This document shows, piece after piece, positions 1-64,000 of a stretch of DNA of 64,000 nt (positions are counted from its first letter, which is position 1; each line of letters starts with the position of its first letter). Source of the DNA: Paenibacillus ihbetae (GTDB taxonomy: Bacteria > Bacillota > Bacilli > Paenibacillales > Paenibacillaceae); NCBI RefSeq assembly GCF_002741055.1, contig NZ_CP016809.1, forward strand, positions 5,992,501 through 6,056,500. Direction: 5' to 3'. A model generated the notes under the pieces. It did no database searches. It was given only the letters and a program-made list of their open reading frames with translations, and was not told the DNA's origin. Both the position numbers and the translations under genes were made by a program.

Positions 1-212
1 CCACGGCAGGTATGGAGCGGGAAGCCTGGCGGGAATACCCCTTCGCACTTAACACGGCAAGTTCAGAGGGAAGATCGGCAAGCCTGTGATCGGGCTTCTA
101 GCTGGCCATGCTGAAGGTTTCAGTATACTATAGAAGGAACTCGCTCCTCATAAACCCATCTCACGATAGAGAGGATCTTGGCCTGAACAGACAAGGAGGG
201 GACCTTTACATT

Positions 213-1031
213 ATGAAAACGGAGATTCAGTATAAAACGCCGAAGACATTGCTGAATAAAGGAACCGGGTTTTTGAATGGATACAGTCATACCTTGAATC
301 CGTATACGGGCTGCAGCTTTGCCTGTTCGTATTGTTATGTGAGGCAAATGCCGGTCTCTTTATTTCGCAAGCAGGAGTGGGGCTCCTGGGTCGATGTGAA
401 GCAAGGAACGGCCGAAATTCTTCGCAAGGAGCTGAGTCGAGCCAAGCAGAAGGGGCCGGTTACCATCTTCATGTCCTCGAGCACCGACCCGTACCAGCCG
501 GCAGATGCGAAGGAGGAAGTGACTCGCATGATGCTTGAGGTGATGGCCGCGGATCCGCCGGATTTTCTATTGGTACAGACTCGCAGCCCGTTGGTTCGGC
601 GGGATATTGATCTGCTGCAGCAATTAGGGGATCGGGTCAGGGTCAGCATGACGGTGGAGACGGACCGGGAGGACATCCGAAAGCACTTTACGCCTTCAGC
701 TCCGCCGATCCAGGCCAGATTGAAGACCCTTGAACAGCTGCGGGATGCCGGGATCCCGACGCAAGCCGCGATTGCTCCCGTGCTGCCGAGCACGGAGAGA
801 TTCCCTGAGATCCTGCGCCCGCTTGTCCATCGCGTATGCATCGACGATTATTTCATGGGTGACGGGAGCGCCGGGAAACGCACGAAGAAGCTCCCTGTGA
901 ACTGGCTGTATAAAGAGCTTGGGCTTGAGGAATGGTACGATCCTTCCGCTTATCGGGTCGTATACGATCGGTTTCGCGCGGTATTTCCGGAAGATCAGTT
1001 GTATGTGAGTCAGAAGGGATTCGAGCCATGA
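213..1031 (+). CDS. Radical SAM protein, SplB/Rv2578c-like
   Basis: A 272-residue radical SAM enzyme. The cluster-binding motif CX3CX2C is visible as C34, C38 and C41 in GCSFACSYCY, which would bind a 4Fe-4S cluster that cleaves S-adenosylmethionine. The rest matches the spore-photoproduct-lyase-like family (Rv2578c type), whose members often have no assigned substrate. An upstream ATG at 108 is open, but the ATG at 213 follows a good AAGGAGGGG ribosome site and begins at the conserved region, so I use it. It stands alone and is followed by a terminator. The substrate is unknown; a DNA-repair or RNA-modification role would be a guess. Confidence 0.85.
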   Translation: MKTEIQYKTPKTLLNKGTGFLNGYSHTLNPYTGCSFACSYCYVRQMPVSLFRKQEWGSWVDVKQGTAEILRKELSRAKQKGPVTIFMSSSTDPYQPADAKEEVTRMMLEVMAADPPDFLLVQTRSPLVRRDIDLLQQLGDRVRVSMTVETDREDIRKHFTPSAPPIQARLKTLEQLRDAGIPTQAAIAPVLPSTERFPEILRPLVHRVCIDDYFMGDGSAGKRTKKLPVNWLYKELGLEEWYDPSAYRVVYDRFRAVFPEDQLYVSQKGFEP

Positions 1032-1060
1032 GTGAATCGCAGCAACCTGCACATGTGTGT

Positions 1061-1100
1061 TAAGCCTTCTAAGGGATGGTTCCTTGGAAGGCTTTTATTA
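1061..1100 (+). terminator. Rho-independent terminator
   Basis: A 13-bp stem (AAGCCTTCTAAGG with CCTTGGAAGGCTT, one G-T pair) is followed by TTTATTATT and ends the radical SAM gene. The remaining bases up to the next gene at 1360 hold a TATAAT at 1224-1229 with no convincing -35 box; I see no other gene there. Confidence 0.8.
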
Positions 1101-1359
1101 TTAGCAGATCGGATTGCGATGCGGCGATTGAAGCGGGTTGTTGTCTTAAGTGGTTAGAGCAATTCAAATCCGTTGAGCATGCTCAGGCTTGTATTTTGTT
1201 ATTCCAGTGAAGGTATTGGATGTTATAATTACCCAATAGAGTATATATTTAAAAGTCAGAATGCCTGTGACTGTTATAGCCTGCATGGATTTGAAAGCAA
1301 GCGAGGTGATTGCGTTGGATGACGTTATGGAGCAATTAGCTTAAAAGGGAGGAACGGGC

Positions 1360-1557
1360 ATGAATAAGAAGCATATAAGAATTATGATCATGGCATCAAG
1401 TTGTCTAGTAATACTGGGGTTTGTTTATATGGTTCGATGCCGACGACGAAGTGACCCAAAATACCAAACAGATCATATTGAAAGGATATTATTACGAGAA
1501 GAAGCTATAAGCAAGCGCAAGTCCAAAGCGGATCGTTTGGTAACTGGTGAAGCGTAA
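1360..1557 (+). CDS. Small single-pass membrane protein, unknown
   Basis: A 65-residue protein with a short basic N-terminus, one hydrophobic segment at about residues 8-26 and a charged, Arg/Lys-rich cytoplasmic tail. It has a GGGAGG ribosome site at a normal distance. I do not recognise a family. It lies 38 bases before the phosphatase gene on the same strand, so the two are probably co-transcribed. The cysteine in the tail (MVRCRRR) directly follows the membrane segment. Confidence 0.55.
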   Translation: MNKKHIRIMIMASSCLVILGFVYMVRCRRRSDPKYQTDHIERILLREEAISKRKSKADRLVTGEA

Positions 1558-1595
1558 ATAGTACGAAACAAATTTTTTGGATGGAGATACGACAT

Positions 1596-2207
1596 ATGAA
1601 GATATTTCTTGTAAGACACGGCGCAGATGAAGAGGGCTTTCGAGGGGGATGGAGCAAACGGGGGTTAGTCGAGCAAGGCGTGCTCCAATCGAGGAGACTT
1701 GGGGAGTATCTGCATCGTTACCAAGATGAGTATGGGATCCGCACAATGATGAGCAGTGACCTGACACGTGCGGTTGAAACGACTAGGGAGATGGAACGAA
1801 GCTTCAACCAGGATGCCATTTACTCGCAGGATTGGAGAGAAATGAATAATGGGTACTTAGCAGGCATGCCAAATCAAGAAGCTGAGAACAGGTACCCTGG
1901 TGTTTACTTTAATACGCTGGACATGGATGCTCCTTTTCCGGGAGGGGAAACACCGAAGCATTTTTATAACCGGATCATCAAAGCGTTCGAGAGCTTATGC
2001 AGGAAGCTTGAATGTCAAGAAGTGAAGTCGAATGTTCTGCTTGTCACTCATGGCGGTGTCATTAATGTCTTGTATTATCATTTAAACAGGCAGGAATGGA
2101 CTAACAAAAGTCCGTTCTTTCCAATTGATAACACAAGTATACATACGGTTGAGAAGATCTTGAACGAATGGAAGATTACCGAAAAGAATACGACGAAGCA
2201 TTTGTAA
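1596..2207 (+). CDS. Histidine phosphatase family protein
   Basis: A 203-residue member of the phosphoglycerate-mutase-like histidine phosphatases. The phospho-accepting LVRHG motif is at residues 5-9 (His8), and the second catalytic histidine is in LLVTHGGV near the C-terminus. Length and motif order fit small broad-specificity phosphatases, and the substrate cannot be read from the sequence. I start at the ATG at 1596 because the ATG at 1581 overlaps the ribosome site (GGATGGAG). It is probably in one transcript with the small membrane protein before it and the methyltransferase after it (51-base gap). Confidence 0.8.
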   Translation: MKIFLVRHGADEEGFRGGWSKRGLVEQGVLQSRRLGEYLHRYQDEYGIRTMMSSDLTRAVETTREMERSFNQDAIYSQDWREMNNGYLAGMPNQEAENRYPGVYFNTLDMDAPFPGGETPKHFYNRIIKAFESLCRKLECQEVKSNVLLVTHGGVINVLYYHLNRQEWTNKSPFFPIDNTSIHTVEKILNEWKITEKNTTKHL

Positions 2208-2258
2208 GGGGCTTTTAGCGAGGTCTATCAACAATAATTCAGAAAAGAGTGATAATGG

Positions 2259-2948
2259 ATGGCCACACATGAACAGATTTATAAAAATCAATCGGATGTC
2301 TATGAGTTGATGATTAGCAAACAGCCTGAATTATCTGAGGTGATCAGGGAGATCCGGCCATTTCAAGATTTAGCGGTTCTGGATCTGGGAGCGGGAACCG
2401 GCCGATTATCAAGTGTTCTTGCGAAGGACGCGAGTTCGCTAATCTGCACGGACAATTCAGCTTCCATGCTGGAGCTCTTAGATCAAAAATTAATCGAGCA
2501 AGGGCTCGAGCGTAATTGGACTACGATTGTTGCAGACTATAGGGAGCTGCCTCTGGACGATACATCGATAGATTTGGCGGTTTCGGGCTGGAGTATCGGC
2601 TATTTAGCCAATACGGACAATGACAATTGGGCGGAAAATTTGGAACGGGTTATGTCTGAGCTTCACCGTGTGTTGAAGCCACATGGCACGATCATCATTT
2701 TCGAGACGATGGGCACGGGGACGGAAACCCCGAATCCTCCCGGATTTCTGACGAGTTATTATACAGCGCTTGAAGAGGAATACGGCTTCCAGCACAAGTG
2801 GATCCGAATGGATTATACCTTTAGCCAGGTTGAAGAAGCGAGACGATGTACCGAGTTTTTCTTTGGCGAAGAGCTGGGGCAGAAGATTCTCGACAATCAG
2901 TGGTCAACGGTTCCGGAATGCGCAGGAATTTGGTGGAAGCATCTATAA
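2259..2948 (+). CDS. Class I SAM-dependent methyltransferase
   Basis: A 229-residue Rossmann-type methyltransferase. SAM-binding motif I (VLDLGAGTGRLSSVL) is at about residues 45-59, an acidic residue of motif II follows in CTDNS, and a motif resembling post-I (DLAVSGWSIGYL) follows. This is the UbiE/Methyltransf_11 type, where the acceptor is not predictable. It is the last of three closely spaced plus-strand genes and converges on cotH. Confidence 0.8.
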   Translation: MATHEQIYKNQSDVYELMISKQPELSEVIREIRPFQDLAVLDLGAGTGRLSSVLAKDASSLICTDNSASMLELLDQKLIEQGLERNWTTIVADYRELPLDDTSIDLAVSGWSIGYLANTDNDNWAENLERVMSELHRVLKPHGTIIIFETMGTGTETPNPPGFLTSYYTALEEEYGFQHKWIRMDYTFSQVEEARRCTEFFFGEELGQKILDNQWSTVPECAGIWWKHL

Positions 2949-3073
2949 GGAGAATCCAAGTGAAAAAAAACTCCCCCTGATGAGCAACAGGAGGAAGGCA
3001 AAGCAAGTTTTTTATGATGGGAGCTGTTTCATTGACAGGCAAGATTTTTGCTGCGACTGGACTTGTGGTACGT

Positions 3074-4120
3074 TTAGTCCAATAATCCTAGTTGGTTCTT
3101 TATATCCTGCCTTCTCTGGTCAATATATTTCCGAATGGTGTCCGGCTCAGCGTCGAACACCTTCGTGCTCCATTTATGATTCGGATCCTTATAGACGTCA
3201 GCTGCAATGGCATCGTGCATTTTGTAAACGAGGGGCAGCTGACGTCTTACGGTAAATACCGATTCAAGGAACCCAGATAATAAAGTCTTATACCTTTCCC
3301 GGTGTGAATGAAAGGATAATACTTTCTCCGTCAGTTTATTGTAGCCTTGTATGTTCACAAGGTTTGAATCTACTAATTTCCCATAGCAATTTCTTCCCCA
3401 AGTGCCCTCATAATCCCATGGGATCATGCAATAGGTTTTCCTTTTTCCGTGTTCAAACAAGGTATAGTTCTGATCAAAACCATCATAATTCCCCGTTAAT
3501 ACCGCGCCGCATAACCACCGTAAGTAATTTTCGATGTCCAGGTGCTTGCGAAGATATTGCTGCAGATCGGCCCCTTCTTTTTGGTGAATATCCTGAATAA
3601 AGCCTGACAGTTTTAGGCGGTCCCGCTCTGAGCCTTTTATAAGATTATAGCCGGAGAAGGGAGATTTGCCCATTGAACGTTTATCTGTAAAATCGGCATT
3701 GTCGTTAACCGCATAAATGATGCTCCGAACAGGAATGCCCCTTTTCCGAAAAAATGGGGTCTTCACTGCCTCTATATTTAAATATACCCCAAGATTTTCA
3801 TTGTTCAGCGTAAGCACGCAGTGACGGGTGGAAGGGCTTGGCACGCGAATGGAATTGAAGAAATGAAAGGAAAGCGCATTTCGAATCAAGGAAGGGTCAT
3901 CATATTCAGCATTAAAGTGGTAGGTATATTTTGAGGTTCTAATTTCATAGGATTTTTTCGGGTATTCTCGGGTATGCCCTCCCCGGTAGCGAATGCGTAC
4001 CGGTATTTTTTTACGGCCGACAACTAGCTGTCCCGGTACGAAACGATTGGACCAGATATTGCTGTTTAACTGTTCATAATCCTTGTCTTTGATCACGACT
4101 CGATACACAGGCAAAGGCAT
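3074..4120 (-). CDS. cotH: CotH-type spore coat protein kinase
   Basis: A 348-residue CotH-family protein, close to the 362 residues of the Bacillus subtilis protein. In that species CotH is an atypical kinase that phosphorylates serines of the coat proteins CotB and CotG. The N-terminal region has the RYRGGHTREYPKKSYEI motif typical of the family. The active-site region shows GNYDGFDQNY and, after a short insert, IPWDYEGTWG, with aspartates in the positions expected for catalysis and metal binding. A perfect AGGAGGTAG ribosome site precedes the ATG. It is divergent from a CotB-like gene whose serine-containing repetitive tail is a plausible substrate. Confidence 0.85.
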   Translation of the reverse strand: MPLPVYRVVIKDKDYEQLNSNIWSNRFVPGQLVVGRKKIPVRIRYRGGHTREYPKKSYEIRTSKYTYHFNAEYDDPSLIRNALSFHFFNSIRVPSPSTRHCVLTLNNENLGVYLNIEAVKTPFFRKRGIPVRSIIYAVNDNADFTDKRSMGKSPFSGYNLIKGSERDRLKLSGFIQDIHQKEGADLQQYLRKHLDIENYLRWLCGAVLTGNYDGFDQNYTLFEHGKRKTYCMIPWDYEGTWGRNCYGKLVDSNLVNIQGYNKLTEKVLSFHSHRERYKTLLSGFLESVFTVRRQLPLVYKMHDAIAADVYKDPNHKWSTKVFDAEPDTIRKYIDQRRQDIKNQLGLLD

Positions 4121-4331
4121 GAAGCTACCTCCTTCAAACTGATAGACTATCGTTTGAATTTGTCTGCTTGATTATATTAAACCAGTTCCTTTCTATTACA
4201 TGAAACATATAAGTATATTACCGACAGACCTGATGGACAGTTGAGGGGTATCGACAGCTTTCGTGATCATGCCCGAGATCTTACCATTCTTGATCTGTCG
4301 AAATATATAAATCCTTGAAAGGAGCATGGAC

Positions 4332-5141
4332 ATGGCTTACAACAGGTTTGGTTTCGGGAACTTGGTAGGAAGAAACGTAAAGATCAATCGCGGTGGACCG
4401 GATTCAATCGAAGGTCTTCTGCTGGATGCCCAATCCGACTACTTGGTTGCAGTTGCTGACGGCGGTTTCGTTTATGTTAAAGACGAGCATGTCAAAAGCA
4501 TCACGGATACGGGTAAATCTGGTGGAGAAAGAGAGAGCATTGTCAATCCGATCAGGGCCTATGACTTCGTTGGTGTTATGCAGGCCCTTCGTTATCGCTA
4601 TGTGAAAGTAAACCGCGGCGGACCGGAAAAAATCGAGGGTATCATCGTCGATGTGAACCAGAATTATTTGATCTTAACGGTGAAAGGGCAAGAGGTCGTT
4701 CACGTTCCGGTAAGTCATATTAAATCGATTACCGTAATCCGCGGCGGGAATAGTAACCAATCCGGCGGTAATCAGAATCAAAACAGCAGCTCCAAAGGTA
4801 ATCAATCTCAAGGCAATCAAGCGCAAGGTAACCAATCGGGAGGCAACCGTTCAGGCGGTAACCAAGCGCAAGGTAACCAGTCGGGAGGCAACCGTTCGGG
4901 TGGTAACCAGACACGCGGCAACCGCACGGGCGGTAACCAAACCGCAGGCAACCGGACAGGCGGCAATCAATCCAGAGGTAACCGTACCGGGGGCAACCAA
5001 ACGGCAGGGGACTGGATGAATTGGACTGGCGGCAATCAATCCAAGCACCGCTCAGGCAAACGTAATCGCAGTGGCAATCGTTCGAATAACCGATCCGGTA
5101 AGCGCAATCGCAGTGGCAAGCAAAGAAGCGGAGGCGAATAA
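4332..5141 (+). CDS. CotB-like spore coat protein with Gly/Asn/Ser repeat tail
   Basis: A 269-residue two-part protein. Residues 1-140 hold two copies of a short beta-rich module, each with a VxxNRGGPxxIEG core and ending in HVKSI or HIKSI, as in the N-terminal half of CotB. From about residue 143 the chain becomes a low-complexity tail of repeats such as GGNQSGGNRS, changing to a basic KRNRSGNRS type at the end. The tail is rich in serine and threonine and suits phosphorylation by the adjacent CotH. I start at 4332 because the ATG at 4326 is one base from the AAAGGAG site. Sporulation-phase expression is expected; I could not pick out a sigma-K promoter with confidence. Confidence 0.75.
   Translation: MAYNRFGFGNLVGRNVKINRGGPDSIEGLLLDAQSDYLVAVADGGFVYVKDEHVKSITDTGKSGGERESIVNPIRAYDFVGVMQALRYRYVKVNRGGPEKIEGIIVDVNQNYLILTVKGQEVVHVPVSHIKSITVIRGGNSNQSGGNQNQNSSSKGNQSQGNQAQGNQSGGNRSGGNQAQGNQSGGNRSGGNQTRGNRTGGNQTAGNRTGGNQSRGNRTGGNQTAGDWMNWTGGNQSKHRSGKRNRSGNRSNNRSGKRNRSGKQRSGGE
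4740..5120 (+). repeat. Coding tandem repeats of the CotB-like tail
   Basis: Imperfect repeats of about 15-30 bases (GGTAACCAAGCGCAAGG-like units) encode the Gly-Asn-Gln-Ser tail of the coat protein. The units differ mostly at third codon positions, and the frame is kept throughout, so the repetition is selected at protein level and can change length by slippage or recombination. Confidence 0.7.
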
Positions 5142-5230
5142 TAATCCGCAGGACAGGGGCATAGCCTAACCAGCCATCTTCGACTCACCCATGAGTGAAA
5201 CAAACAAGCATTCCCCCGATTGAGCACTTC

Positions 5231-5283
5231 TGAATGAGCATTGGCTGCACAGTCATCCAATGCTCCATTCAGGGGGTTTTTAA
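5231..5283 (+). terminator. Rho-independent terminator after the CotB-like gene
   Basis: Stem TGAATGAGCATTGG pairs with CCAATGCTCCATTCA (one bulge), followed by GGGGGTTTTTAAA. A flanking CCCCC at about 5214 could extend the structure with GGGGG. The stretch 5142-5432 holds this and a short leader for the next gene, nothing else seen. Confidence 0.75.
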
Positions 5284-5432
5284 ATATCCCGCTTAAAAAG
5301 TTGTGCAATCTGCACGTTAAAGTTCGATACCAACAATATATGCAGGCGCATGGTGTTGGTGATTCCGAAAGCTTTGCATGAATGCATGCCGGAAAGCTGT
5401 AAGATTAGGATTTTTAGAAGAGGAGGGAAGAG

Positions 5433-6098
5433 ATGGAATCACTGCGTTCACTGATCGGCAAACGTGTTGAACTGGAGCTTTCGGGTTGTAAGCCATTGCT
5501 TCATGGCGAATTCATTGATATGGGAAGCGATGTTCTCGTTTTATATTCCAAGTCGAAATATATTTATACGCCGATCCATCATTTGCAGCATTTAAGGCTA
5601 TATGAAGAGCTGGATAATCCCCCAATGGACAGCGGTCCCGATTCGAAATTAGACCTCGCCAATATTTCCTATCGCAAAATATTGATGAATTCCAGGGGCG
5701 TCTTTACTGAGATCTACCTGGGAGGTTCTCAATCATTGCATGGTTATGTGACAAGTATTATGAATGACTATTTTGTATATCACTCGCCGATGCATCAGAC
5801 GGTTTATATTCCAGTTAACCACGTCAAATATTTGATACCCTATCCTCCAAACACAACACCTTATAGCCTTGATCAAAAACATTTCCCCGTTCAGCCATCT
5901 GTTGTTGCTTTATCCAGAACGATGGACCAGCTGTTGAAAAAACTTGAGGGTCAGCTCGTGGTGTTTGATCTTGGAGAACATCCTTACAAAAAAGGGTTAC
6001 TGAAATCGGTCGATGACAAGATCGTTCAATTGGTGCTTGCCGGCGGAAATGATAATTTTCTGCATTTGGATCATATTAAATCCATCCAGCTGCCGTAG
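5433..6098 (+). CDS. CotB-like protein with three tandem modules
   Basis: A 221-residue protein without a repetitive tail. It appears to contain three copies of the module found in the preceding coat protein, at about residues 4-60, 80-140 and 165-221. The modules end in HHLQHLRLY, NHVKYLIPY and DHIKSIQLP. The pattern suggests a small Sm-like beta-barrel repeated three times. The ribosome site AGGAGGGAAGAG is well placed. It is separated from the previous gene by a terminator, so it is probably transcribed on its own but within the same coat regulon. A structural role in the spore coat is an inference from homology and position. Confidence 0.65.
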   Translation: MESLRSLIGKRVELELSGCKPLLHGEFIDMGSDVLVLYSKSKYIYTPIHHLQHLRLYEELDNPPMDSGPDSKLDLANISYRKILMNSRGVFTEIYLGGSQSLHGYVTSIMNDYFVYHSPMHQTVYIPVNHVKYLIPYPPNTTPYSLDQKHFPVQPSVVALSRTMDQLLKKLEGQLVVFDLGEHPYKKGLLKSVDDKIVQLVLAGGNDNFLHLDHIKSIQLP

Positions 6099-6123
6099 AT
6101 CCGTCAAAAACCATAAGAAAGTC

Positions 6124-6163
6124 GCAGTCTTCCCACTGACAGTTTGTCTGGCAGTGGGGCTGC
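6124..6163 (+). terminator. Hairpin, possible terminator
   Basis: GCAG-tctt-CCCACTG-a-CAG pairs with CTG-g-CAGTGGG-g-CTGC around a TTTGT loop. It lies between two convergent genes (5433 gene and the minus-strand gene ending at 6200). The T-run is weak, so it may act in both directions or only as an mRNA end stabiliser. Confidence 0.45.
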
Positions 6164-6199
6164 TATTTGCCGGCTTAGAGGATGAAACGATTTCGGGGA

Positions 6200-7492
6200 T
6201 TATTCAACAGAAGGGTCTTCTTGGGAAGGGGCAGGGTATTTTATCATCCGGTCAAGTAATAGCCCATCCGTCCGCTTGTTCTCCCCAGTCACAAAATCCT
6301 TCATATAGTAGGATACATAGTCACCGTATTGACTTTCGGTTTGGAGAAGCAGCTCGTCAACGAAATAAACACCGTTTGGAATTTCGTCTTTCAGGAGTGT
6401 ACATAATGCGCCATATATGCCGCAAGCAACCTGAAAATAAGTGGCATTGATCTGGAAGACAGGGTAGATGGTGTCGGTACTCAGAACATTATACATATAC
6501 CTCTCTTTATCTGGATATACCAGCAAGACTCCGACCAAATCTTCTCCTCCGACTTCGCCATTCGATGGATCCAAAATTTGATGATCCCATTCCCAAATAA
6601 CGTCGAGATCTTCAAGCTGGGAACGGATTAAATCGATCGTATAATCGCTGACACGGTAGATAAAACCAGTCTCCATATCAAATTTTTCTCCAAGGGACAA
6701 TACTTCTTCATGAGGCATTAATGAACCATTGAATTGCTTGTTCCCTAAGGTCACCTTGAACTCCAACTCATACACCGGAAGATGCATCGTAAATGGGAAC
6801 TGATGCTTCATAAACATCGGATAATTGAGAATCGCTTCGTCCAAAAAGCATTCGGGAGACCAGGTGGAGTAAATCGTGCGTTCTTTTATTAGGGCGGGGT
6901 CTTTATACAGCGAGCTGTCATGCTCTACAATGTAACAGGCGATCGGTTGCTTGTCTGGCAGTTCCTTCATTAACTTGATAGCCATCCACTGGACGACTCC
7001 TGGATTCATACCCGAACCGATAATTGCAGTGGTCTGCGGCGATGATTGCCGGGCTTCCTGGAAGATCCGGTAACGTTCTAACAGCGAGTATGGGGCAAGG
7101 CTTTCATTCTCATCCACCAGGGGATTCTCAAGCGCGGTATTGATATAATGCACACCGGTTTCTTCGCAGCATTTTAGCATTTCAACCGTATCTGCCCACG
7201 AGACATCGATGACATGCGTGGTGCCGGTCTGTCGCAGATGCTGGCGAAACGACTCCAACTGGTTCAAATCGAATTGGTGCAATGCAGCATTCTTAAGCAA
7301 GCTTGGCATGAAAGCGCGATAGTAATCCGGATGTTTCTGTTTCAGGTCGATCAAATGAAGCGTGCTGTGCTTCATAATGGAATGAATGGGGTCATGGATA
7401 TCTTCAGCGCTTTTATTTAATATCGAGAGGATTGCTTTAGCGACGCCGCCGGAGCTGCCAAGGATGCTGATGACGATCGGTGATTGTTTCAA
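6200..7492 (-). CDS. Saccharopine dehydrogenase / homospermidine synthase-like protein
   Basis: A 430-residue dehydrogenase-like protein. The N-terminal Rossmann motif is ISILGSSGGVAKAIL, and a family motif GSGMNPGVVQWMAIK lies near the middle, as in homospermidine synthases and carboxynorspermidine/saccharopine-type dehydrogenases. It likely uses NAD(P) to oxidise or reduce an amine adduct, possibly in polyamine metabolism, but the substrate is not shown. The reading frame extends to an ATG at 7528, yet the strong AAAGGAGTTGG site lies inside that extension and points to the TTG at 7492. It is monocistronic as far as I can see. Confidence 0.65.
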   Translation of the reverse strand: MKQSPIVISILGSSGGVAKAILSILNKSAEDIHDPIHSIMKHSTLHLIDLKQKHPDYYRAFMPSLLKNAALHQFDLNQLESFRQHLRQTGTTHVIDVSWADTVEMLKCCEETGVHYINTALENPLVDENESLAPYSLLERYRIFQEARQSSPQTTAIIGSGMNPGVVQWMAIKLMKELPDKQPIACYIVEHDSSLYKDPALIKERTIYSTWSPECFLDEAILNYPMFMKHQFPFTMHLPVYELEFKVTLGNKQFNGSLMPHEEVLSLGEKFDMETGFIYRVSDYTIDLIRSQLEDLDVIWEWDHQILDPSNGEVGGEDLVGVLLVYPDKERYMYNVLSTDTIYPVFQINATYFQVACGIYGALCTLLKDEIPNGVYFVDELLLQTESQYGDYVSYYMKDFVTGENKRTDGLLLDRMIKYPAPSQEDPSVE

Positions 7493-7618
7493 ATCTACCA
7501 ACTCCTTTCTAGTAATATGATTATTCATAGAGTCGGGAAAAGGTCTGTGCTAAAACACCTTCAACATGCTTTTATTTGAAATCATGATGGATGTACGTAC
7601 GATGCGAAGCATGCCGAA

Positions 7619-7702
7619 CAAAAAAAGAGAGTCATGAATGCCGTGGTGATGATTCATTAATCGAATAATGAACCTATGCTCCACAAGAATTTCATGCTCT
7701 CT
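7619..7702 (-). terminator. Terminator of the ArsB-like operon
   Basis: On the minus strand AGAGAGCATGAAAT pairs with ATTCATGACTCTCT, the arms enclosing a nested hairpin TTCATTA/TAATGAA, and the 3' arm runs into TTTTTTTG. It lies just after the stop of the ArsB-like gene. Confidence 0.65.
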
Positions 7703-7731
7703 ATGAAATGTTGTTCCTGTATTCAGTATCG

Positions 7732-9075
7732 TCAGTATACCCATTGAACCCAGAAGGCAAGGATTACAAGCGTAAATAAAAGGGTGGGCGGGATGGTCAA
7801 TATCGTGATCTTGATATATTCCTTCCATTTGATCTTGACATGATGTTGTTTAAGAATGTGAAGCCATATTAACGAAGCAAGCGTACCCATCGGCAAAAGC
7901 AATGCTCCAATATCACTTCCGATTACACTGGCCAGGTATGAAATTTTGAGGGTTAAAGGATCCAGGTTCATATTGGTTAGTGTGATGGTACCAACCATCA
8001 GCGCGGGGTGATTATTGAATAGAATCGATAGTAAAGAGAGCAGGCCGCCCATTAATAAGCTTGCATTTAAGAGGTCTGTGGAAACGATCGGCTCAAAGAA
8101 TTGGATGAGAAATTCCGTTAAACCGATATTATGCAGCCCATAGATGAGCACGTACATCGCGAATGCAAATATGAGAATGTGCCAGGGCGTTTTCTTCAAT
8201 AAGTCAGTCGGTTTTATTTTCAATACGGCCCATCGCCAGGACAATAGAATGACTGAGCCGAGGATCGCTACAATTTCGATTGGAATCCCTAAATAGGAGG
8301 CGACAAATAGCGCTACTCGAACCGTAAATACAAACAAGAGAACATTACGCATGACCTTATTGCGTTTGTGGATATCTGCAGGTGAAATCAGCGTCCTGCC
8401 GAGAGGGTGCATGCCGCCGCCTGCGTGCCTTCTTACATAAAGCTTGCGGGGCAGCTGTTTTCGAAAACAAAGGTATAACAGGAACACAAATAATAAAAGC
8501 CCGAGGGTAGCGGGAACAAACATCATGATGGAATGCATGTACAGATCCATATCCACGATTTCCAGTGCTATTAAATTCACGATATTGCTGACGCCAATCG
8601 GTGCGCTTGATGCAGTCGCTATGAGCGCGCCTGAGAGGAGGTAGGGAATTTTTTCATGGTTCTTTAATCCATATTGCTTCAGCAGGATGAGTAGAATAGG
8701 GGTCGTAATCAGAATGCTTCCATCGTTGTTAAAAAACAAGGTCATCAGAAAACATAATAGATTGACATACCAGAACAACCGGGTACCCGACCCTCTTGCT
8801 CTGGCTGCCAAGGATTCAGCCGCCCAGTTAAAAAAGCCGAAACTCTCTAATATGATGGCCATTACGATGGTTGCAATGATCGTTATAGCAGCACTGCTTA
8901 TCGTAGAGCCGATGGTGAGGAGGTCCGGCAATGATACGCTCCCGCTAAGCACCACGATTGCGGCCCCTGCGGATGCCGGGATGGCTTCATTTAATCCATT
9001 TGGACGCCATATGATAAGGACCATTGCGACAATAAAGGCTGCGATTGTTAGTGTGACTACTGCCGGACTGAGCAT
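7732..9075 (-). CDS. ArsB-type anion transporter
   Basis: A 447-residue integral membrane protein of the ArsB/ion-transporter superfamily with about a dozen hydrophobic segments. Family hallmarks are the half-repeat motifs FFNNDGSILITTPI with SSAPIGVSNIVNLIAL, and FNNHPALMVGT with GSDIGALLLPMGTLASLIW. ArsB extrudes arsenite or antimonite using the proton gradient. No arsR, arsC or arsA is beside it, so the substrate could differ. I start at the ATG at 9075 because the GTG at 9087 overlaps the AAGGGAG ribosome site. A 51-codon membrane peptide gene precedes it by 40 bases and is probably in the same operon. Confidence 0.75.
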   Translation of the reverse strand: MLSPAVVTLTIAAFIVAMVLIIWRPNGLNEAIPASAGAAIVVLSGSVSLPDLLTIGSTISSAAITIIATIVMAIILESFGFFNWAAESLAARARGSGTRLFWYVNLLCFLMTLFFNNDGSILITTPILLILLKQYGLKNHEKIPYLLSGALIATASSAPIGVSNIVNLIALEIVDMDLYMHSIMMFVPATLGLLLFVFLLYLCFRKQLPRKLYVRRHAGGGMHPLGRTLISPADIHKRNKVMRNVLLFVFTVRVALFVASYLGIPIEIVAILGSVILLSWRWAVLKIKPTDLLKKTPWHILIFAFAMYVLIYGLHNIGLTEFLIQFFEPIVSTDLLNASLLMGGLLSLLSILFNNHPALMVGTITLTNMNLDPLTLKISYLASVIGSDIGALLLPMGTLASLIWLHILKQHHVKIKWKEYIKITILTIPPTLLFTLVILAFWVQWVY

Positions 9076-9115
9076 GGGATATCTCACTCCCTTCTTTCAT
9101 TAATAGCAAGGGTTC

Positions 9116-9271
9116 TTACGAATCCTCTTTTTCGGGAATCACGACACTAATAAAAGCAACTTGTTCTTTTGCCGCTTCACTCTTCGTTGACTCCACGGGA
9201 ACCTGTTTAGGTGGCGTTAGCAGAGCATACAGTCCCCATCCAGCCAGCAATATAAAGATGAGCACGATCAT
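9116..9271 (-). CDS. 51-residue single-pass membrane peptide
   Basis: An open frame of 51 residues with an ideal AAGGAGTGACATTT ribosome site. It begins MIVLIFILLAGWGLYALLTP, one transmembrane span, followed by a short charged tail ending in IPEKEDS. I do not recognise a family. The gene stops 40 bases before the ArsB-like transporter on the same strand, so it may be a small accessory subunit or stabiliser of the pump; that role is an inference from position only. Confidence 0.6.
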   Translation of the reverse strand: MIVLIFILLAGWGLYALLTPPKQVPVESTKSEAAKEQVAFISVVIPEKEDS

Positions 9272-9460
9272 AAATGTCACTCCTTCTTGGGTTAATTTTT
9301 TTTGCGAAGTTACCTACCAATCATAATTAGTAGATAGATATACTCTATTTATATGTATCAAGGACTGGCACTGCTCTAATGGATTTGCCTTGTTATTGCG
9401 ATATTCCGCGATTGGATTTCATATCGGAGGCACACATTTTGGCGGGGAAAAGATAAACGA

Positions 9461-9500
9461 AACAAGCCCGACTGCTCGTTTGTGAGCAACCGGGCTTGTT
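9461..9500 (-). terminator. Terminator of the LysR gene
   Basis: On the minus strand AACAAGCCCGGTTGCTC pairs with GAGCAGTCGGGCTTGTT (one internal mismatch), followed by TCGTTT. It begins within 10 bases of the lysR stop codon. The region 9272-9460 to its left holds the promoter side of the ArsB-like operon; no further gene seen. Confidence 0.75.
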
Positions 9501-9507
9501 GATTCTC

Positions 9508-10389
9508 TTAATGGTGTTCCATGATCAATATATCGACAAAGTTTTGTGCAATTTTGGACAAGGAATGATTCTTTAGCCAGATGAGTCCGACCGGAGCTGA
9601 CATCTCGGCTGATCCGGAAATTTTGTGAGCGTGGATCGGGTATCCTTTATGCCGTTTGAGCACCGTTTCCGGAACGATCGACCCGCAAAAGCCGGAGGAA
9701 ACCAAATCCAACAACAGCGATATGTCAGAGCATTCGCCTGTAACATGGGGGTGAAGGTGGAAGCGGGAAAATGCCTCCAATATCAAATAATGCACGCCTA
9801 ATCCCTGGGTGCTTGGCAGAATTAGCGGCTGGTTTTGAATGTCCTGCAGCGACACGTCACGTTGGAACAGCCTCTGCTTGTCCGACGAAATGAAATAAAA
9901 GGGCTCGGTATAAAGGTGAAGCACCTCGAAATCGTCCAATTCCAGCGGCAGGCGAATGATCGCCAGCTCGACCTCCCGATCCCTCACTAATTTGCACAGA
10001 TGGGCAGACTCGTTCTGCTGAATTTTATAGGTTACCTTGGGGAATTGCCGTTGGAACTGATGAAGAACATGCGGAAGCTCGCCAAACGAGAACGTATTCA
10101 CGCCGAGGGATAATCTTCCGTTCACCCCTTTTCCTACTTCCCGAACCTCCATTTTCGCCTCTTCCATTAACTGATTCATCTGCAAAGCATATTTATATAA
10201 CGCTTTTCCCGCCTCGGTAACCTCTAAATGCTTCCCGCTGCGCTCCACTAATGTGGAACCGAGCTCCTCCTCCATGGCTTTCAATTGTTGACTTAGAGGG
10301 GGTTGGGAAAGATGAAGCCTTTTGGCGGCAGCAGAGATTTTCCCTTCCTCCACAATCGCGATAAAATATCGCAGTTGTCTGATATCCAT
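9508..10389 (-). CDS. LysR-family transcriptional regulator
   Basis: A 293-residue LysR-type regulator. The N-terminal winged helix-turn-helix (residues 1-60) reads DIRQLRYFIAIVEEGKIS and continues with AAAKRLHLSQPPLSQQLKAME, and a periplasmic-binding-protein-like effector domain fills residues 90-290. A GTG twelve bases upstream is open but lies on the AAAAGGAG site, so the ATG at 10389 is the better start. It is divergent from a deaminase gene and most likely controls it. The effector is unknown. Confidence 0.85.
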   Translation of the reverse strand: MDIRQLRYFIAIVEEGKISAAAKRLHLSQPPLSQQLKAMEEELGSTLVERSGKHLEVTEAGKALYKYALQMNQLMEEAKMEVREVGKGVNGRLSLGVNTFSFGELPHVLHQFQRQFPKVTYKIQQNESAHLCKLVRDREVELAIIRLPLELDDFEVLHLYTEPFYFISSDKQRLFQRDVSLQDIQNQPLILPSTQGLGVHYLILEAFSRFHLHPHVTGECSDISLLLDLVSSGFCGSIVPETVLKRHKGYPIHAHKISGSAEMSAPVGLIWLKNHSLSKIAQNFVDILIMEHH

Positions 10390-10411
10390 CTTTGAAAGCA
10401 CTCCTTTTCAT

Positions 10412-10428
10412 ATATGAAAAACCTAAGC
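10412..10428 (+). promoter_or_regulatory. Operator candidate, copy 1 of a 17-base direct repeat
   Basis: ATATGAAAAACCTAAGC; a copy differing at one base occurs at 10507-10523, 95 bases away (about nine helical turns), in the lysR-deaminase divergent region. Its position just in front of the lysR start suggests autoregulation. Confidence 0.45.
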
Positions 10429-10506
10429 AAATACGGACTTTGGCTATGTTTTTGATCTGGTTATTCCCATGGTAGCATATTGGTGCGGATTCTCGTAAGA
10501 CAATGC

Positions 10507-10523
10507 ATATGTAAAACCTAAGC
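10507..10523 (+). promoter_or_regulatory. Operator candidate, copy 2 of the 17-base direct repeat
   Basis: ATATGTAAAACCTAAGC, 16 of 17 bases identical to copy 1. A LysR tetramer contacting two distant sites in a divergent region is a common arrangement for this family; assignment to this regulator is an inference. Confidence 0.45.
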
Positions 10524-10687
10524 TCATCATATTTTTTATATATTTTTCGTTTGGATTCATTCATGTTAGCATTACGGGGTAGAAGGAAGAGGCGGCTGGA
10601 CGGTTGGCCTCAACCCGGTTAGGTCATACGCTGTCAAAGGGCTGCCGCTTAAGTTAATTTAATGTTTCAATAAGGAGGATTCCATCG

Positions 10688-11170
10688 ATGATAAATGAAA
10701 TCGATCTGAAGCATCTAAAGCGCTGTGTTGAACTCGCTAGGGCGGCACTTGAGGCCGGCGACGAACCATTCGGTTCCGTGCTTGTATCTGCAGACGGAAC
10801 CGTGCTTGCCGAAGACCATAACCATGTTGCGGGCGGGGATCATACACAACACCCGGAATTTGCATTAGCGCGGTGGGCGGCAAATCACATGACGCCCGAG
10901 GCAAGAGCGAAGGCGACCGTATATACATCGGGCGAACATTGCCCGATGTGCGCAGCGGCGCACGGCTGGGTGGGACTGGGCCGGATTGTATACGCAAGCT
11001 CCTCCAAACAACTGGCGGAGTGGCTTAAGGAAATGGGAGTCGCGCCATCCCGTGTACGGAATCTTCCGATTCAAGAAGTCATTCGCGATACAATCATAGA
11101 CGGTCCGGTCCCCGAGCTGGCCCAGGAGGTTCGGGAGCTCCATCTTCAGTTCCATTCCAGGCAAAAGTAG
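10688..11170 (+). CDS. CMP/dCMP-type nucleoside deaminase
   Basis: A 160-residue zinc deaminase of the guanine/cytosine deaminase superfamily. The active-site HxE appears as HPE (His55, Glu57) rather than the usual HAE, and the zinc cysteines are C85 and C88 in SGEHCPMCAA, where EPC is more usual. All catalytic residues are therefore present. Substrate could be guanine, a cytosine derivative or another base; tRNA editing is less likely given the changed motif. It is preceded by TAAGGAGGATT and is divergent from the LysR gene, with shared upstream repeats suggesting induction by that regulator. Confidence 0.75.
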   Translation: MINEIDLKHLKRCVELARAALEAGDEPFGSVLVSADGTVLAEDHNHVAGGDHTQHPEFALARWAANHMTPEARAKATVYTSGEHCPMCAAAHGWVGLGRIVYASSSKQLAEWLKEMGVAPSRVRNLPIQEVIRDTIIDGPVPELAQEVRELHLQFHSRQK

Positions 11171-11350
11171 GTCCGTTATGCGATGTTCATGATTCTCGGT
11201 TCAAGATTGCCGATGTCCATTCTATTGAAGCCTCCTCGGCCACTTCGAAGGTGAAGCAGGAGGCTTCTCGTTTCTCCACAGAGCACCAAGCGGTATGCCT
11301 ACGGCTTCCATCGGCTATCCGTGCATTGCCATTCGAAGCGAGGTGAGCAT

Positions 11351-12859
11351 ATGTCCATTCGGATCAAATTGTTGCTGTCCTATACGGGCATGCTTGTTGT
11401 CAGTCTGCTCGTGTTTGCCTTGACCGCCAGTTTGTTCACAATCGCGGCGACGGGGGATATTCACAGCTTCCGGGATTTCTATAAAGTCCATTACAAGCTC
11501 AACCCGCTGACAGAGGAGGAGGAATCCATCTTCCTGGAATTGAAATACCTTGCCAAAAATGAACCGGATGACCTGATGAATCAGGAGCTGCTGCAGGCTT
11601 ACGATTTCAAGCTGAAAACGGTGCAGGCCGGACTCTACGTGCGCCGGGAGAGCAACCAAGTGTTCGAATCGCATACGTTCAACCAGCCCGAATTGGAGGG
11701 GCACCTGCCTCCTTATGAGTTGAACAACCATCACATCCGCGGAACATTCAACATCGGCGAACGGTTTTACGCATATGCCAAATTCGATTTTCGGTATTCG
11801 GATGGAGAGAAAGGGAGCGTTTACGTTATTCACGAACGCAGTCCTTTCGGCGAAGTGACGCGAAAGCTGCTGCCGATGATCGTGGTGCTGCTTATCGGCA
11901 TCATTGTCATCGCGAACATGCTGTTATATCGGTGGATTACCCGAAGTGTGGTCAAACCACTAAACCTGCTTCGTGACTCGACCGAGCATATAATGGAAGG
12001 GAATCTGCAATTTTCGCTCGATCTGCGCTCCAAGGACGAAATCGGTCAACTGAACGAGGCGTTCGAGAATATGCGCAAGCGGCTGTATGAATCGGTGCAG
12101 CTCCGTCTGCGGGACGAAGAGAACCGGAAAGAGCTGATTTCCAATATCTCCCATGATTTGCGTACTCCCATTACGAACATCAAAGGATATGTCGAAGGGA
12201 TTCGCGACGGGGTTGCCGATACCCCCGAGAAGATGGACAAGTACGTTAACATTATCTATTCCAAAACCATGGATCTGGACAAACTGGTGGACGAGCTGTT
12301 CTTGTACTCCAAGCTGGACTTAAAGCAGATTCCGTTCTTGTTCGAGAAGGTGAGCATCATGAGCTTTCTGGACGACTGCATGGATGAGCTGCATTACGAA
12401 TTGGAAGAGAAGGGGATCTTGCTGAAGTGGGGCGAGCGTCCGGGCAAGGGCATTGAGGTTGTCGCCGATTTGGAAAAATTAAAACGAACCGTGCTTAATA
12501 TCATTGGAAACGCCCAGAACTTCATGAACAAAGAAGACAAGCTCATTGTTATTTCGGTGCAAGCATCGTCCGAATGGGTCACTGTCGAAATACAGGACAA
12601 CGGGATTGGAATCTCTTCCGAGGACATTCCGCATATATTTGAACGCTTTTACCGCGCCGAACGGTCGCGCAATTCCTCGACAGGCGGCAGCGGTCTCGGG
12701 CTGGCCATCGCGCGCCAGATTATCGAGGGCCACGGGGGTACAATATGGGTGAGCAGCGAGCTTGGCGTCGGCACGAGCTTTTATTTCACGTTGAAGAGAA
12801 CGATGGACCAAGGAGGGACACGAACAGATGACAACCCGGATTCTGATTATCGAGGATGA
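11351..12859 (+). CDS. Sensor histidine kinase (HAMP, HisKA, HATPase)
   Basis: A 502-residue membrane sensor kinase. There are two transmembrane segments (about residues 5-30 and 172-195) flanking an extracytoplasmic domain of about 140 residues. A HAMP linker follows, then the phospho-acceptor H-box NISHDLRTPITNIKGY (His near residue 267) and the ATPase domain with DNGIGIS and GGSGLGLAI. The ATG at 11351 follows GAGGTGA; the ATG at 11321 has no such site. It overlaps the response regulator by 32 bases, so the two are translationally coupled. The stimulus is unknown; the following SLH gene hints at cell-envelope control. Confidence 0.85.
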   Translation: MSIRIKLLLSYTGMLVVSLLVFALTASLFTIAATGDIHSFRDFYKVHYKLNPLTEEEESIFLELKYLAKNEPDDLMNQELLQAYDFKLKTVQAGLYVRRESNQVFESHTFNQPELEGHLPPYELNNHHIRGTFNIGERFYAYAKFDFRYSDGEKGSVYVIHERSPFGEVTRKLLPMIVVLLIGIIVIANMLLYRWITRSVVKPLNLLRDSTEHIMEGNLQFSLDLRSKDEIGQLNEAFENMRKRLYESVQLRLRDEENRKELISNISHDLRTPITNIKGYVEGIRDGVADTPEKMDKYVNIIYSKTMDLDKLVDELFLYSKLDLKQIPFLFEKVSIMSFLDDCMDELHYELEEKGILLKWGERPGKGIEVVADLEKLKRTVLNIIGNAQNFMNKEDKLIVISVQASSEWVTVEIQDNGIGISSEDIPHIFERFYRAERSRNSSTGGSGLGLAIARQIIEGHGGTIWVSSELGVGTSFYFTLKRTMDQGGTRTDDNPDSDYRG

Positions 12860-13523
12860 GGTTACGATCGCGCAGCTGGAGCGGGACTATTTCGAGCTGA
12901 ACGGGTATCTCGTTGATTTATGCCACACCGGCAATGAAGGGCTCAGGCTTGCCCTGGACAACGATTACAATCTCGTCATCGTCGATCTGCAGCTTCCCGG
13001 GATCAGCGGATATGATGTATGCAGACAAATCAGGCAGGCGAAGGAAGTGCCCATCTTAATCGTTTCCGCCAAAAAAGAAGAAATCGATAAAATCCGTGCC
13101 TTTCATCTCGGTGCCGACGATTATATTACCAAGCCGTTCAGCCCCGGGGAGCTCGTTGCGCGAGCCAAGGCGCACCTGACCCGATATGTCCGGCTGACGG
13201 GTAAGCAGGGGACGGTTCCCCAATCCGAAATCCGTCTTCGTGGCTTAGTGATTGACAAAGCAGCCCGCCGGGTCCATGTCCGTAACCAGGAAGTAATATT
13301 TACGACCCGCGAGTTCAGTTTGCTGGAATTTTTGGCAAGCCATCCGAATCGCGTCTTTAGCAAAAATGAATTGTTTGAACGGTTATGGGGCATGGAGTCG
13401 AACGGGGATATCGCAACCGTGACGGTTCACGTCCGCAGATTGCGTGAGAAGATTGAGGTGGATCCTTCGAATCCCCAATATATCGAAACCGTGTGGGGAG
13501 CGGGCTATCGCTTTTCTGTATAG
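12828..13523 (+). CDS. OmpR/PhoB-family response regulator
   Basis: A 231-residue regulator with a receiver domain (acidic pocket IEDE near the N-terminus, phospho-acceptor aspartate in VIVDLQLPG, conserved lysine in YITKPFSPGEL) and a C-terminal winged helix ending in TVWGAGYRFSV. The ribosome site AAGGAGG lies inside the end of the kinase gene. It is the partner of that kinase. Confidence 0.9.
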   Translation: MTTRILIIEDEVTIAQLERDYFELNGYLVDLCHTGNEGLRLALDNDYNLVIVDLQLPGISGYDVCRQIRQAKEVPILIVSAKKEEIDKIRAFHLGADDYITKPFSPGELVARAKAHLTRYVRLTGKQGTVPQSEIRLRGLVIDKAARRVHVRNQEVIFTTREFSLLEFLASHPNRVFSKNELFERLWGMESNGDIATVTVHVRRLREKIEVDPSNPQYIETVWGAGYRFSV

Positions 13524-13655
13524 CGAGTTTAGAAATTGTTAATAAACATTTTCGAAACGGTTAATACCTGGTTTCTTAGGTGTTTAGGCTTCTCCTTTAT
13601 TCTATAGGCAGGGCGAGCGAGAATCGCACCTATGAATCTTAAGGAGGGCTTATCG

Positions 13656-15140
13656 ATGAATAAATATAAGACTAAATTTGCTTCCCTTATGCTGGCAGCA
13701 GCCCTGGGCACCGCATCCTTGCCATTGGCCGCAGAGCCGGCAAACGCCGCTATGGCAGCCATGACTTCTCAGGAGCTTCAAGAAGCGATCCAAGAACTAA
13801 GCCGGCTTGGCATCATCCATGGCTATCAGGACGGTACGTTGAGAATGCAAAACAATATAACCCGCGCCGAGTTGGCGAAGCTGGTCGCTCTGACGTTTGG
13901 CCTGGAGAGTTCGCCCGCATCGCCGGCACAAATAACCGATACCCCTCCAAGTCACTGGTCCTTCACGTACGCTGCCGCCTTGACATCGCTGGATATCATG
14001 AAGGCGGAGGACGGAGTCTTTGACCCAAGCGGATCCGTAACCAACGACGAGCTGGTGCAGATCGTGGCCAAAGTGCTGAAGCGGGATGTGAAATCCGTGC
14101 AATACTGGGCGGAGCCGTTCTTCTCCAGGAATCACAGCACCACCCGTGGGGAGGCTGCGTTCCTGCTGGATAAAGCCCGGCAGGCGATCCCTTCGGCAAA
14201 TGCCAACATAACAAGCGTCCGTGCCTTAAACGCCATAACGCTGATCGTTACTTTCGATGCCCCATTGACAGCAGAAAATGAAGCATTTGCACAAGCCAAA
14301 GCGGATTTTGCCTTTACGAACGGACTTACCCTGACGAATATGCCGCGTCTAAAAACAGGCTCAATTGCGACGTATATCGTCCCAACATCCGTGCAGCAGC
14401 CAGGTACAAGCTACACACTGGCTTATAAGGGTAAGGATGCGGGAAGCTTTACCGGCAACGCCAATAAGCTTGACATGACAGAGGTAAGACAGGTTGCGAA
14501 CGATACGTTTGAGCTGGAGGCTCTCAAAGAGAACGGAGTGGTTGATTACGGCTACGTCATTTCCGCCTATAGTGCCGGCCGCGGGGAGAATGCGTTCATC
14601 TTGGATGACAACAACCGGGCGGATGGGGTCGAATACCAGATCATTTCCTCCGGCCAAGCCAGAGAGGTGACGATCACGCCGGAAGGCGGACAGCCGATTA
14701 CGGCCAAATACGTTCCCTTTACACAGTCCACAGACGGCAAGCAAGAACCGAAATTCCGGCTGCCTGAGGGCATAGTCCTGAAGCCGGGCATTACGTACAC
14801 GGTTACATCGGATTGGGCGAATATTGCAAGCCCGACCTTTGTCGCCAAGGAGATGGCCCCGCTCCAAATCGATAAGGCCGAGGCTGCTAGTGAAACCTCC
14901 ATCGTCGTTACGTTGGCGGAGGATCCGGGCGATGAATTGTTCTCCGGCCGCAGTGTGGAATTGACGGATGCCGAGGGGAATAAACGGACAGCCGCCTATA
15001 AATACTCCAGCCGTAAAGGGGCAGCAGGCGTATTCGAACTTGCGCATGGCAGCAAACTGACTGCAGGGACAACGTATGTCGTGACCCCAGTCGGTGAATG
15101 GGCCGGCGAGTCCGAGGCGGAGCTGACTGTTGCACCGTAA
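13656..15140 (+). CDS. S-layer homology domain surface protein
   Basis: A 494-residue exported protein. The signal peptide (hydrophobic core SLMLAAALGTASLPLAA) is predicted to end near residue 32. Residues 35-170 carry two to three SLH-like repeats with motifs such as GIIHGYQDGTLRMQNNITRAE and a degenerate copy around NHSTTRGEAAFLL. The rest is beta-rich, probably Ig-like. SLH domains bind pyruvylated secondary cell-wall polymer, so the protein should be surface-attached. The ATG at 13656 follows TAAGGAGGGC; the upstream ATG at 13632 lies in front of that site. It may be a target of the adjacent two-component system. Confidence 0.75.
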   Translation: MNKYKTKFASLMLAAALGTASLPLAAEPANAAMAAMTSQELQEAIQELSRLGIIHGYQDGTLRMQNNITRAELAKLVALTFGLESSPASPAQITDTPPSHWSFTYAAALTSLDIMKAEDGVFDPSGSVTNDELVQIVAKVLKRDVKSVQYWAEPFFSRNHSTTRGEAAFLLDKARQAIPSANANITSVRALNAITLIVTFDAPLTAENEAFAQAKADFAFTNGLTLTNMPRLKTGSIATYIVPTSVQQPGTSYTLAYKGKDAGSFTGNANKLDMTEVRQVANDTFELEALKENGVVDYGYVISAYSAGRGENAFILDDNNRADGVEYQIISSGQAREVTITPEGGQPITAKYVPFTQSTDGKQEPKFRLPEGIVLKPGITYTVTSDWANIASPTFVAKEMAPLQIDKAEAASETSIVVTLAEDPGDELFSGRSVELTDAEGNKRTAAYKYSSRKGAAGVFELAHGSKLTAGTTYVVTPVGEWAGESEAELTVAP

Positions 15141-15190
15141 TGGTTCGTACAAAGCAGCTTCCCCGGCCATAAATGTGTAGAAATTATTAC

Positions 15191-15230
15191 ATGACCTTGC
15201 ACGCTTGAAGCGGCAGGGTCATTTTTTTTT
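15191..15230 (+). terminator. Rho-independent terminator of the SLH gene
   Basis: TGACCTTGC pairs with GCAGGGTCA (nine pairs, one G-T) and is followed by nine T residues. The stretch 15141-15447 also contains the palindrome at 15343; I see no gene in it. Confidence 0.85.
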
Positions 15231-15342
15231 GCAGCGTGTAATTTGCTATGTCAAAATCATGAGCTGCGATACTATCACCATTCGTTTCATTTCTTAAGGT
15301 TCAACGAGAATGGGCATATTTTTCGCCTGTACAAGCGCTTAT

Positions 15343-15358
15343 CCTGCATATATGCAGG
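15343..15358. promoter_or_regulatory. Perfect 16-bp palindrome upstream of the HprK-like gene
   Basis: CCTGCATATATGCAGG is its own reverse complement, centred about 98 bases before the ATG at 15448. It is not followed by a T-run, so a dimeric repressor or activator site is more likely than a terminator. The binding protein is unknown. Confidence 0.5.
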
Positions 15359-15447
15359 AAAGCTCCCGATGGCCGTTGAATATATCGGAGGACCACAATA
15401 AATCTCAGGTGTACTACAGGCACCTTTAGCCGCAGGAGGAGAACAAC

Positions 15448-16365
15448 ATGAAGTCGATCACCGTTCAAAGTCTTACGGAAAAATTTCAATTAGAAGTGCT
15501 TGCAGGAGCCAACCGTATGGATCGTTTGATCACCCGTGCGCAGACACATAGGCCGGGGCTAGAGTTTGTAGGATATTTCAACTTTTTTCCTATGGAGCGA
15601 GTGCAGGTGCTTGGGCGCAAGGAAATTAACTACTTGCTGACGCTTAGTATAGAGGAACGCAAGTTACATATCGGCAACATCGTTAAATATCATCCGCCGT
15701 GCTTTATTGTAACGTCGGGTCAGCAGGAAATCCCTTATCTGACGCTTTTCTGTAATCAAGAGGGCATTCCATTGCTGCGGACGACCGAGACCACAACGGA
15801 ATTTATCGCGAAGCTCAACAGCTATTTAGTGAAGACACTGGCACCGGAGATGTCCATCCATGGGGTCTGCGTGAATGTGTCTGGGATAGGCATCCTGCTC
15901 AGGGGCAAATCCGGAATTGGCAAAAGCGAAACGGCGCATACCCTGATCCGAAAAGGACACCGGTTCGTCGCCGATGACATCGTGGTGCTGAAGAAGCTGG
16001 GGCCGACGACACTTCTCGGTACTCATAATGAGATCAGCCGCGAGTTCCTGGCGCTCCGAAGCATCGGACTGATCAATGTGGTACGTCAATACGGGCGCAC
16101 GGCGTTTCAGGACGAGACGCGAATTGTGCTCGATATCGAGCTGTCGCCTTGGCAGGGGGACTCGCTTAACAATGAATTGGAGACGGTCCCTCAATTTACA
16201 GAGTACTTGGGCATCCAGATTCCGCATATCGAGGTTCAGCTTCAGCCAGGACGCGACGTTGCCGGTCTGATCGAAGCGGCGGCTAACAATTGGTATCTTA
16301 AACAGCTCGGCTACAGCGCAGCAGAAGACTTTATGAAGCGGATTGAAAATGAGATGAAATCTTGA
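15448..16365 (+). CDS. Divergent HPr kinase/phosphorylase paralogue
   Basis: A 305-residue protein with the full-length HprK architecture: N-terminal DRTGG-like domain (about 1-130) and C-terminal P-loop kinase domain. Canonical HprK phosphorylates HPr at Ser46 for CcpA-mediated catabolite control. Walker A is GKSGIGKSE at about residue 153 (usually G-D/E-SG-GKSE) and HRFVADDIV is kept. The family signature region reads LRSIGLINV rather than EIRGLGIINV, and the stretch before the P-loop is HGVCVNVSG rather than HGVLVDVYG. It is not beside lgt, the common hprK neighbour. These changes suggest a second copy with altered substrate or lost phosphorylase activity. Confidence 0.75.
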   Translation: MKSITVQSLTEKFQLEVLAGANRMDRLITRAQTHRPGLEFVGYFNFFPMERVQVLGRKEINYLLTLSIEERKLHIGNIVKYHPPCFIVTSGQQEIPYLTLFCNQEGIPLLRTTETTTEFIAKLNSYLVKTLAPEMSIHGVCVNVSGIGILLRGKSGIGKSETAHTLIRKGHRFVADDIVVLKKLGPTTLLGTHNEISREFLALRSIGLINVVRQYGRTAFQDETRIVLDIELSPWQGDSLNNELETVPQFTEYLGIQIPHIEVQLQPGRDVAGLIEAAANNWYLKQLGYSAAEDFMKRIENEMKS

Positions 16366-16444
16366 CCGGAATCGGCATTCTAATTGCACCCATTGGTAAT
16401 TCCTGATATACTTTTCGCATGTTATGAGATTGGGGGTAGTACCG

Positions 16445-16495
16445 ATGGCAATGCGAGATTGCTCATTTACTAGGAAGTGCTCATGCAAAGCCTAA
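16445..16495 (+). CDS. Leader peptide of the FusB-type gene
   Basis: A 16-codon frame encoding MAMRDCSFTRKCSCKA, with GGGGGT eight bases in front of its ATG. Its last codons (CAAAGCC) lie inside the first arm of the stem-loops described for this leader. A stalled ribosome here would change the pairing downstream. Start, ribosome site and overlap are visible; translation and function are inferred. Confidence 0.45.
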   Translation: MAMRDCSFTRKCSCKA

Positions 16496-16611
16496 ATGGG
16501 GCGATACTTTGCATGGGTGAGATCGAAGGAATTCCATCGCCCAGCCTTGGATATTATCGTATCTAATAATAGGCTTTGCACCTTATTCGTTTTTTCAACA
16601 AAAATAAGGGG
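16483..16611 (+). promoter_or_regulatory. Attenuator-like leader with mutually exclusive stems
   Basis: ATGCAAAG (16483-16490) can pair with CTTTGCAT (16507-16514, eight perfect pairs), or TGCAAAGCCTA (16484-16494) can pair with TAGGCTTTGCA (16570-16580, eleven perfect pairs); both cannot form. GGGCGAT/ATCGCCC (16499-16505 with 16536-16542) is a further stem. A final hairpin CCTTATT/AATAAGG (16581-16587 with 16603-16609) covers the AAGGGG ribosome site of the FusB-type gene. This is the layout of translational attenuation controlled by a leader peptide. Confidence 0.55.
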
Positions 16612-16621
16612 CTGAAGACCT

Positions 16622-17269
16622 ATGAGTACAACATTTATTAGAAACCATCAATTCAACGTCATTAAAAAGCAAGCCGATTTCATACAGAAGACTCTGCGAA
16701 CCGCCGCGGATCGGAGCGTCTTGGAAACCGTTCGATATCGTTCCGTCGTGAATATCACGGAAGCAATTCCCGATCTGACGCAGGAACAGAAGATGCTGCT
16801 GGAGGAGATCACGACCCTCGAGACGGCCAATGATTTCCAGAGATATCTTAGTGCATTGGAACCGTATATGGAGCCGTATCCGCCGATTACGGTTAAACAG
16901 ATTCAGAAGCTGTTTCCTAAAAATAAGAAACTGAAAGTACCTGATCTAGGATCCATCGACTTTCGATATACGACGTATTTGAGTTGGGTGGATATCGCAA
17001 CAAGCCGTTTGTTCATTGTTTACCCGTTCGAGGGGAAATTTATCGGGATCGAGGGCAGAATTACGCCGACGCACAAGAAGGGATATTGCCTGTTCTGCAA
17101 TCGCCATCAAGAGCTTGCATATTTCTCGGTCAGAACCAAATCTGCTTACGCTTCACCGGATAATTTCTCTTCGGTTGGCCATTACGTTTGTATGGACAAT
17201 CAAGCGTGTAATCAATGCATTACCGCTACCGGATCCTTGGAGAAGTTTATACTCTCGGTTAGTAAATAA
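16622..17269 (+). CDS. FusB/FusC-family EF-G-binding protein
   Basis: A 215-residue protein matching the FusB/FusC family in length (about 213) and layout. The N-terminal half is helical; the C-terminal half carries a four-cysteine zinc site at C156, C159 and a CX5CX2C group at C190, C196, C199. The first pair has the same numbering I recall for staphylococcal FusB. Those proteins bind elongation factor G and free it from fusidic-acid-stalled ribosomes; chromosomal homologues in soil Firmicutes may confer low-level tolerance. Expression is probably controlled by the leader before it. A terminator follows directly. Confidence 0.8.
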   Translation: MSTTFIRNHQFNVIKKQADFIQKTLRTAADRSVLETVRYRSVVNITEAIPDLTQEQKMLLEEITTLETANDFQRYLSALEPYMEPYPPITVKQIQKLFPKNKKLKVPDLGSIDFRYTTYLSWVDIATSRLFIVYPFEGKFIGIEGRITPTHKKGYCLFCNRHQELAYFSVRTKSAYASPDNFSSVGHYVCMDNQACNQCITATGSLEKFILSVSK

Positions 17270-17277
17270 ACGTTATA

Positions 17278-17306
17278 AAGGGCTGCCCCGAAGGCAGCCT
17301 TTTATT
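17278..17306 (+). terminator. Rho-independent terminator
   Basis: AAGGGCTGCC, loop CCGA, then AGGCAGCCTT and TTATTA. It lies eight bases after the stop of the FusB-type gene. Confidence 0.85.
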
Positions 17307-17477
17307 ATAGATCAGGCAGATGCGACAAAGCTCCAATTGACTTGATATTATCGCTCGACGTGAAGAAGGAAGGTACATTTCAGCTAGCATCTAATCGAAA
17401 ATTTAATTACCAAAGCGTCCAAATCTTTCTCTTAATCTTACATAGATTATATTATCTTCACGAAAGGAGGATTTTTC

Positions 17478-17573
17478 ATGAAAAAACACCATGATAAGGT
17501 TTTAGTGATTGTCCTCAAGCCTGGACAAAAAGTCATTGTAAAGTGTGAGAAGCACAAAAAGCGTCGCGCATAA
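17478..17573 (+). CDS. 31-residue basic peptide
   Basis: A very short frame with a textbook AAAGGAGG site seven bases before its ATG. The peptide begins MKKHHDKVLVIVLKPGQKV and ends KHKKRRA: strongly basic, with one cysteine and a short hydrophobic beta-like stretch. I do not recognise it. It is followed by an imperfect hairpin and lies in its own intergenic space, so it is probably monocistronic. Confidence 0.5.
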   Translation: MKKHHDKVLVIVLKPGQKVIVKCEKHKKRRA

Positions 17574-17580
17574 AAAGGCA

Positions 17581-17612
17581 GGTGAGCCTAATCTTTATAG
17601 ATTGGGCTCACC
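17581..17612 (+). terminator. Hairpin after the 31-residue peptide gene
   Basis: GGTGAGCCTAATC pairs with GATTGGGCTCACC (13 pairs, one G-T) around a TTTATA loop. The following CCCTTCATAT is not a good T-run, so termination may be weak. Confidence 0.5.
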
Positions 17613-17720
17613 CCCTTCATATCATTTACATACAAAATCAAAGCGTACATAAAGACGGGCATATGGTTTTACGAACCGGCTCTACAACCTAAACAAAACG
17701 GCTAAGGGGAGATTATTGTA

Positions 17721-18311
17721 GTGGAGAAGCTGCTTAAAGAACAGATCAATTTCATTATTGAAATCGACAAGCTTAAAACGATTGAACGAAAAACCAAGAT
17801 TATTCATGGGTCAAGGCTCGAAAATGATGCGGAACATACGTGGCATCTTGCAATGATGGCCCTTGTGCTGCATCAGCATTCCAACCGCTACATCGACCTC
17901 CTCAAAGTGCTCAAGATGCTCCTTATCCATGATTTGGTCGAAATTGATGCAGGCGATACATTCGCTTATGATACGGCCGGGCACAATGACAAGTTTGAGC
18001 GGGAGCTGCAAGCAGCCCAAAGATTGTTTGGCATGCTTCCGCCAGAGCAGGAAGAGGAATTCATGAATCTATGGTTAGAATTTGAGAGGAAGGAGACGGA
18101 CGAAGCGAAGTTCGCTTCCTCACTCGATCGACTGCAGCCGCTTATCCATAATCATTTAAATCAGGGAGATACGTGGCAGAAATATCGGATTACGAGCGAG
18201 CAGGTCATCAATCGCAATCAAGAGATCGGGAATGGATCAAGGGCATTATGGGAAGTTGCGCAGTCCATCATCGATAGCTCGATTGAACAAGGAATATTGG
18301 CTAAATCGTAA
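17721..18311 (+). CDS. HD-domain nucleotidase/phosphohydrolase (YfbR/HDDC2-like)
   Basis: A 196-residue HD-domain protein. Metal ligands are visible as H in RLENDAEHTWHLA, the HD pair in LLIHDLVEIDAGD, and a downstream aspartate in SSLDRLQPL. The size and motif order fit the YfbR/HDDC2 group, whose studied members dephosphorylate deoxynucleoside monophosphates. GTG start at 17721 after TAAGGGGAG. Single gene with its own terminator. Confidence 0.75.
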   Translation: MEKLLKEQINFIIEIDKLKTIERKTKIIHGSRLENDAEHTWHLAMMALVLHQHSNRYIDLLKVLKMLLIHDLVEIDAGDTFAYDTAGHNDKFERELQAAQRLFGMLPPEQEEEFMNLWLEFERKETDEAKFASSLDRLQPLIHNHLNQGDTWQKYRITSEQVINRNQEIGNGSRALWEVAQSIIDSSIEQGILAKS

Positions 18312-18316
18312 ATTCC

Positions 18317-18366
18317 AGGAAGAACAAGAAGGGATCGCTTGCCGAACCCCTTGTTCTTCTTTTTTA
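18317..18366 (+). terminator. Terminator after the HD-domain gene
   Basis: AGAACAAGAAGGG pairs with CCCCTTGTTCT around a GATCGCTTGCCG-type loop, followed by TCTTTTTT. It also faces the convergent GyrI-like gene. Confidence 0.75.
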
Positions 18367-18389
18367 GCAGCAATGAGCGAGAATTCGGA

Positions 18390-18845
18390 TCAGGCTATGA
18401 TAGGGATACAAATTTCACATAAATGATTCCTTATCATTTCACCCGTATATCTTTCGATGACCGGTCTGTTATCCATTTGATAGCCTTTACTTTGAATAAA
18501 GGGGAGAACGTCACTCCAAGCTCTTTGTACTGCTTCAGCGGTGTGTTTGATTTTGCAAATGACATAGGTTCCGCCAACGAGCTTGCTCTCATTGATGGAT
18601 CCGGCGATTTCGTAATCCTCAGAAATGACAATGCAGGCATCGTACCGGCAGTTTTCGGGAGGTGTTTCTGCGGGATGGTCTTGCGGAATTCCAAACAGGA
18701 TGGCCGAGGTTGTGAGAAGCTCTCGCTCCATAGCCCACCTTTTTAATTTTTCCATCACCTGGGCATTGGCAGGGCCGTACGGTCCAACTTGTCGTACATA
18801 GGCAATGCGGTAGGTTGGAAGATGCTCGACGGACATATTCGTCAT
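18390..18845 (-). CDS. GyrI-like / AraC effector-binding-type small-molecule-binding protein
   Basis: A 151-residue stand-alone GyrI-like domain (VEHLPTYRIAYVRQVGPYG is typical at the N-terminus; YDACIVI and GGTYVICK occur inside). Such domains bind drugs or other hydrophobic cations and occur alone or fused to AraC/MerR DNA-binding parts. No DNA-binding part is present here. The ATG at 18845 follows AAAGGAAATT; the reading frame continues upstream without a better site. Confidence 0.7.
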   Translation of the reverse strand: MTNMSVEHLPTYRIAYVRQVGPYGPANAQVMEKLKRWAMERELLTTSAILFGIPQDHPAETPPENCRYDACIVISEDYEIAGSINESKLVGGTYVICKIKHTAEAVQRAWSDVLPFIQSKGYQMDNRPVIERYTGEMIRNHLCEICIPIIA

Positions 18846-19161
18846 TTTTAATTTCCTTTCTCTGGTAAATTGGGTGCTGCCATTTGATGCTAACATGTTA
18901 TAAAAAATATTTAAAGGAAATTATCGATGCATTTAAAAATATTTATCAGAAGTATCGATCGCTCCCCCTGCTGCTCCGAATGATTCCTAACGCATCATGT
19001 TCGTAATCTGTAATCTTGCCACGAATCGTTAAAGCAGATGACTGCTTTCCAGCAGTAGGCTCTTTATGGAAAGGATATCTTTTCGCCAAACCTTATCATT
19101 TGCATGAATGTTGTACGATAGAAGGGTACATTCAAAAATGCAGTAAGAAAGGTGGGAGAAA

Positions 19162-19881
19162 ATGAATAAAACGATTCCTATTTTCCCTTGCAAATCGCTT
19201 GAAGAGGTGGTTGTGTTTTACGAAGCCCTTGGATTCGACGTAACCTATATGCAATCCGTTCCATATGGATATGCAGCCGTGAAGCATCGAATAGGTGAGG
19301 TGAATTTCACGAGGCAAAAAAATTATGAAAAGGAAAAATCCATTAATGGTGCTTATATCCTTGTTGAGGATGTTGAGAGTGTGTACTCTGAATTTATTTC
19401 GAATTTAAAAAAGGTATACGGAAAAGTGTTCCGTAGCGGTGAGCCTAGAATTACCAAAGTAAGCACCAACAAAGAAGATATTCGTTTTAATCTGGTTGAT
19501 CCTGCAGGGAATTATCTGATTATTGGGCAAAAAAAAGAACGGGATGATCGAGGGAAATCATATTCAGCCGGTACTTCTACCATCGAAAAACGATTCTATA
19601 GCGCATATACATTAGCACATTCTAAAAACGACTATCGAACCGCGTATAAAATCATTGAGGGACTTACCGGTAAAAAAGAAGAGATGTCACAGATTTTCTA
19701 TGCGAAGTTGCTCATACTAAAGCTTGAAATCGAATTTCATTTAGAGCGAGGAAAGGAAATGAATGAAACGCTTGCCGAAATCAATACGATCAATTTGAAT
19801 CGAAGTGTATTTGAGCGATTACTTGAAGAGAAGCAGCGTCTTCAAGAGTTGCTGGAGGAAATTTCTCCAAAAAACCTGTGA
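19162..19881 (+). CDS. VOC (glyoxalase/bleomycin-resistance) protein with helical extension
   Basis: A 239-residue protein. Residues 1-125 form a vicinal-oxygen-chelate domain (IPIFPCKSLEEVVVFYEALG at the start, FNLVDPAGNYLIIGQ at the end), as in bleomycin-binding or glyoxalase-like proteins. Residues 135-239 are almost entirely helical and charged (KRFYSAYTLAHSKNDYRTAYK onward), resembling TPR-like repeats, which is longer than usual for a VOC protein. The function is unknown. Good ribosome site AAAGGTGGGAG. Confidence 0.7.
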   Translation: MNKTIPIFPCKSLEEVVVFYEALGFDVTYMQSVPYGYAAVKHRIGEVNFTRQKNYEKEKSINGAYILVEDVESVYSEFISNLKKVYGKVFRSGEPRITKVSTNKEDIRFNLVDPAGNYLIIGQKKERDDRGKSYSAGTSTIEKRFYSAYTLAHSKNDYRTAYKIIEGLTGKKEEMSQIFYAKLLILKLEIEFHLERGKEMNETLAEINTINLNRSVFERLLEEKQRLQELLEEISPKNL

Positions 19882-19900
19882 ATGGCAGGGAGGTACATAT

Positions 19901-19975
19901 ATGAAAGATCGACTTGAGCGCCAGTCGGAGAGTTTGATGAAGAAGCGGCCGGGAGAGAGCCTGACAGTTGAGTGA
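19901..19975 (+). CDS. Possible 24-residue peptide
   Basis: ATG with GGGAGG eight bases upstream, encoding a charged peptide (MKDRLERQSESLMKKRPGES and four more residues). It lies between the VOC and GNAT genes on the same strand. There is no family support; it may be a coupling frame or chance. Confidence 0.25.
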   Translation: MKDRLERQSESLMKKRPGESLTVE

Positions 19976-19990
19976 ACAGGAGAGGAACTG

Positions 19991-20434
19991 ATGATGAACT
20001 ATAGACAATATGATCGAAATGACATTCTTCCATGCACCAAAACCTTTATGCAGGTCTTTAATGAAGAGCCGTGGAACGATGGATGGACAATGGAGCGCGC
20101 ACGGAAATACTTGCAGGATTTCACCGATACGCCTGAATTTGTCGGGGTTATCGCTGAAGATGTGAGCGGGGCAGCGGGCTTTATCTTTGGCGTACGCAAG
20201 CGATGGTGGAGTGCGGATGAGTTCTTTATTCACGAAATGTGCGTGCGTGGTACCAGTCAACAATCGGGCATAGGCACCGGCATGCTTCAATTCCTGGAGC
20301 GGGAGCTTACGGCTTCCGGGGTCAGCAACATGACGCTCTTAACGAATCGGAACATACCTGCAGAATCGTTTTACAAGCGGAACGGATTCAACGAAATCGA
20401 CAGATTGGTGTTTATGAGCAAGGATTTGAAATAA
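19991..20434 (+). CDS. GNAT-family N-acetyltransferase
   Basis: A 147-residue acetyltransferase. The acetyl-CoA-binding region reads EMCVRGTSQQSGIGTGMLQFL (Q-x-x-GIG-x-G type) and the C-terminal strand has FYKRNGFNEI. The acceptor substrate is unknown. Preceded by AGGAGAGG. Confidence 0.8.
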   Translation: MMNYRQYDRNDILPCTKTFMQVFNEEPWNDGWTMERARKYLQDFTDTPEFVGVIAEDVSGAAGFIFGVRKRWWSADEFFIHEMCVRGTSQQSGIGTGMLQFLERELTASGVSNMTLLTNRNIPAESFYKRNGFNEIDRLVFMSKDLK

Positions 20435-20452
20435 TTCTTATATGAAAAGAGA

Positions 20453-20489
20453 CCGTTCCCCTGATCTGCCCAAAGGGAACGGCTTTTTT
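20453..20489 (+). terminator. Terminator after the GNAT gene
   Basis: CCGTTCCC pairs with GGGAACGG, followed by CTTTTTTA. Confidence 0.8.
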
Positions 20490-20577
20490 ATATACTCGAT
20501 TAACCCGATTTGATAAGGATAAGCGTCAACGAATGCGTTAACTCGTACGCAGAACAGTCTTGGAGCACTTGAACAAC

Positions 20578-22974
20578 TTATGGTTCCCAGATGACGGTCG
20601 GGTAGGGGAGTTGATCATAGGCGCCAGCCCAATAATAGGAATCTGCAAGTATGCGTCGCGGGAGGAAACCGATCTCGCCGCTCGGCACCGAGATGTGTTC
20701 AGAACGGGAGGTGAACATGCCTTCCGTATTTGTCACTCCTTGAACATACTTTCCAGCCATATGGGTGTATCGTCCGCTGACCCTTGCAGAAATCGGCTGC
20801 TTCGTCTCCATGTCAACGACCTGGATGGTAACCGTAGCGGTGCCTTCATTATAGGTAATGGTCATATGGTCAATGATCATGGGCTTCATTGCGGACGGAG
20901 CTGTAGTTGCAGCTGCAGCAGCACTGGGTGCTCCTTCATTGCCGCTGATGTCAACGGCCGTAATTTTGTAGTGATACGTCGTGTTTGGCAGCAGCCCGGT
21001 GTCCTCGAATGACAGAGTGTTCGATGAACCTGCATACGTATCCGGACCAATCTCGAATGCAGCATCGGTACCGCGATAGATCCGATATTCGTTCACGGCG
21101 CTGTTGTCCATAGCCATATCATAATGAATGTCGATCCGCTGGTAATCGAATGCAGACGCGGATACCCGGCTGACCAGTCCGGGAGGCTCGTTGTCTGCTG
21201 GAGGCTGCCATTTGAACCCGCCAGGCCCCCACTTGCTCGGGAAATCGACCAACGAAGCGTAGTGGTGGATCGCAATCCCGCCAAACGCAGGATCGTCTTC
21301 GAAAGCTGCGTATACCTTGTTGAGCTCCTGTTCCATATAGAGCCGACCTTCCTCATGGAAGCTGATGGTCTCCGGATCTCCGCCATCGGCAATGTCTTTC
21401 GTCTCGACTCCGATCACGACGGATTTAGGTTTACCGATCCTGGATGCATAAGCCAGCTCGTTTACGGCATGGGCAATAATGCCTGCGGAGCCTTCGGCCT
21501 GATCCCGATAATTCATGATGGAGATGTAATCTGCAGTGTCCTGAATGTGCTCGGACAACCACTTGGTCCCCCCATTCCAGGTGATATTGCCGGCATCCGC
21601 CGAAGAATCATACCATCTCGGAATGGCAGCTCCCACTGAGAGCGAAAGTCCGGACGCCGCTTTTCGTGACATGAGCAGCTTCAGCATATCCAGATACTGA
21701 ATTTGGACGGAGGGCTTCGCCGTTTTGAAATCAGGCAGGATATACGGTTCGGTGTCCAGATTGATTCCGTCAAATCTGGCGGACGCTTCGGAGGCGAGAT
21801 TATAATTCAATACCTGCTCGAATTCTTTGACTGCCTGTGCGTGATAACGGCTGTAAGCCCCGAAGTAGGGAGGTGCGGTACCGCCGGCAATCAAAGCCTG
21901 CACATCAAAGCCTTCTTCATGTGCCCACGTAATAAACCGCTGCACTTCATTTCGGTAATCTTCCAGCATCATGGTTCCCTGATATTTCCCGACGGCCAGA
22001 TACAGCGTCTTGATGGGGCGCTGATCAAAGGCAGCGGTGTCCTTGGCCATGGCAGCGAAAGAATACCGCGCATTCGGGTTTAGCACCAGGGGATAGGAGG
22101 CATTTTCCCATATCCAGATTGCCCGGTCCTGATCGGGAAGGGGGTGAGTATCCCCGTAAGTAAGGTCTGTAACCGATTCTGGATGGAAGGGCGCCCAATC
22201 GACGGTTTCCGTTCCCGCAACATCATCCTGGTCAATGTTGGGATCATCCTCGTAAACGTCGCTAGTGACGGCAGCATGGGCAGCCGAAATACTGCCGGAT
22301 GCAGTATTTCCGGTTTGCGCATAGACGGATAAGCTGTAACCTGTATTGCCGTGCGTATCGGTTGCTCTGGCTTCCAGGCTGTGGACCGGCTGCGTTAATC
22401 GACGGGTATCCCAGGTATATAAATATCCTTTCTTGGCCGGCGGAACCGGGATCCACTCGCCCCCGTCGATTCGGAGCTCGACGCGCGATATCGGATTTTT
22501 GCCATCGGCCGAAATCTGGACGTCGACTTTACTTCTTAGCCGGGTGTTCTCGGCTGGACTTACGATTTGAACTTGAGGTTTGTTAGCCGGGGGATTATCG
22601 ATATTCAGATAAATCCATGGAGACCAAACTCCGTACCGGGTTACAACATCTTTGGATTTGAGGACAATTTCTATAGCCCCGTCCAGCTGAGTCGTATCAA
22701 GCGAATAAGACCAAGTCCCGCTGTCATCCCCGTCCGGATCCTTCATGTGGACGTCAGTCACCATGTTTCCGTTCACGATCAGTTCGAGATCATAGACGCC
22801 GGAGTAGATACCTGACAGCTCGGCCGTACCCGGCTGAATGGTTTGTCCATCCTGATGAGAATCAATGGTGATCATCGCTGCCGCTTTGGCAGAAGGGAGG
22901 GGAATACAGACAGCGAGCAGAATTGCCGTCAGGAACAAGAGTCCACATTTGCGAAACCTCGAGCTTTTTAACAT
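20578..22974 (-). CDS. Secreted multidomain protein, putative glycosidase-like barrel with FN3
   Basis: A 798-residue exported protein with a clear signal peptide (cleavage near PSAKAA, residue 32). Residues 35-130 and 135-215 look like Ig/cadherin-like beta domains. Residues 280-590 look like a TIM-barrel-type region, with strands such as ARFDGINLDTEPYI, DYISIMNYRDQAEG and GGIAIHHY. A fibronectin type III domain follows at about 605-695 (TGLLPNTTYHYKITAVDISG), and then a final beta-rich domain. The DTEP strand end and chitinase-like pattern suggest a glycoside hydrolase related to GH18-like folds, but I could not place it in a family. Confidence 0.6.
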   Translation of the reverse strand: MLKSSRFRKCGLLFLTAILLAVCIPLPSAKAAAMITIDSHQDGQTIQPGTAELSGIYSGVYDLELIVNGNMVTDVHMKDPDGDDSGTWSYSLDTTQLDGAIEIVLKSKDVVTRYGVWSPWIYLNIDNPPANKPQVQIVSPAENTRLRSKVDVQISADGKNPISRVELRIDGGEWIPVPPAKKGYLYTWDTRRLTQPVHSLEARATDTHGNTGYSLSVYAQTGNTASGSISAAHAAVTSDVYEDDPNIDQDDVAGTETVDWAPFHPESVTDLTYGDTHPLPDQDRAIWIWENASYPLVLNPNARYSFAAMAKDTAAFDQRPIKTLYLAVGKYQGTMMLEDYRNEVQRFITWAHEEGFDVQALIAGGTAPPYFGAYSRYHAQAVKEFEQVLNYNLASEASARFDGINLDTEPYILPDFKTAKPSVQIQYLDMLKLLMSRKAASGLSLSVGAAIPRWYDSSADAGNITWNGGTKWLSEHIQDTADYISIMNYRDQAEGSAGIIAHAVNELAYASRIGKPKSVVIGVETKDIADGGDPETISFHEEGRLYMEQELNKVYAAFEDDPAFGGIAIHHYASLVDFPSKWGPGGFKWQPPADNEPPGLVSRVSASAFDYQRIDIHYDMAMDNSAVNEYRIYRGTDAAFEIGPDTYAGSSNTLSFEDTGLLPNTTYHYKITAVDISGNEGAPSAAAAATTAPSAMKPMIIDHMTITYNEGTATVTIQVVDMETKQPISARVSGRYTHMAGKYVQGVTNTEGMFTSRSEHISVPSGEIGFLPRRILADSYYWAGAYDQLPYPTVIWEP

Positions 22975-23062
22975 TTTTTCACACCCTTGTCATTGAGATG
23001 TAAACGTATTGACCAACCCGGCAGCCTTAAACGCTTGATGGCAAAATCAGATACGGTCACGA

Positions 23063-23076
23063 TTAAAGCGCTTACT
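23063..23076. promoter_or_regulatory. cre-like site upstream of the secreted protein
   Basis: TTAAAGCGCTTACT matches 11 of 14 bases of the CcpA consensus TGAAAGCGCTTTCA and is centred about 95 bases before the start of the minus-strand secreted protein. The rest of the 22975-23345 gap shows no gene; AAGGGTGTG just before 22974 is the ribosome site. Confidence 0.4.
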
Positions 23077-23345
23077 TTTAAATATTACGAATAAAGAGGA
23101 TTAGAACTGCCGCCGGCTATCCTTCTTCAGACGGATCACCATTTTATTCTTGAGACGGTGTAAATCGGGAGAAATTTTATGTATTCTGTCGTTAAACGGA
23201 CGTTGGTGAATAGGATGTCATGTTTCCTATGAGCATTTGCGGCCCGTTTGAGTTCGTCGGCCCTAGATGTGGATTCCAGCTGAAGAGCATTTACGCCGGG
23301 GGCTCGGGTTGAGAGGATTTTCTTGATGGACAGGAGGGATGATGG

Positions 23346-23939
23346 ATGAAATCCATCGCGATTTATAACATGGCCGAAGCGGGGCGCGACGTACGGGATG
23401 AAGTGGCAGAGGTTTTCGTGGATGGGTATTATGGTGAATTATCTTATTTCACGAAAGATCGTTCGACCCTTATTTCCGCCTTCAAAGATCTGTTTAGCTC
23501 CGAGGTCTTCTATGTGGCAGAACGCCAAGGCAGGATTGCCGGTATACTGGCCTGCTCCAACAATCGGCGGCGGGCGATGCAGGTCAAACTAGATCCGCTT
23601 CAGGACGCATTCGGCGCGCAAACGGGAGAACTGGCTTATCAAGTCATGAAAAACGAGTTTAATACCGCTTTGCCTTACGATGACGGGACGGGGTATATCG
23701 AATGTGTGGCGACTTTGACCCGTGATCGTGGAAAAGGCATTTCCTCAGCCTTGTTGAAATATGTGCTGGAGAAGCTGCCATATCGCCGCTATGTACTTGA
23801 GGTTACCGATTCCAACGAAGCCGCACATCGGATTTACTCGAAATTAGGGTTCCGAGAGTTTGAGCGGAAAGCGGAAGCGAATGCCGAAGTCGTAGGGTTT
23901 AAATACCGCATTTATATGGAGTGGACACGCGAGAAATGA
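23346..23939 (+). CDS. GNAT-family N-acetyltransferase
   Basis: A 197-residue acetyltransferase. The CoA-binding strand-loop is visible as ECVATLTRDRGKGISSALL (R-x-x-GKG-x-S), followed by NEAAHRIYSKLGFREFER, the usual C-terminal motif. The middle part is longer than in minimal GNATs. Acceptor unknown. Ribosome site AGGAGGG. Single gene with a terminator. Confidence 0.8.
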   Translation: MKSIAIYNMAEAGRDVRDEVAEVFVDGYYGELSYFTKDRSTLISAFKDLFSSEVFYVAERQGRIAGILACSNNRRRAMQVKLDPLQDAFGAQTGELAYQVMKNEFNTALPYDDGTGYIECVATLTRDRGKGISSALLKYVLEKLPYRRYVLEVTDSNEAAHRIYSKLGFREFERKAEANAEVVGFKYRIYMEWTREK

Positions 23940-24020
23940 ACGTTGAGCTGCTCCATGAAAATTTTGAAAGAAATTGATCGACAACTATATAGCGAGTAGT
24001 ATTCAAACACTTCTGCAAGC

Positions 24021-24064
24021 AGCCTTCGGACGCATAGGGACCTATGTGAAAGGGGGCTTTTTTA
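24021..24064 (+). terminator. Terminator after the GNAT gene
   Basis: AGCC...CGCATAG pairs with CTATGTG...GGCT, followed by TTTTTTAT; an internal loop separates the two helical parts. Confidence 0.6.
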
Positions 24065-24176
24065 TGTACCTCACTTAGTCTTTAATCCTCGCATGCTGGT
24101 ATGGAGAGGAGTGTTGACGGTATACTGCATATAGGCGAAGAAGGTTATGACTAACGGGATGAACGGAGGTGACACC

Positions 24177-25934
24177 ATGTTCGAATTGCTGATCACCATG
24201 ACCGAACGGATCGGCATTATTGTTACGATCGCTTTTATCGTGACCCGACTGCGGTTTTTCCGCACGATGCTGAGTCAGGACAAGCTGTCCTCCGTTCAGC
24301 GGCTCCAGGCCGTTCTGGTATTCGGCGTACTGGGCATTGTCGGAACGTACACCGGCATTACGGTCAGTACAGAGTCGCTTGCCGTTAATAAATGGATGCT
24401 CCAGGTGTCCGAGGACGAAGCCATAGCTAACTCACGGGTGGTCGGAATCGCGATGGCCGGTCTGTTCGGCGGATGGAAAATCGGTTTGGGGGCTGGGCTG
24501 GTTGCAGGCTTGCACCGTTTCACGTTAGGCGGCTTTACCAGCCTTGCCTGCGGATTGGCGACGATGCTGGCGGGCATTCTGGCAAGCCTGTTTCGGAAAA
24601 AGAACGAGCAGATCAGCGTTTCCGCTGCTTTAATCCTCGGAGCGCTGGCAGAATCGCTGCAGATGCTGATTATTCTGCTGCTTTCAAGGCCTTTTGACCA
24701 GGCGTTGAACCTCGTCACATTTATCGGGGTTCCCATGATCGTGGCTAATGGAATCGGCTGCGCCTTGTTCCTGCTGATCATCCGATCCGTAGTCAATGAA
24801 GAACAGAAGGCAGCAGCCCAACAGGCACAAACCTCGCTCCGCATTGCACGGAAGACGCTCGGTTACATGCGGCAGGGCATGAAGCCGGAATCAGCTGAAG
24901 CGGTCTGCCGGATTCTGTTCGAGGAAGTGAAGGCAAGCGCAATCGCGATGACCGATGACAGAGTCATCCTGGCCCACATCGGCATCGGGGACGATCATCA
25001 TGCGCCAGGACGCCCGCTGCAGACGGAGGTGACCCGGCATGTTATCGAGCAGGGCGACCTGCTGATTGTCGACCGGCACCAAATCCAATGCCAGATGCGG
25101 GACTGTCCGCTCGGGGCGGCGATCGTCGGGCCGCTGAAGCAAGGAGGGGAGACGGTCGGGACGCTTAAATTTTATTTCCGCAGCAAGAAGGAAATCACGC
25201 ATGTTACTACCGAGCTGATGTCCGGACTTAGTATGCTGTTAAGCTATCAGCTGGAAGCAGCGCAGCTTGCCGAAGCGAAGGAGCTGGCGAGAGAGGCCGA
25301 GATCAAGACGCTTCAGGCTCAGATCCATCCGCATTTTCTGTTTAACGCGCTCAATACGATTTTGTCGCTAACGAGGATTGACGCAATGAAAGCGCGCAAG
25401 CTGCTTCGGAGCTTGTCGGATTATATCCGGCAGAACTTAACGGCAGCTGCTGCCGAGAAAGCGACGCTTCAAGAGGAGCTGCAGCATATCCGATCCTACA
25501 TGAGCATCGAAGAAACCAGGTTCGAGGATAAGCTTGCGATCCAATATGAGGTAGAAGAGTCTGCTTTGCACGCTATTGTTCCTCCGCTGACGATGCAGCC
25601 GCTCGTGGAAAATTGCATCCGGCACGGCTTCAGGAACAAGACGGATGATTGCATCATTCGCATCAGGATCGCCGGCAAGCCGTCTTCCGGCGTGACCGTT
25701 TCGATCAAGGATAACGGCGAAGGAATTCCGGCTGAACGTCTGCAGCAGCTCGGTCTACAGATGATGGAATCCTCATCGGGTACCGGGCTGGCCGTGTTCA
25801 ACGTCAACCGTCGTTTGACGCTAATGTACGGGGCATCCGCTTCCTTAAAGATTAAGAGCAAGGAGTCAGAGGGTACCGAGGTTGTATTTCATATACCGCC
25901 GGCGTCTTCGGCAGCTGACGATAAGTTTAAATAA
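24177..25934 (+). CDS. LytS/BtsS-type sensor histidine kinase
   Basis: A 585-residue sensor. The N-terminal 200 residues hold about six membrane segments of the 5TM-LYT type, then a GAF domain (about 215-340, with CQMRDCPLG cysteines), then a His_kinase domain with AQIHPHFLFNALNTIL (His384 or His386) and an HATPase domain (NGEGIP, GTGLAVFNVNRRL). The ATG at 24177 follows ACGGAGGTG; the earlier ATGs have no site. It forms a tight operon with the LytTR regulator. The neighbouring CstA carrier suggests sensing of an external carbon compound such as pyruvate, as in the E. coli BtsSR system. Confidence 0.85.
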   Translation: MFELLITMTERIGIIVTIAFIVTRLRFFRTMLSQDKLSSVQRLQAVLVFGVLGIVGTYTGITVSTESLAVNKWMLQVSEDEAIANSRVVGIAMAGLFGGWKIGLGAGLVAGLHRFTLGGFTSLACGLATMLAGILASLFRKKNEQISVSAALILGALAESLQMLIILLLSRPFDQALNLVTFIGVPMIVANGIGCALFLLIIRSVVNEEQKAAAQQAQTSLRIARKTLGYMRQGMKPESAEAVCRILFEEVKASAIAMTDDRVILAHIGIGDDHHAPGRPLQTEVTRHVIEQGDLLIVDRHQIQCQMRDCPLGAAIVGPLKQGGETVGTLKFYFRSKKEITHVTTELMSGLSMLLSYQLEAAQLAEAKELAREAEIKTLQAQIHPHFLFNALNTILSLTRIDAMKARKLLRSLSDYIRQNLTAAAAEKATLQEELQHIRSYMSIEETRFEDKLAIQYEVEESALHAIVPPLTMQPLVENCIRHGFRNKTDDCIIRIRIAGKPSSGVTVSIKDNGEGIPAERLQQLGLQMMESSSGTGLAVFNVNRRLTLMYGASASLKIKSKESEGTEVVFHIPPASSAADDKFK

Positions 25935-25954
25935 AGGCAGGGATCAAGCGCATC

Positions 25955-26692
25955 ATGACAGAACGAATCAGAACCATCATTGTGGATGATGAACGATACA
26001 GCCGCGAGGAGCTCGCATTTCTATTAAAGCAGCATCCTTCAATCGAAGTTGCGGGCGAAGCGGGATCCGGAGAGGAAGCGGTGCTGAAAACGTTGCAGCT
26101 GCAGCCCGACGCGGTATTTCTCGATGTTGAAATGCCGCTCATGAACGGACTTGCGGCGGCCGAAGCCATGCTGGAGATGAAGAAGCCCCCGAAAATCGTG
26201 TTCGCCACCGCGTATCCGCAGTTCGGGGCCGATGCCTTCCAGTATGAGGCGATAGACTATCTCCTGAAGCCCATTGACGAGGAGCGTCTGGCTGAGACGG
26301 TTCGAAGATTGGAAAAAACGATCCTATCGCCGAAGCAGCAATCGCCAGCGCCGATGAAGTCCTGCGGCAAGCTGTCGTTGGAGGAGGATGGACAGATTCA
26401 TTTTATCGATCCGGATGACATTATTTTTATATCGCGAGAAGATACGTACACCAAGATTGTTACCGTCCATCGGGAGTTTCATGTGAAGACGCCGCTCAAG
26501 GAGCTGGAGGCGAAGCTACGGCTGTACCCGTTCTTTCGGATCCATAAAAGCTATATCGTTCATCTTAAATATGCTAAAAGACTCATCCCATGGTTTAATG
26601 GGGCATACCAGCTCGAGCTCAAGGGGAGCAGCGAGCTGCTGGCCGTGAGCCGCAATTACGCCAAGGCTTTTCGCGAAGCATTGGAGCTGTAG
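25955..26692 (+). CDS. LytTR-family response regulator
   Basis: A 245-residue regulator with a receiver domain (acidic IIVDDERY, phospho-acceptor Asp57 in FLDVEMP, Lys in YLLKPI) and a C-terminal LytTR DNA-binding domain (residues 140-245, FFRIHKSYIVHLKYAKR). LytTR proteins bind tandem direct repeats upstream of targets. It lies 20 bases after the kinase, and its likely target is the cstA-like gene 146 bases downstream. Confidence 0.9.
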   Translation: MTERIRTIIVDDERYSREELAFLLKQHPSIEVAGEAGSGEEAVLKTLQLQPDAVFLDVEMPLMNGLAAAEAMLEMKKPPKIVFATAYPQFGADAFQYEAIDYLLKPIDEERLAETVRRLEKTILSPKQQSPAPMKSCGKLSLEEDGQIHFIDPDDIIFISREDTYTKIVTVHREFHVKTPLKELEAKLRLYPFFRIHKSYIVHLKYAKRLIPWFNGAYQLELKGSSELLAVSRNYAKAFREALEL

Positions 26693-26776
26693 GACGACCT
26701 GCTCATACTCCTTGCATGTCAACCCGCGGTTTGTGCATCTTAATCCGTAATAACGACATGTTAATCGCAAATCGCC

Positions 26777-26803
26777 TCCTGCCCGCAGGAAATTCCTTAT
26801 AAT
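26777..26803 (+). promoter_or_regulatory. Promoter of the cstA-like gene with weak -35
   Basis: A good -10 TATAAT (26798-26803) has no matching -35; instead a short palindrome TCCTG-CCCG-CAGGA occupies 26777-26790. A strong -10 with a missing -35 fits activation by the LytTR regulator encoded upstream. Confidence 0.4.
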
Positions 26804-26838
26804 CGATGTAAGCGATTCCAAAGGAGGAGGCGATAGAT

Positions 26839-28290
26839 ATGATTACCTTCATCGTATCGATTTTGCTGTTAATACTCGGTTATTTTACGTATGGGAAATA
26901 TATTGAGAAGTTATTCGGCGTCAAAGAGGAGCGGTCCACGCCGGCTTACGTCAATCAGGATGGCGTTGACTACTTGCCGATGAGTACGGGCAAAAACTCC
27001 TTGATCCAGCTGCTTAACATCGCGGGTGTCGGACCGATCTTCGGGCCGATCATGGGAGCCTTATACGGTCCGGTTGCCTTTCTGTGGATTGTATTTGGCT
27101 GCATATTCGCCGGAGCCGTGCATGACTATCTGACCGGTATGATCTCGATTCGCAACCGCGGTGCCCATCTGCCCGAGCTCGCGGGCAAATTCTTGGGGAA
27201 AGTCATGAAGCATGTGGTCAACGCTTTCGCAATTCTGCTCCTGATCCTGGTAGGAACGGTATTCGTCACCTCGCCGGCAAGCCTGCTTCACAACCTGATG
27301 AATGGCTCTATCAGCTTGTGGATGATTACAGTTGCTATCTTCGGCTATTATATCTTGGCAACGCTGCTGCCCATCGACAAAATTATCGGCCGCTTCTACC
27401 CGATCTTCGGTGCGCTGCTGCTGATTGCCTCGGTCGGCGTCGGGGCGATGCTGATCATCCAGAAGGCGCCGATTCCCGAGCTGACATTTACCAATATGCA
27501 TCCTGACAACCTGCCGATCTTCCCGCTGCTGTTCCTGACGATTACTTGCGGAGCTTTGTCGGGGTTTCACGCGACTCAGACACCGATCATCTCGCGAACG
27601 ACGCAGCGTGAGGGGCAGGGACGCAAAATCTTCTATGGCATGATGATCGCCGAAGGGATTATCGCCATGGTATGGGCAGCTGCGGCGATGAGCTTGTTCC
27701 ACGGCTCGACCGGTCTGAATGAGCTTCTCGCATCAGGCGGCACAGGGCTTGTCGTAAGCGAAGTCGCGAAGGTGACGCTTGGGGCGGTTGTCGGTACATT
27801 CGCTGTGCTTGGGGTTATTGTTCTGCCGATTACGTCAGGCGATACGGCATTCCGCAGCGCGCGGATGATCATCGCCGATTATATCAAGCTGCCGCAGCTT
27901 AGCATGAAAAGCCGGCTTCTCATTGCCGTTCCGCTCTTTGTGATTTCGATAGCGCTTACGCAGATCGATTTTAACATTCTGTGGCGTTACTTCTCTTGGG
28001 CTAACCAGGCGACTGGTGTGATTGCCCTGTTTGTCGGGGCGATGTATTTGTACATTGCACGCAAAAACTTCTGGGTGGCCCTGATTCCCGGTGCGATGAT
28101 GCTATACACCACGACGGTGTATATTTTGAACGCGCAAATCGGCTTCCGTTTGTCCATGAACGCTTCCTACATCGTCGGTGCAGTCATCAGTGCGGTTCTG
28201 GTGGTCGTCTTCTTTAAAGCCGCACAAAGAGCCCGAGCCGCCAAGCTTCCGCTGGAAGTGGATGTCTCCGATTTCAACAAGGCTGCATAA
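26839..28290 (+). CDS. cstA: CstA-family (carbon starvation) transporter
   Basis: A 483-residue polytopic membrane protein with more than ten hydrophobic segments. Family motifs include NIAGVGPIFGPIMGALYGP, HDYLTGMISIRNRGAHLPEL and FHATQTPIISRTTQREGQGR. It is shorter than the 700-residue E. coli CstA and fits the short Gram-positive group. Members take up pyruvate or peptides. Its place after a LytS/LytTR pair parallels E. coli BtsS/BtsR and their target BtsT. Ribosome site GGAGGAGG. Confidence 0.85.
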   Translation: MITFIVSILLLILGYFTYGKYIEKLFGVKEERSTPAYVNQDGVDYLPMSTGKNSLIQLLNIAGVGPIFGPIMGALYGPVAFLWIVFGCIFAGAVHDYLTGMISIRNRGAHLPELAGKFLGKVMKHVVNAFAILLLILVGTVFVTSPASLLHNLMNGSISLWMITVAIFGYYILATLLPIDKIIGRFYPIFGALLLIASVGVGAMLIIQKAPIPELTFTNMHPDNLPIFPLLFLTITCGALSGFHATQTPIISRTTQREGQGRKIFYGMMIAEGIIAMVWAAAAMSLFHGSTGLNELLASGGTGLVVSEVAKVTLGAVVGTFAVLGVIVLPITSGDTAFRSARMIIADYIKLPQLSMKSRLLIAVPLFVISIALTQIDFNILWRYFSWANQATGVIALFVGAMYLYIARKNFWVALIPGAMMLYTTTVYILNAQIGFRLSMNASYIVGAVISAVLVVVFFKAAQRARAAKLPLEVDVSDFNKAA

Positions 28291-28293
28291 TAG

Positions 28294-28500
28294 CTACAAT
28301 TTTAACGGATCAAAGGTTAATCTGTAATCCATGGTTTGAAGGTACTGCAGCAGGTTAGTTACAGCCTGCATTTGCGGTGCCTTTTTGCCGTGATCGGGCA
28401 TCCACTTCATCCATCCAAATACCTGTTGACATGATGCCGGGTGCATGGCCGCTTCATTCGGCCGTGAAGTCATCCGGCCTCGCGCAGAACCATCGTTCAC
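28294..28500 (-). CDS. Possible 68-residue protein, low confidence
   Basis: A minus-strand frame starting at a GTG with GGAGCAAAG upstream. Its C-terminal half (QQVFGWMKWMPDHGKKAPQM, then QAVTNLLQYL) looks protein-like in composition, but I know no family. It ends four bases from the stop of cstA and converges on it. It is the only candidate in the 355-base gap 28291-28645, which otherwise holds a possible TATAAT at 28576-28581. Confidence 0.3.
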   Translation of the reverse strand: MNDGSARGRMTSRPNEAAMHPASCQQVFGWMKWMPDHGKKAPQMQAVTNLLQYLQTMDYRLTFDPLKL

Positions 28501-28645
28501 TCCTTTGCTCCATAGGATAAGGGACTTGGACTTTTTGCAAGATGCTTCATGCAACCATCCTGACGAAAATATACATATAATCAATCCGACCGGCTCATAA
28601 AATGATGAAAGTAATGTGTAATGGTGAAAGGGGGCCGTGTGCAAG

Positions 28646-29290
28646 ATGTTAACCCTGTTACTGTTCCTGTTTGCCGCCAGTGCTGCGGTTGCCAGCGTCG
28701 ATACCACCTGCGGATTGAACGTGCTTGGAAGCCTGGATAACACAAAAGTGAACAAAGCCTCTTATGCACTCGTTTATGTGCTCTCCTGCACGCTGGGGGG
28801 CGCGGTGACCGGACTCGCGATCGGCGGTATCAATTATTTGCTGTCTCTAACCCCGCTGAATACCTCATATAATGCAATCATTATCATCATGTTTGCCGTG
28901 TTCATCCTGTTAGAGCTGTTTAATAAATCCGGACTTCTCCCAGCGGGAAATTTCATTGTGCCGTCGGAATGGATAAGGCAGGCGGGATACCGTTCTGCAG
29001 CGCTCTGGGGCCATATTTTGGGCATGGGATTTATTACGCTTCAAGCCGGCGTCCTGTTCCACGCCTATGTGCTATTATCGATATTTGCGCCGGCCTGGTG
29101 GTTGAGTCTTCTGGCGGGAATATGCTTCGGATTCGTACGGGGCACTGTATTTAGTCTCCCCCTGATCCGGTCCGTCGTCCACATGCTGCTGGAAAAAAGA
29201 TGGCTTAAGCGCACCTTGCTCAGCGCCGTGCGTTTAGTCGTTTCTTACGTGCTGCTGACCGGATCCATCTTATGGATTCTCCTGTCCTAA
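28646..29290 (+). CDS. Polytopic membrane protein of a Mau-like cluster
   Basis: A 214-residue protein with five to six hydrophobic segments. Cysteines occur in the first two segments (DTTCGLNVLGSL, VLSCTLGG) and in AGICFGF. It is the first gene of a four-gene plus-strand group with a MauE-like, a MauD-like and a light-chain-like gene. By position and topology it could be a MauF-like or thiol-transport protein, but I cannot show homology. A GTG at 28637 is in frame but lies two bases after the AAAGGGGG site, so I use the ATG at 28646. Confidence 0.6.
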   Translation: MLTLLLFLFAASAAVASVDTTCGLNVLGSLDNTKVNKASYALVYVLSCTLGGAVTGLAIGGINYLLSLTPLNTSYNAIIIIMFAVFILLELFNKSGLLPAGNFIVPSEWIRQAGYRSAALWGHILGMGFITLQAGVLFHAYVLLSIFAPAWWLSLLAGICFGFVRGTVFSLPLIRSVVHMLLEKRWLKRTLLSAVRLVVSYVLLTGSILWILLS

Positions 29291-29315
29291 TTTAAGAAGG
29301 GAGGTTGCCGTTCCG

Positions 29316-29843
29316 ATGTATGAATTTGCCGCTATTTCCTCCACCTTCCCCATGCTGTTGTCGGTCACCGGCTACATCTGGAGTGCCTTCTTCGGGGATC
29401 CGGATCGATTCCCCGGCAGTCCCCGTTTGCACGCGCTGCTTGTATTGCTGCAGTTCCTTACCGTAACCATGGTTTACGGATATCCCTCATCCATGAGCTT
29501 TGTTTTGCTGTCGGTCCTGTATTTTACTCAGGGGATCGGCGTGGTTTATTACATACGGAAGAAAGGAAGGGTGGACTGCGGCTGTCTCGGTCCGCAATTT
29601 CATTCCCGACTCGGATGGCCGCTCATTGCGGTTAACGGGTTAATGGGAATGCTCAGCTGGGGTTGGAGCCATCCGTCGTGGTTTATCTATCCGGAAGCAG
29701 TCGCGCTGAACGGATTTCTGCTGGAGGGCATGCTGCTTCTCGTATCGCTGCTTGTCATCGTGGGCATTCCGGATGCCGTGCATGCCATCCGGATATACCG
29801 CGAGCTCGCTGCCCCGCATGCTCCGTACATCAAACCTAGGTAA
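29316..29843 (+). CDS. MauE/DoxX-like redox-associated membrane protein
   Basis: A 175-residue protein with four to five membrane segments and a cysteine motif (RVDCGCLGP) at about residue 89, as in MauE-type proteins. In methylotrophs MauE and MauD are needed for disulfide formation and stability of the methylamine dehydrogenase light chain. Ribosome site GGGAGG. It sits 25 bases after the previous gene and 11 bases before the next, so the four genes form one operon. Confidence 0.75.
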   Translation: MYEFAAISSTFPMLLSVTGYIWSAFFGDPDRFPGSPRLHALLVLLQFLTVTMVYGYPSSMSFVLLSVLYFTQGIGVVYYIRKKGRVDCGCLGPQFHSRLGWPLIAVNGLMGMLSWGWSHPSWFIYPEAVALNGFLLEGMLLLVSLLVIVGIPDAVHAIRIYRELAAPHAPYIKPR

Positions 29844-29854
29844 AGGAGGACGTG

Positions 29855-30394
29855 ATGAACACGTTTTTTTGGATATCCTATATTATTCTATGGCTCCTCG
29901 TTGTGCCGTTGGTTCTGCTTAACCTGGTCTTGTTCAGGCAGCTGGGAATCATGGTGATGGGAACTGCGCGGGGGGTGAATCAATCCGGCATTCCGGTCGG
30001 TCGCAAGCTTCCCGAAGCTATCACCACCGATCTGCAAGGGGGCTCCTGGTCGACGAGCCGCTTGGCCGGCACCTCAGCCATCCTGTTGTTCGGATCGCCG
30101 ACCTGCAAGGAGTGCGCCCATATTATTCCCGATTTTACCCGAATTGCGAAGAAGCACCAGGTTAAGCCTGTCCTTCTGTTATTCTCGTCCGCTGAGCAAG
30201 CGGCGTCTTATGTCTCGACGATCGGCTATGCGGATGAAGCCGTCCTGGTTACCCCCGAGCTGGCCCGGCAGCTGGACGTCCAAGTAACGCCTTATGCATA
30301 TGCGGTTGACGGCAGCGGCGTCATCAGGCACAAGGGGCTGGTCAACAGCCGCGAACAGCTGGAAGCCTACGTGAAGGCAACCAAGGCTTCCTGA
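29855..30394 (+). CDS. MauD-like membrane-anchored thioredoxin
   Basis: A 179-residue protein: one N-terminal membrane span (about 3-28), then a thioredoxin fold with the active-site LLFGSPTCKECAHIIP (C84, C87; CKEC) and the cis-proline loop VTPYAYAVDGSG. MauD proteins carry the same topology with a CXXC active site. It should act on the outer face of the membrane, making or reshuffling disulfides in the cysteine-rich product of the next gene. Start at the ATG at 29855 (GTG at 29852 is three bases closer to AAAGGAGG). Confidence 0.75.
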   Translation: MNTFFWISYIILWLLVVPLVLLNLVLFRQLGIMVMGTARGVNQSGIPVGRKLPEAITTDLQGGSWSTSRLAGTSAILLFGSPTCKECAHIIPDFTRIAKKHQVKPVLLLFSSAEQAASYVSTIGYADEAVLVTPELARQLDVQVTPYAYAVDGSGVIRHKGLVNSREQLEAYVKATKAS

Positions 30395-30410
30395 ATACGA
30401 GGTGATAAGT

Positions 30411-30878
30411 ATGTGGCGCAAGCCTGCAAATAAGGATGAAGAAGCGCAGACGGTAATCAGCCGTCTGACCCGGAAAGCCAATCGAATCCCAATCTTGAAC
30501 CGGTTCGCGCAAAAAACGGCGGAGCTGCTGGCAAGAATCCTCCTGAGGCCAGAGGAGAAGCTTGTTCGCATTTCCTTTGCCGCCGGTCCATGCCGCCCGC
30601 CTCACGGTCAGTATTGCAGCGGCTGCGGAGCAGATGCTTCATGCCCGCCCGATTATATCATCTGCACGCCGAAATCGGTTATTACAGACTGCAAAGGGCT
30701 GTGTCCTTATCCGTCCGGCTGGTGGTATACAAGCGATCCGCCCGGACAACGGGCCAAATGCCAGGATTGCATCTCGCAATATGTTCACCCCGAATTCGGC
30801 ATAAAAGGCTGCTACCAAGGGGCTCATATTTATGGAAGATATATTATTTGCGCATGCAGATCGACATTTACGTATTAG
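30411..30878 (+). CDS. MauA-like 12-cysteine protein lacking TTQ tryptophans
   Basis: A 155-residue protein whose last 95 residues resemble the light chain of methylamine dehydrogenase. Cysteines are at 61, 69, 72, 78, 85, 94, 98, 117, 120, 134, 147 and 149: twelve, as in that subunit. Shared blocks are CSGCGADASCPPD and HPEFGIKGCYQGA. The enzyme makes its tryptophan tryptophylquinone from two tryptophans; the only ones here are 2, 104 and 105, not at those positions. A basic helical stretch (residues 15-55) precedes the cysteine part; there is no ordinary signal peptide. GAGGTGATAAGT precedes the ATG. No heavy chain (MauB), MauG or amicyanin is in the window. Confidence 0.7.
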   Translation: MWRKPANKDEEAQTVISRLTRKANRIPILNRFAQKTAELLARILLRPEEKLVRISFAAGPCRPPHGQYCSGCGADASCPPDYIICTPKSVITDCKGLCPYPSGWWYTSDPPGQRAKCQDCISQYVHPEFGIKGCYQGAHIYGRYIICACRSTFTY

Positions 30879-31101
30879 TGCCATTAGCCAGCTGCCAATT
30901 CCCAATCATGAATTAAAACAACCCGGTTCGTCGAAATGCATGGCGTCGTGATGGGATGCCGGCACGCCCAAATCAACAAGAGCCGCAATCCTTATTTTTG
31001 GCTGCTTTGTCCGCGCTTTAAGGATATAATTGGAGTAACAGTGAGGGGTATGAACGTTACCATTCATCGTGAGCTGATGAAGGGAATAAGGAGAGGGACT
31101 G

Positions 31102-31647
31102 ATGGCGGGCATTGAGATCCGGAGACCCGGGCACGATGATGTCGAGACGCTTGCGCTTTTTTTTCGAGTCGTTGTAACCGATACGTTCGCCAAGGAAGGC
31201 TTGGCGGAAATGGAGGAGGATATCGAACAGGAAATCGAATCGAAAATTCAATACTTGCATTGGGATCTGGATTCAGGAGGCGAACATCGGTATTTCCTAA
31301 TTGCCCTGAATGAAGGCCATGTCGTGGGTACGATCGAATACGGGCCGGCCAACGCCATGATCCGGCAGCACGCTCCATGGAACATGCAGGACATCATGGA
31401 GGTGGGTACCGTATTCGTTCACCCTGACTATCAAGGCAGGGGAATCGGAAGCCTGCTCTTAAACGTCATTTGGTTGTCGATGATGGAGCGGGGATACCGG
31501 GAATTTTGCCTGGACAGCGGATATTCTGCGGCCCAAAGCATTTGGAAGAAGAAGTTTGGAGAACCCGATGTTCTCCTGCAGGATTATTGGGGCGAAGGCC
31601 TTCATCATATGATCTGGAGAAGACCGATTGCTGTAAAGCCTGAATAA
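31102..31647 (+). CDS. GNAT-family N-acetyltransferase
   Basis: A 181-residue acetyltransferase with the CoA loop in GTVFVHPDYQGRGIGSLLLN and a downstream AAQSIWKKKFGEPD. Substrate unknown. Preceded by AATAAGGAGAGG and, further up, a possible -10 TATAAT at 31025-31030. The stretch 30879-31101 shows no other gene. Confidence 0.8.
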   Translation: MAGIEIRRPGHDDVETLALFFRVVVTDTFAKEGLAEMEEDIEQEIESKIQYLHWDLDSGGEHRYFLIALNEGHVVGTIEYGPANAMIRQHAPWNMQDIMEVGTVFVHPDYQGRGIGSLLLNVIWLSMMERGYREFCLDSGYSAAQSIWKKKFGEPDVLLQDYWGEGLHHMIWRRPIAVKPE

Positions 31648-31661
31648 CCAGGCTTTTTATT
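31636..31661 (+). terminator. Terminator overlapping the GNAT stop codon
   Basis: AAGCCTG, loop AATAAC (containing the stop codon), CAGGCTT, then TTTATTA. The loop overlap makes the last codons part of the terminator. Confidence 0.75.
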
Positions 31662-31828
31662 ATGGCTTAATCAATGGCGCACAAGATTATTCGTGAAATT
31701 GATCACATAAATTTGTGGCGATTCCACTGGAATCTGGTGTGTGAGCGTCCCCGAACGGGTGTACAATAGATAGCAGCACCATACAGGATCATCCTGTCAG
31801 AATGAATGGAGCGAAGGGGGTGGAGAAG

Positions 31829-32569
31829 GTGCGTATTCTGCTCCATGATACGAGTGAGGTTCATGAATTGAAAGTATACGATACAGAGGAGTTAGACGGG
31901 GTGAAGGGACGTTTCCGCGTGCTTGAATTCTCCGATCAGGCTGTGCAGGGCGTTCTGGATCTGAACGATCCGGAGCGGATCGTCTTTGAGTACCCGAGAG
32001 CGATCATTCACCTGATCGATGCCAATCATTCGGATTTCGAGGACATGTTCCTGATCGGGCACGGCATCGGGACGATCGCCCGCCATTATGCGAACAGGCG
32101 GATAACGGCAGCCGAGGTGGACAAGCGGGTGGCGGAGCTGGCCCGCACCTTTTTCGGCAGCGAAGCTGAATCCGTGAGAATTGGCGATGGGCGCGAGCTG
32201 CTGGAGAGGGAAGCTCAGGATACTTTGGACGTTATTATTGTGGATGCCTTTACGAAGGAAGGAACGCCGCGGCATCTGGCTTCTGCGGAATTTTTCATGA
32301 TGGCGGCAGATAGGCTGCGTGATCAGGGTATTATGATTATGAACCTGATTGGACGAGGAACTACGGACCCTTATATCCGTGCGATCCACACGACGCTCTA
32401 TACGGTGTTTTCCTATACGAAGGCATTTCGTCTGTCCGATCGCCGCACAGATATTCAAAATATCATTCTCATCGGAGCCGCGCGCCCTATTCTGTATCAG
32501 GAGCGTCATATGGCCGGCTTCCGGGAGGCAACTCTTGAGCAGGGCTATGTGATAACGGATCGTCCGTAG
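31829..32569 (+). CDS. Spermidine-synthase-like methyltransferase-fold protein
   Basis: A 246-residue protein of the spermidine synthase / spermine synthase-like fold. The nucleotide-binding motif reads MFLIGHGIGTIARHYA, an acidic motif follows in AAEVDKRVAELA, and VIIVDAFTKEGTPRHL resembles the catalytic VDxF region. Polyamine-specific residues are not all evident, so another substrate is possible. The reading frame is open to an ATG at 31802 without a ribosome site; the GTG at 31829 follows AAGGGGG at a normal distance. It is 17 bases before the TauE/SafE gene. Confidence 0.65.
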   Translation: MRILLHDTSEVHELKVYDTEELDGVKGRFRVLEFSDQAVQGVLDLNDPERIVFEYPRAIIHLIDANHSDFEDMFLIGHGIGTIARHYANRRITAAEVDKRVAELARTFFGSEAESVRIGDGRELLEREAQDTLDVIIVDAFTKEGTPRHLASAEFFMMAADRLRDQGIMIMNLIGRGTTDPYIRAIHTTLYTVFSYTKAFRLSDRRTDIQNIILIGAARPILYQERHMAGFREATLEQGYVITDRP

Positions 32570-32586
32570 GAAGGGATGGAATACAT

Positions 32587-33378
32587 ATGGAATATGTTTT
32601 GCTGGTGCTTGTCGGAATGCTGGCCGCGGTGAGCGGGGCGATTGCCGGCCTTGGAGGCGGATTTATCATTGTGCCGGTACTGGCCCTCATGTATACAATG
32701 CCGGTGTCCCAGATATCGGGCACATCAATGGCCGTTCTGTTCGTCAGTGCGATCTCCAGCACATGGGCCTACGCGAGGCAAAAACGAATTGATTACCGGA
32801 GCGGCCTGGCGTTCTCGGTAGCCATGATACCGGGCTCTGTGCTGGGTGCCTGGACGACAAGCATTGTGGGGAGCCGTGTTTTTTTTGTAGCGCTTGGACT
32901 CTTCCTGATGCTGATGGCGGTTGTGATCAACTTCAAGCCGACCCAGAGCCGGGGCGGCTTCCTCCGGCCGACGGTGACAAGAAACTTCATCGATGCCTCC
33001 GGCGTTGAGCATCGCTATGCGTTCAATTTGTGGTTCGGCTCGGGGGTTGCGTTTTTTGTCGGTTTCATCTCCAGCTTGTTCGGCATCGGCGGCGGCTCGG
33101 TAATGGTGCCTACGATGATCCTGTTCCTGGCCTTTCCGCCGCATATCGCCACCGCAACGTCCATGTTTTCAATTTTGCTTTCCTCGCTGGTGGGAACCAT
33201 CTCTCATGTCGTGCTCGACCATGTGTTATGGGGGACGTTCATTTGGCTTGCGATCGGAGCGCTGGCCGGGGGCCAAATCGGTGCCAAGCTTGCCTCCAAA
33301 ATACCGGGGCTCGTCATCGTGCGGATATTGTCGGTTTGCTTGTTCATCGTGGCGATCCGGCTGATGTTTAAAGGATAG
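32587..33378 (+). CDS. TauE/SafE-family sulfite/sulfonate exporter-like permease
   Basis: A 263-residue membrane protein with about eight hydrophobic segments in two similar halves. The family repeats are AIAGLGGGFIIVPVL near the start and SSLFGIGGGSVMVPTMIL in the second half. Members export sulfite, sulfoacetate or other organic anions. The coupling to the preceding gene does not reveal the substrate. Confidence 0.8.
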   Translation: MEYVLLVLVGMLAAVSGAIAGLGGGFIIVPVLALMYTMPVSQISGTSMAVLFVSAISSTWAYARQKRIDYRSGLAFSVAMIPGSVLGAWTTSIVGSRVFFVALGLFLMLMAVVINFKPTQSRGGFLRPTVTRNFIDASGVEHRYAFNLWFGSGVAFFVGFISSLFGIGGGSVMVPTMILFLAFPPHIATATSMFSILLSSLVGTISHVVLDHVLWGTFIWLAIGALAGGQIGAKLASKIPGLVIVRILSVCLFIVAIRLMFKG

Positions 33379-33420
33379 AGCGTCCGGGTTCATCGCGTTG
33401 AGCCCATTTACTTTTGTTTC

Positions 33421-33451
33421 AGCCAACCGGGTGATCTGGTTGGTTTTTTTT
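33421..33451 (+). terminator. Terminator after the TauE/SafE gene
   Basis: AGCCAACC pairs with GGTTGGTT, followed by TTTTTTT. It separates the first half of the window from the carbohydrate region. Confidence 0.8.
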
Positions 33452-33542
33452 CTATGCTTAGCGAAGTACATATCAGGGATCAGCTGGATTTTCACGAAAA
33501 CTGTATACGTCTAGACAATTATCAAGGTGCCGAGTGGAGTTG

Positions 33543-33619
33543 GTAAATGAAGGAGAAGCAAAGTAAAAAGATGAACGTTGTAACGGAATGCACGCCATTC
33601 CATAATGAAAGCGTAACCA
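33543..33619 (+). promoter_or_regulatory. Unit A promoter: direct-repeat operator, -35/-10 and cre
   Basis: GTAAAT (33543) and AAGTAAAAAGATG (33561-33573) form a direct repeat about 20 bases apart, the spacing used by AraC-type dimers. Four bases later TTGTAA (33578-33583) and CATAAT (33601-33606), 17 bases apart, make a promoter. ATGAAAGCGTAACCA (33605-33619) fits every position of the CcpA consensus WTGNAANCGNWNNCW and overlaps the -10. Unit C has the same arrangement without the cre. Confidence 0.55.
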
Positions 33620-33656
33620 AGTACAGATCTTGAATCCATTGGAACGGGGGATGCAA

Positions 33657-35366
33657 ATGCAAAAAAGGAATTCAGTATGGCGGAGAGCGATATCCGTATT
33701 ATTCATGGCGTCACTCCTGCTCTCGGCCTGCGGAGGCAGCGGGTCCGGCAGCGGCAGCTCAAACGAAACGGCCAAGACCGATCCAAGCACCGTAGCAAAT
33801 GACGGCCCTTTCGGCAAATATGATCCGCCAATCGAGGTATCGTTCGTAAGGGATCTTAGCGACGTCGTGGAAAATAACGTGCTGGGCGTGCTTAAAGACG
33901 AAACGATCGACAACAATCGATGGACGCAATTGTATGAGCAGGAGCTTGGCATCAAAGTCAAGTACAAATGGGTGGTCAAAGGCAGTCCAACCTCCGACCA
34001 ATACCTGCAGAAAATTAACGTGACGCTGGCTTCGGGCGACCTTCCGGACGTGATTCCGGTCAACGCCACCCAGCTCAAGCAATTGGCGGATTCGGACCAA
34101 ATCATGGATATGACGGAACTTTACGAAATGTACGCTTCCCCGATGACGAAGGAAGTGCTGCTTCAAGAAGGGACGAGTGCTTTTGACGCCGCGACGTTCG
34201 ACGGAAAACTGATGGCAATTCCTCAACTGGAATCCTCGATCGAGCGTTCCATGTACATCTGGATCCGGACGGACTGGCTGGAGAAGCTGGGACTTGCGCC
34301 GCCGAAAACGATGGCTGACGTGCTGGCCATATCGAAAGCGTTTACGGAGAACGATCCGGACGGGAATGGTGTGCAGGATACGTACGGACTTGGCGTTACG
34401 AAGGATTTATGGGGGGGCGCGATGGGGCTTGAGGGATTTATGGCCGGCTATAATGCCTACCCTAACATTTGGATCGAGGATGACTCCGGCAAGCTCGTCT
34501 TTGGGAGCATCCAGCCGGAAGTGAAAAAGGCGCTTCAGGTTTTGCAAGAGATGTCCAAAAACGGTCAGATCGACCAAGAGTTCGGTATCAAAGACGGAGG
34601 CAAGGTTTCGGAGCAAATCTCGGCCGGCAAGATCGGTATGGAGTACGGCGAGCAGTGGAATTCCATTTGGCCGCTTCAGCTGAACCGCGATAACGATCCG
34701 AATGCGCAGTGGCAAGCGTTCCCGATCGTATCCGAATCGGGGGAAGCACCGAAGGTGCCGCTCAAATTCAGCACCACCCGATTCTTCGCCGTCAAGAAGG
34801 ATGCGGCCCATCCGGAAGCCGTCATCAAAATGTTCAATCTGCATCTCGAGAAAAACTGGGGGAAAACCGCCGAATTCGATAAATACTTTGCGCCGCCGGA
34901 AGCCGAAAGCGTGTGGCAGCTGTCTCCGGTCACGCCGTATCCGGTCATGAAGAACGTGGATGCATTCCGGGAAATCGATGCGGCGCGCAAGGCCGGCGAC
35001 TTCTCGAAGTTAACCGGAGAGGCCAAGACGATCCAGGAAAAACTGGAGGCTTACGAATCGGGCTCATCCGACGGCTTTGCGCTATGGGGCTGGGAACGGA
35101 TATACGGGGAACAGGGCTCCATGGGAATCGCCGACCAATACGATAAAAACGACCAATTCCTGCAGGAAAAATTCGTCGGCGCTCCGACGCCGACGATGGT
35201 CGAGCGCAAGACGACGCTCGAAAAAATGCAAAACGAGGTTTTCGTCAAGATTATTTTAGGCGAATCCATCGACACCTTCGACCGGTTCGTAGAGGATTGG
35301 AAAAAGCTCGGCGGGGATCAAATCACGCAAGAAGTCAACGAGTGGTACGAACAGGCGAAGCGATAA
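33657..35366 (+). CDS. Unit A lipoprotein solute-binding protein (LplA-like)
   Basis: A 569-residue extracellular binding protein with a lipobox (LLLSAC, Cys25), so it is anchored to the outer face of the membrane. It is the large type-1 binding protein typical of LplABC/YtcQ transporters for oligosaccharides. Strongly similar in order and sequence to the unit C binding protein (PPIEVSFVRD, WIRTDWLEKLG, FMAGYNAYPNIWIED). ATG at 33657 is seven bases after ACGGGGG; the ATGs before it are too close or lack a site. A hairpin follows the gene. Confidence 0.9.
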   Translation: MQKRNSVWRRAISVLFMASLLLSACGGSGSGSGSSNETAKTDPSTVANDGPFGKYDPPIEVSFVRDLSDVVENNVLGVLKDETIDNNRWTQLYEQELGIKVKYKWVVKGSPTSDQYLQKINVTLASGDLPDVIPVNATQLKQLADSDQIMDMTELYEMYASPMTKEVLLQEGTSAFDAATFDGKLMAIPQLESSIERSMYIWIRTDWLEKLGLAPPKTMADVLAISKAFTENDPDGNGVQDTYGLGVTKDLWGGAMGLEGFMAGYNAYPNIWIEDDSGKLVFGSIQPEVKKALQVLQEMSKNGQIDQEFGIKDGGKVSEQISAGKIGMEYGEQWNSIWPLQLNRDNDPNAQWQAFPIVSESGEAPKVPLKFSTTRFFAVKKDAAHPEAVIKMFNLHLEKNWGKTAEFDKYFAPPEAESVWQLSPVTPYPVMKNVDAFREIDAARKAGDFSKLTGEAKTIQEKLEAYESGSSDGFALWGWERIYGEQGSMGIADQYDKNDQFLQEKFVGAPTPTMVERKTTLEKMQNEVFVKIILGESIDTFDRFVEDWKKLGGDQITQEVNEWYEQAKR

Positions 35367-35373
35367 TCCGGGC

Positions 35374-35404
35374 CGGAGGGAGAACCTTGTCGTTACTCCC
35401 TCCG
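35374..35404 (+). promoter_or_regulatory. Intercistronic hairpin after the binding-protein gene
   Basis: CGGAGGGAG pairs perfectly with CTCCCTCCG, without a T-run. Placed right after a binding-protein gene and before its permease, it likely stabilises the upstream mRNA or lowers read-through so that the binding protein is made in excess. Confidence 0.5.
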
Positions 35405-35435
35405 AACCTGTTACCTACGAATTGGAGGTTCACGA

Positions 35436-36335
35436 ATGAAAGCGAAATGGCGAAGAGAGCTGCCGCTCCATGTGATGATATTGCCGGGATTGATTCTAAT
35501 CGTTTTATTTTCGTACATTCCGATGGCCGGCATCACGATCGCGTTTCAGAGGTTTATCCCTGCCAAAGGCCTCTTCGGCGATCAGCAATGGGTCGGATGG
35601 GACAATTTCGAGTATGTGATGAGCCTGCCGAATTTTACGCAGGTTTTATGGAATACGCTGTTTATTTCGAGCTTCAAGCTCATTTTGGGGCTCATTGTTC
35701 CAATCGTGTTCGCCGTCCTGTTGAACGAACTCAAAAACAATGTGATCAAGCGATCGGTCCAAACGGCCATTTACTTGCCTTATTTCCTGTCCTGGGTCGT
35801 GCTTGGCGGCATCCTGATCGATATCCTTTCCCCGTCGGGAGGCATCGTCAACGGGTTTCTCGGCCTGCTTGGCATCCCCAAGATCTTTTTCCTGGGCGAT
35901 AACGAATGGTTTCCGTTCACGCTCATTGCTTCCGACGTGTGGAAAAACTTCGGGTACGGCACGATCGTGTACTTGGCCGCGATTACGGGGATCGATCCGG
36001 GGTTATACGAGGCGGCAACGATCGACGGGGCGAACCGTTGGCGGAAAATATGGCATATCACGATTCCGGGCATGCGCATGGTAATTGTCCTGTTGTCGGT
36101 GTTAAGCCTGGGACAGCTGCTGAATGCCGGCTTCGATCAGGTGTTTAATTTATACAGCCCGCAAGTGTACGAAAGCGGAGACATTCTGGATACGTTCGTT
36201 TATCGGATCGGTTTGCTTGATGCCCAGTACGGGGTGGCGACGGCGGTCGGATTTTTTAAATCGGTCATATCGCTCACGCTGATATCGGGCTCCTACTTTT
36301 TGGCTTATCGGTTTGCGAAATACCGGATATTTTAA
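35436..36335 (+). CDS. Unit A sugar ABC permease (LplB-like)
   Basis: A 299-residue inner-membrane permease with six predicted spans. The EAA loop, which contacts the ATPase, reads YEAATIDGANRWRKIWHITI. This is the first permease of the heterodimer. Ribosome site TTGGAGGTT. Thirteen bases separate it from the second permease. Confidence 0.9.
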   Translation: MKAKWRRELPLHVMILPGLILIVLFSYIPMAGITIAFQRFIPAKGLFGDQQWVGWDNFEYVMSLPNFTQVLWNTLFISSFKLILGLIVPIVFAVLLNELKNNVIKRSVQTAIYLPYFLSWVVLGGILIDILSPSGGIVNGFLGLLGIPKIFFLGDNEWFPFTLIASDVWKNFGYGTIVYLAAITGIDPGLYEAATIDGANRWRKIWHITIPGMRMVIVLLSVLSLGQLLNAGFDQVFNLYSPQVYESGDILDTFVYRIGLLDAQYGVATAVGFFKSVISLTLISGSYFLAYRFAKYRIF

Positions 36336-36347
36336 GGGGGGGAAACG

Positions 36348-37268
36348 ATGCAGCAACGATTGGTGCCATCTTCGGCTGAAGGGGGCCGTATCCGGCAAAA
36401 AAGGCGGTTTGAGTGGTTTTCCCTGATCAATGCCATTTTCTTGATTTTGATCTCGCTGATTTGCGTTCTTCCTTTGATTCACATCATTGCGGTTTCCTTT
36501 AGTTCCAGCGCGGCGGCTTCGGCGGGATATGTGAAGCTGTGGCCTGTCGACGTGACGCTGGCTTCCTACATGTATACGGCAAGCCGCCACGAGTTTTGGG
36601 ATTCGATGCTGGTGTCGCTCACCCGGATCGGTTTGGGGACTCCGCTTAATTTGCTGCTGACCGTGTTGATTGCCTACCCGTTATCGAAAGAGACACGTTC
36701 TTTTCGGCTTCGGAGCGCGTACGCTTGGATCTTTTTCATCACGATGCTGTTTAATGGCGGCCTGATTCCTTGGTATTCAACGATAAAAGAATACGGCATG
36801 CTGGATACGATATGGGCATTGATTTTGCCGAGCGCGGTTCCCGTGTTCAGCGTCGTTCTGCTGCTTAATTTTTTCAGGGAAATTCCGAAGGAGCTTGAAG
36901 AGGCGGCGCTCATCGACGGAGCAAGCCACTGGCGGACCATGTGGTCGATATTTGTCCCAATATCCAAGCCTGCGCTTGCCACGCTTGCTTTGTTTTCCAT
37001 GGTTGAGCACTGGAACAGCTGGTTCGACGGACTGCTGTTGATGGGAGACCCGTCCAATTATCCGCTGCAAAGCTATATTCAAACGATCGTAATCCAGCAA
37101 AACCTGTCGAATATGTCGAGGGACGATATGCTGAATTTGGCGCTGATTTCGGATCGGACATTGAAATCGTCGCAGATCTTTCTCGGCTCGCTTCCGATTA
37201 TTTTGGCATACCCGTTCTTGCAGAAATATTTCGTAAAGGGCATCGTTCTCGGAAGCGTGAAGGGCTAA
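36348..37268 (+). CDS. Unit A sugar ABC permease (YtcP/LplC-like)
   Basis: A 306-residue permease, partner of the preceding one. EAA loop: EEAALIDGASHWRTMWSIFV. The C-terminus FLQKYFVKGIVLGSVKG is typical of this group. No ATPase gene is present in unit A; a shared MsmX-type ATPase is expected elsewhere in the genome. A gap of 97 bases precedes the kinase gene. Confidence 0.9.
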   Translation: MQQRLVPSSAEGGRIRQKRRFEWFSLINAIFLILISLICVLPLIHIIAVSFSSSAAASAGYVKLWPVDVTLASYMYTASRHEFWDSMLVSLTRIGLGTPLNLLLTVLIAYPLSKETRSFRLRSAYAWIFFITMLFNGGLIPWYSTIKEYGMLDTIWALILPSAVPVFSVVLLLNFFREIPKELEEAALIDGASHWRTMWSIFVPISKPALATLALFSMVEHWNSWFDGLLLMGDPSNYPLQSYIQTIVIQQNLSNMSRDDMLNLALISDRTLKSSQIFLGSLPIILAYPFLQKYFVKGIVLGSVKG

Positions 37269-37365
37269 GGACACAGCGCAAGTCGATGTTGCCCGACATA
37301 AGTCTGGCTGTCCTGACGAAATGTAGGCTATAATCGAATAAAAAATGCTGGGGGCAATGCCATTG

Positions 37366-39117
37366 ATGTTCCGACGGGACTTTTCGCTGCGCAATACGAT
37401 ATTTCTCCGGTTGATCGTGACGTTTCTGCTCATTATGGTGCCGATTCTGTTATTTGCCGTGTATCTTTACCATTGGAACGTGCAAACGGCCAGCTCCGAC
37501 ATTACCAAGACGGCCGCGGCGCAATCCGAATTCTACCTGACCGATCTGGAAAACGAAATCGAACGCATGAAAATGCTGCAGTACAGCCTGCTGGAGGATG
37601 ATAACCTGAATGAACTGGTCCTGACCTGGGAGACGATGGCGACGATCGCCCGTACCGAGAACATGAATTCGTTGATCAAGCGGCTGTATACCGTTCAGAA
37701 CAGCAGCATGTATATCAAGGATGTCAGTGTTCATATTGCGGCGATCGGCCGCACGATTTCAGCCGGCGATGGGGTGCGTGAATTCAGGACTGAACGCTTC
37801 AGGGAAATCCGTTCCGTCTTTGGCAGCGGCTCTCAGCTCATTGAATGGAACGGAGGCTTGTTCCTTGGCGCCATGAAACAGCGGGGAATCAAAGGGGCAG
37901 AGCCGCTGTTCACGGTCGAGATCGAGCTGGACGAGCAGCGGCTGCAGGAAGCGCTCGCTCAATTCAATACGTACCCCGGCAGCGGAACGCTGCTCCTGTC
38001 GGACAGCGCCAAGGTTGCCGTCGCGAACGGGACAGGGGAGCTGGCTAACGTCAGCCTCCCCCTTTTCCTGCGGGAAATCCCGGGGCTCCTGAAGGACACT
38101 CCTTCGCGGCTGACGGTAAACGGGAACCAGTACTATGCCGTGCAGGCGCACTCGCCGGAGCTAGCGCTGTCGATCTATCGTTTCATTCCCGAGAAGGTCG
38201 TACAGAAGCCGCTGAGCAAGTTCTATAAATGGGCATGGGGATTTGCCGCAGCCGCGCTGGGGATATTTGGCGTTTTTGCGCTGTCTACCTATAAATTCAT
38301 CCACAAACCTATGCTGGCTTTAGTTAAAGGCTTCAGAAGGATCGAGCACGGGGATCTGAGCATCCATATCGCCCATGAATCCAAGGACGAGTTCAGGTAC
38401 TTATACGGCAGGTTCAACCAGATGGTGGACAATCTGCGCTCTTTGATCGATCAAGTCTACAAGCAGAAAATCATGACGCAGCGGGCGGAGCTGAAGCAGC
38501 TGCAATCGCAAATCAACCCGCACTTTTTATACAACAGCTTTTTTATCCTGAATACGATGGCCAAGACGGGAGATACGGAACGGATCGAACAGTTTACGAC
38601 GCTGCTCGGGGAGTATTTCGAATTTGTGACGAGGAATGCATCGGATTTGGTTGCATTGGAGCAGGAAGTTCATCATGCGAGAATGTATGCAGAAATTCAA
38701 GAGCTACGGTTTTCGAGAAGGATTCAGGTACGCTTTGATCCGCTGCCGGATGAGCTGCGGCCGCTTCCCGTGCCGCGGTTGATCGTTCAACCGATCATTG
38801 AAAACGCATTCAAGCACAGCCTAGAAAAAAAGACGAAGAATGGTTTGATTGTGGTGCGATTCGAAGGGGCGGACGGCCAGGCTCGCGTCATCGTGGAGGA
38901 TAACGGAGACCGGTTGACGGACGAGGCGCTGGAGCAGATCCGGAAGTCCTTGTATGAGGAACAGGACCAGGCCGAAACGACAGGGATGGTGAACATTCAT
39001 CGCCGGATCCGCATCACATTCGGGGAGGGTGCCGGATTACGGACAGAACGTAGCGAGCTTGGGGGGCTTGCCGTAACCATACTTCTTGGCGATGGAGGTG
39101 AACCGTCAAGTGTATAG
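37366..39117 (+). CDS. Unit A YesM-type sensor histidine kinase
   Basis: A 583-residue sensor kinase: membrane span near residues 15-35, extracytoplasmic sensor (about 40-280), second span (about 286-306), HAMP, then a His_kinase domain with QSQINPHFLYNSFFIL (His386) and an HATPase domain (VEDNGD, GMVNIHRRI). I start at 37366 because the unit C paralogue has the same length from there. It overlaps the regulator gene by eight bases (GTGTATAG). Confidence 0.9.
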   Translation: MFRRDFSLRNTIFLRLIVTFLLIMVPILLFAVYLYHWNVQTASSDITKTAAAQSEFYLTDLENEIERMKMLQYSLLEDDNLNELVLTWETMATIARTENMNSLIKRLYTVQNSSMYIKDVSVHIAAIGRTISAGDGVREFRTERFREIRSVFGSGSQLIEWNGGLFLGAMKQRGIKGAEPLFTVEIELDEQRLQEALAQFNTYPGSGTLLLSDSAKVAVANGTGELANVSLPLFLREIPGLLKDTPSRLTVNGNQYYAVQAHSPELALSIYRFIPEKVVQKPLSKFYKWAWGFAAAALGIFGVFALSTYKFIHKPMLALVKGFRRIEHGDLSIHIAHESKDEFRYLYGRFNQMVDNLRSLIDQVYKQKIMTQRAELKQLQSQINPHFLYNSFFILNTMAKTGDTERIEQFTTLLGEYFEFVTRNASDLVALEQEVHHARMYAEIQELRFSRRIQVRFDPLPDELRPLPVPRLIVQPIIENAFKHSLEKKTKNGLIVVRFEGADGQARVIVEDNGDRLTDEALEQIRKSLYEEQDQAETTGMVNIHRRIRITFGEGAGLRTERSELGGLAVTILLGDGGEPSSV

Positions 39118-40762
39118 AATGTTGATCGTTGACGACGAAGAAATTATCACCGATGGGCTGGCGGATATTTTCGGAAAATTGAACCTTGACCTGGACATCT
39201 ACAAAGCCTATTCGGGGCAAGAGGCGCTGGAACTGTTGAACCGGACGCGGGTCGATGTCGTACTATCCGACATCTGCATGCCAGGCATGGACGGCCTGGA
39301 GCTGATGGAAACGATACGTCTCAATTGGCCGCAGTGCAAAATCGTGTTCCTGACAGGGCATAACGACTTCAATTATGTCTATCAAGCGATTCAAGAGCCG
39401 GACGTGCAATACGTGCTCAAAAACGAAGGCTACCCGAAATTGATCGCGGCCGTCGAGCGAGCGCTCAAGGAACTGGAAGAGGCGCTGCGGGCGAATGATC
39501 TGATCCGGCGGTCGAAAGAGCAGCTGGATACGCTGGAGACGCTTGCCCACGGGGACTATTTTCGAAATTTGTTATTCCACGACGTGCTCTTCGAACGGGA
39601 ATTGGAGGAAGACTTCAGGCGTCTGCAAATTCCCTTGGATGCGTCCATGCCGATTCTGATCGGGCTGGGCAGCGTAACGTCTGGCGGGTCCGCGGAGAGA
39701 TCCCCCACGTATGTCGACCGTCGGGAGACGGCGCTTGCGGTTAAGTTTCTGGCAGAGGCTTTCCTGGCAGAGCGGACAAGCAGCATCGGATTCATCGATC
39801 GATACGGGGATCTGATCTGGCTCATCCAGCCCAAGCGGTGGAGCGGATCGGAATGGACGGACGCTTTCGCACAGACGGTCATGTTTCTGGAGGGAACGTT
39901 CGAGCTGGTTCAGCAATCCTGCCTGGAATCGCTTGACGCGTCGGTTGCCGTGACACTATGCGGTGAGGCATTCGCCTGGGAAGGACTGCCTGCCATGTAC
40001 GATAAAATGAGACGGTACCAGCATGATCGGACCGGTGACGGAACGCGGATGGTTCAGAAGGTGTTTCCAAGCGAGGAATCCGCGCCGTCCGCTATGATCC
40101 TTAACAGATCCTTGCGCGATAAGTTCGAGGCGCTGGCCGTCCATTTGGAAGCCGGCAGAAGAGAGGAGTTCATGGGGCTGTTCGATGACTTGACCGAACC
40201 GGCAGCTTACGAACTCGAGCGGGGAGATCCCAATATGACGGAGCTTTGCTATACGGTTGCGCTTGTGCTTCTGTCTTACATCAATCGGTGGGAAATCCGT
40301 GAGATCGGTTCGTTCGGCCTGATGAAGCTGGAAGACTATCGTTCGTGGAGGGAAGCCTTCGGTTATTTGAAAGGCGTTGCTGACGTTTTGTTTTCCCTCC
40401 GGAAAAGCGGAGAACAGAAGAGGGCTGCCGGCGTCATTGAAAAAATTTGTTCATTCATTGAACAAAACCTCAGCGAGGATCTGTCCCTTGTCAGGCTGGC
40501 GGATGAATTTCATTTCAATCCATCTTACTTATCAAGGCTGTTTAAGCAGGAAAGGGGCGTCAATTTATCGGATTATATGGACGAACTCAGGATCCGCAAA
40601 GCGAAGGAGCTTCTGAAGAGGGAAGAACTGAAGATAGCCGAGGTCGGTGGTTTGATCGGATACGAAATGCCGCAATCGTTTACCCGTTTTTTTAAAAAAT
40701 GGACCGGCCTGACGCCGCAGGAATACCGAACCGTCAGGCTAAGCCGCGATGGAGCGCAATAA
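39110..40762 (+). CDS. Unit A YesN-type AraC-family response regulator
   Basis: A 550-residue regulator: receiver domain (LLIVDDEE-type acidic pocket as MLIVDDEEI, Asp54 in VLSDICMPGMDG, Lys in YVLKNEG), a long middle region, and a C-terminal AraC DNA-binding domain with two helix-turn-helix motifs (FNPSYLSRLFKQERGVNLS and GYEMPQSFTRFFKKWTG). The GTG at 39110 is ten bases after GGAGGTGA and makes the same eight-base overlap with the kinase as in unit C, so I prefer it to the ATG at 39092. It probably activates unit A in response to the kinase. Confidence 0.9.
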   Translation: MYRMLIVDDEEIITDGLADIFGKLNLDLDIYKAYSGQEALELLNRTRVDVVLSDICMPGMDGLELMETIRLNWPQCKIVFLTGHNDFNYVYQAIQEPDVQYVLKNEGYPKLIAAVERALKELEEALRANDLIRRSKEQLDTLETLAHGDYFRNLLFHDVLFERELEEDFRRLQIPLDASMPILIGLGSVTSGGSAERSPTYVDRRETALAVKFLAEAFLAERTSSIGFIDRYGDLIWLIQPKRWSGSEWTDAFAQTVMFLEGTFELVQQSCLESLDASVAVTLCGEAFAWEGLPAMYDKMRRYQHDRTGDGTRMVQKVFPSEESAPSAMILNRSLRDKFEALAVHLEAGRREEFMGLFDDLTEPAAYELERGDPNMTELCYTVALVLLSYINRWEIREIGSFGLMKLEDYRSWREAFGYLKGVADVLFSLRKSGEQKRAAGVIEKICSFIEQNLSEDLSLVRLADEFHFNPSYLSRLFKQERGVNLSDYMDELRIRKAKELLKREELKIAEVGGLIGYEMPQSFTRFFKKWTGLTPQEYRTVRLSRDGAQ

Positions 40763-40792
40763 GCGCAGCGACCAGGCGTATGGTCAGGCAGC

Positions 40793-40821
40793 AGTCCTTG
40801 GATAACCCAAGGACTTATTTG
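40793..40821. terminator. Terminator between convergent regulator genes
   Basis: AGTCCTTGG, loop ATAAC, CCAAGGACT, then TATTTGC. It ends unit A and lies next to the stop of the minus-strand AraC gene. Confidence 0.7.
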
Positions 40822-40836
40822 CATTGGGCAGGCAGA

Positions 40837-41532
40837 TTAGGAGGCGACCATCTTACGATATTCGTTCGCGCTTACGCCGGTATAGGATTTAAATCGCTTA
40901 TAAAACCAGTCGATTTCGGTATAGCCCACCTCATTCGCAATTTCGTAAATCTTCAGATCCGTTTGCTCCAGCAGCATTTTCGCTCTTTCCATGCGCTGAA
41001 TGAACAAATATTCGTTAAAGCTCATATTTTCATGGTTTTTGAACTTTTGGCCAAGATAGGAGCGGTTGAAATGGAATTTGCTTGAAATGTCTTTGAGCGT
41101 AATATTTTCGTGCAGCTTTTTCCCCACATATTCCTTGACCCTGTGAATGACGTCATCCTCAGTGCGGCGTTGGTTCGCGTTAACAGCAGCTACGCTTTTC
41201 ACCAGTTCTTCAGCCGGCAACGTGCTGGGTACGTAATCGCTTACCTGCAGCTGCAGCGCTTTGCGGATGAAGGCAAATTCCATGGTATCCTCGACAACAA
41301 TGATGGGCAAACGGCTTATCCTCCGGATCCGGCCGCACAGCTCCAGCCCTTTCTTTGGGCTGCCGTTCATGTTGATAACCGCCAGTGAATAGCCGTTTTT
41401 CTCAATCCGATGCAGCGTTACCTCAGAATCATCATCGCAGATTTCCATGTTCATCCCGCATTTGCCCCAATCCTGCAGGCGAAGCGTATCATCGGAGCAG
41501 CAGCCCAGATTGATATACAGTAACTTAGACAT
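40837..41532 (-). CDS. Orphan AraC regulator with degenerate receiver domain (1)
   Basis: A 231-residue protein. Residues 1-120 look like a receiver domain that has lost its phosphorylation site: the acidic pair is replaced (LLYINLGCC), the aspartate region reads AVINMNGSP, and the conserved lysine is absent (YVPSTLPAEEL). Residues 130-230 are an AraC DNA-binding domain (FNRSYLGQKFKNHENMSFNE, GYTEIDWFYKRFKSYTG). No kinase is linked. It is divergent from the unit B binding protein. The ATG at 41532 follows GGGGAGGGAG; the reading frame upstream lacks a site. Confidence 0.8.
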   Translation of the reverse strand: MSKLLYINLGCCSDDTLRLQDWGKCGMNMEICDDDSEVTLHRIEKNGYSLAVINMNGSPKKGLELCGRIRRISRLPIIVVEDTMEFAFIRKALQLQVSDYVPSTLPAEELVKSVAAVNANQRRTEDDVIHRVKEYVGKKLHENITLKDISSKFHFNRSYLGQKFKNHENMSFNEYLFIQRMERAKMLLEQTDLKIYEIANEVGYTEIDWFYKRFKSYTGVSANEYRKMVAS

Positions 41533-41617
41533 GATGACTCCCTCCCCATATATTGCGATAAGCGGAATATCCATTAAATTGGTTACGTTTACATTATGTT
41601 GTCCGGCGCCCCTTTTC

Positions 41618-41666
41618 CACAATGTGCTTTTCTTTGCATTGCTAACCGTTCTTTACTTCTTGCAAA
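41618..41666. promoter_or_regulatory. Conserved block shared with the xylanase promoter region (copy 1)
   Basis: CACAATGTGC at 41618-41627 and CTAACCGTTCTTTACTTCTT from 41642. Both blocks recur at 62717 and 62741 with the same 24-base offset. Read on the minus strand, TAAAGAACGG and CAAAGAAAAG form a direct repeat 19 bases apart, fitting an AraC-type site. Confidence 0.6.
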
Positions 41667-41749
41667 GCTTGGGTTGAAAAAGATCGGCGGACAAGCCGTT
41701 GCAGGAGACTGCCTTCTAGCGTTTCAGGGGTAGAATATCCCGATTTCCC

Positions 41750-41782
41750 CAGGTTGTTGCATGGAAATGTAAGCGCTAAACT
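41750..41782 (+). promoter_or_regulatory. Unit B promoter with embedded cre-like site
   Basis: TTGTTG (41754-41759), 17-base spacer, TAAACT (41777-41782). The spacer and -10 contain AAATGTAAGCGCTAA (41765-41779), a cre-like sequence. The same promoter with the same internal spacing occurs before the xylanase gene. Confidence 0.55.
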
Positions 41783-41827
41783 TTGGATGAATCTGGACCA
41801 AACATCAAACGTTGAGGGGGATTAAAG

Positions 41828-43225
41828 ATGCGTGTTCGCAAATTAATGGTTCTGTTATTAGGATTGGTTCTGCTGCTTGCAGCCTGCAGCGGTGGCTCGG
41901 GTAACCCAAGCAGCGGCACCCAAGAAACCGTGGAATCGGAGACGAATAGCGGCACTGAAAACGAGACGTCGAAGGAACCTGGCGAGACGGGGAACAACGG
42001 CGAGGAGGAAGAGGAAGTTTACAGAACGCCGGAAATGGATTTCGATTTAGGCGGTAAGACGATTAAGGTTGTTTCTTGGTGGGATATGACGATTCCGGAG
42101 GATACCCCGGACAATATTCAGCGCAAGAAGAACCTTGAAGACCTGATGAAAAAGCATAATTTTAAAGTGGAGTACGTGGCCATCGACTACGGCGAGTACC
42201 AAGAGAAAGTTACCGCTTCCCTGCTCGCTGGTGAGCCGATCGGCGATATCGTTCGCCTTGGAAAAACCTATACGGTGCCTACTTTGGTTAAACAGGATCT
42301 GCTCTGGCCGATTGACGAATACACCAAAAATCCCGTTGCCTTTAACCAAAAGGTTACAAACGAATACTACACGTATGAAGGCAGGGGATACGGATTCACC
42401 GAAAATCAAGCAAATCTGGTTCAAGGCATCTTTTACAATCGTACACTTATGAACCAGCTTGGATTAAAGCCGCTTCAAGAGTACGTGAACGAAGATAACT
42501 GGAATTGGGAAACATTCATACAAGTGGCTAAAGAAGCCAACAAAGATACGAACAACGATGGCAAGCTGGACACTTGGGGGCTAGCAAACTCCTCGCTTAT
42601 GGATCATGCATTGTATTCCAACAATACGGGTCTGACCAAAGAAGATAAGCAAAATCTCGATGATCCTGCAACACTGGATGCACTTAATTTCATATCCCGA
42701 ATTGCTACCGAGAAAATAGCAAGACCGACCGAGGGCGGCGATTGGACGGAGCCAGGCCAATTTTTCCGTCAAGGCAATACATTAATGTACGCCGGTGCCC
42801 TCCATGAGTTGAGCGGCATGCAGACGGATATGCCGGATTACGACATCGGTTTCGTACCTTTTCCGAAAGGGCCGAACGCAACGGAGTACCACTCTGCCGA
42901 AGCACTCTTCCAGGCGCTTACCATTCCGAAAGCGGTCGAAAATCCGGAACAGCTGCTTTATATCTGGGAGAAAATCAACGACATTGATTCCGTATACGAC
43001 TATCCGGACCAAGCCTCGTACGAAACGCTATTCTCGAGCGAAGACGACTTGAATAACGCCAAAATGGTGGCGCCAAACATGATGATTCTTGACCACCATA
43101 CATTCCCGAATTTGAAGTACTACGATTTCGTCGGCGAGCTGAATGAAGGAATATCCGTTTCCACCGTTGTTGAGAAATACAAGTCAACGTTCCAAGCGGC
43201 TATCGACGAAGTATATGGTAAGTAA
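41828..43225 (+). CDS. Unit B lipoprotein solute-binding protein
   Basis: A 465-residue extracellular binding protein with a lipobox (LLLAAC, Cys20) followed by a low-complexity Ser/Glu/Thr linker (about 21-65). The binding-protein fold starts at about residue 75 (KTIKVVSWWDM). This is the common sugar type-1 size. First gene of the unit, with GGGGGATTAAAG before the ATG. A strong hairpin follows. Confidence 0.9.
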   Translation: MRVRKLMVLLLGLVLLLAACSGGSGNPSSGTQETVESETNSGTENETSKEPGETGNNGEEEEEVYRTPEMDFDLGGKTIKVVSWWDMTIPEDTPDNIQRKKNLEDLMKKHNFKVEYVAIDYGEYQEKVTASLLAGEPIGDIVRLGKTYTVPTLVKQDLLWPIDEYTKNPVAFNQKVTNEYYTYEGRGYGFTENQANLVQGIFYNRTLMNQLGLKPLQEYVNEDNWNWETFIQVAKEANKDTNNDGKLDTWGLANSSLMDHALYSNNTGLTKEDKQNLDDPATLDALNFISRIATEKIARPTEGGDWTEPGQFFRQGNTLMYAGALHELSGMQTDMPDYDIGFVPFPKGPNATEYHSAEALFQALTIPKAVENPEQLLYIWEKINDIDSVYDYPDQASYETLFSSEDDLNNAKMVAPNMMILDHHTFPNLKYYDFVGELNEGISVSTVVEKYKSTFQAAIDEVYGK

Positions 43226-43252
43226 CCTTGAACATTAGCCGAAGAACCGATC

Positions 43253-43284
43253 GTCCCTGCGCAGCGCATTGCTGCGGCAGGGAC
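43253..43284 (+). promoter_or_regulatory. Intercistronic hairpin after the unit B binding-protein gene
   Basis: GTCCCTGC-GCAGC pairs with GCTGC-g-GCAGGGAC around a GCATT loop: 13 pairs with one bulge and no T-run. Probably sets a higher level for the binding protein than for the genes after it. Confidence 0.55.
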
Positions 43285-43322
43285 TGTCATTGGATGGATT
43301 AACCGTATGGGAGGGAGAGAAA

Positions 43323-46214
43323 TTGAACACCAGGAAGAAGCGTTTCGGTAGCGCCATACTTGTCATCGTCCTATTTTTTTTGTCTCTATGGGCCTTCTAC
43401 CCTTCGAAATCGACAAACCAAGGCTTCGTTCAAGCGATCTCCGACTTTGAAGCGGTCATAGAAACGGAGGGGCAGGACGGGTACAGCCAGTATTTAGACG
43501 CTCATGCATCGGCGAGCCGCCCGGACCGCATCGTCCGCATCGAAGGCGAGTCCTTTGTATCAACCTCCGGGGAGGGATTCGAGATCGCGGAGAAATTACA
43601 CGGCTCCGAAGGGAAATCCGTGATCACGCCAGAGGTTGGCTCCATCTCATGGGACGTGAACGTGGAAGAACCGGGCTTATACCATGTCCGGATCCGATAT
43701 TATCCGATTGAAGGGAAGAGCTCGGCGATCGAAAGGCAATTCTCTATCAATGACAAGGTGCCCTTCAAGGGAGCGGATATCGTGCTATTCGACAGAGTAT
43801 GGGGAAACCGGGACGAGGAAATCAGGCAGGATAACCGCGGAAACGATCTGCGGCCAAGGCAGATCGAGCAGCCTTCCTGGCAGCTTGCGCCGCTCTCCGA
43901 TCGGTACGGCTACTATGATGAGCCGTATTCCTTTTATTTTGACAAGGGCAAGCAGAAGCTTACGCTAACGTCCTTGCGGGAGCCGATGGCGATTGATTAT
44001 ATCGAGCTGTACCAGGATCATGCCTTGAAAACATACGAGGAGCTGGCGAATGAATATGAGTCCGGGGGCTTGGAGCCGACCCGGGATCAGTACATTCTGA
44101 TTCAGGCGGAGGATGCCAAGCGGAAATCGTCGCCGACCTTGTATCCTACATCCGACAGATCCAGCCCGACCGTTGAGCCGTACGACGTTTCCAAAATCAG
44201 AATCAACACCATCGGAGGCGTTAACTGGAAGCTGCCGGGGCAATGGATCGAATGGGAGTTCGAGGTGGAAGAAGACGGTTTGTACCAAATCGCCTTGAAG
44301 CAGAAGCAGGACCAGCTCCGGGGCGTATTTGCCACACGAAGCCTTATGATCGACGGGGAGTTTCCCTTTGAGGAAATGAAACGAATCCGCTTTCATTATG
44401 ACCGCGATTGGCAAATGAATGTGCTGGGCGAAGAAGAACCTTATTTATTCCATTTCACCAAAGGGACGCATCGGATCCGAATGATGGTGTCTCTCGGCGA
44501 GATCGCGCCGCTCTTGCAGACGATTGAATCCAGCGTGCTGGAACTGAACGAAATGTACCGCAAAATACTAATGATCACCTCCAATACGCCGGATCCGTTC
44601 CGGGATTATCAATTGGAGAAGCGGATTCCGGATATGGTGGAGGTGTTCACCGAGCAGGCCGAAATCATTCAAAGCGTGGCCGATTACCTGGAAGAAGCGA
44701 CAGGCGAGCGAAGCGACAAGGTGGCCGTTCTGCATTCAATGGTGCACCAGCTGAACGAGCTCGCCGAAAATCCCGAAACCGTCGCCAAGCGCTTGGACAC
44801 GTATAAGGTGAATGTGGGCGGTCTCGGAACCTGGATGCTGCAGATAAAAGAGCAGCCCATCTCGCTTGATTATCTGATCGTTCATTCGCCGGATCGCAAG
44901 CTGCCCAAACCGGACGCGTCGTTTTTCGAGGTCGCGGGCCATGAGTTAGGCGCTTACGCAGCTTCGTATACGGAAGATTATGACACCATCGGGAACGCCG
45001 GCGATGAAGAGGATGCCATTACCGTGTGGATAACGACCGGACGCGATCAGGCGCAAGTACTGAAAGCATTGATCGACGACACGTTTACGCCTGAGTCGGG
45101 TATTCCGGTGCATCTCCGGCTTGTTCCGGGAAACATCCTTCTGCCAGCCACGCTTGCCGGTGAAGGTCCGGATGTCGCCATGCAAATCGGCGAGGACGTG
45201 CCGGTCAACTACGCGATGAGGGGGGCTGCAGCCGATTTAACGAAATTCGATGATTTCGAAGAGGTGGTCACCCGATTCCGCGACAGCGGGCTGGAGCCGT
45301 ACAAATATAACGGCGGGGTGTACGCCTTGCCTGAACAGCAGACCTTCCCGATGTTGTTCTATCGCAAGGATGTTTTGGAGGAACTCGGCTTGAAGCCGCC
45401 CGCGACCTGGCAAGAAATCTATGACATGATTTCCGTGCTTCAGAAGCACAACATGCAATTTTATTTGCCGCTGGAAGCCACCAACGCAAGCCTGGTCCCG
45501 AATGCGACGTTCGCCATGCTGCTGTACCAGAACGGCGGGCAGTTTTACCGCGATAACGATACGAAGAGTGCACTCGACTCGGATATCTCCATGGAGGCAT
45601 TCAAGAAGTGGACGCAGTTCTATACCAGCTACAAGTTCCCGCTGCAAGCGGATTTCCCGAACCGTTTCCGGACCGGGGAAATGCCGATCGGGATTGCGGA
45701 TTACACGACGTACAACATGCTGACGGTCATGGCCCCCGAGATTAAGGGGCTGTGGGATTTCACGATTGTGCCGGGGACTGAACGCGAGGACGGCACCGTG
45801 AACCACGAGGTTGCCAGCCATACGACCGCCGTCATGCTGCTTCAAAATTCGAAGAGCAAAGCGGCCGCTTGGGAATTTCTGAAGTGGTGGACCGACAAGG
45901 AGACGCAAATTGCGTATGGCCGAGAGATGGAAGGCTTGATGGGAGAGGCTGCCCGCTATCCGACGGCCAACATCGAAGCGCTGGAGGAGCTGCCATGGCC
46001 GGTGAAGGATTATCGGAATTTGGATAACCAATGGCGGTGGGTACGAGGCATTCCGCAGGTGCCCGGAGGATATTTCACGGGCCGGCATTTGGACAATGCT
46101 TTCAGGAAAGTGGTAAATGCCAGCGAAAATCCGCGCGAAGCCTTATCCGATTATATTTTGTACATTAACGATGAAATCGAGATCAAGCGGAAGGAGTTCA
46201 ATTTGCCATATTAA
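43323..46214 (+). CDS. Membrane-anchored binding protein fused to carbohydrate-binding-like modules
   Basis: A 963-residue protein. One N-terminal span (about 9-26) with no lipobox cysteine anchors it. Two beta-sandwich modules of CBM6/35 type follow at about 65-230 (RIVRIEGESF to AIDYIELYQ) and 255-420 (YILIQAEDA to HRIRMMVSL). A helical linker (430-560) leads to a complete sugar-binding-protein domain (about 590-960; ITVWITTGRDQ, FPMLFYRKDVLEELGLKPP). Ordinary binding proteins lack these modules. TTG start at 43323 six bases after GGGAGGGAG; the earlier TTG at 43269 sits in the hairpin region. Probably captures polysaccharide at the wall and passes oligomers to the permeases. Confidence 0.75.
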   Translation: MNTRKKRFGSAILVIVLFFLSLWAFYPSKSTNQGFVQAISDFEAVIETEGQDGYSQYLDAHASASRPDRIVRIEGESFVSTSGEGFEIAEKLHGSEGKSVITPEVGSISWDVNVEEPGLYHVRIRYYPIEGKSSAIERQFSINDKVPFKGADIVLFDRVWGNRDEEIRQDNRGNDLRPRQIEQPSWQLAPLSDRYGYYDEPYSFYFDKGKQKLTLTSLREPMAIDYIELYQDHALKTYEELANEYESGGLEPTRDQYILIQAEDAKRKSSPTLYPTSDRSSPTVEPYDVSKIRINTIGGVNWKLPGQWIEWEFEVEEDGLYQIALKQKQDQLRGVFATRSLMIDGEFPFEEMKRIRFHYDRDWQMNVLGEEEPYLFHFTKGTHRIRMMVSLGEIAPLLQTIESSVLELNEMYRKILMITSNTPDPFRDYQLEKRIPDMVEVFTEQAEIIQSVADYLEEATGERSDKVAVLHSMVHQLNELAENPETVAKRLDTYKVNVGGLGTWMLQIKEQPISLDYLIVHSPDRKLPKPDASFFEVAGHELGAYAASYTEDYDTIGNAGDEEDAITVWITTGRDQAQVLKALIDDTFTPESGIPVHLRLVPGNILLPATLAGEGPDVAMQIGEDVPVNYAMRGAAADLTKFDDFEEVVTRFRDSGLEPYKYNGGVYALPEQQTFPMLFYRKDVLEELGLKPPATWQEIYDMISVLQKHNMQFYLPLEATNASLVPNATFAMLLYQNGGQFYRDNDTKSALDSDISMEAFKKWTQFYTSYKFPLQADFPNRFRTGEMPIGIADYTTYNMLTVMAPEIKGLWDFTIVPGTEREDGTVNHEVASHTTAVMLLQNSKSKAAAWEFLKWWTDKETQIAYGREMEGLMGEAARYPTANIEALEELPWPVKDYRNLDNQWRWVRGIPQVPGGYFTGRHLDNAFRKVVNASENPREALSDYILYINDEIEIKRKEFNLPY

Positions 46215-46234
46215 CAGGGGAGGTGCGGTAGTCA

Positions 46235-47194
46235 ATGCAAGGAGAACCAGTAATTCAAACCGTAAAGAGCCCCAAAGCGAATGTGCAGAAGAACAGCCGT
46301 TGGGTCTCTTTCATAAAAGAGTTGAAGCGCAGCAAGCACTATTATTTGCTGATGAGTCCGTATATGATTATTTTCTTTCTGTTTACGGTCATTCCAGTGG
46401 TTTTTTCCTTTGCCCTAAGTTTCTTCTATTTCAACATGCTGGAATTTCCGAGGTTCGTCGGTTGGCAAAATTATTCGAGGCTGTTTCTGAATGATGATAT
46501 CTTTATGATCGCCTTGAAGAATACGCTGATGTTCGCCGTCATTACCGGTCCCGTCAGTTATATCGCCTGTTTTGTATTCGCATGGATCATTAATGAATTG
46601 TCGCCCAAAGTGCGGGCGTTCATGACGTTGGTCTTTTATGCGCCTTCGATATCGGGCAACGTTTACTTCATTTGGCTCATCATCTTCTCCGGTGACAGCT
46701 ATGGGTATTTAAACGGGTTTCTGATGAAGGCCGGCTTTATCCTGGAACCGATTCAATGGCTCCTGAATGAAAACTATATTCTATGGATCGTGATTATCGT
46801 GCAGCTTTGGCTGAGCCTGGGCACCAGCTTTTTGGCGTTTATCGCCGGCCTGCAAACGATCGACAAGTCGCTGATCGAAGCGGGGGCGATGGACGGCATC
46901 AAGAATCGCTGGCAGGAGCTCTGGTATATTACGCTGCCGTCCATGAGGCCGCAGCTGATGTTCGGGGCCGTGATGCAGATCACAACCGCATTCGCGGTCG
47001 CGGATATCTCGATCGCGCTCGCCGGGTTTCCGAGCGTTAACTATGCGGCGCACACCATTGTTACCCATCTGATGGACTTCGGCACGATCCGCTTCGAACT
47101 CGGCTACGCATCGGCCATTGCGACGTTCCTGTTCTTGCTGATGGTCGGGACCAACAAATTAACGCAAAAAATGTTGAGAAAGATAGGTGAGTAA
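46235..47194 (+). CDS. Unit B sugar ABC permease 1
   Basis: A 319-residue permease with six spans after a 40-residue cytoplasmic N-terminus. EAA loop: IEAGAMDGIKNRWQELWYIT. First of a pair; the second starts two bases after its stop. Ribosome site GGGGAGGTG. Confidence 0.9.
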   Translation: MQGEPVIQTVKSPKANVQKNSRWVSFIKELKRSKHYYLLMSPYMIIFFLFTVIPVVFSFALSFFYFNMLEFPRFVGWQNYSRLFLNDDIFMIALKNTLMFAVITGPVSYIACFVFAWIINELSPKVRAFMTLVFYAPSISGNVYFIWLIIFSGDSYGYLNGFLMKAGFILEPIQWLLNENYILWIVIIVQLWLSLGTSFLAFIAGLQTIDKSLIEAGAMDGIKNRWQELWYITLPSMRPQLMFGAVMQITTAFAVADISIALAGFPSVNYAAHTIVTHLMDFGTIRFELGYASAIATFLFLLMVGTNKLTQKMLRKIGE

Positions 47195-47196
47195 CG

Positions 47197-48072
47197 TTGG
47201 CTGCGAAAATGATTCGATATTTCCGGCTGCCGAGAACGCTGAACCGTTCTTTGCCCGTTAGCATTTTGCTGTTTGCGCTGCTCGCCTTGTTCGGAGCCTT
47301 CATGGCATTGCCCTTGATTTACGCGGTGAACAACGCATTCAAGCCGCTGGACGAATTGTTCATATTCCCTCCGCGGTTCTTCGTGAACAATCCGACGATG
47401 GATAATTTCCTGGATTTGATGGTGTTAATGGGGAATTCGTGGGTGCCCTTATCGCGTTATTTCGCAAACACGCTGTTGATCACCATCATTGGCACGGCCG
47501 GACATATCCTGCTGGCGTCTGCAGCAGCCTATCCGCTGGCCAAATACCGGTTTCCCGGCTCAAGGGCGCTGTTTTCCATTGTGGTGCTCGCCTTGATGTT
47601 TTCGCCCCATGTTACGGCGATTCCCAACTATATGGTCATGTCTTGGCTGGGTTGGATCAATACGCATGCCTCCATCATCGTGCCTTCCTTGGCATTTCCG
47701 CTCGGGCTGTTTCTGATGAAGCAATTCATGGAGCAGATTCCCGATGCCCTGCTTGAGGCAGCCAAAATCGACGGGGCCAGCGAATATCGGATTTACTGGT
47801 CCATTGTGATGCCGAACGTGAAGCCTGCCTGGCTGACGCTGATGATTTTACAATTTCCGGCGCTTTGGGGCAGCGATGGGGGCAGCTTCATTTACAGCGA
47901 GCATCTGAAGACGTTACACTTCGCGCTCGGACAGATCACGGAGGGCGGAATCGCAAGAGCCGGCGTCGGCGCGGCCGTTGCACTGCTCCTGATGATCGTT
48001 CCCATTACGCTCTTTATCATCTCCCAGAGCAGTGTCATGCAGACGATGGCCACTTCAGGGATGAAGGACTAG
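47197..48072 (+). CDS. Unit B sugar ABC permease 2
   Basis: A 291-residue permease. EAA loop: LEAAKIDGASEYRIYWSIVM. TTG start following AGGTGAGTAACG inside the end of the previous gene, so translation is coupled. Forms a heterodimer with the preceding permease. Confidence 0.9.
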   Translation: MAAKMIRYFRLPRTLNRSLPVSILLFALLALFGAFMALPLIYAVNNAFKPLDELFIFPPRFFVNNPTMDNFLDLMVLMGNSWVPLSRYFANTLLITIIGTAGHILLASAAAYPLAKYRFPGSRALFSIVVLALMFSPHVTAIPNYMVMSWLGWINTHASIIVPSLAFPLGLFLMKQFMEQIPDALLEAAKIDGASEYRIYWSIVMPNVKPAWLTLMILQFPALWGSDGGSFIYSEHLKTLHFALGQITEGGIARAGVGAAVALLLMIVPITLFIISQSSVMQTMATSGMKD

Positions 48073-48092
48073 AAAGGAGGCATGTCAGATTG

Positions 48093-49550
48093 ATGAACAG
48101 CTTGCGCAAACTGAAAACGCCTCTCCTCATCATGATCTGCTGCTTATTGGGGGTTGGGGCAGGAGCGGGGAACGTAAGCGCCGAGAGCGCCTCGGACTCC
48201 TATATTTATTCCTATTGGGGCGATGCTGCGGCAGCGCCGGCCGCTTATGTAGCGACTGAATTGATAAGCGGCTCGGATCTGGGGACGGGAGCTTTCCAAG
48301 AGCCGAGCGATCTTCACGTCACCGCCGACAATCGCGTATACGTGCTGGATTCCGGCAACAATCGGATCGTTGTGCTGGACCATGATTTAAAGCTGGTAAC
48401 CACCGTGGATTCCTTCACAAGAGAGGGCGAGCCGGATACATTCCTACAACCGCAAGGAATCTTCGTGACTGATGACGGTGAGGTGCTCGTAGCGGACACA
48501 GGAAACAAACGGGTGGTTCACTTGGATTCGGAGTTTCAACTGATCAAGATCATCGATTCGCCGGAGTCGGAGCTACTGCAGGATTCCTTTAAATTCGAAC
48601 CCGTCCGGGTCGTCATGGACCATGCGCAGCGAATTTACGTCATGGCTGCCGGCGTGTTTGACGGGTTCATGGAATTCGATGCCGAAGGGGCGTTTACTAC
48701 CTTCATCGGCGCGAATCGCGTTTATATCGATCCGATCGAATATTTCTGGAAGCAAATCTCGACCAAGGCGCAGCGCAGTCAGATGGTCATGTTTACGCCT
48801 ACGGAGTTTACGAATCTGGATATTGACTCGGAAGGGTTCATCTATGCCACGAACGGGGACCAGTGGGGAAATAACATTAAGAAGCTTAATGCGCAAGGCA
48901 GCGATATTTTAAGAAGAACGGGGTATTCCGACCCGCAGGGCGACATTCTTTACCTCAGCAGCGAAGGTCCTTCTAAGCTGATCGACATCGATGTTACCGA
49001 CAGCGAGATTTACTCCATTCTCGATGGCAAGCGGGGACGGGTGTTCACTTACAACGGGGACGGACATCTGATGTACGTGTTCGGCGGGCTGGGGAACCAA
49101 ATGGGCCAATTTCATACGCCGGCCGCCATCGACCGAATCGGCGAGGATTTTCTTGTATTGGATAAAGCGCTTGGCGAAATTACCGTCTTCCGAACGACCG
49201 AATACGGTCGAACGCTGAATGAAGCCGTCAAAAGCTATTATCGTGGCGAGGAAGAGACCGCTTTTGCGTTGTTTAATCGAACGATCGCCATGAATGCCAA
49301 TCTGGATTTCGCCTATGCGGGGATCGGCAAAGCCTTGCTTCGTCAAGGCGATTATAAGGGTGCCATGATGCATTTCAAACGCAGCTTGGATCAGAAAAAC
49401 TATTCGAAAGCATTCCTGCTATACCGCAAAGCGGTCATGAGGGAACATTTTCCGTTGATCATGACCATGCTGTTCTTGGCCGGAATCGGGATATTTGCCG
49501 CATCCAGGCTTCGGAAAGTGAAGGAACGAAGAAAGGGGGCTTCCGCATGA
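48093..49550 (+). CDS. NHL-repeat and TPR protein with C-terminal membrane anchor
   Basis: A 485-residue protein: signal peptide or N-terminal span (about 8-30), then NHL-type beta-propeller repeats (LHVTADNRVYVLDSGNNRIV, IFVTDDGEVLVADTGNKRVV and later copies) to about residue 375, two to three TPR-like helical pairs (about 385-445), and a C-terminal span (about 455-475). The layout suggests a surface propeller held to the membrane, perhaps a scaffold or sensor. The reading frame runs upstream to 47865 inside the permease gene, but AAAGGAGG at 48073 fits the ATG at 48093 (or the TTG at 48090). Overlaps the next gene by four bases. Confidence 0.75.
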   Translation: MNSLRKLKTPLLIMICCLLGVGAGAGNVSAESASDSYIYSYWGDAAAAPAAYVATELISGSDLGTGAFQEPSDLHVTADNRVYVLDSGNNRIVVLDHDLKLVTTVDSFTREGEPDTFLQPQGIFVTDDGEVLVADTGNKRVVHLDSEFQLIKIIDSPESELLQDSFKFEPVRVVMDHAQRIYVMAAGVFDGFMEFDAEGAFTTFIGANRVYIDPIEYFWKQISTKAQRSQMVMFTPTEFTNLDIDSEGFIYATNGDQWGNNIKKLNAQGSDILRRTGYSDPQGDILYLSSEGPSKLIDIDVTDSEIYSILDGKRGRVFTYNGDGHLMYVFGGLGNQMGQFHTPAAIDRIGEDFLVLDKALGEITVFRTTEYGRTLNEAVKSYYRGEEETAFALFNRTIAMNANLDFAYAGIGKALLRQGDYKGAMMHFKRSLDQKNYSKAFLLYRKAVMREHFPLIMTMLFLAGIGIFAASRLRKVKERRKGASA

Positions 49551-50173
49551 GCAGGGAATGGATTCGGTTTCCCCTAAATCTCATGGTTCATCCCTTTGAG
49601 GGCTATTGGGACCTGAAATACGATCGCAATCGAAAATTCACGTTGATCATCTCGTTTTGCGTATTGTTTCTGGTTGCCGTTACGAACATTTTGGGGAGCC
49701 AGTACAGCGGTTTTCTAGTCCATGTGTACAATCCCGAGAGCATGAACAGCGTCATGGAAATCGTATATGTGATCGTGCCGATCTTGTTCTGGTGCGTGGC
49801 TAACTGGTCGCTTACGACCTTGATGGACGGCGAGGGCAAATTCGTCGAAATTTTTACGTCGACCTGCTTCGCGCTCCTGCCGCTCGTGATCATACAGTTT
49901 CCATGGATCTGGCTCAGCAATCTCGTGTCGCTGCAAGAGACCGCATTCTATTATTTTTCAAACTCCGTTGCGGTTCTCTGGTTCGTTTATCTGCTGTTTG
50001 TCGGCAATATGACGGTGCATCAGTTTTCCCCGTCCAAAACGATCGGAATTATGATGCTGACCCTGGTCGCCATGGGGTTTATGGCTTTTATCAGTTTGCT
50101 GTTTTTCAGCTTGGTCCAACAGATCGTGGCCTTTATTTCCGTCATCTATCAAGAATTGGTCATGAGAACTTAA
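49547..50173 (+). CDS. Yip1-family membrane protein
   Basis: A 208-residue protein with five membrane segments and the Yip1-like order: an N-terminal FPLNLMVHPFEGYWDLKY stretch, then segments around VAVTNILG, VPILFWCVANWSLTTL and later hydrophobic blocks. Its ATG overlaps the previous stop (ATGA), so the two proteins are coupled. In related loci this gene type stands between an NHL/TPR gene and a DUF5696 gene. Function unknown; it may be a membrane partner of those surface proteins. Confidence 0.65.
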   Translation: MSREWIRFPLNLMVHPFEGYWDLKYDRNRKFTLIISFCVLFLVAVTNILGSQYSGFLVHVYNPESMNSVMEIVYVIVPILFWCVANWSLTTLMDGEGKFVEIFTSTCFALLPLVIIQFPWIWLSNLVSLQETAFYYFSNSVAVLWFVYLLFVGNMTVHQFSPSKTIGIMMLTLVAMGFMAFISLLFFSLVQQIVAFISVIYQELVMRT

Positions 50174-50185
50174 GGAGGAGGAAGG

Positions 50186-52744
50186 ATGGGCAATTTCGCT
50201 AAATACATGCTGCTTGCTGCCAGTGTGCTGACAGCGCTGATTATGGCCGGTTGTACGGATAAAGGACCGGAAAAGGCAGCTGGCGATGAAGGCAACGGGC
50301 CCGCCAACAGCTTCACGCCGGGAGCAGCCCTTAAGTCATCGTTCGTCAACCCGAGCGTCAAAGGCATGAAAGGCATTGCCGAGAACGATCAGCTCCAGCT
50401 GCTGGCGGACGATCAGACGGGGGCGATCGCCGTCGTGCATAAGGCAAGCGGCGAAATTTGGCACAGCAATCCCCCCGGCCATCAGTCGGATCCGCTGGCC
50501 GCGGGCGTGAACAAAAGCTTGTTGTCCTCTCAGTTGAAGCTTGACTTTTATAACAGCTTCGGACAGATAAATTCGGTCAATTCGCACGCCGACAGCGCGG
50601 CTTACAAGCAAATCGGCATGGAGGAAATCCCAAACGGCGTTCGCGTTAACTACCGGTTCGGCACGGACAAAAAAACGATTGACGACATGCCCAAGAAGAT
50701 CAGCAAGTCCCGCTTTGAACAGAACCTGTTAAGCAAGCTGGACAGCGCCGGCCAGCGAACGCTGAAAATCGCGTACACGGAAGATGCCGAGCAAGGGGTG
50801 TATGTCCGGTCCGACGGCGCTCTCAAAGGTCTGCAGCTGGAGCGTGCGCTTAAAGCCTTTGAGGATGCCGGATATACCGAGGACGATTTGCTGGTGGACA
50901 TCGAGGAGAACCATTTGGATCAGACCAAGCCTGAACCGCGGGTATTTCACGCCTCGATCGAATATACGCTGGACGGCGACAGTCTGATCGCCAAGCTTCC
51001 GGTTTCCAGCATTGATTTCCCCGCTGAATATCCGGTGAACACGATCTCGTTCCTGAGCTTCTTCGGTGCAGGGGGGGCGGAGGATAAGGGCTCAATCCTC
51101 GTTCCGGACGGATCGGGAGCGCTGATCCATTTTAATAACGGCAAGACGCGGTACCCTTCCTACCAGCAGAGCGTGTACGGAATGGACCGAACGATGAGCG
51201 GAATCGAAACGGCGGACAGCAGCCAGGACGTCAGGCTGCCGGTGTTCGGCATCATCCGTGAAGGCGGGGCATTTATCGGCATCATCGAGGAAGGGGCTCC
51301 GGCCGCGACGATCAATGCCGACGTCAGCGGCAGGCTTAACAGCTATAATTACGTCTACCCTACGTTCACGGTAATCAACAAAGGCGACTTAAGCCTGGAT
51401 GCGAACGGCCAGCAGCGCTCGCTCCCGAAGTTCCAGGAGAATCCGATGCGAAGCGATTTTTCGGTCCGGTATGCGTTCGTGGGCAAGCAGTCGGCTTCCT
51501 ATCCGGGACTCGCCGCCTATTACAGGAATTACTTGGAGCAACAGGGAGGCCTCCCGGCAATTGCCGAGAGGAATGAGGAGAATATGCCGTTCTACCTTCA
51601 GCTCGTAGGAAGCATTTATAAGAAAAAGCATTTTGCAGGAATTCCGTATCGGGCGCTGGAGCCGCTCACAACGTTCGAACAAGCGCAAAGTATTCTGACA
51701 GAGATGGGCAAGCGAGGCATCCATGACATCAAATTGAAATATAGCGGCTGGTTCAACAATGGGCTGGCTCATGAGGTTCCAGGCAGCGTCTCCGTTGATC
51801 AACAGGTAGGGGGAGAGAAGGGACTTCGGCGTCTGCTCTCCTATGCGAACGAGAATGGGGTAAAGCTGTATCCGGATGTCGCTATCCTTACCGCGTTGTC
51901 CGGTTCCGGGTTCAACGAGGCGAAGGAGGCGTCCAGAACGCTGCGAGGCATCCCCGCAGAGATCTATTCCTTCAATCCGGCGCTGAACCGGGGGGATCGG
52001 ACCGGTTCGCCTGCCTATGTCATATCGCCGCGGTTCATAGGTAGCTACACGGAAGCTTTCTTAAAGGATTATGGAAAATACGGCGCAATTGGCGTTTCGC
52101 TGAGTGATCTTGCCGCCGAGCTGGACAGCGATTTTCGCAAGCATCGTCAAATTGACCGTACGGAGTCCGAGCAGTTGTCTCTGGATGCGCTGAACAAGGT
52201 TTCAGATGCCAATCCTCAGGTCATGGCTGACGGAGGAAACGCTTATGCGCTGCCTTTCTTAACCGATATCACCCATGCGCCCATGTCTAGCAGCAGCTTT
52301 AAAATCGAAGACGCGGAAATTCCGTTCTATCAAATGGTTGTCCGCGGGCATATCGATTACACGGGTGCGCCTTACAACCTGTCGGCGTATACCGACGCCA
52401 AACCTTATATTTTGAAGTGTTTGGAGTACGGTGCTGGCGTGTATTTTCAATGGTTCTATGAACCTAATCACAAAATAAAGGACACGGAGCATAACGAACT
52501 GTTCTCTGCCAATTACGCGTTATGGATCGACGAGGCCGCCCGCATCTATGAGGAAGTCAATGCATTTCTGAAAAAGGTTCGCCATGAGCGGATCGTCGGG
52601 CATGACGAATTGGCTGACGGCGTGTTCAAGACGACATACGAGAGCGGCGTTTACGTCATCGTGAATTACAATCGTGCGCCGGTGACGATAGACGGCGTAA
52701 CCATTGAAGCCGAAAGCTATGTGACGGGTGGTGAAGCGCCATGA
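50186..52744 (+). CDS. DUF5696-like lipoprotein, putative glycosidase-type barrel
   Basis: An 852-residue lipoprotein (IMAGC, Cys23). Residues 55-390 are beta-rich (IWHSNPPGHQSDPLA, VLVPDGSGALIHFNNG-like), and residues 450-800 look like a TIM barrel with strand ends such as DIKLKYSGWFNN, GVKLYPDVAIL and GAIGVSLSDLAAEL. DUF5696 proteins are common in Paenibacillus carbohydrate loci and have no assigned reaction that I know. It ends ATGA, overlapping the next permease by four bases, so it is made with the transporter. Confidence 0.65.
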   Translation: MGNFAKYMLLAASVLTALIMAGCTDKGPEKAAGDEGNGPANSFTPGAALKSSFVNPSVKGMKGIAENDQLQLLADDQTGAIAVVHKASGEIWHSNPPGHQSDPLAAGVNKSLLSSQLKLDFYNSFGQINSVNSHADSAAYKQIGMEEIPNGVRVNYRFGTDKKTIDDMPKKISKSRFEQNLLSKLDSAGQRTLKIAYTEDAEQGVYVRSDGALKGLQLERALKAFEDAGYTEDDLLVDIEENHLDQTKPEPRVFHASIEYTLDGDSLIAKLPVSSIDFPAEYPVNTISFLSFFGAGGAEDKGSILVPDGSGALIHFNNGKTRYPSYQQSVYGMDRTMSGIETADSSQDVRLPVFGIIREGGAFIGIIEEGAPAATINADVSGRLNSYNYVYPTFTVINKGDLSLDANGQQRSLPKFQENPMRSDFSVRYAFVGKQSASYPGLAAYYRNYLEQQGGLPAIAERNEENMPFYLQLVGSIYKKKHFAGIPYRALEPLTTFEQAQSILTEMGKRGIHDIKLKYSGWFNNGLAHEVPGSVSVDQQVGGEKGLRRLLSYANENGVKLYPDVAILTALSGSGFNEAKEASRTLRGIPAEIYSFNPALNRGDRTGSPAYVISPRFIGSYTEAFLKDYGKYGAIGVSLSDLAAELDSDFRKHRQIDRTESEQLSLDALNKVSDANPQVMADGGNAYALPFLTDITHAPMSSSSFKIEDAEIPFYQMVVRGHIDYTGAPYNLSAYTDAKPYILKCLEYGAGVYFQWFYEPNHKIKDTEHNELFSANYALWIDEAARIYEEVNAFLKKVRHERIVGHDELADGVFKTTYESGVYVIVNYNRAPVTIDGVTIEAESYVTGGEAP

Positions 52745-53658
52745 AATCCATAACCCAGCGATTTGGGCGAAAGCAGCGAAGCTATGGGAAACAGAAGGCA
52801 TTATGGGGCGTTGCTTATGTGACGCCTTGGCTGCTCGGTTTTATCTTTTTCTTCCTGATCCCTTTGCTGACTTCCCTGATTTACAGTTTTAGCACCGTAA
52901 CGGCAAATTCCGAAGGAATCGGCATAACGTTTATGGGGATGAAAAATTACGTGACTGCCTTTACGGTCAACACCAGCTTTAACCGAATGCTGACCGAGGC
53001 GATCGTGAACATGGCGGTGAACGTGCCCCTGATCGTTATCTTCAGTCTCTTTCTGGCCGTCGTCCTGAATCAGAAGTTCCTTGGCCGTTCCTTTGCCCGA
53101 TCGATATTCTTCCTGCCCGTCATTCTTGCTTCCGGGGTCATTCTGACCCTGGAAAGCAGCAGTCTCGTTCAGGCGATCAATGATCAGAATGCCGGTTCCA
53201 GGGGGCTGATTAACGCATTGGGAAGCTTTGAACTTGAGCGATTAATGCTTCAGGCCGGCGTAAGCGAGACGATCGTAAACTATTTAACGGGAGCCGTGGA
53301 TCGTATTTATGAGATCGTAAGCCAATCCGGCGTGCAGATCCTTATTTTCCTGGCAGGCATACAGACGATATCCCCCCAGCTGTACGAAGCGTCCAAGATG
53401 GAAGGAGCTACGGGTTATGAAGCCTTCTGGAAAATCACGTTTCCGATGGTCAGCCCGCTGATTCTGGTCAACATGATCTATACGATTATCGACTCGTTCT
53501 CCCGAAATGAGCTGACAGACTTAATCAAGACCACGGGCTTCGTCCAATTCGATTTCGGCCTTAGCTCAGCGATGGCCTGGATTTACTTCCTGGCCATCTC
53601 CATCATCCTGTTGATCAGCACGTACTTTGTATCCAGGAAGGTCTTTTACCATGAATAG
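52741..53658 (+). CDS. Unit B sugar ABC permease 3
   Basis: A 305-residue permease of the LplB type with six spans; EAA loop YEASKMEGATGYEAFWKITF. It forms a second permease pair in the same unit. Confidence 0.9.
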   Translation: MKSITQRFGRKQRSYGKQKALWGVAYVTPWLLGFIFFFLIPLLTSLIYSFSTVTANSEGIGITFMGMKNYVTAFTVNTSFNRMLTEAIVNMAVNVPLIVIFSLFLAVVLNQKFLGRSFARSIFFLPVILASGVILTLESSSLVQAINDQNAGSRGLINALGSFELERLMLQAGVSETIVNYLTGAVDRIYEIVSQSGVQILIFLAGIQTISPQLYEASKMEGATGYEAFWKITFPMVSPLILVNMIYTIIDSFSRNELTDLIKTTGFVQFDFGLSSAMAWIYFLAISIILLISTYFVSRKVFYHE

Positions 53659-53673
53659 AAGAAGGTGAATGCA

Positions 53674-54618
53674 ATGTCGGTTTCTCGGTGGCTATCGCTC
53701 GAAAGCTGGAAACGATGGCTCTGGTCTTTCATACGTTTAACATTGATCGCTGGCCTGTCCTTTGTCATTCTGTATCCGATTCTGCAAAAAATCTCGACGG
53801 CCATCAAAGACAAGGCCGATCTTTATTCACCGGTCGTCGTATGGATTCCGGAAAATTTCACAATGAGCAATTTCCTTGATGCGATCCGCATCATGGATTA
53901 CTGGGAAACGCTGTTCAACACGTTTGCGCTGTCGGCGACGACGACGGTCTTGACGGCCGCTTCTTGCGCGCTGGCGGGTTACGGCTTTGCCCGTTTGAAG
54001 TTCAAAGGCAGCCAGCTTTTGTTCGCCTGTGTCGTCCTGACGATTCTCGTGCCTCCTACCACGATTCTCATCCCGATTTATTTGAATCTGAAGGATTTTA
54101 CGCTGATGGGCCTGATTCCGCTCATCACCGGCAAGTCCGTCAATCTGTTGAACAGTTATTGGCCGTTCATTCTGACTTCGCTGACCGCCAATTCGCTTAA
54201 AGCCGGTTTGTACATTTTTATTTTCCGGCAATTCTTCCGCGGCATTCCGAAGGAAGTGGAGGAGGCGGCTTATATTGACGGCGCGGGCGTCGGAACCACC
54301 TTTACCCGCATCATGATGCCGAACGCGATTCCTGCCATCATTACCACGACGTTGTTCTCCTTCGTCTGGCAGTGGAACGACAGCTTCTACACGACGACGT
54401 ATCTGACTTCAAGCAAAGTCATGTCCACCCAGCTGTCGTCGCTGCCGTACAACCTGTCCATTATGCTGGGCGGCGATCCGTCGAAGGCGGACCCATTTTA
54501 TTTGAGCATGGTGCAGGATACCGGCATTTTGCTGGCGATCCTTCCCTTGATCGTCATCTATTTGTTCGTTCAGCGCTATTTCGTGGAAAGTATCGAGCGT
54601 ACGGGTATCGTAGGTTAA
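53674..54618 (+). CDS. Unit B sugar ABC permease 4
   Basis: A 314-residue permease; EAA loop EEAAYIDGAGVGTTFTRIMM. I start at the ATG at 53674 after AGAAGGTG; the GTG at 53665 overlaps that site. Together with permease 3 it serves either of the two binding proteins of the unit. A terminator follows, ending the unit. Confidence 0.85.
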   Translation: MSVSRWLSLESWKRWLWSFIRLTLIAGLSFVILYPILQKISTAIKDKADLYSPVVVWIPENFTMSNFLDAIRIMDYWETLFNTFALSATTTVLTAASCALAGYGFARLKFKGSQLLFACVVLTILVPPTTILIPIYLNLKDFTLMGLIPLITGKSVNLLNSYWPFILTSLTANSLKAGLYIFIFRQFFRGIPKEVEEAAYIDGAGVGTTFTRIMMPNAIPAIITTTLFSFVWQWNDSFYTTTYLTSSKVMSTQLSSLPYNLSIMLGGDPSKADPFYLSMVQDTGILLAILPLIVIYLFVQRYFVESIERTGIVG

Positions 54619-54632
54619 CATTTCAAGTTGAA

Positions 54633-54668
54633 GACCGCCACCCCGAATCTAGGGGTTGGCGGTTTTTG
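54633..54668 (+). terminator. Terminator of unit B
   Basis: ACCGCCACCCC pairs with GGGGTTGGCGGT (one bulge), followed by TTTTTG. Confidence 0.8.
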
Positions 54669-54686
54669 TTTGCATACGAGCAACAC

Positions 54687-54748
54687 GTAAATAACGGGAT
54701 AGGAAGTAAAAAAATGTTTATTGTGGGCCGGGGCCTTTAAAGTATAAT
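54687..54748 (+). promoter_or_regulatory. Unit C promoter with direct-repeat operator
   Basis: GTAAAT (54687) and AAGTAAAAAAATG (54704-54716) repeat about 19 bases apart. TTGTGG (54721-54726) and TATAAT (54743-54748) follow with a 16-base spacer. The block and its four-base distance to the -35 match unit A (12 of 13 bases). Confidence 0.55.
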
Positions 54749-54782
54749 AATACAATTAATCGATAGGAAAGGGTGTTTTCTG

Positions 54783-56468
54783 TTGCTGATCATCGTAAAG
54801 AACTTCTCCAAAGTCATGCTAAGCGCTTTACTGTTTGGTTCAACACTGGCGTCATGTCACCAAAGCAGCGGTATCGACCACAATCGAGGGCCGGAAACAC
54901 GCGGGGAGGGCGTATACAGCGATAAGTCATTACGCGCTTATCATCCGCCGATCGAAGTCACGTTTGTGAGAGAAATCGGCGACGGCTTGGAAGATATTCT
55001 GAAGGCATTGCCTGATGAAACGCTGGAGGACAATCGTTGGAGTCAGTTGTACGAACAAGTTCTGGGCATTCAAATCAAATACAAATGGGCTGTGAGAAGC
55101 GAACAATATCACAAAAAGCTGGATATTATGCTGGCTTCAGGGGACATTCCGGATATCGTCAAGGTCAATGCCCAGCAGCTCAGGCAGCTGAGCCACGCCG
55201 GTTTGATTCAAGATCTGACGCAGGTTTACAAGGAATATGCTTCACCGTTGACACAGCAAGTTCACCGCCAAGAAGGGAGCGGTACCTTGGAATCCGGCAT
55301 GATCGACGGCAAGCTGATGGGCATCCCGGAGACCGATTCCTCCATTGAAAAGGCGATGTTTCTGTGGATTCGAACGGATTGGCTGGACCGATTGGAGCTG
55401 TTGCCACCGAAAACGATGGATGACGTTCTTGCAATTTCGAAAGCGTTTACAGAGGGGGATCCTGACGGAAATGGCCAACAAGACACCTATGGGATAGCGG
55501 CTACCCAATATTTGTGGGACCCCGTCATGGGCTTAACCGGATTCATGGCCGGTTATGGAGCTTACCCGAACATATGGCTTGAAGACGAGAGCGGCAAGCT
55601 CGTATACGGAGGCATTCAGCCTGAAGTGAAACAGGCGCTCAAGGCGCTTCAGGATATGTATCGCCATCATGAAATCGACAGTGAATTCATATTTAAAAAC
55701 GGAAGCAAAGCCAAACAGCTTGTTGCCGATGGGAAGGTCGGCATGGTCTATGGCGAGCAATGGGGAGCATTCTTGCTTCAGTCCAGCCGCAGCGGCGATC
55801 CGGATGCGGAGTGGCAAGCTTTTCCCATTGTTACTGACTCGGGCATAGCGCCAAAGGTTCCGCTTAAATTTACCACAAGTTCTTTTTACGCCGTAAGAAA
55901 GGATTTTGCTTACCCGGAAGCAATTCTGAAGATGTTCAATCTGCATCTTGAAAAAAATTGGGGCGAAACGGCAGAGTACGAAACTTACTACAACAATGTC
56001 ATGCCTGTGTGGGGACTGTCTCCCGTGACTCCTTTCCCGGCTGATAAGAACCTCAAGGCTTACCGGCAAATCACCGAAGCGCGTCGTCAGGGCACGACGT
56101 CTCAGTTACAGGGCGAGCCCGGATTCATACAAGGGCGAATCGATCGATATTTGGATAAGAAAGAAGACGGCGAATCCGGCTGGGGTTGGGAGAAGATCTA
56201 CGGGGCTTCCGGTGCGATGAGTATTCTCGACCAATACGAGGATAACCATCAGTTGTTGTTCGATGCTTTTGCCGGCGCGCCGACTGAAACGATGATTGAA
56301 AAACAAACGATTCTGGACAATCTTCAGCATGATTATTTTGTCAATATCATCCTCGGCGAATCCGTAGAACAATTCGACCGGTTCGTGGAGGAATGGGATC
56401 GGCTTGGCGGTGCTGACATTACGGCTGAAGTGAATCAGTGGCATGAGGACAAAAAAAGCCGTCCATAA
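54783..56468 (+). CDS. Unit C lipoprotein solute-binding protein, paralogue of unit A
   Basis: A 561-residue binding protein with a lipobox (TLASC, Cys25) and the same architecture as the unit A protein, sharing stretches such as LAISKAFTE, DPDGNG and MFNLHLEKNWG. TTG start with GAAAGGG at a normal distance. No permease genes follow: the next gene is a sensor kinase. It may feed the unit A or B permeases, or present ligand to the kinase as a sensory co-receptor. Confidence 0.85.
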   Translation: MLIIVKNFSKVMLSALLFGSTLASCHQSSGIDHNRGPETRGEGVYSDKSLRAYHPPIEVTFVREIGDGLEDILKALPDETLEDNRWSQLYEQVLGIQIKYKWAVRSEQYHKKLDIMLASGDIPDIVKVNAQQLRQLSHAGLIQDLTQVYKEYASPLTQQVHRQEGSGTLESGMIDGKLMGIPETDSSIEKAMFLWIRTDWLDRLELLPPKTMDDVLAISKAFTEGDPDGNGQQDTYGIAATQYLWDPVMGLTGFMAGYGAYPNIWLEDESGKLVYGGIQPEVKQALKALQDMYRHHEIDSEFIFKNGSKAKQLVADGKVGMVYGEQWGAFLLQSSRSGDPDAEWQAFPIVTDSGIAPKVPLKFTTSSFYAVRKDFAYPEAILKMFNLHLEKNWGETAEYETYYNNVMPVWGLSPVTPFPADKNLKAYRQITEARRQGTTSQLQGEPGFIQGRIDRYLDKKEDGESGWGWEKIYGASGAMSILDQYEDNHQLLFDAFAGAPTETMIEKQTILDNLQHDYFVNIILGESVEQFDRFVEEWDRLGGADITAEVNQWHEDKKSRP

Positions 56469-56553
56469 AAATGTGCCGCACCCGCACGGTTGGCTTTAAA
56501 GGCCGGCAGGCGGCCGATTAACACGCATATTCACACACATCGGAGGAGTTTAA

Positions 56554-58305
56554 TTGCTTAAGTTACCCGTGAATTCCATTCGTAATACCATTTTTATTCG
56601 ACTGGTCGCTACCTATCTCTTCGTCATTTTTCCGCTTATCATTCTCGGTGTTTATCTGTATAACTGGAGTTACCAATACGCTAGCCAGGAAGTATCCAAA
56701 AATTCGCAGGCGCAGCTTTCGGCTTACCTGGACGGGTTGAACCGGGAGATCGAATGGCTGGAAATCCAGCAATACGATATTTTGCAGGATGAGGAACTGA
56801 ACAAAATGGTGCTGACATGGGATATGATGAGCACGGTCGAAAGAAAAGCAAGCCTGCATTATTTGCTGCCGCGGCTGGTCTCCATCAAAAACAGCAGTGT
56901 CTACATAAAAGACGTATTCATTCATATCCGCAGCATGGATAAAACGATTTCAGCCATGACCGCGATGAATGCATTCGACTCGAGACGGTACAACCATCTG
57001 TTTGCAGGAGAGGCGAACGGCAATCAAAGACTGCTGCAGATCGACGATACTTTCCATCTTGTGGCGGCCAAATACGGAGCTAGAAAAGGGGAAGAGCCGC
57101 TTCTGATCGTTCAGATCGAACTGGATGAGAGCAAACTCAGGGAATCCCTGATGCAAATCAGCGTATATCCGGAAAGCGGGGCTTTTATCGTCTCCGAGCC
57201 GTCCGGCTTTGCCCTGGCCAGCCATGAGGAGGCGGATCGTTTAATGAAAGAGGCCGTGCAGGCCATCCAACATGCGAATCGTCAAATTCTGAATATCGGC
57301 ACAGGCAGGTATTTGATCGACAAGGCGTATTCCGACAAGCTGGACCTATCCGTGTTCACGTACTTGCCCACTGAGGCGGTGAAACGGCCGTTAAGTAAAT
57401 TTTATGTCTGGGCATGGCTGTTTGCAGGCACGACCCTCTTGGCGATTGCCATCTACGCAGTTTCGACGTACAAATTGGTTCATAAACCGCTGCTTCTGCT
57501 TGTCCAGAGCTTCAGAAAAATGGAGGATGGCATGTTTAATATCCGGATCAAGCACGGACAAAGGGACGAGTTCGGCTATTTGTACGATCGATTCAATCAG
57601 ATGCTCATCAAGCTGCAGCATCTGATTGACCAGGATTTCAGGCACAAGCTCATGATGCAAAGGGCAGAGCTGAAACAGCTCCAATCCCAAATCAATCCCC
57701 ACTTTTTATATAACAGCTTCTTCATTCTGAGCTCCCTGGCCAAAACGGGAGATGTCACGCAAATCGAGTTGTTCACGAACATGCTGGGAGAATACTTTCG
57801 ATTCATTACCCGCAATGATGCGGACAACGTTCCATTGCTGGAAGAGACGAGGCATTCCCGCATTTATACCGAGATTCAAAAGCTCAGATTTTCAAGGCGC
57901 ATTCGCGTAGAATTCGGCGAGCTGCCGAAGGAAATGGAGGCCATCAAGGTGCCGCGATTGATTATTCAGCCCATTATCGAAAATGCCTATGAGCACAGCC
58001 TCGAAAAGATGCAGGATGAAGGCTTGCTGCGTGTGTCGTTTCATCTGGATGACCAAGAAGCTTCCATCGTGATTGAAGAGAACGGGAACGGGCTGACGGA
58101 TAACGATATCGACATGCTAAATAAGCGGCTTGAACGCACAGCCGAATCCGCCGAATCCTCTGAAGTGACGGGGCTTATCAACATCCATCGGCGAATTGCC
58201 CTGACGTACGGGGAAAGCAGCGGATTGGTCCTTTCAAGGAGTCTATTGAATGGACTGCGGGTCCAAATTCGAATCAGGCTGACGGAGGGGAATGAACATG
58301 TATAG
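56554..58305 (+). CDS. Unit C YesM-type sensor histidine kinase
   Basis: A 583-residue kinase, same length and order as the unit A kinase: span near 20-40, extracytoplasmic sensor, second span near 285-305, HAMP, QSQINPHFLYNSFFIL (His383), HATPase with EENGNG and GLINIHRRI. TTG start after GGAGGAGTTTAA. Overlaps the regulator by eight bases (ATGTATAG). The extracytoplasmic part differs most from unit A, as expected for different ligands. Confidence 0.9.
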   Translation: MLKLPVNSIRNTIFIRLVATYLFVIFPLIILGVYLYNWSYQYASQEVSKNSQAQLSAYLDGLNREIEWLEIQQYDILQDEELNKMVLTWDMMSTVERKASLHYLLPRLVSIKNSSVYIKDVFIHIRSMDKTISAMTAMNAFDSRRYNHLFAGEANGNQRLLQIDDTFHLVAAKYGARKGEEPLLIVQIELDESKLRESLMQISVYPESGAFIVSEPSGFALASHEEADRLMKEAVQAIQHANRQILNIGTGRYLIDKAYSDKLDLSVFTYLPTEAVKRPLSKFYVWAWLFAGTTLLAIAIYAVSTYKLVHKPLLLLVQSFRKMEDGMFNIRIKHGQRDEFGYLYDRFNQMLIKLQHLIDQDFRHKLMMQRAELKQLQSQINPHFLYNSFFILSSLAKTGDVTQIELFTNMLGEYFRFITRNDADNVPLLEETRHSRIYTEIQKLRFSRRIRVEFGELPKEMEAIKVPRLIIQPIIENAYEHSLEKMQDEGLLRVSFHLDDQEASIVIEENGNGLTDNDIDMLNKRLERTAESAESSEVTGLINIHRRIALTYGESSGLVLSRSLLNGLRVQIRIRLTEGNEHV

Positions 58306-59920
58306 ACTGCTGGTCGTCGACGATGAAGAGATTATTACGAACAGTTTGTACGAAGTATTTCATCAGTGGATGCCCGAGAAGCTTGACGTTTGCCGGGCAT
58401 ACTCCGGCAAGGAAGCGCTTAATTGGATGTCGCGCACGAGAATCGACATCGTCCTGACGGACATACGCATGCCGGGCATGAGCGGATTGGAATTGACGGA
58501 GAGCATCCGGGCTCTCTGGCCAAGGTGCAGAATAATCTTTCTGACCGGTTACAGCGATTTCGATTACGCCTATCAAGCGATTCAGATGCCCAATGTCCGC
58601 TATTTGTTGAAGACGGAAGGCTTCGATAAGGTCATGGAGATCGTGAAGGAAGTCATTCATGAAATCGAGAGCGGCAATCGCATGACTGAATGGCTCATGC
58701 AGTCCCGCGTGCAGATTGAAGCGCTGGAATGGATGGAGCAGGGAGAATACTTCCGGCAATTCGTCGCGGACAGCAGCCTGCTTGGACAGGACAAGGAAGC
58801 CATGCTGAGCGATTTCCGGACCTTGAACATCGGATTGGATCCGAAGCTCCCTGTGCTGCTGGCTCTTGGCCGCGTAGCATATTCAGCAGGTAAAGCGTAT
58901 GCAGAAAAGAAAAACAGCCATCGCTCGGTAAGGCTGATTTGGAATTCTTTTATGGATGAGCATGTCCGAAGCATCGGAGTCCTGGACAAACATGGGGATT
59001 TATTATGGATGCTTCAGCCGCGGTCCGAAAATCCATCCGGTGATCGTCTTGTTCTTTATTTGGAAGGGACGCTTGAACTGATCCAGGAAGCCTGCCTGGA
59101 TTCTCTGGGACTTGCCGTATCGTTCACCATAAGCGGCTTCCCCTGCCGGTGGGAGGATGTAACCCCTCAATATGAAAGGCTGCGGAGACTCCAGCAGTTA
59201 AAGATGGGCGACGGCATTCCGATGATCCTGAAGGATCAAGTCAACTCTTCCCAGGCGTCTCACTGCAAGGAAGGAGTGGAGACGAGCCATAAGGCAGGCG
59301 TCTTGGAAGCCCATTTGGAGGCCGGAAGGGAGAGCGAATTCATGAGTGAATTGGAGCAATTGTCGGAATTCGTGCTGAACGGAGACGATCATCATCAGCA
59401 TGCTGCACAAGCCTATTATTCTATCGCTCTCGTGCTGTATGCGAAGCTGACCCGGCTTGGGCTTCAAGACCCCACCGGTGAACGGGGGAAGCTGCTGGAC
59501 TTGGAAGGTCATGATTCCATGAAGGAAGCTTTTCGGTATTTGAGGCGAACGGCCGAAGATATATTCGATTTCAAGCGCATGGATGAACGAGGCAAAACGG
59601 CGCATGTCATTGATCGGGTATGCCAGTATATCGAGGAGCATCTGGATCAGGACATCACCCTTGTGCATCTAGCCGAACGCTATTTTTTTAATCCCTCCTA
59701 TCTCTCGCGTTTATTCAAGCAGGAACGGGGAATCAATCTCTCGGAATATATCGAAAAGTGCCGAATACGGAGAGCAAAGGAGCTGCTTAAGGAAGGGGAT
59801 TTGAAGGTAAGGGACGTGGCGCCTCTAGTCGGATACGATGCCGCCCATTCCTTCACCCGCTTCTTCAAAAAGGCGACGGGTTTAACGCCGCAGGAATACC
59901 GGGACCATCTTGTAAAATAG
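58298..59920 (+). CDS. Unit C YesN-type AraC-family response regulator
   Basis: A 540-residue regulator: receiver domain (LLVVDDEEI, Asp54 in VLTDIRMPGMSG, Lys in YLLKTEG), long middle region, C-terminal AraC domain (FNPSYLSRLFKQERGINLSE, GYDAAHSFTRFFKKATG). The ATG at 58298 is seven bases after GGAGGGG, whereas the ATG at 58292 is one base away. Receptor for the unit C kinase; its target is likely the unit C promoter and possibly the GH43 gene after it. Confidence 0.9.
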   Translation: MYRLLVVDDEEIITNSLYEVFHQWMPEKLDVCRAYSGKEALNWMSRTRIDIVLTDIRMPGMSGLELTESIRALWPRCRIIFLTGYSDFDYAYQAIQMPNVRYLLKTEGFDKVMEIVKEVIHEIESGNRMTEWLMQSRVQIEALEWMEQGEYFRQFVADSSLLGQDKEAMLSDFRTLNIGLDPKLPVLLALGRVAYSAGKAYAEKKNSHRSVRLIWNSFMDEHVRSIGVLDKHGDLLWMLQPRSENPSGDRLVLYLEGTLELIQEACLDSLGLAVSFTISGFPCRWEDVTPQYERLRRLQQLKMGDGIPMILKDQVNSSQASHCKEGVETSHKAGVLEAHLEAGRESEFMSELEQLSEFVLNGDDHHQHAAQAYYSIALVLYAKLTRLGLQDPTGERGKLLDLEGHDSMKEAFRYLRRTAEDIFDFKRMDERGKTAHVIDRVCQYIEEHLDQDITLVHLAERYFFNPSYLSRLFKQERGINLSEYIEKCRIRRAKELLKEGDLKVRDVAPLVGYDAAHSFTRFFKKATGLTPQEYRDHLVK

Positions 59921-60091
59921 GCAGGCGACCTATCATTTGCCCGGTGTTTTCAGATGGAATGTCCGGTTGTTGTCTTGCTTACCAAAAGGTACACTTTTTA
60001 CGAACAATTCCGTTCATGTCGACCCGCATTGGGATTGACCAGATCGGAATGACAGGTCACCAAGTAACGATGAAGGAGGGCGTGTTCAGGG

Positions 60092-61756
60092 ATGAAGCCC
60101 GGAAAGCCGTTACTGGTCATATCTACCGTATTAGCTTTCGTTTGCATAATCGTTGTTTTTGCAAACCTAGCGAGTCGTGGCCAAGACGATTCAAAAATGT
60201 TTAACCAGGAGCTGAGTGACAAGATGAGTGATGAAATCAAAGCCGGCAAAACAGGAACTGAAATGATGGGCCAGGGAAGCAGCGGCAATGTTGCGAGCCG
60301 GGATGCGGACAGCACCCGCGGGGAGGCTGCGGCCGCAATCGGCAAGATTCCGCCGAACGGGAATCCGGTCGTCTCCCATAAATTCGGCGCGGATCCCTAT
60401 GCGCTGGCAGTTGACGGACGTGTTTATTTATATAACACGTACGACGCATTGGAGTATGACGGTGACGGGGATGTCAAGGACAACAGCTACAGCACGATCA
60501 ACAAGCTGTCCGTCATCTCTTCCTCGGACCTGGTCAACTGGACCGATCACGGAGCAATCCAGGTCGCAGGACCGACCGGCGCTGCCACATGGGCAACGCA
60601 ATCGTGGGCGCCTGCAGCCGCGCACAAGGTGATTGACGGCGAGGACCGCTTCTTCTTGTATTTTGCCAACAATGCCAGCGGCATCGGCGTGCTGACGAGC
60701 GACAGCCCTGTTGGCCCGTGGACGGATCCGATCGGAAAGCCGCTGATCACCAGAAACACGCCGGGCGTGGAAGGTGTCACGTGGCTGTTTGACCCCGCCG
60801 TGCTCGTTGACGACGACGGGAAAGCTTATATCTACTTTGGCGGCGGCATTCCGGAAGGCGAAGCCGAAATGCCGAATACGGCTCGCGTCATGCAGCTTGG
60901 CGACGATATGATCAGCGTGCTTGGCGAAGCCGTCACGATTCCGGCTCCTTATATGTTCGAGGATTCAGGAATTAACAAATTTGACGGAAAGTATTACTAT
61001 ACGTACTGCTCCAATTTCTCGGAAGGAACGCGGCCGGAGAACAGTCCGCCTCCCGGCGAAATCGCCTATATGGTCAGTGAGCATCCGATGGGCCCATGGA
61101 CGTATCAAGGGACCATTTTGAAAAATCCCGGGCATTTCTTCGGGGTCGGAGGGAATAATCATCACGCCATCTTTCAGTTCCAACAGAACTGGTATATTGC
61201 CTATCACGCCCAAACGTTGTCAAAATCCATGGGAGTTCCGAAAGGCTATCGCTCAACCCATCTGAACCGCGTTTATTTCGAGACGGACGGTAGCATCCGG
61301 GAGATAGACGCTGACATGGAAGGCGTGAAGGGGGTCCAGCCGCACAATCCCTTCCAGCGAACGGAGGCAGTAACGATGGCATGGAATGCCGGAATTCAAG
61401 TCAATCCGTCTACTGCTGCTGAAGACTCGCAGGACAGCCCGATATTGGCGGTCACGGACATCCACGACCGGGATTGGATCGCAGTGACCAATGTTGATTT
61501 CGGAAAAGGAGCATCCGCGTTTACGGCTTGGGTCTCGGGAGTGGAAGGAGGAGGAAGCCTGGAGCTTCGGCTGGATCATCCGGAAGGAGAACGGATCGGC
61601 ACAGTGAACGTACCGCCAGCATCCGGTGCGAAGCAGCGTCAGGAAATATCCATTGAAGTTTCAGGCGCATCCGGCATCCATCATCTTTACTTCGTATTTA
61701 CCGGAAAGCAGGATCAGAAGTTATTTGATTTCGAAGCATGGCAATTTGAGTTGTGA
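60092..61756 (+). CDS. GH43 family glycosidase with CBM6-like C-terminus
   Basis: A 554-residue enzyme. A membrane span (about 6-26) with no lipobox suggests anchoring or an uncleaved signal. A linker leads to a five-bladed propeller GH43 domain: Asp101 in KFGADPYALAVDG (general base), Asp234 in WLFDPAVLVDDDG (pKa modulator) and Glu290 in YMFEDSGINKFDG (general acid). Residues 420-554 are a CBM6-like beta-sandwich (WIAVTNVDFGKGASAFTAWV, GGGSLELRLD). GH43 enzymes with this combination act on arabinoxylan or xylo-oligosaccharides; the subfamily is not settled. Ribosome site AAGGAGGGCG. Confidence 0.85.
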   Translation: MKPGKPLLVISTVLAFVCIIVVFANLASRGQDDSKMFNQELSDKMSDEIKAGKTGTEMMGQGSSGNVASRDADSTRGEAAAAIGKIPPNGNPVVSHKFGADPYALAVDGRVYLYNTYDALEYDGDGDVKDNSYSTINKLSVISSSDLVNWTDHGAIQVAGPTGAATWATQSWAPAAAHKVIDGEDRFFLYFANNASGIGVLTSDSPVGPWTDPIGKPLITRNTPGVEGVTWLFDPAVLVDDDGKAYIYFGGGIPEGEAEMPNTARVMQLGDDMISVLGEAVTIPAPYMFEDSGINKFDGKYYYTYCSNFSEGTRPENSPPPGEIAYMVSEHPMGPWTYQGTILKNPGHFFGVGGNNHHAIFQFQQNWYIAYHAQTLSKSMGVPKGYRSTHLNRVYFETDGSIREIDADMEGVKGVQPHNPFQRTEAVTMAWNAGIQVNPSTAAEDSQDSPILAVTDIHDRDWIAVTNVDFGKGASAFTAWVSGVEGGGSLELRLDHPEGERIGTVNVPPASGAKQRQEISIEVSGASGIHHLYFVFTGKQDQKLFDFEAWQFEL

Positions 61757-61800
61757 TTGCATATATACATCCCGTCCATTCATAACGTGACGATGGCAAG

Positions 61801-61838
61801 CTAAAAAGGCGCTCGCGTGTCAAGCAGCGCCTTTTTAG
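61801..61838. terminator. Bidirectional terminator between GH43 and the AraC gene
   Basis: CTAAAAAGGCGCT pairs perfectly with AGCGCCTTTTTAG (13 bp), giving T-runs on both strands between convergent genes. Confidence 0.85.
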
Positions 61839-61866
61839 GTGCTTCAGGTAAAAATGTACGTACAAG

Positions 61867-62640
61867 TTAGTGCTGGCCAGAGGCAACGGGAACCGTACGG
61901 GATCCATGCAATTTTCTATACATGTTAGCGCTTACGCCGGCATAAGTCTTGAATTTTTTATAGAACCAATCCATATCGTTGTATCCCACCGCGTCAGCGA
62001 TTTCGTATATCTTCATGTCGGTATGCGTCAGCAAGAATTTCGCTTTCTCCATTCGCTGCTGCAGCAGATATTCGTTAAACGTCATTTTCTCGTGGAACTT
62101 GAACTTCTGCACCAAGTAGGAATAGTTGAAATGCATCCGCTCGGCAATTTCTTTTAAGGTGATGTTTTGGTACATCGAATCCTTCAAGTATTCCTTGACC
62201 TCTTGAATGACCTGATCCTCCTTTTCCGCATGGACATGGGACAATCTATTTTCCGGATGCCCGTCACCGGAATGGGTTGCCGGCGAGATCATCCGCAAGC
62301 AAGTGTTGAGCTCTTCGACCGTGAACGGTGCAGGCAGATAATCATGAACTTGCAGCTGCAAGGCTTTCCGGGTCCAATAAAAATCCGTGCTGCCTCCGGT
62401 AACAATGATGGGAACCTGGCTTACGCACCGGATGTTTGCGCATAACTCCATACCTTCGGAATCTGAACCGAGCGCATGGATAATCACCAAGGTGTAAGGC
62501 TCCAAAGCAATGAATTGCATGGCGGACGAGGAGGACCTGACGCAGCGGAGCCGCGAGCATCTCAACGCATTCCAATCCGGCCGGATTCCCGGTGTTGCTT
62601 CATCATGGGATTCCAGATCAACAAACAGAACATCGTGCAC
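61867..62640 (-). CDS. Orphan AraC regulator with degenerate receiver domain (2)
   Basis: A 257-residue paralogue of the regulator at 40837. The receiver-like part has LVIIHALGSDSEG where the phospho-acceptor aspartate should be, and YLPAPFTVEEL where the lysine should be; the C-terminal AraC domain is intact (FNYSYLVQKFKFHEKMTFNE, GYNDMDWFYKKFKTYAG). I use the GTG at 62640, which follows TTGGGGGGAAG and gives the same N-terminus as the paralogue; the frame is open to 62694. No kinase is linked. It is divergent from the GH10 gene. Confidence 0.8.
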   Translation of the reverse strand: MHDVLFVDLESHDEATPGIRPDWNALRCSRLRCVRSSSSAMQFIALEPYTLVIIHALGSDSEGMELCANIRCVSQVPIIVTGGSTDFYWTRKALQLQVHDYLPAPFTVEELNTCLRMISPATHSGDGHPENRLSHVHAEKEDQVIQEVKEYLKDSMYQNITLKEIAERMHFNYSYLVQKFKFHEKMTFNEYLLQQRMEKAKFLLTHTDMKIYEIADAVGYNDMDWFYKKFKTYAGVSANMYRKLHGSRTVPVASGQH

Positions 62641-62716
62641 AAAAGCTTCCCCCCAACTTCGTTGTAATAACGCTTTCATACGGTTTGATAACATTATGGG
62701 GAACGGAAACCCGAAT

Positions 62717-62766
62717 CACAATGTGCCGATTTTTATATTTCTAACCGATATTTACTTCTTACATAA
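62717..62766. promoter_or_regulatory. Conserved block shared with the unit B promoter region (copy 2)
   Basis: CACAATGTGC (62717-62726) and CTAACCGATATTTACTTCTT (from 62741), same order and 24-base offset as at 41618. On the minus strand TAAATATCGG and TAAAAATCGG repeat 19 bases apart. With the promoter at 62840 it is all I can identify in the 308-base gap 62641-62948. Confidence 0.6.
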
Positions 62767-62839
62767 ATATAAGGGGCCTGTGTACGCGGAAGAAACATTG
62801 GCAACCCGAGATTGGACGGGTGAACGATCCCAAATTTGG

Positions 62840-62872
62840 CAGGTTGTTTCAATAAAATGTAAGCGCTAATAT
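62840..62872 (+). promoter_or_regulatory. Xylanase promoter with embedded cre-like site
   Basis: TTGTTT (62844-62849), 17-base spacer, TAATAT (62867-62872). CAGGTTGTT and AAATGTAAGCGCTAA sit 15 bases apart exactly as in the unit B promoter. The second is cre-like and would allow CcpA repression. Confidence 0.55.
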
Positions 62873-62948
62873 GGAGTTATGATTTATTCGGGCCGGGTCC
62901 CATAGCGGGATCCCTATCACTTGCTCGAAGTGGAAAGGAGGTCATGCT

Positions 62949-64000
62949 TTGCTTCGAATGCCTAAACGCGGCCGATGGGCGGCCACGGCAGTGGCAGCTG
63001 CGGTAGCAGCGTCCGTCGTTGTCCTGTTAATCCTGCCCCAAATGGGCAGCCGTGACAAGCCCCCCGCCGAAAGTCAGGCCCCAGGAAAACCGGGGGAAGG
63101 AGCAGCGGAGCTAACAGGGGATTCCGATGCGTCGAACGGAAAACCGAATGCCGAACCCCCTGCCGGCACTAATCAAACGGCGTCAACTGAGTCGAAGACA
63201 CAACAGTCCTTAGCGCAAGATATTCCCTCGCTGCATGAACTTTTTGAGGAGGATTTTCCGATCGGCGCCGCGATCGAACCGAACCAGACGAGCGGTCCTT
63301 CATCGGAATTGCTGAAGAAGCATGTCCGCTGGCTGGTGGCGGAGAACGTCATGAAGCCGGATGCGATCCAGCCGTCGGAAGGCCAATTTATATGGACAAA
63401 TGCCGACCGGATCGTGGAATTTGCCAAGGAGAACAACATGCAGGTCCGTTTCCATACGCTGGTCTGGCATACCCAAGTCGGGGCATGGTTTTTCCAAGAT
63501 GCGGAAGGCAAGCCGATGGTGGATGAGACAGATCCCAAGCGACAGGAAGCGAACAAAAAATTGCTGCTTGAACGCCTGGATACCCACGTAAGGACGATCG
63601 TCGGCCGATATAAGGACGACATTACGTCTTGGGACGTAGTGAATGAAGTCATTGAACCGGGGGATCCGGACGGAATGCGCGCGAGCGAATGGTATAAAAT
63701 AGCCGGTACCGATTACATCGCAACGGCATTCCGAGCGGCTCGGGAAGCCGGAGGACCCGAAGCAAAGCTATATATTAACGATTACGGCACGGATAACCCT
63801 CTGAAAAGGGACCTTTTGTTTCAGCTGGTGAAAGATTTGCTGGAGCAAGGTGTTCCGATCGACGGGGTCGGACATCAGACGCATATTGACATTTATGGCC
63901 CATCGGTGGATTCCATCATCACCTCGATGCGAAAATTCGCGGAGCTGGGCCTCGACAATCTTGTCACCGAGCTCGATATGAGCATTTATGCGTGGAATGA
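62949..64000 (+). CDS. GH10 endo-beta-1,4-xylanase, membrane-anchored, 3' end cut by the window
   Basis: At least 350 residues. A basic N-terminus and one hydrophobic span (about residues 9-33, VAAAVAASVVVLLILP) come first, then a Pro/Glu/Ser linker to about residue 90, and a GH10 barrel. The acid/base Glu233 is in SWDVVNEVIEP and the nucleophile Glu341 in LVTELDMSIY, just before the window end; HTLVWHTQVGAWFF is also typical. It cuts internal xylan bonds. TTG start at 62949 seven bases after AAAGGAGG; the ATG at 62958 is too far. The C-terminus is not seen. Confidence 0.9.
   Translation, partial: MLRMPKRGRWAATAVAAAVAASVVVLLILPQMGSRDKPPAESQAPGKPGEGAAELTGDSDASNGKPNAEPPAGTNQTASTESKTQQSLAQDIPSLHELFEEDFPIGAAIEPNQTSGPSSELLKKHVRWLVAENVMKPDAIQPSEGQFIWTNADRIVEFAKENNMQVRFHTLVWHTQVGAWFFQDAEGKPMVDETDPKRQEANKKLLLERLDTHVRTIVGRYKDDITSWDVVNEVIEPGDPDGMRASEWYKIAGTDYIATAFRAAREAGGPEAKLYINDYGTDNPLKRDLLFQLVKDLLEQGVPIDGVGHQTHIDIYGPSVDSIITSMRKFAELGLDNLVTELDMSIYAWN

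Follow-up and report, generated by a model that had tools for sequence, protein, structure and literature searches.

The best described relatives of the locus analysed here are the methylamine dehydrogenase operons, which show the gene order mauF-B-E-D-A in Paracoccus, Indioceanicola and Methylobacterium. To our knowledge, the individual roles of MauF, MauE and MauD in the assembly of this enzyme are still vague. The decRiPPter study describes mauE and mauD homologues, without other mau genes, in candidate RiPP clusters of Streptomyces (PMC7794033).

A four-gene cassette of the mau type

The window, i.e., the whole 64,000-nucleotide stretch of DNA that was analysed, belongs to a complete Paenibacillus-type genome (one contig, 6.59 Mb) and contains four tandem open reading frames on the same strand, which are separated by 25, 11 and 16 bases when the ATG starts are used. 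The original prediction of four genes within 2.2 kb, with gaps of 11-25 bases, a CGC motif and a CKEC motif, is borne out by the coordinates and translations. According to Pfam, the cassette (28646-30878) is flanked by a CstA-type gene upstream and a GNAT gene downstream; promoter and terminator scans of the sequence gave no clear excess over shuffled sequences (4 versus 2.9 and 5 versus 3.0, respectively). The features are as follows:

28646..29290, + strand: gene 1 (F), MauF-like membrane protein, Cys form, 214 aa; ATG start, GTG possible at 28637
28709..28711, + strand: TGC codon of the Cys in VDTTCGLNV of gene 1; invariant in 13/13 aligned Paenibacillus-type sequences, TGA at this place in ten other genomes
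29316..29843, + strand: gene 2 (E), MauE family membrane protein, 175 aa; PF07291 and profile match to MauE
29577..29585, + strand: CGC motif of E; both cysteines invariant, 13/13
29855..30394, + strand: gene 3 (D), MauD-like membrane-anchored thioredoxin-fold protein, 179 aa; TIGR02661, GTG possible at 29852
30104..30115, + strand: CKEC motif of D; both cysteines invariant, 14/14
30411..30878, + strand: gene 4 (A), MauA-like protein, predicted to be exported, 155 aa, 12 cysteines, without the TTQ tryptophans; GTG possible at 30402
30411..30590, + strand: MauA-leader-like leader of gene 4; twin-arginine motif lost in the window's protein

Gene 2 passes the Pfam model of MauE, PF07291 (34.8 bits, cut-off 27), and matched seven MauE proteins in a profile-profile comparison (92.5%, E 5e-7). 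The best NCBIfam match of gene 3 is the MauD model TIGR02661 (E 2e-17; 63.3 bits, short of the cut-off of 188.6), and the protein shares 27-30% identity with four MauD proteins. The Mau-like character assigned to the cassette beforehand is upheld. Gene 1 matched no Pfam or NCBIfam model above chance, and its direct profile comparison with three MauF proteins failed (0.5%, E 0.13). A connection was found through the F proteins of other Bacillota, here called Sec-type because of the TGA codon described below: gene 1 matches these proteins (98.0%, E 1.5e-13), which in turn match MauF (96.3%, E 1.9e-9) with the conserved Cys aligned. Judged from these profiles, gene 1 is probably a remote MauF homologue, linked through intermediate Sec-type F proteins, and its earlier description as a polytopic membrane protein was incomplete. 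With gene 1 assigned to MauF, all four genes would belong to the mau set, and the order F-E-D-A in the window would correspond to mauF-B-E-D-A minus the heavy chain gene B.

Matches to gene 4 at E<=1e-3 were obtained in 22 of 394 family genomes, 19 of them strong (at least 172 bits, the window's own included). The three weak ones (G247, G257 and G272; 21.9-23.6 bits) were read as chance, and the loci fetched from G257 and G247 hold no cassette. Surroundings of 8-10 kb were fetched for 14 matches (12 strong, two weak), and all four genes stand in the same order at each of the 12 strong loci; the largest flanking cluster of open reading frames is common to at most five of 13 loci (the 12 fetched and the window). 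A scan of genome contigs yielded 16 loci, of which 14 are labelled Paenibacillus, one Neobacillus mesonae and one Bacillus sp. V3-13, the nearest named relative of gene 4 being found in Paenibacillus lactis (95%). Among 5.77 billion proteins, a search of limited sensitivity with the gene 4 profile returned 11 at E<=1, and a search with F matched only the window's genome among 398 phylum-level genomes.

The wider family was approached through the gene 3 profile, with hits at E<=1e-8 in 53 of 398 class genomes. Apart from the window's own genome, the ten with the strongest hits (E 9.2e-15 or lower) were examined. Nine of them carry E, D and F together with a Cys-rich protein, A', which lies between D and F in eight genomes and beyond a second tatAC pair in G543; G432 holds E and D only within the stretch fetched. 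In G543 one tatA-tatC pair precedes E-D-F and the second, identified by eye, follows, and in Bacillus sp. V3-13 the cassette is followed by tatA (by eye) and tatC. The A' sequence of L141 was trimmed after HPTD, where its end departs from the family.

The client protein and the dehydrogenase partners

All 12 cysteines of gene 4 are invariant in the 22 aligned relatives, some of which are near-copies; L009, which has one in-frame TAG, was excluded from the gene 4 alignments. The original prediction had named HMM scores as a way to reveal that the last gene is unrelated to MauA. Single models indeed fail: no Pfam or NCBIfam model matched gene 4 at E<=1, and the MauA model PF02975 passed its cut-off in none of the 197 family genomes (matches at E<=10 in 110 of them, none above cut-off, were taken as chance). 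Profile-profile comparison, on the other hand, favours a remote kinship, with a match to seven MauA proteins (79.9%, E 1.4e-5) that is confined to the leader and the N-terminal half of the mature domain. After addition of A' to gene 4 and of a Thermomicrobium light chain to MauA, the match rose to 94.9% (E 4.6e-8), spanning the same region and leaving the C-terminal half unaligned. A' alone matched MauA weakly (7.9%), and gene 4 matched the A' proteins of other Bacillota at 97.4% (E 1.2e-11). Together, these profiles suggest that gene 4 is a remote MauA relative over its leader and first mature half.

The tryptophans that form TTQ in the light chain are not conserved. In the W57 stretch of the gene 4 alignment none of the 22 sequences has a Trp, so that no TTQ would be expected; a Trp before the W108-type Cys is present in 15 of 22 sequences and is replaced by Gly in the window's protein. 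This argues against a light chain of methylamine dehydrogenase. Moreover, a MauB profile search gave no match in any of 29 genomes with gene 4 or A', the window's complete genome among them, while the Paracoccus control reached 701.7 bits. Besides the window's, these genomes comprise 18 of the Paenibacillus family, in six of which gene 4 alone was seen and not the whole cassette, and ten others. In the window's genome, the model of MauG-type diheme enzymes, PF03150, gave only E 0.68 (12.7 bits, cut-off 25.6), with a positive control. The predicted lack of a heavy chain and of MauG is therefore confirmed for the window's genome, and the mauB or mauG gene elsewhere that might have complemented the cluster did not turn up in the genomes searched (29 for MauB, the window's own for MauG). 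An incomplete methylamine or aralkylamine dehydrogenase, with its heavy chain and MauG encoded elsewhere in the genome, would account for MauE-, MauD- and MauF-like genes in mau order, but it is nearly refuted by the missing partners (MauB in all 29 genomes, MauG in the window's) and by the loss of the TTQ positions. Judged from its gene content, the cassette is not a methylamine dehydrogenase.

The client might carry another residue-derived cofactor, formed for example from Trp104 and Trp105 of gene 4 or from a Trp of A', in which case the cassette would serve a small redox enzyme and not a structural protein. At least 18 of the 22 gene 4 sequences retain Trp104 and Trp105, which are invariant in another alignment, and eight of nine A' sequences have, by eye, a Trp in the W57-like stretch, the distance from it to the following Cys being altered, so that A' might still carry a tryptophan cofactor. 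We regard such a client as unlikely, since gene 4 lacks another invariant Trp with which a TTQ-type cross-link could be made, no MauG-type enzyme is found in the window's genome and the block holds no cofactor-making enzyme.

The leader of gene 4 resembles that of MauA. An RR-x-hydrophobic motif is present in seven of 18 aligned gene 4 relatives and absent from the window's protein, and the client of Bacillus sp. V3-13 passes the NCBIfam model of Tat signals (17.1 bits, cut-off 16.7). The idea that the presence of Tat tracks the twin-arginine motif was rejected; tatC is found in 20 of 20 genomes, so that there is no contrast to set against the motif. The predicted structure of gene 4 was too poor for use (mean pLDDT 36).

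Most likely the product is a compact protein, rich in disulfides and either secreted or located at the surface, and not a subunit of an amine dehydrogenase. The earlier proposal of a different, disulfide-rich exported product is probably right. Such a protein could also be a secreted antagonistic or signalling miniprotein resembling a bacteriocin. Its small size, its Cys-rich and predicted exported nature, its patchy spread (22 of 394 genomes) and the mauE and mauD homologues in the Streptomyces candidate RiPP clusters (PMC7794033) would agree with this, but the block contains neither an immunity gene nor a dedicated transporter gene, and we give this alternative a small though not negligible chance.

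The TGA codon in the F genes of relatives

In ten genomes, namely the nine with E, D, F and A' among the ten examined by gene 3 and Bacillus sp. V3-13 (L064), the frame of F holds a single TGA, located in all ten where the Paenibacillus genes encode the invariant Cys, and no other in-frame stop. These genomes span at least five families, and the window by itself gives no sign of this form of gene 1. The homology of F extends on both sides of the TGA, the aligned position is Cys in all 13 Paenibacillus-type sequences and in the MauF alignment, and other genes at these loci use TGA as a normal stop. Of 19 genomes searched, the same 11 had both SelB and tRNA-Sec above cut-off, namely all ten with a TGA-type F and G225, which has a Cys-type F; both stayed below cut-off in the other seven Cys-type genomes of the eight searched and in G432. 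ARAGORN found a tRNA-Sec in all three loci fetched, and NCBIfam confirmed SelB in two of these loci and SelA in the third (G225). The Cys form in the window agrees with this lack of selenocysteine machinery in all but one of the eight Cys-type genomes covered.

Downstream of the TGA the coding sequence appears to be constrained beyond its amino acids. Among nine F genes, the same codon was used in 238 of 343 same-amino-acid comparisons over the 14 codons after the TGA, compared to 110 of 292 in the 20 codons before it and 956 of 2490 beyond codon 30, comparisons that are made among related sequences and hence are not independent. L064 was excluded from this count and from the SECIS alignment, and L135, a near-copy of L134, from one F alignment. 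The consensus fold after the TGA consists of two hairpins, in which changes on both sides are kept in three of ten pairs. Seven of the ten F genes agree, with an unbulged stem, with the published bacterial SECIS model (PMC13188914); in L140 and L142 the stem found at this position is bulged, and the Cys form of the window has no fitting hairpin.

The TGA might instead mark a pseudogene, stem from faulty assembly or simply be the normal end of the first of two short genes. Three observations point in this direction. L064 has no hairpin that fits the SECIS model; by the same hairpin test, 126 of 1629 codons of eight TGA-type F genes also pass; and the use of the same codon in 67 of 107 comparisons for codons 15-30 after the TGA means that the synonymous constraint runs past the hairpin. 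However, a stop would have to recur at one and the same codon of an otherwise open frame in ten of ten genomes of at least five families, at a position held elsewhere by Cys, with homology on both sides, with SelB and tRNA-Sec in all ten genomes and with TGA ending other genes in the same loci, and we therefore consider it very unlikely. Selenocysteine is the reading we adopt: because of the TGA at a Cys codon, the presence of SelB and tRNA-Sec, the codon constraint and the hairpin in seven of ten genes, the F proteins of the ten relatives very probably represent an unlisted selenoprotein family.

In the tree of F, L064 groups with the Cys forms of Paenibacillus (95/93) and two changes are needed among the Sec, Cys and MauF groups, the deep part of the tree being unsure because of long branches. 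Six Sec-type F proteins passed no cut-off in NCBIfam (June 2026), the best match being ArsG (E 0.056). There is no MauF-like entry in the 2026 table of 119 prokaryotic selenoprotein families (PMC13188914). Literature searches for a selenoprotein together with MauE/MauD, MauF or methylamine dehydrogenase gave nothing relevant among the matches listed, a search for selenocysteine and Thermoactinomyces gave no match in the records covered, and the main text of the deep-Sep paper had no match to the terms tried. Within the literature records and the NCBIfam release covered, a Sec form of MauF appears to be unreported.

A proposed module and its closest counterparts

At the level of sequence, the locus is a four-gene unit with Mau kinship of genes 2 and 3 and, through intermediates, of gene 1, with invariant candidate redox residues, a client that has a MauA-type leader and 12 invariant cysteines, and no heavy chain. 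We think it probable that it constitutes a self-contained module of the same stock as mauF-E-D-A, which would carry out thiol redox chemistry at the membrane and export for a single secreted protein rich in disulfides. The client would be exported, at least in the relatives by Tat, as suggested by the tatA and tatC genes that adjoin the cassette in Bacillus sp. V3-13 and G543. Outside the membrane, D may make or reshuffle the disulfides of the client, and E and F might pass electrons, in either direction, between D and the membrane or the cytoplasm. E would act through its CGC motif and F through the single Cys or selenocysteine that ends its first hydrophobic stretch.

With good confidence we propose, more generally, that a new selenoprotein family exists among the MauF-type membrane proteins. 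In Bacillus sp. V3-13 and in at least five families of Bacilli, Sec-type F, MauE, MauD and Tat would form a dedicated line that introduces disulfides into a TTQ-free MauA-like protein and exports it, the same line being used with Cys in Paenibacillus. If this holds true, the role of MauF in the biogenesis of methylamine dehydrogenase would be a thiol or selenol redox step at one named residue. The exchange of Cys and selenocysteine suggests that the redox centre of F lies at a single residue. A natural set of F, E and D with one client, without heavy chain or TTQ, would moreover separate the disulfide work from the cofactor work.

Among the known systems, the mau genes of Paracoccus denitrificans (mauF-B-E-D-A) share with the cassette homologues of E and D and putative homologues of F and A in the same order, a Tat-type leader on A (in the window without the twin arginines) and, in the mature light chain, 12 cysteines. 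Unlike them, the block has no heavy chain, amicyanin, MauJ, MauG or MauM/N, its gene 4 has no TTQ tryptophans and its gene 1 is remote from MauF. The aau operons of aralkylamine dehydrogenase (Pseudomonas, Cupriavidus, Haematobacter) have the E-D-A core in common with the cassette, but they include a heavy chain and cytochromes and show no mauF in the stretches seen. A light-chain cluster of Thermomicrobium roseum (L099) is similar in its MauA-like proteins, one of which passes PF02975 with 44 bits, its MauE/DoxX and MauD-like proteins and its F-like gene; it differs, by eye, in having TTQ-type tryptophans and several propeller-like proteins. The decRiPPter clusters share mauE and mauD with the cassette, but the passages covered name no relative of F or A (PMC7794033). 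Finally, the Sec-type F proteins resemble known prokaryotic selenoproteins (PMC13188914) in the Cys/Sec pair, in the TGA, followed in seven of ten genes by a hairpin that fits the SECIS model with an unbulged stem, and in the thiol-redox setting, and they would extend the 119 families listed there by one membrane selenoprotein family.

In-frame TGA in the F genes of relatives

The conserved Cys codon of the MauF-like gene F is an in-frame TGA in each of the loci L134-L142 and L064, the last from Bacillus sp. V3-13 (10 of 10). Three positions are given as examples for these ten loci:

L064:1554, in-frame TGA of F
L142:5546, in-frame TGA of F
L138:5493, in-frame TGA of F

Judged from sequence, MauF-like F with TGA probably represents a selenoprotein family that is missing from the 2026 inventory of 119 such families (PMC13188914).

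Gene surroundings and partial gene sets

In genome G543 (L140:2209-6989), E-D-F is flanked on each side by a tatA-tatC pair, one backed by Pfam and the other read by eye, and the gene of the Cys-rich client A' is located beyond the second pair. A TatC-like ORF, read by eye, adjoins selB, selA and tRNA-Sec in G225 (L150:3066-7793), a Paenibacillus-family genome with Cys-type F. Past HPTD, the A' reading of G582 (L141:3860-4336) no longer follows the family, a break that looks like the effect of a frameshift or an assembly error. In the stretch of G432 around L143:4193-7489, MauE- and MauD-like genes occur without F or A'. The gene after them resembles, by eye, that of an ABC transporter, and the set possibly constitutes a system for a different client.

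Thermomicrobium roseum plasmid

On the Thermomicrobium roseum plasmid (L099:1-8412), several MauA-like light chains, one of them fused to MauE/DoxX, lie amid propeller-like proteins (by eye) and are followed by MauD-like and F-like genes. This gene set may represent a TTQ-type system that has expanded in Thermomicrobia.
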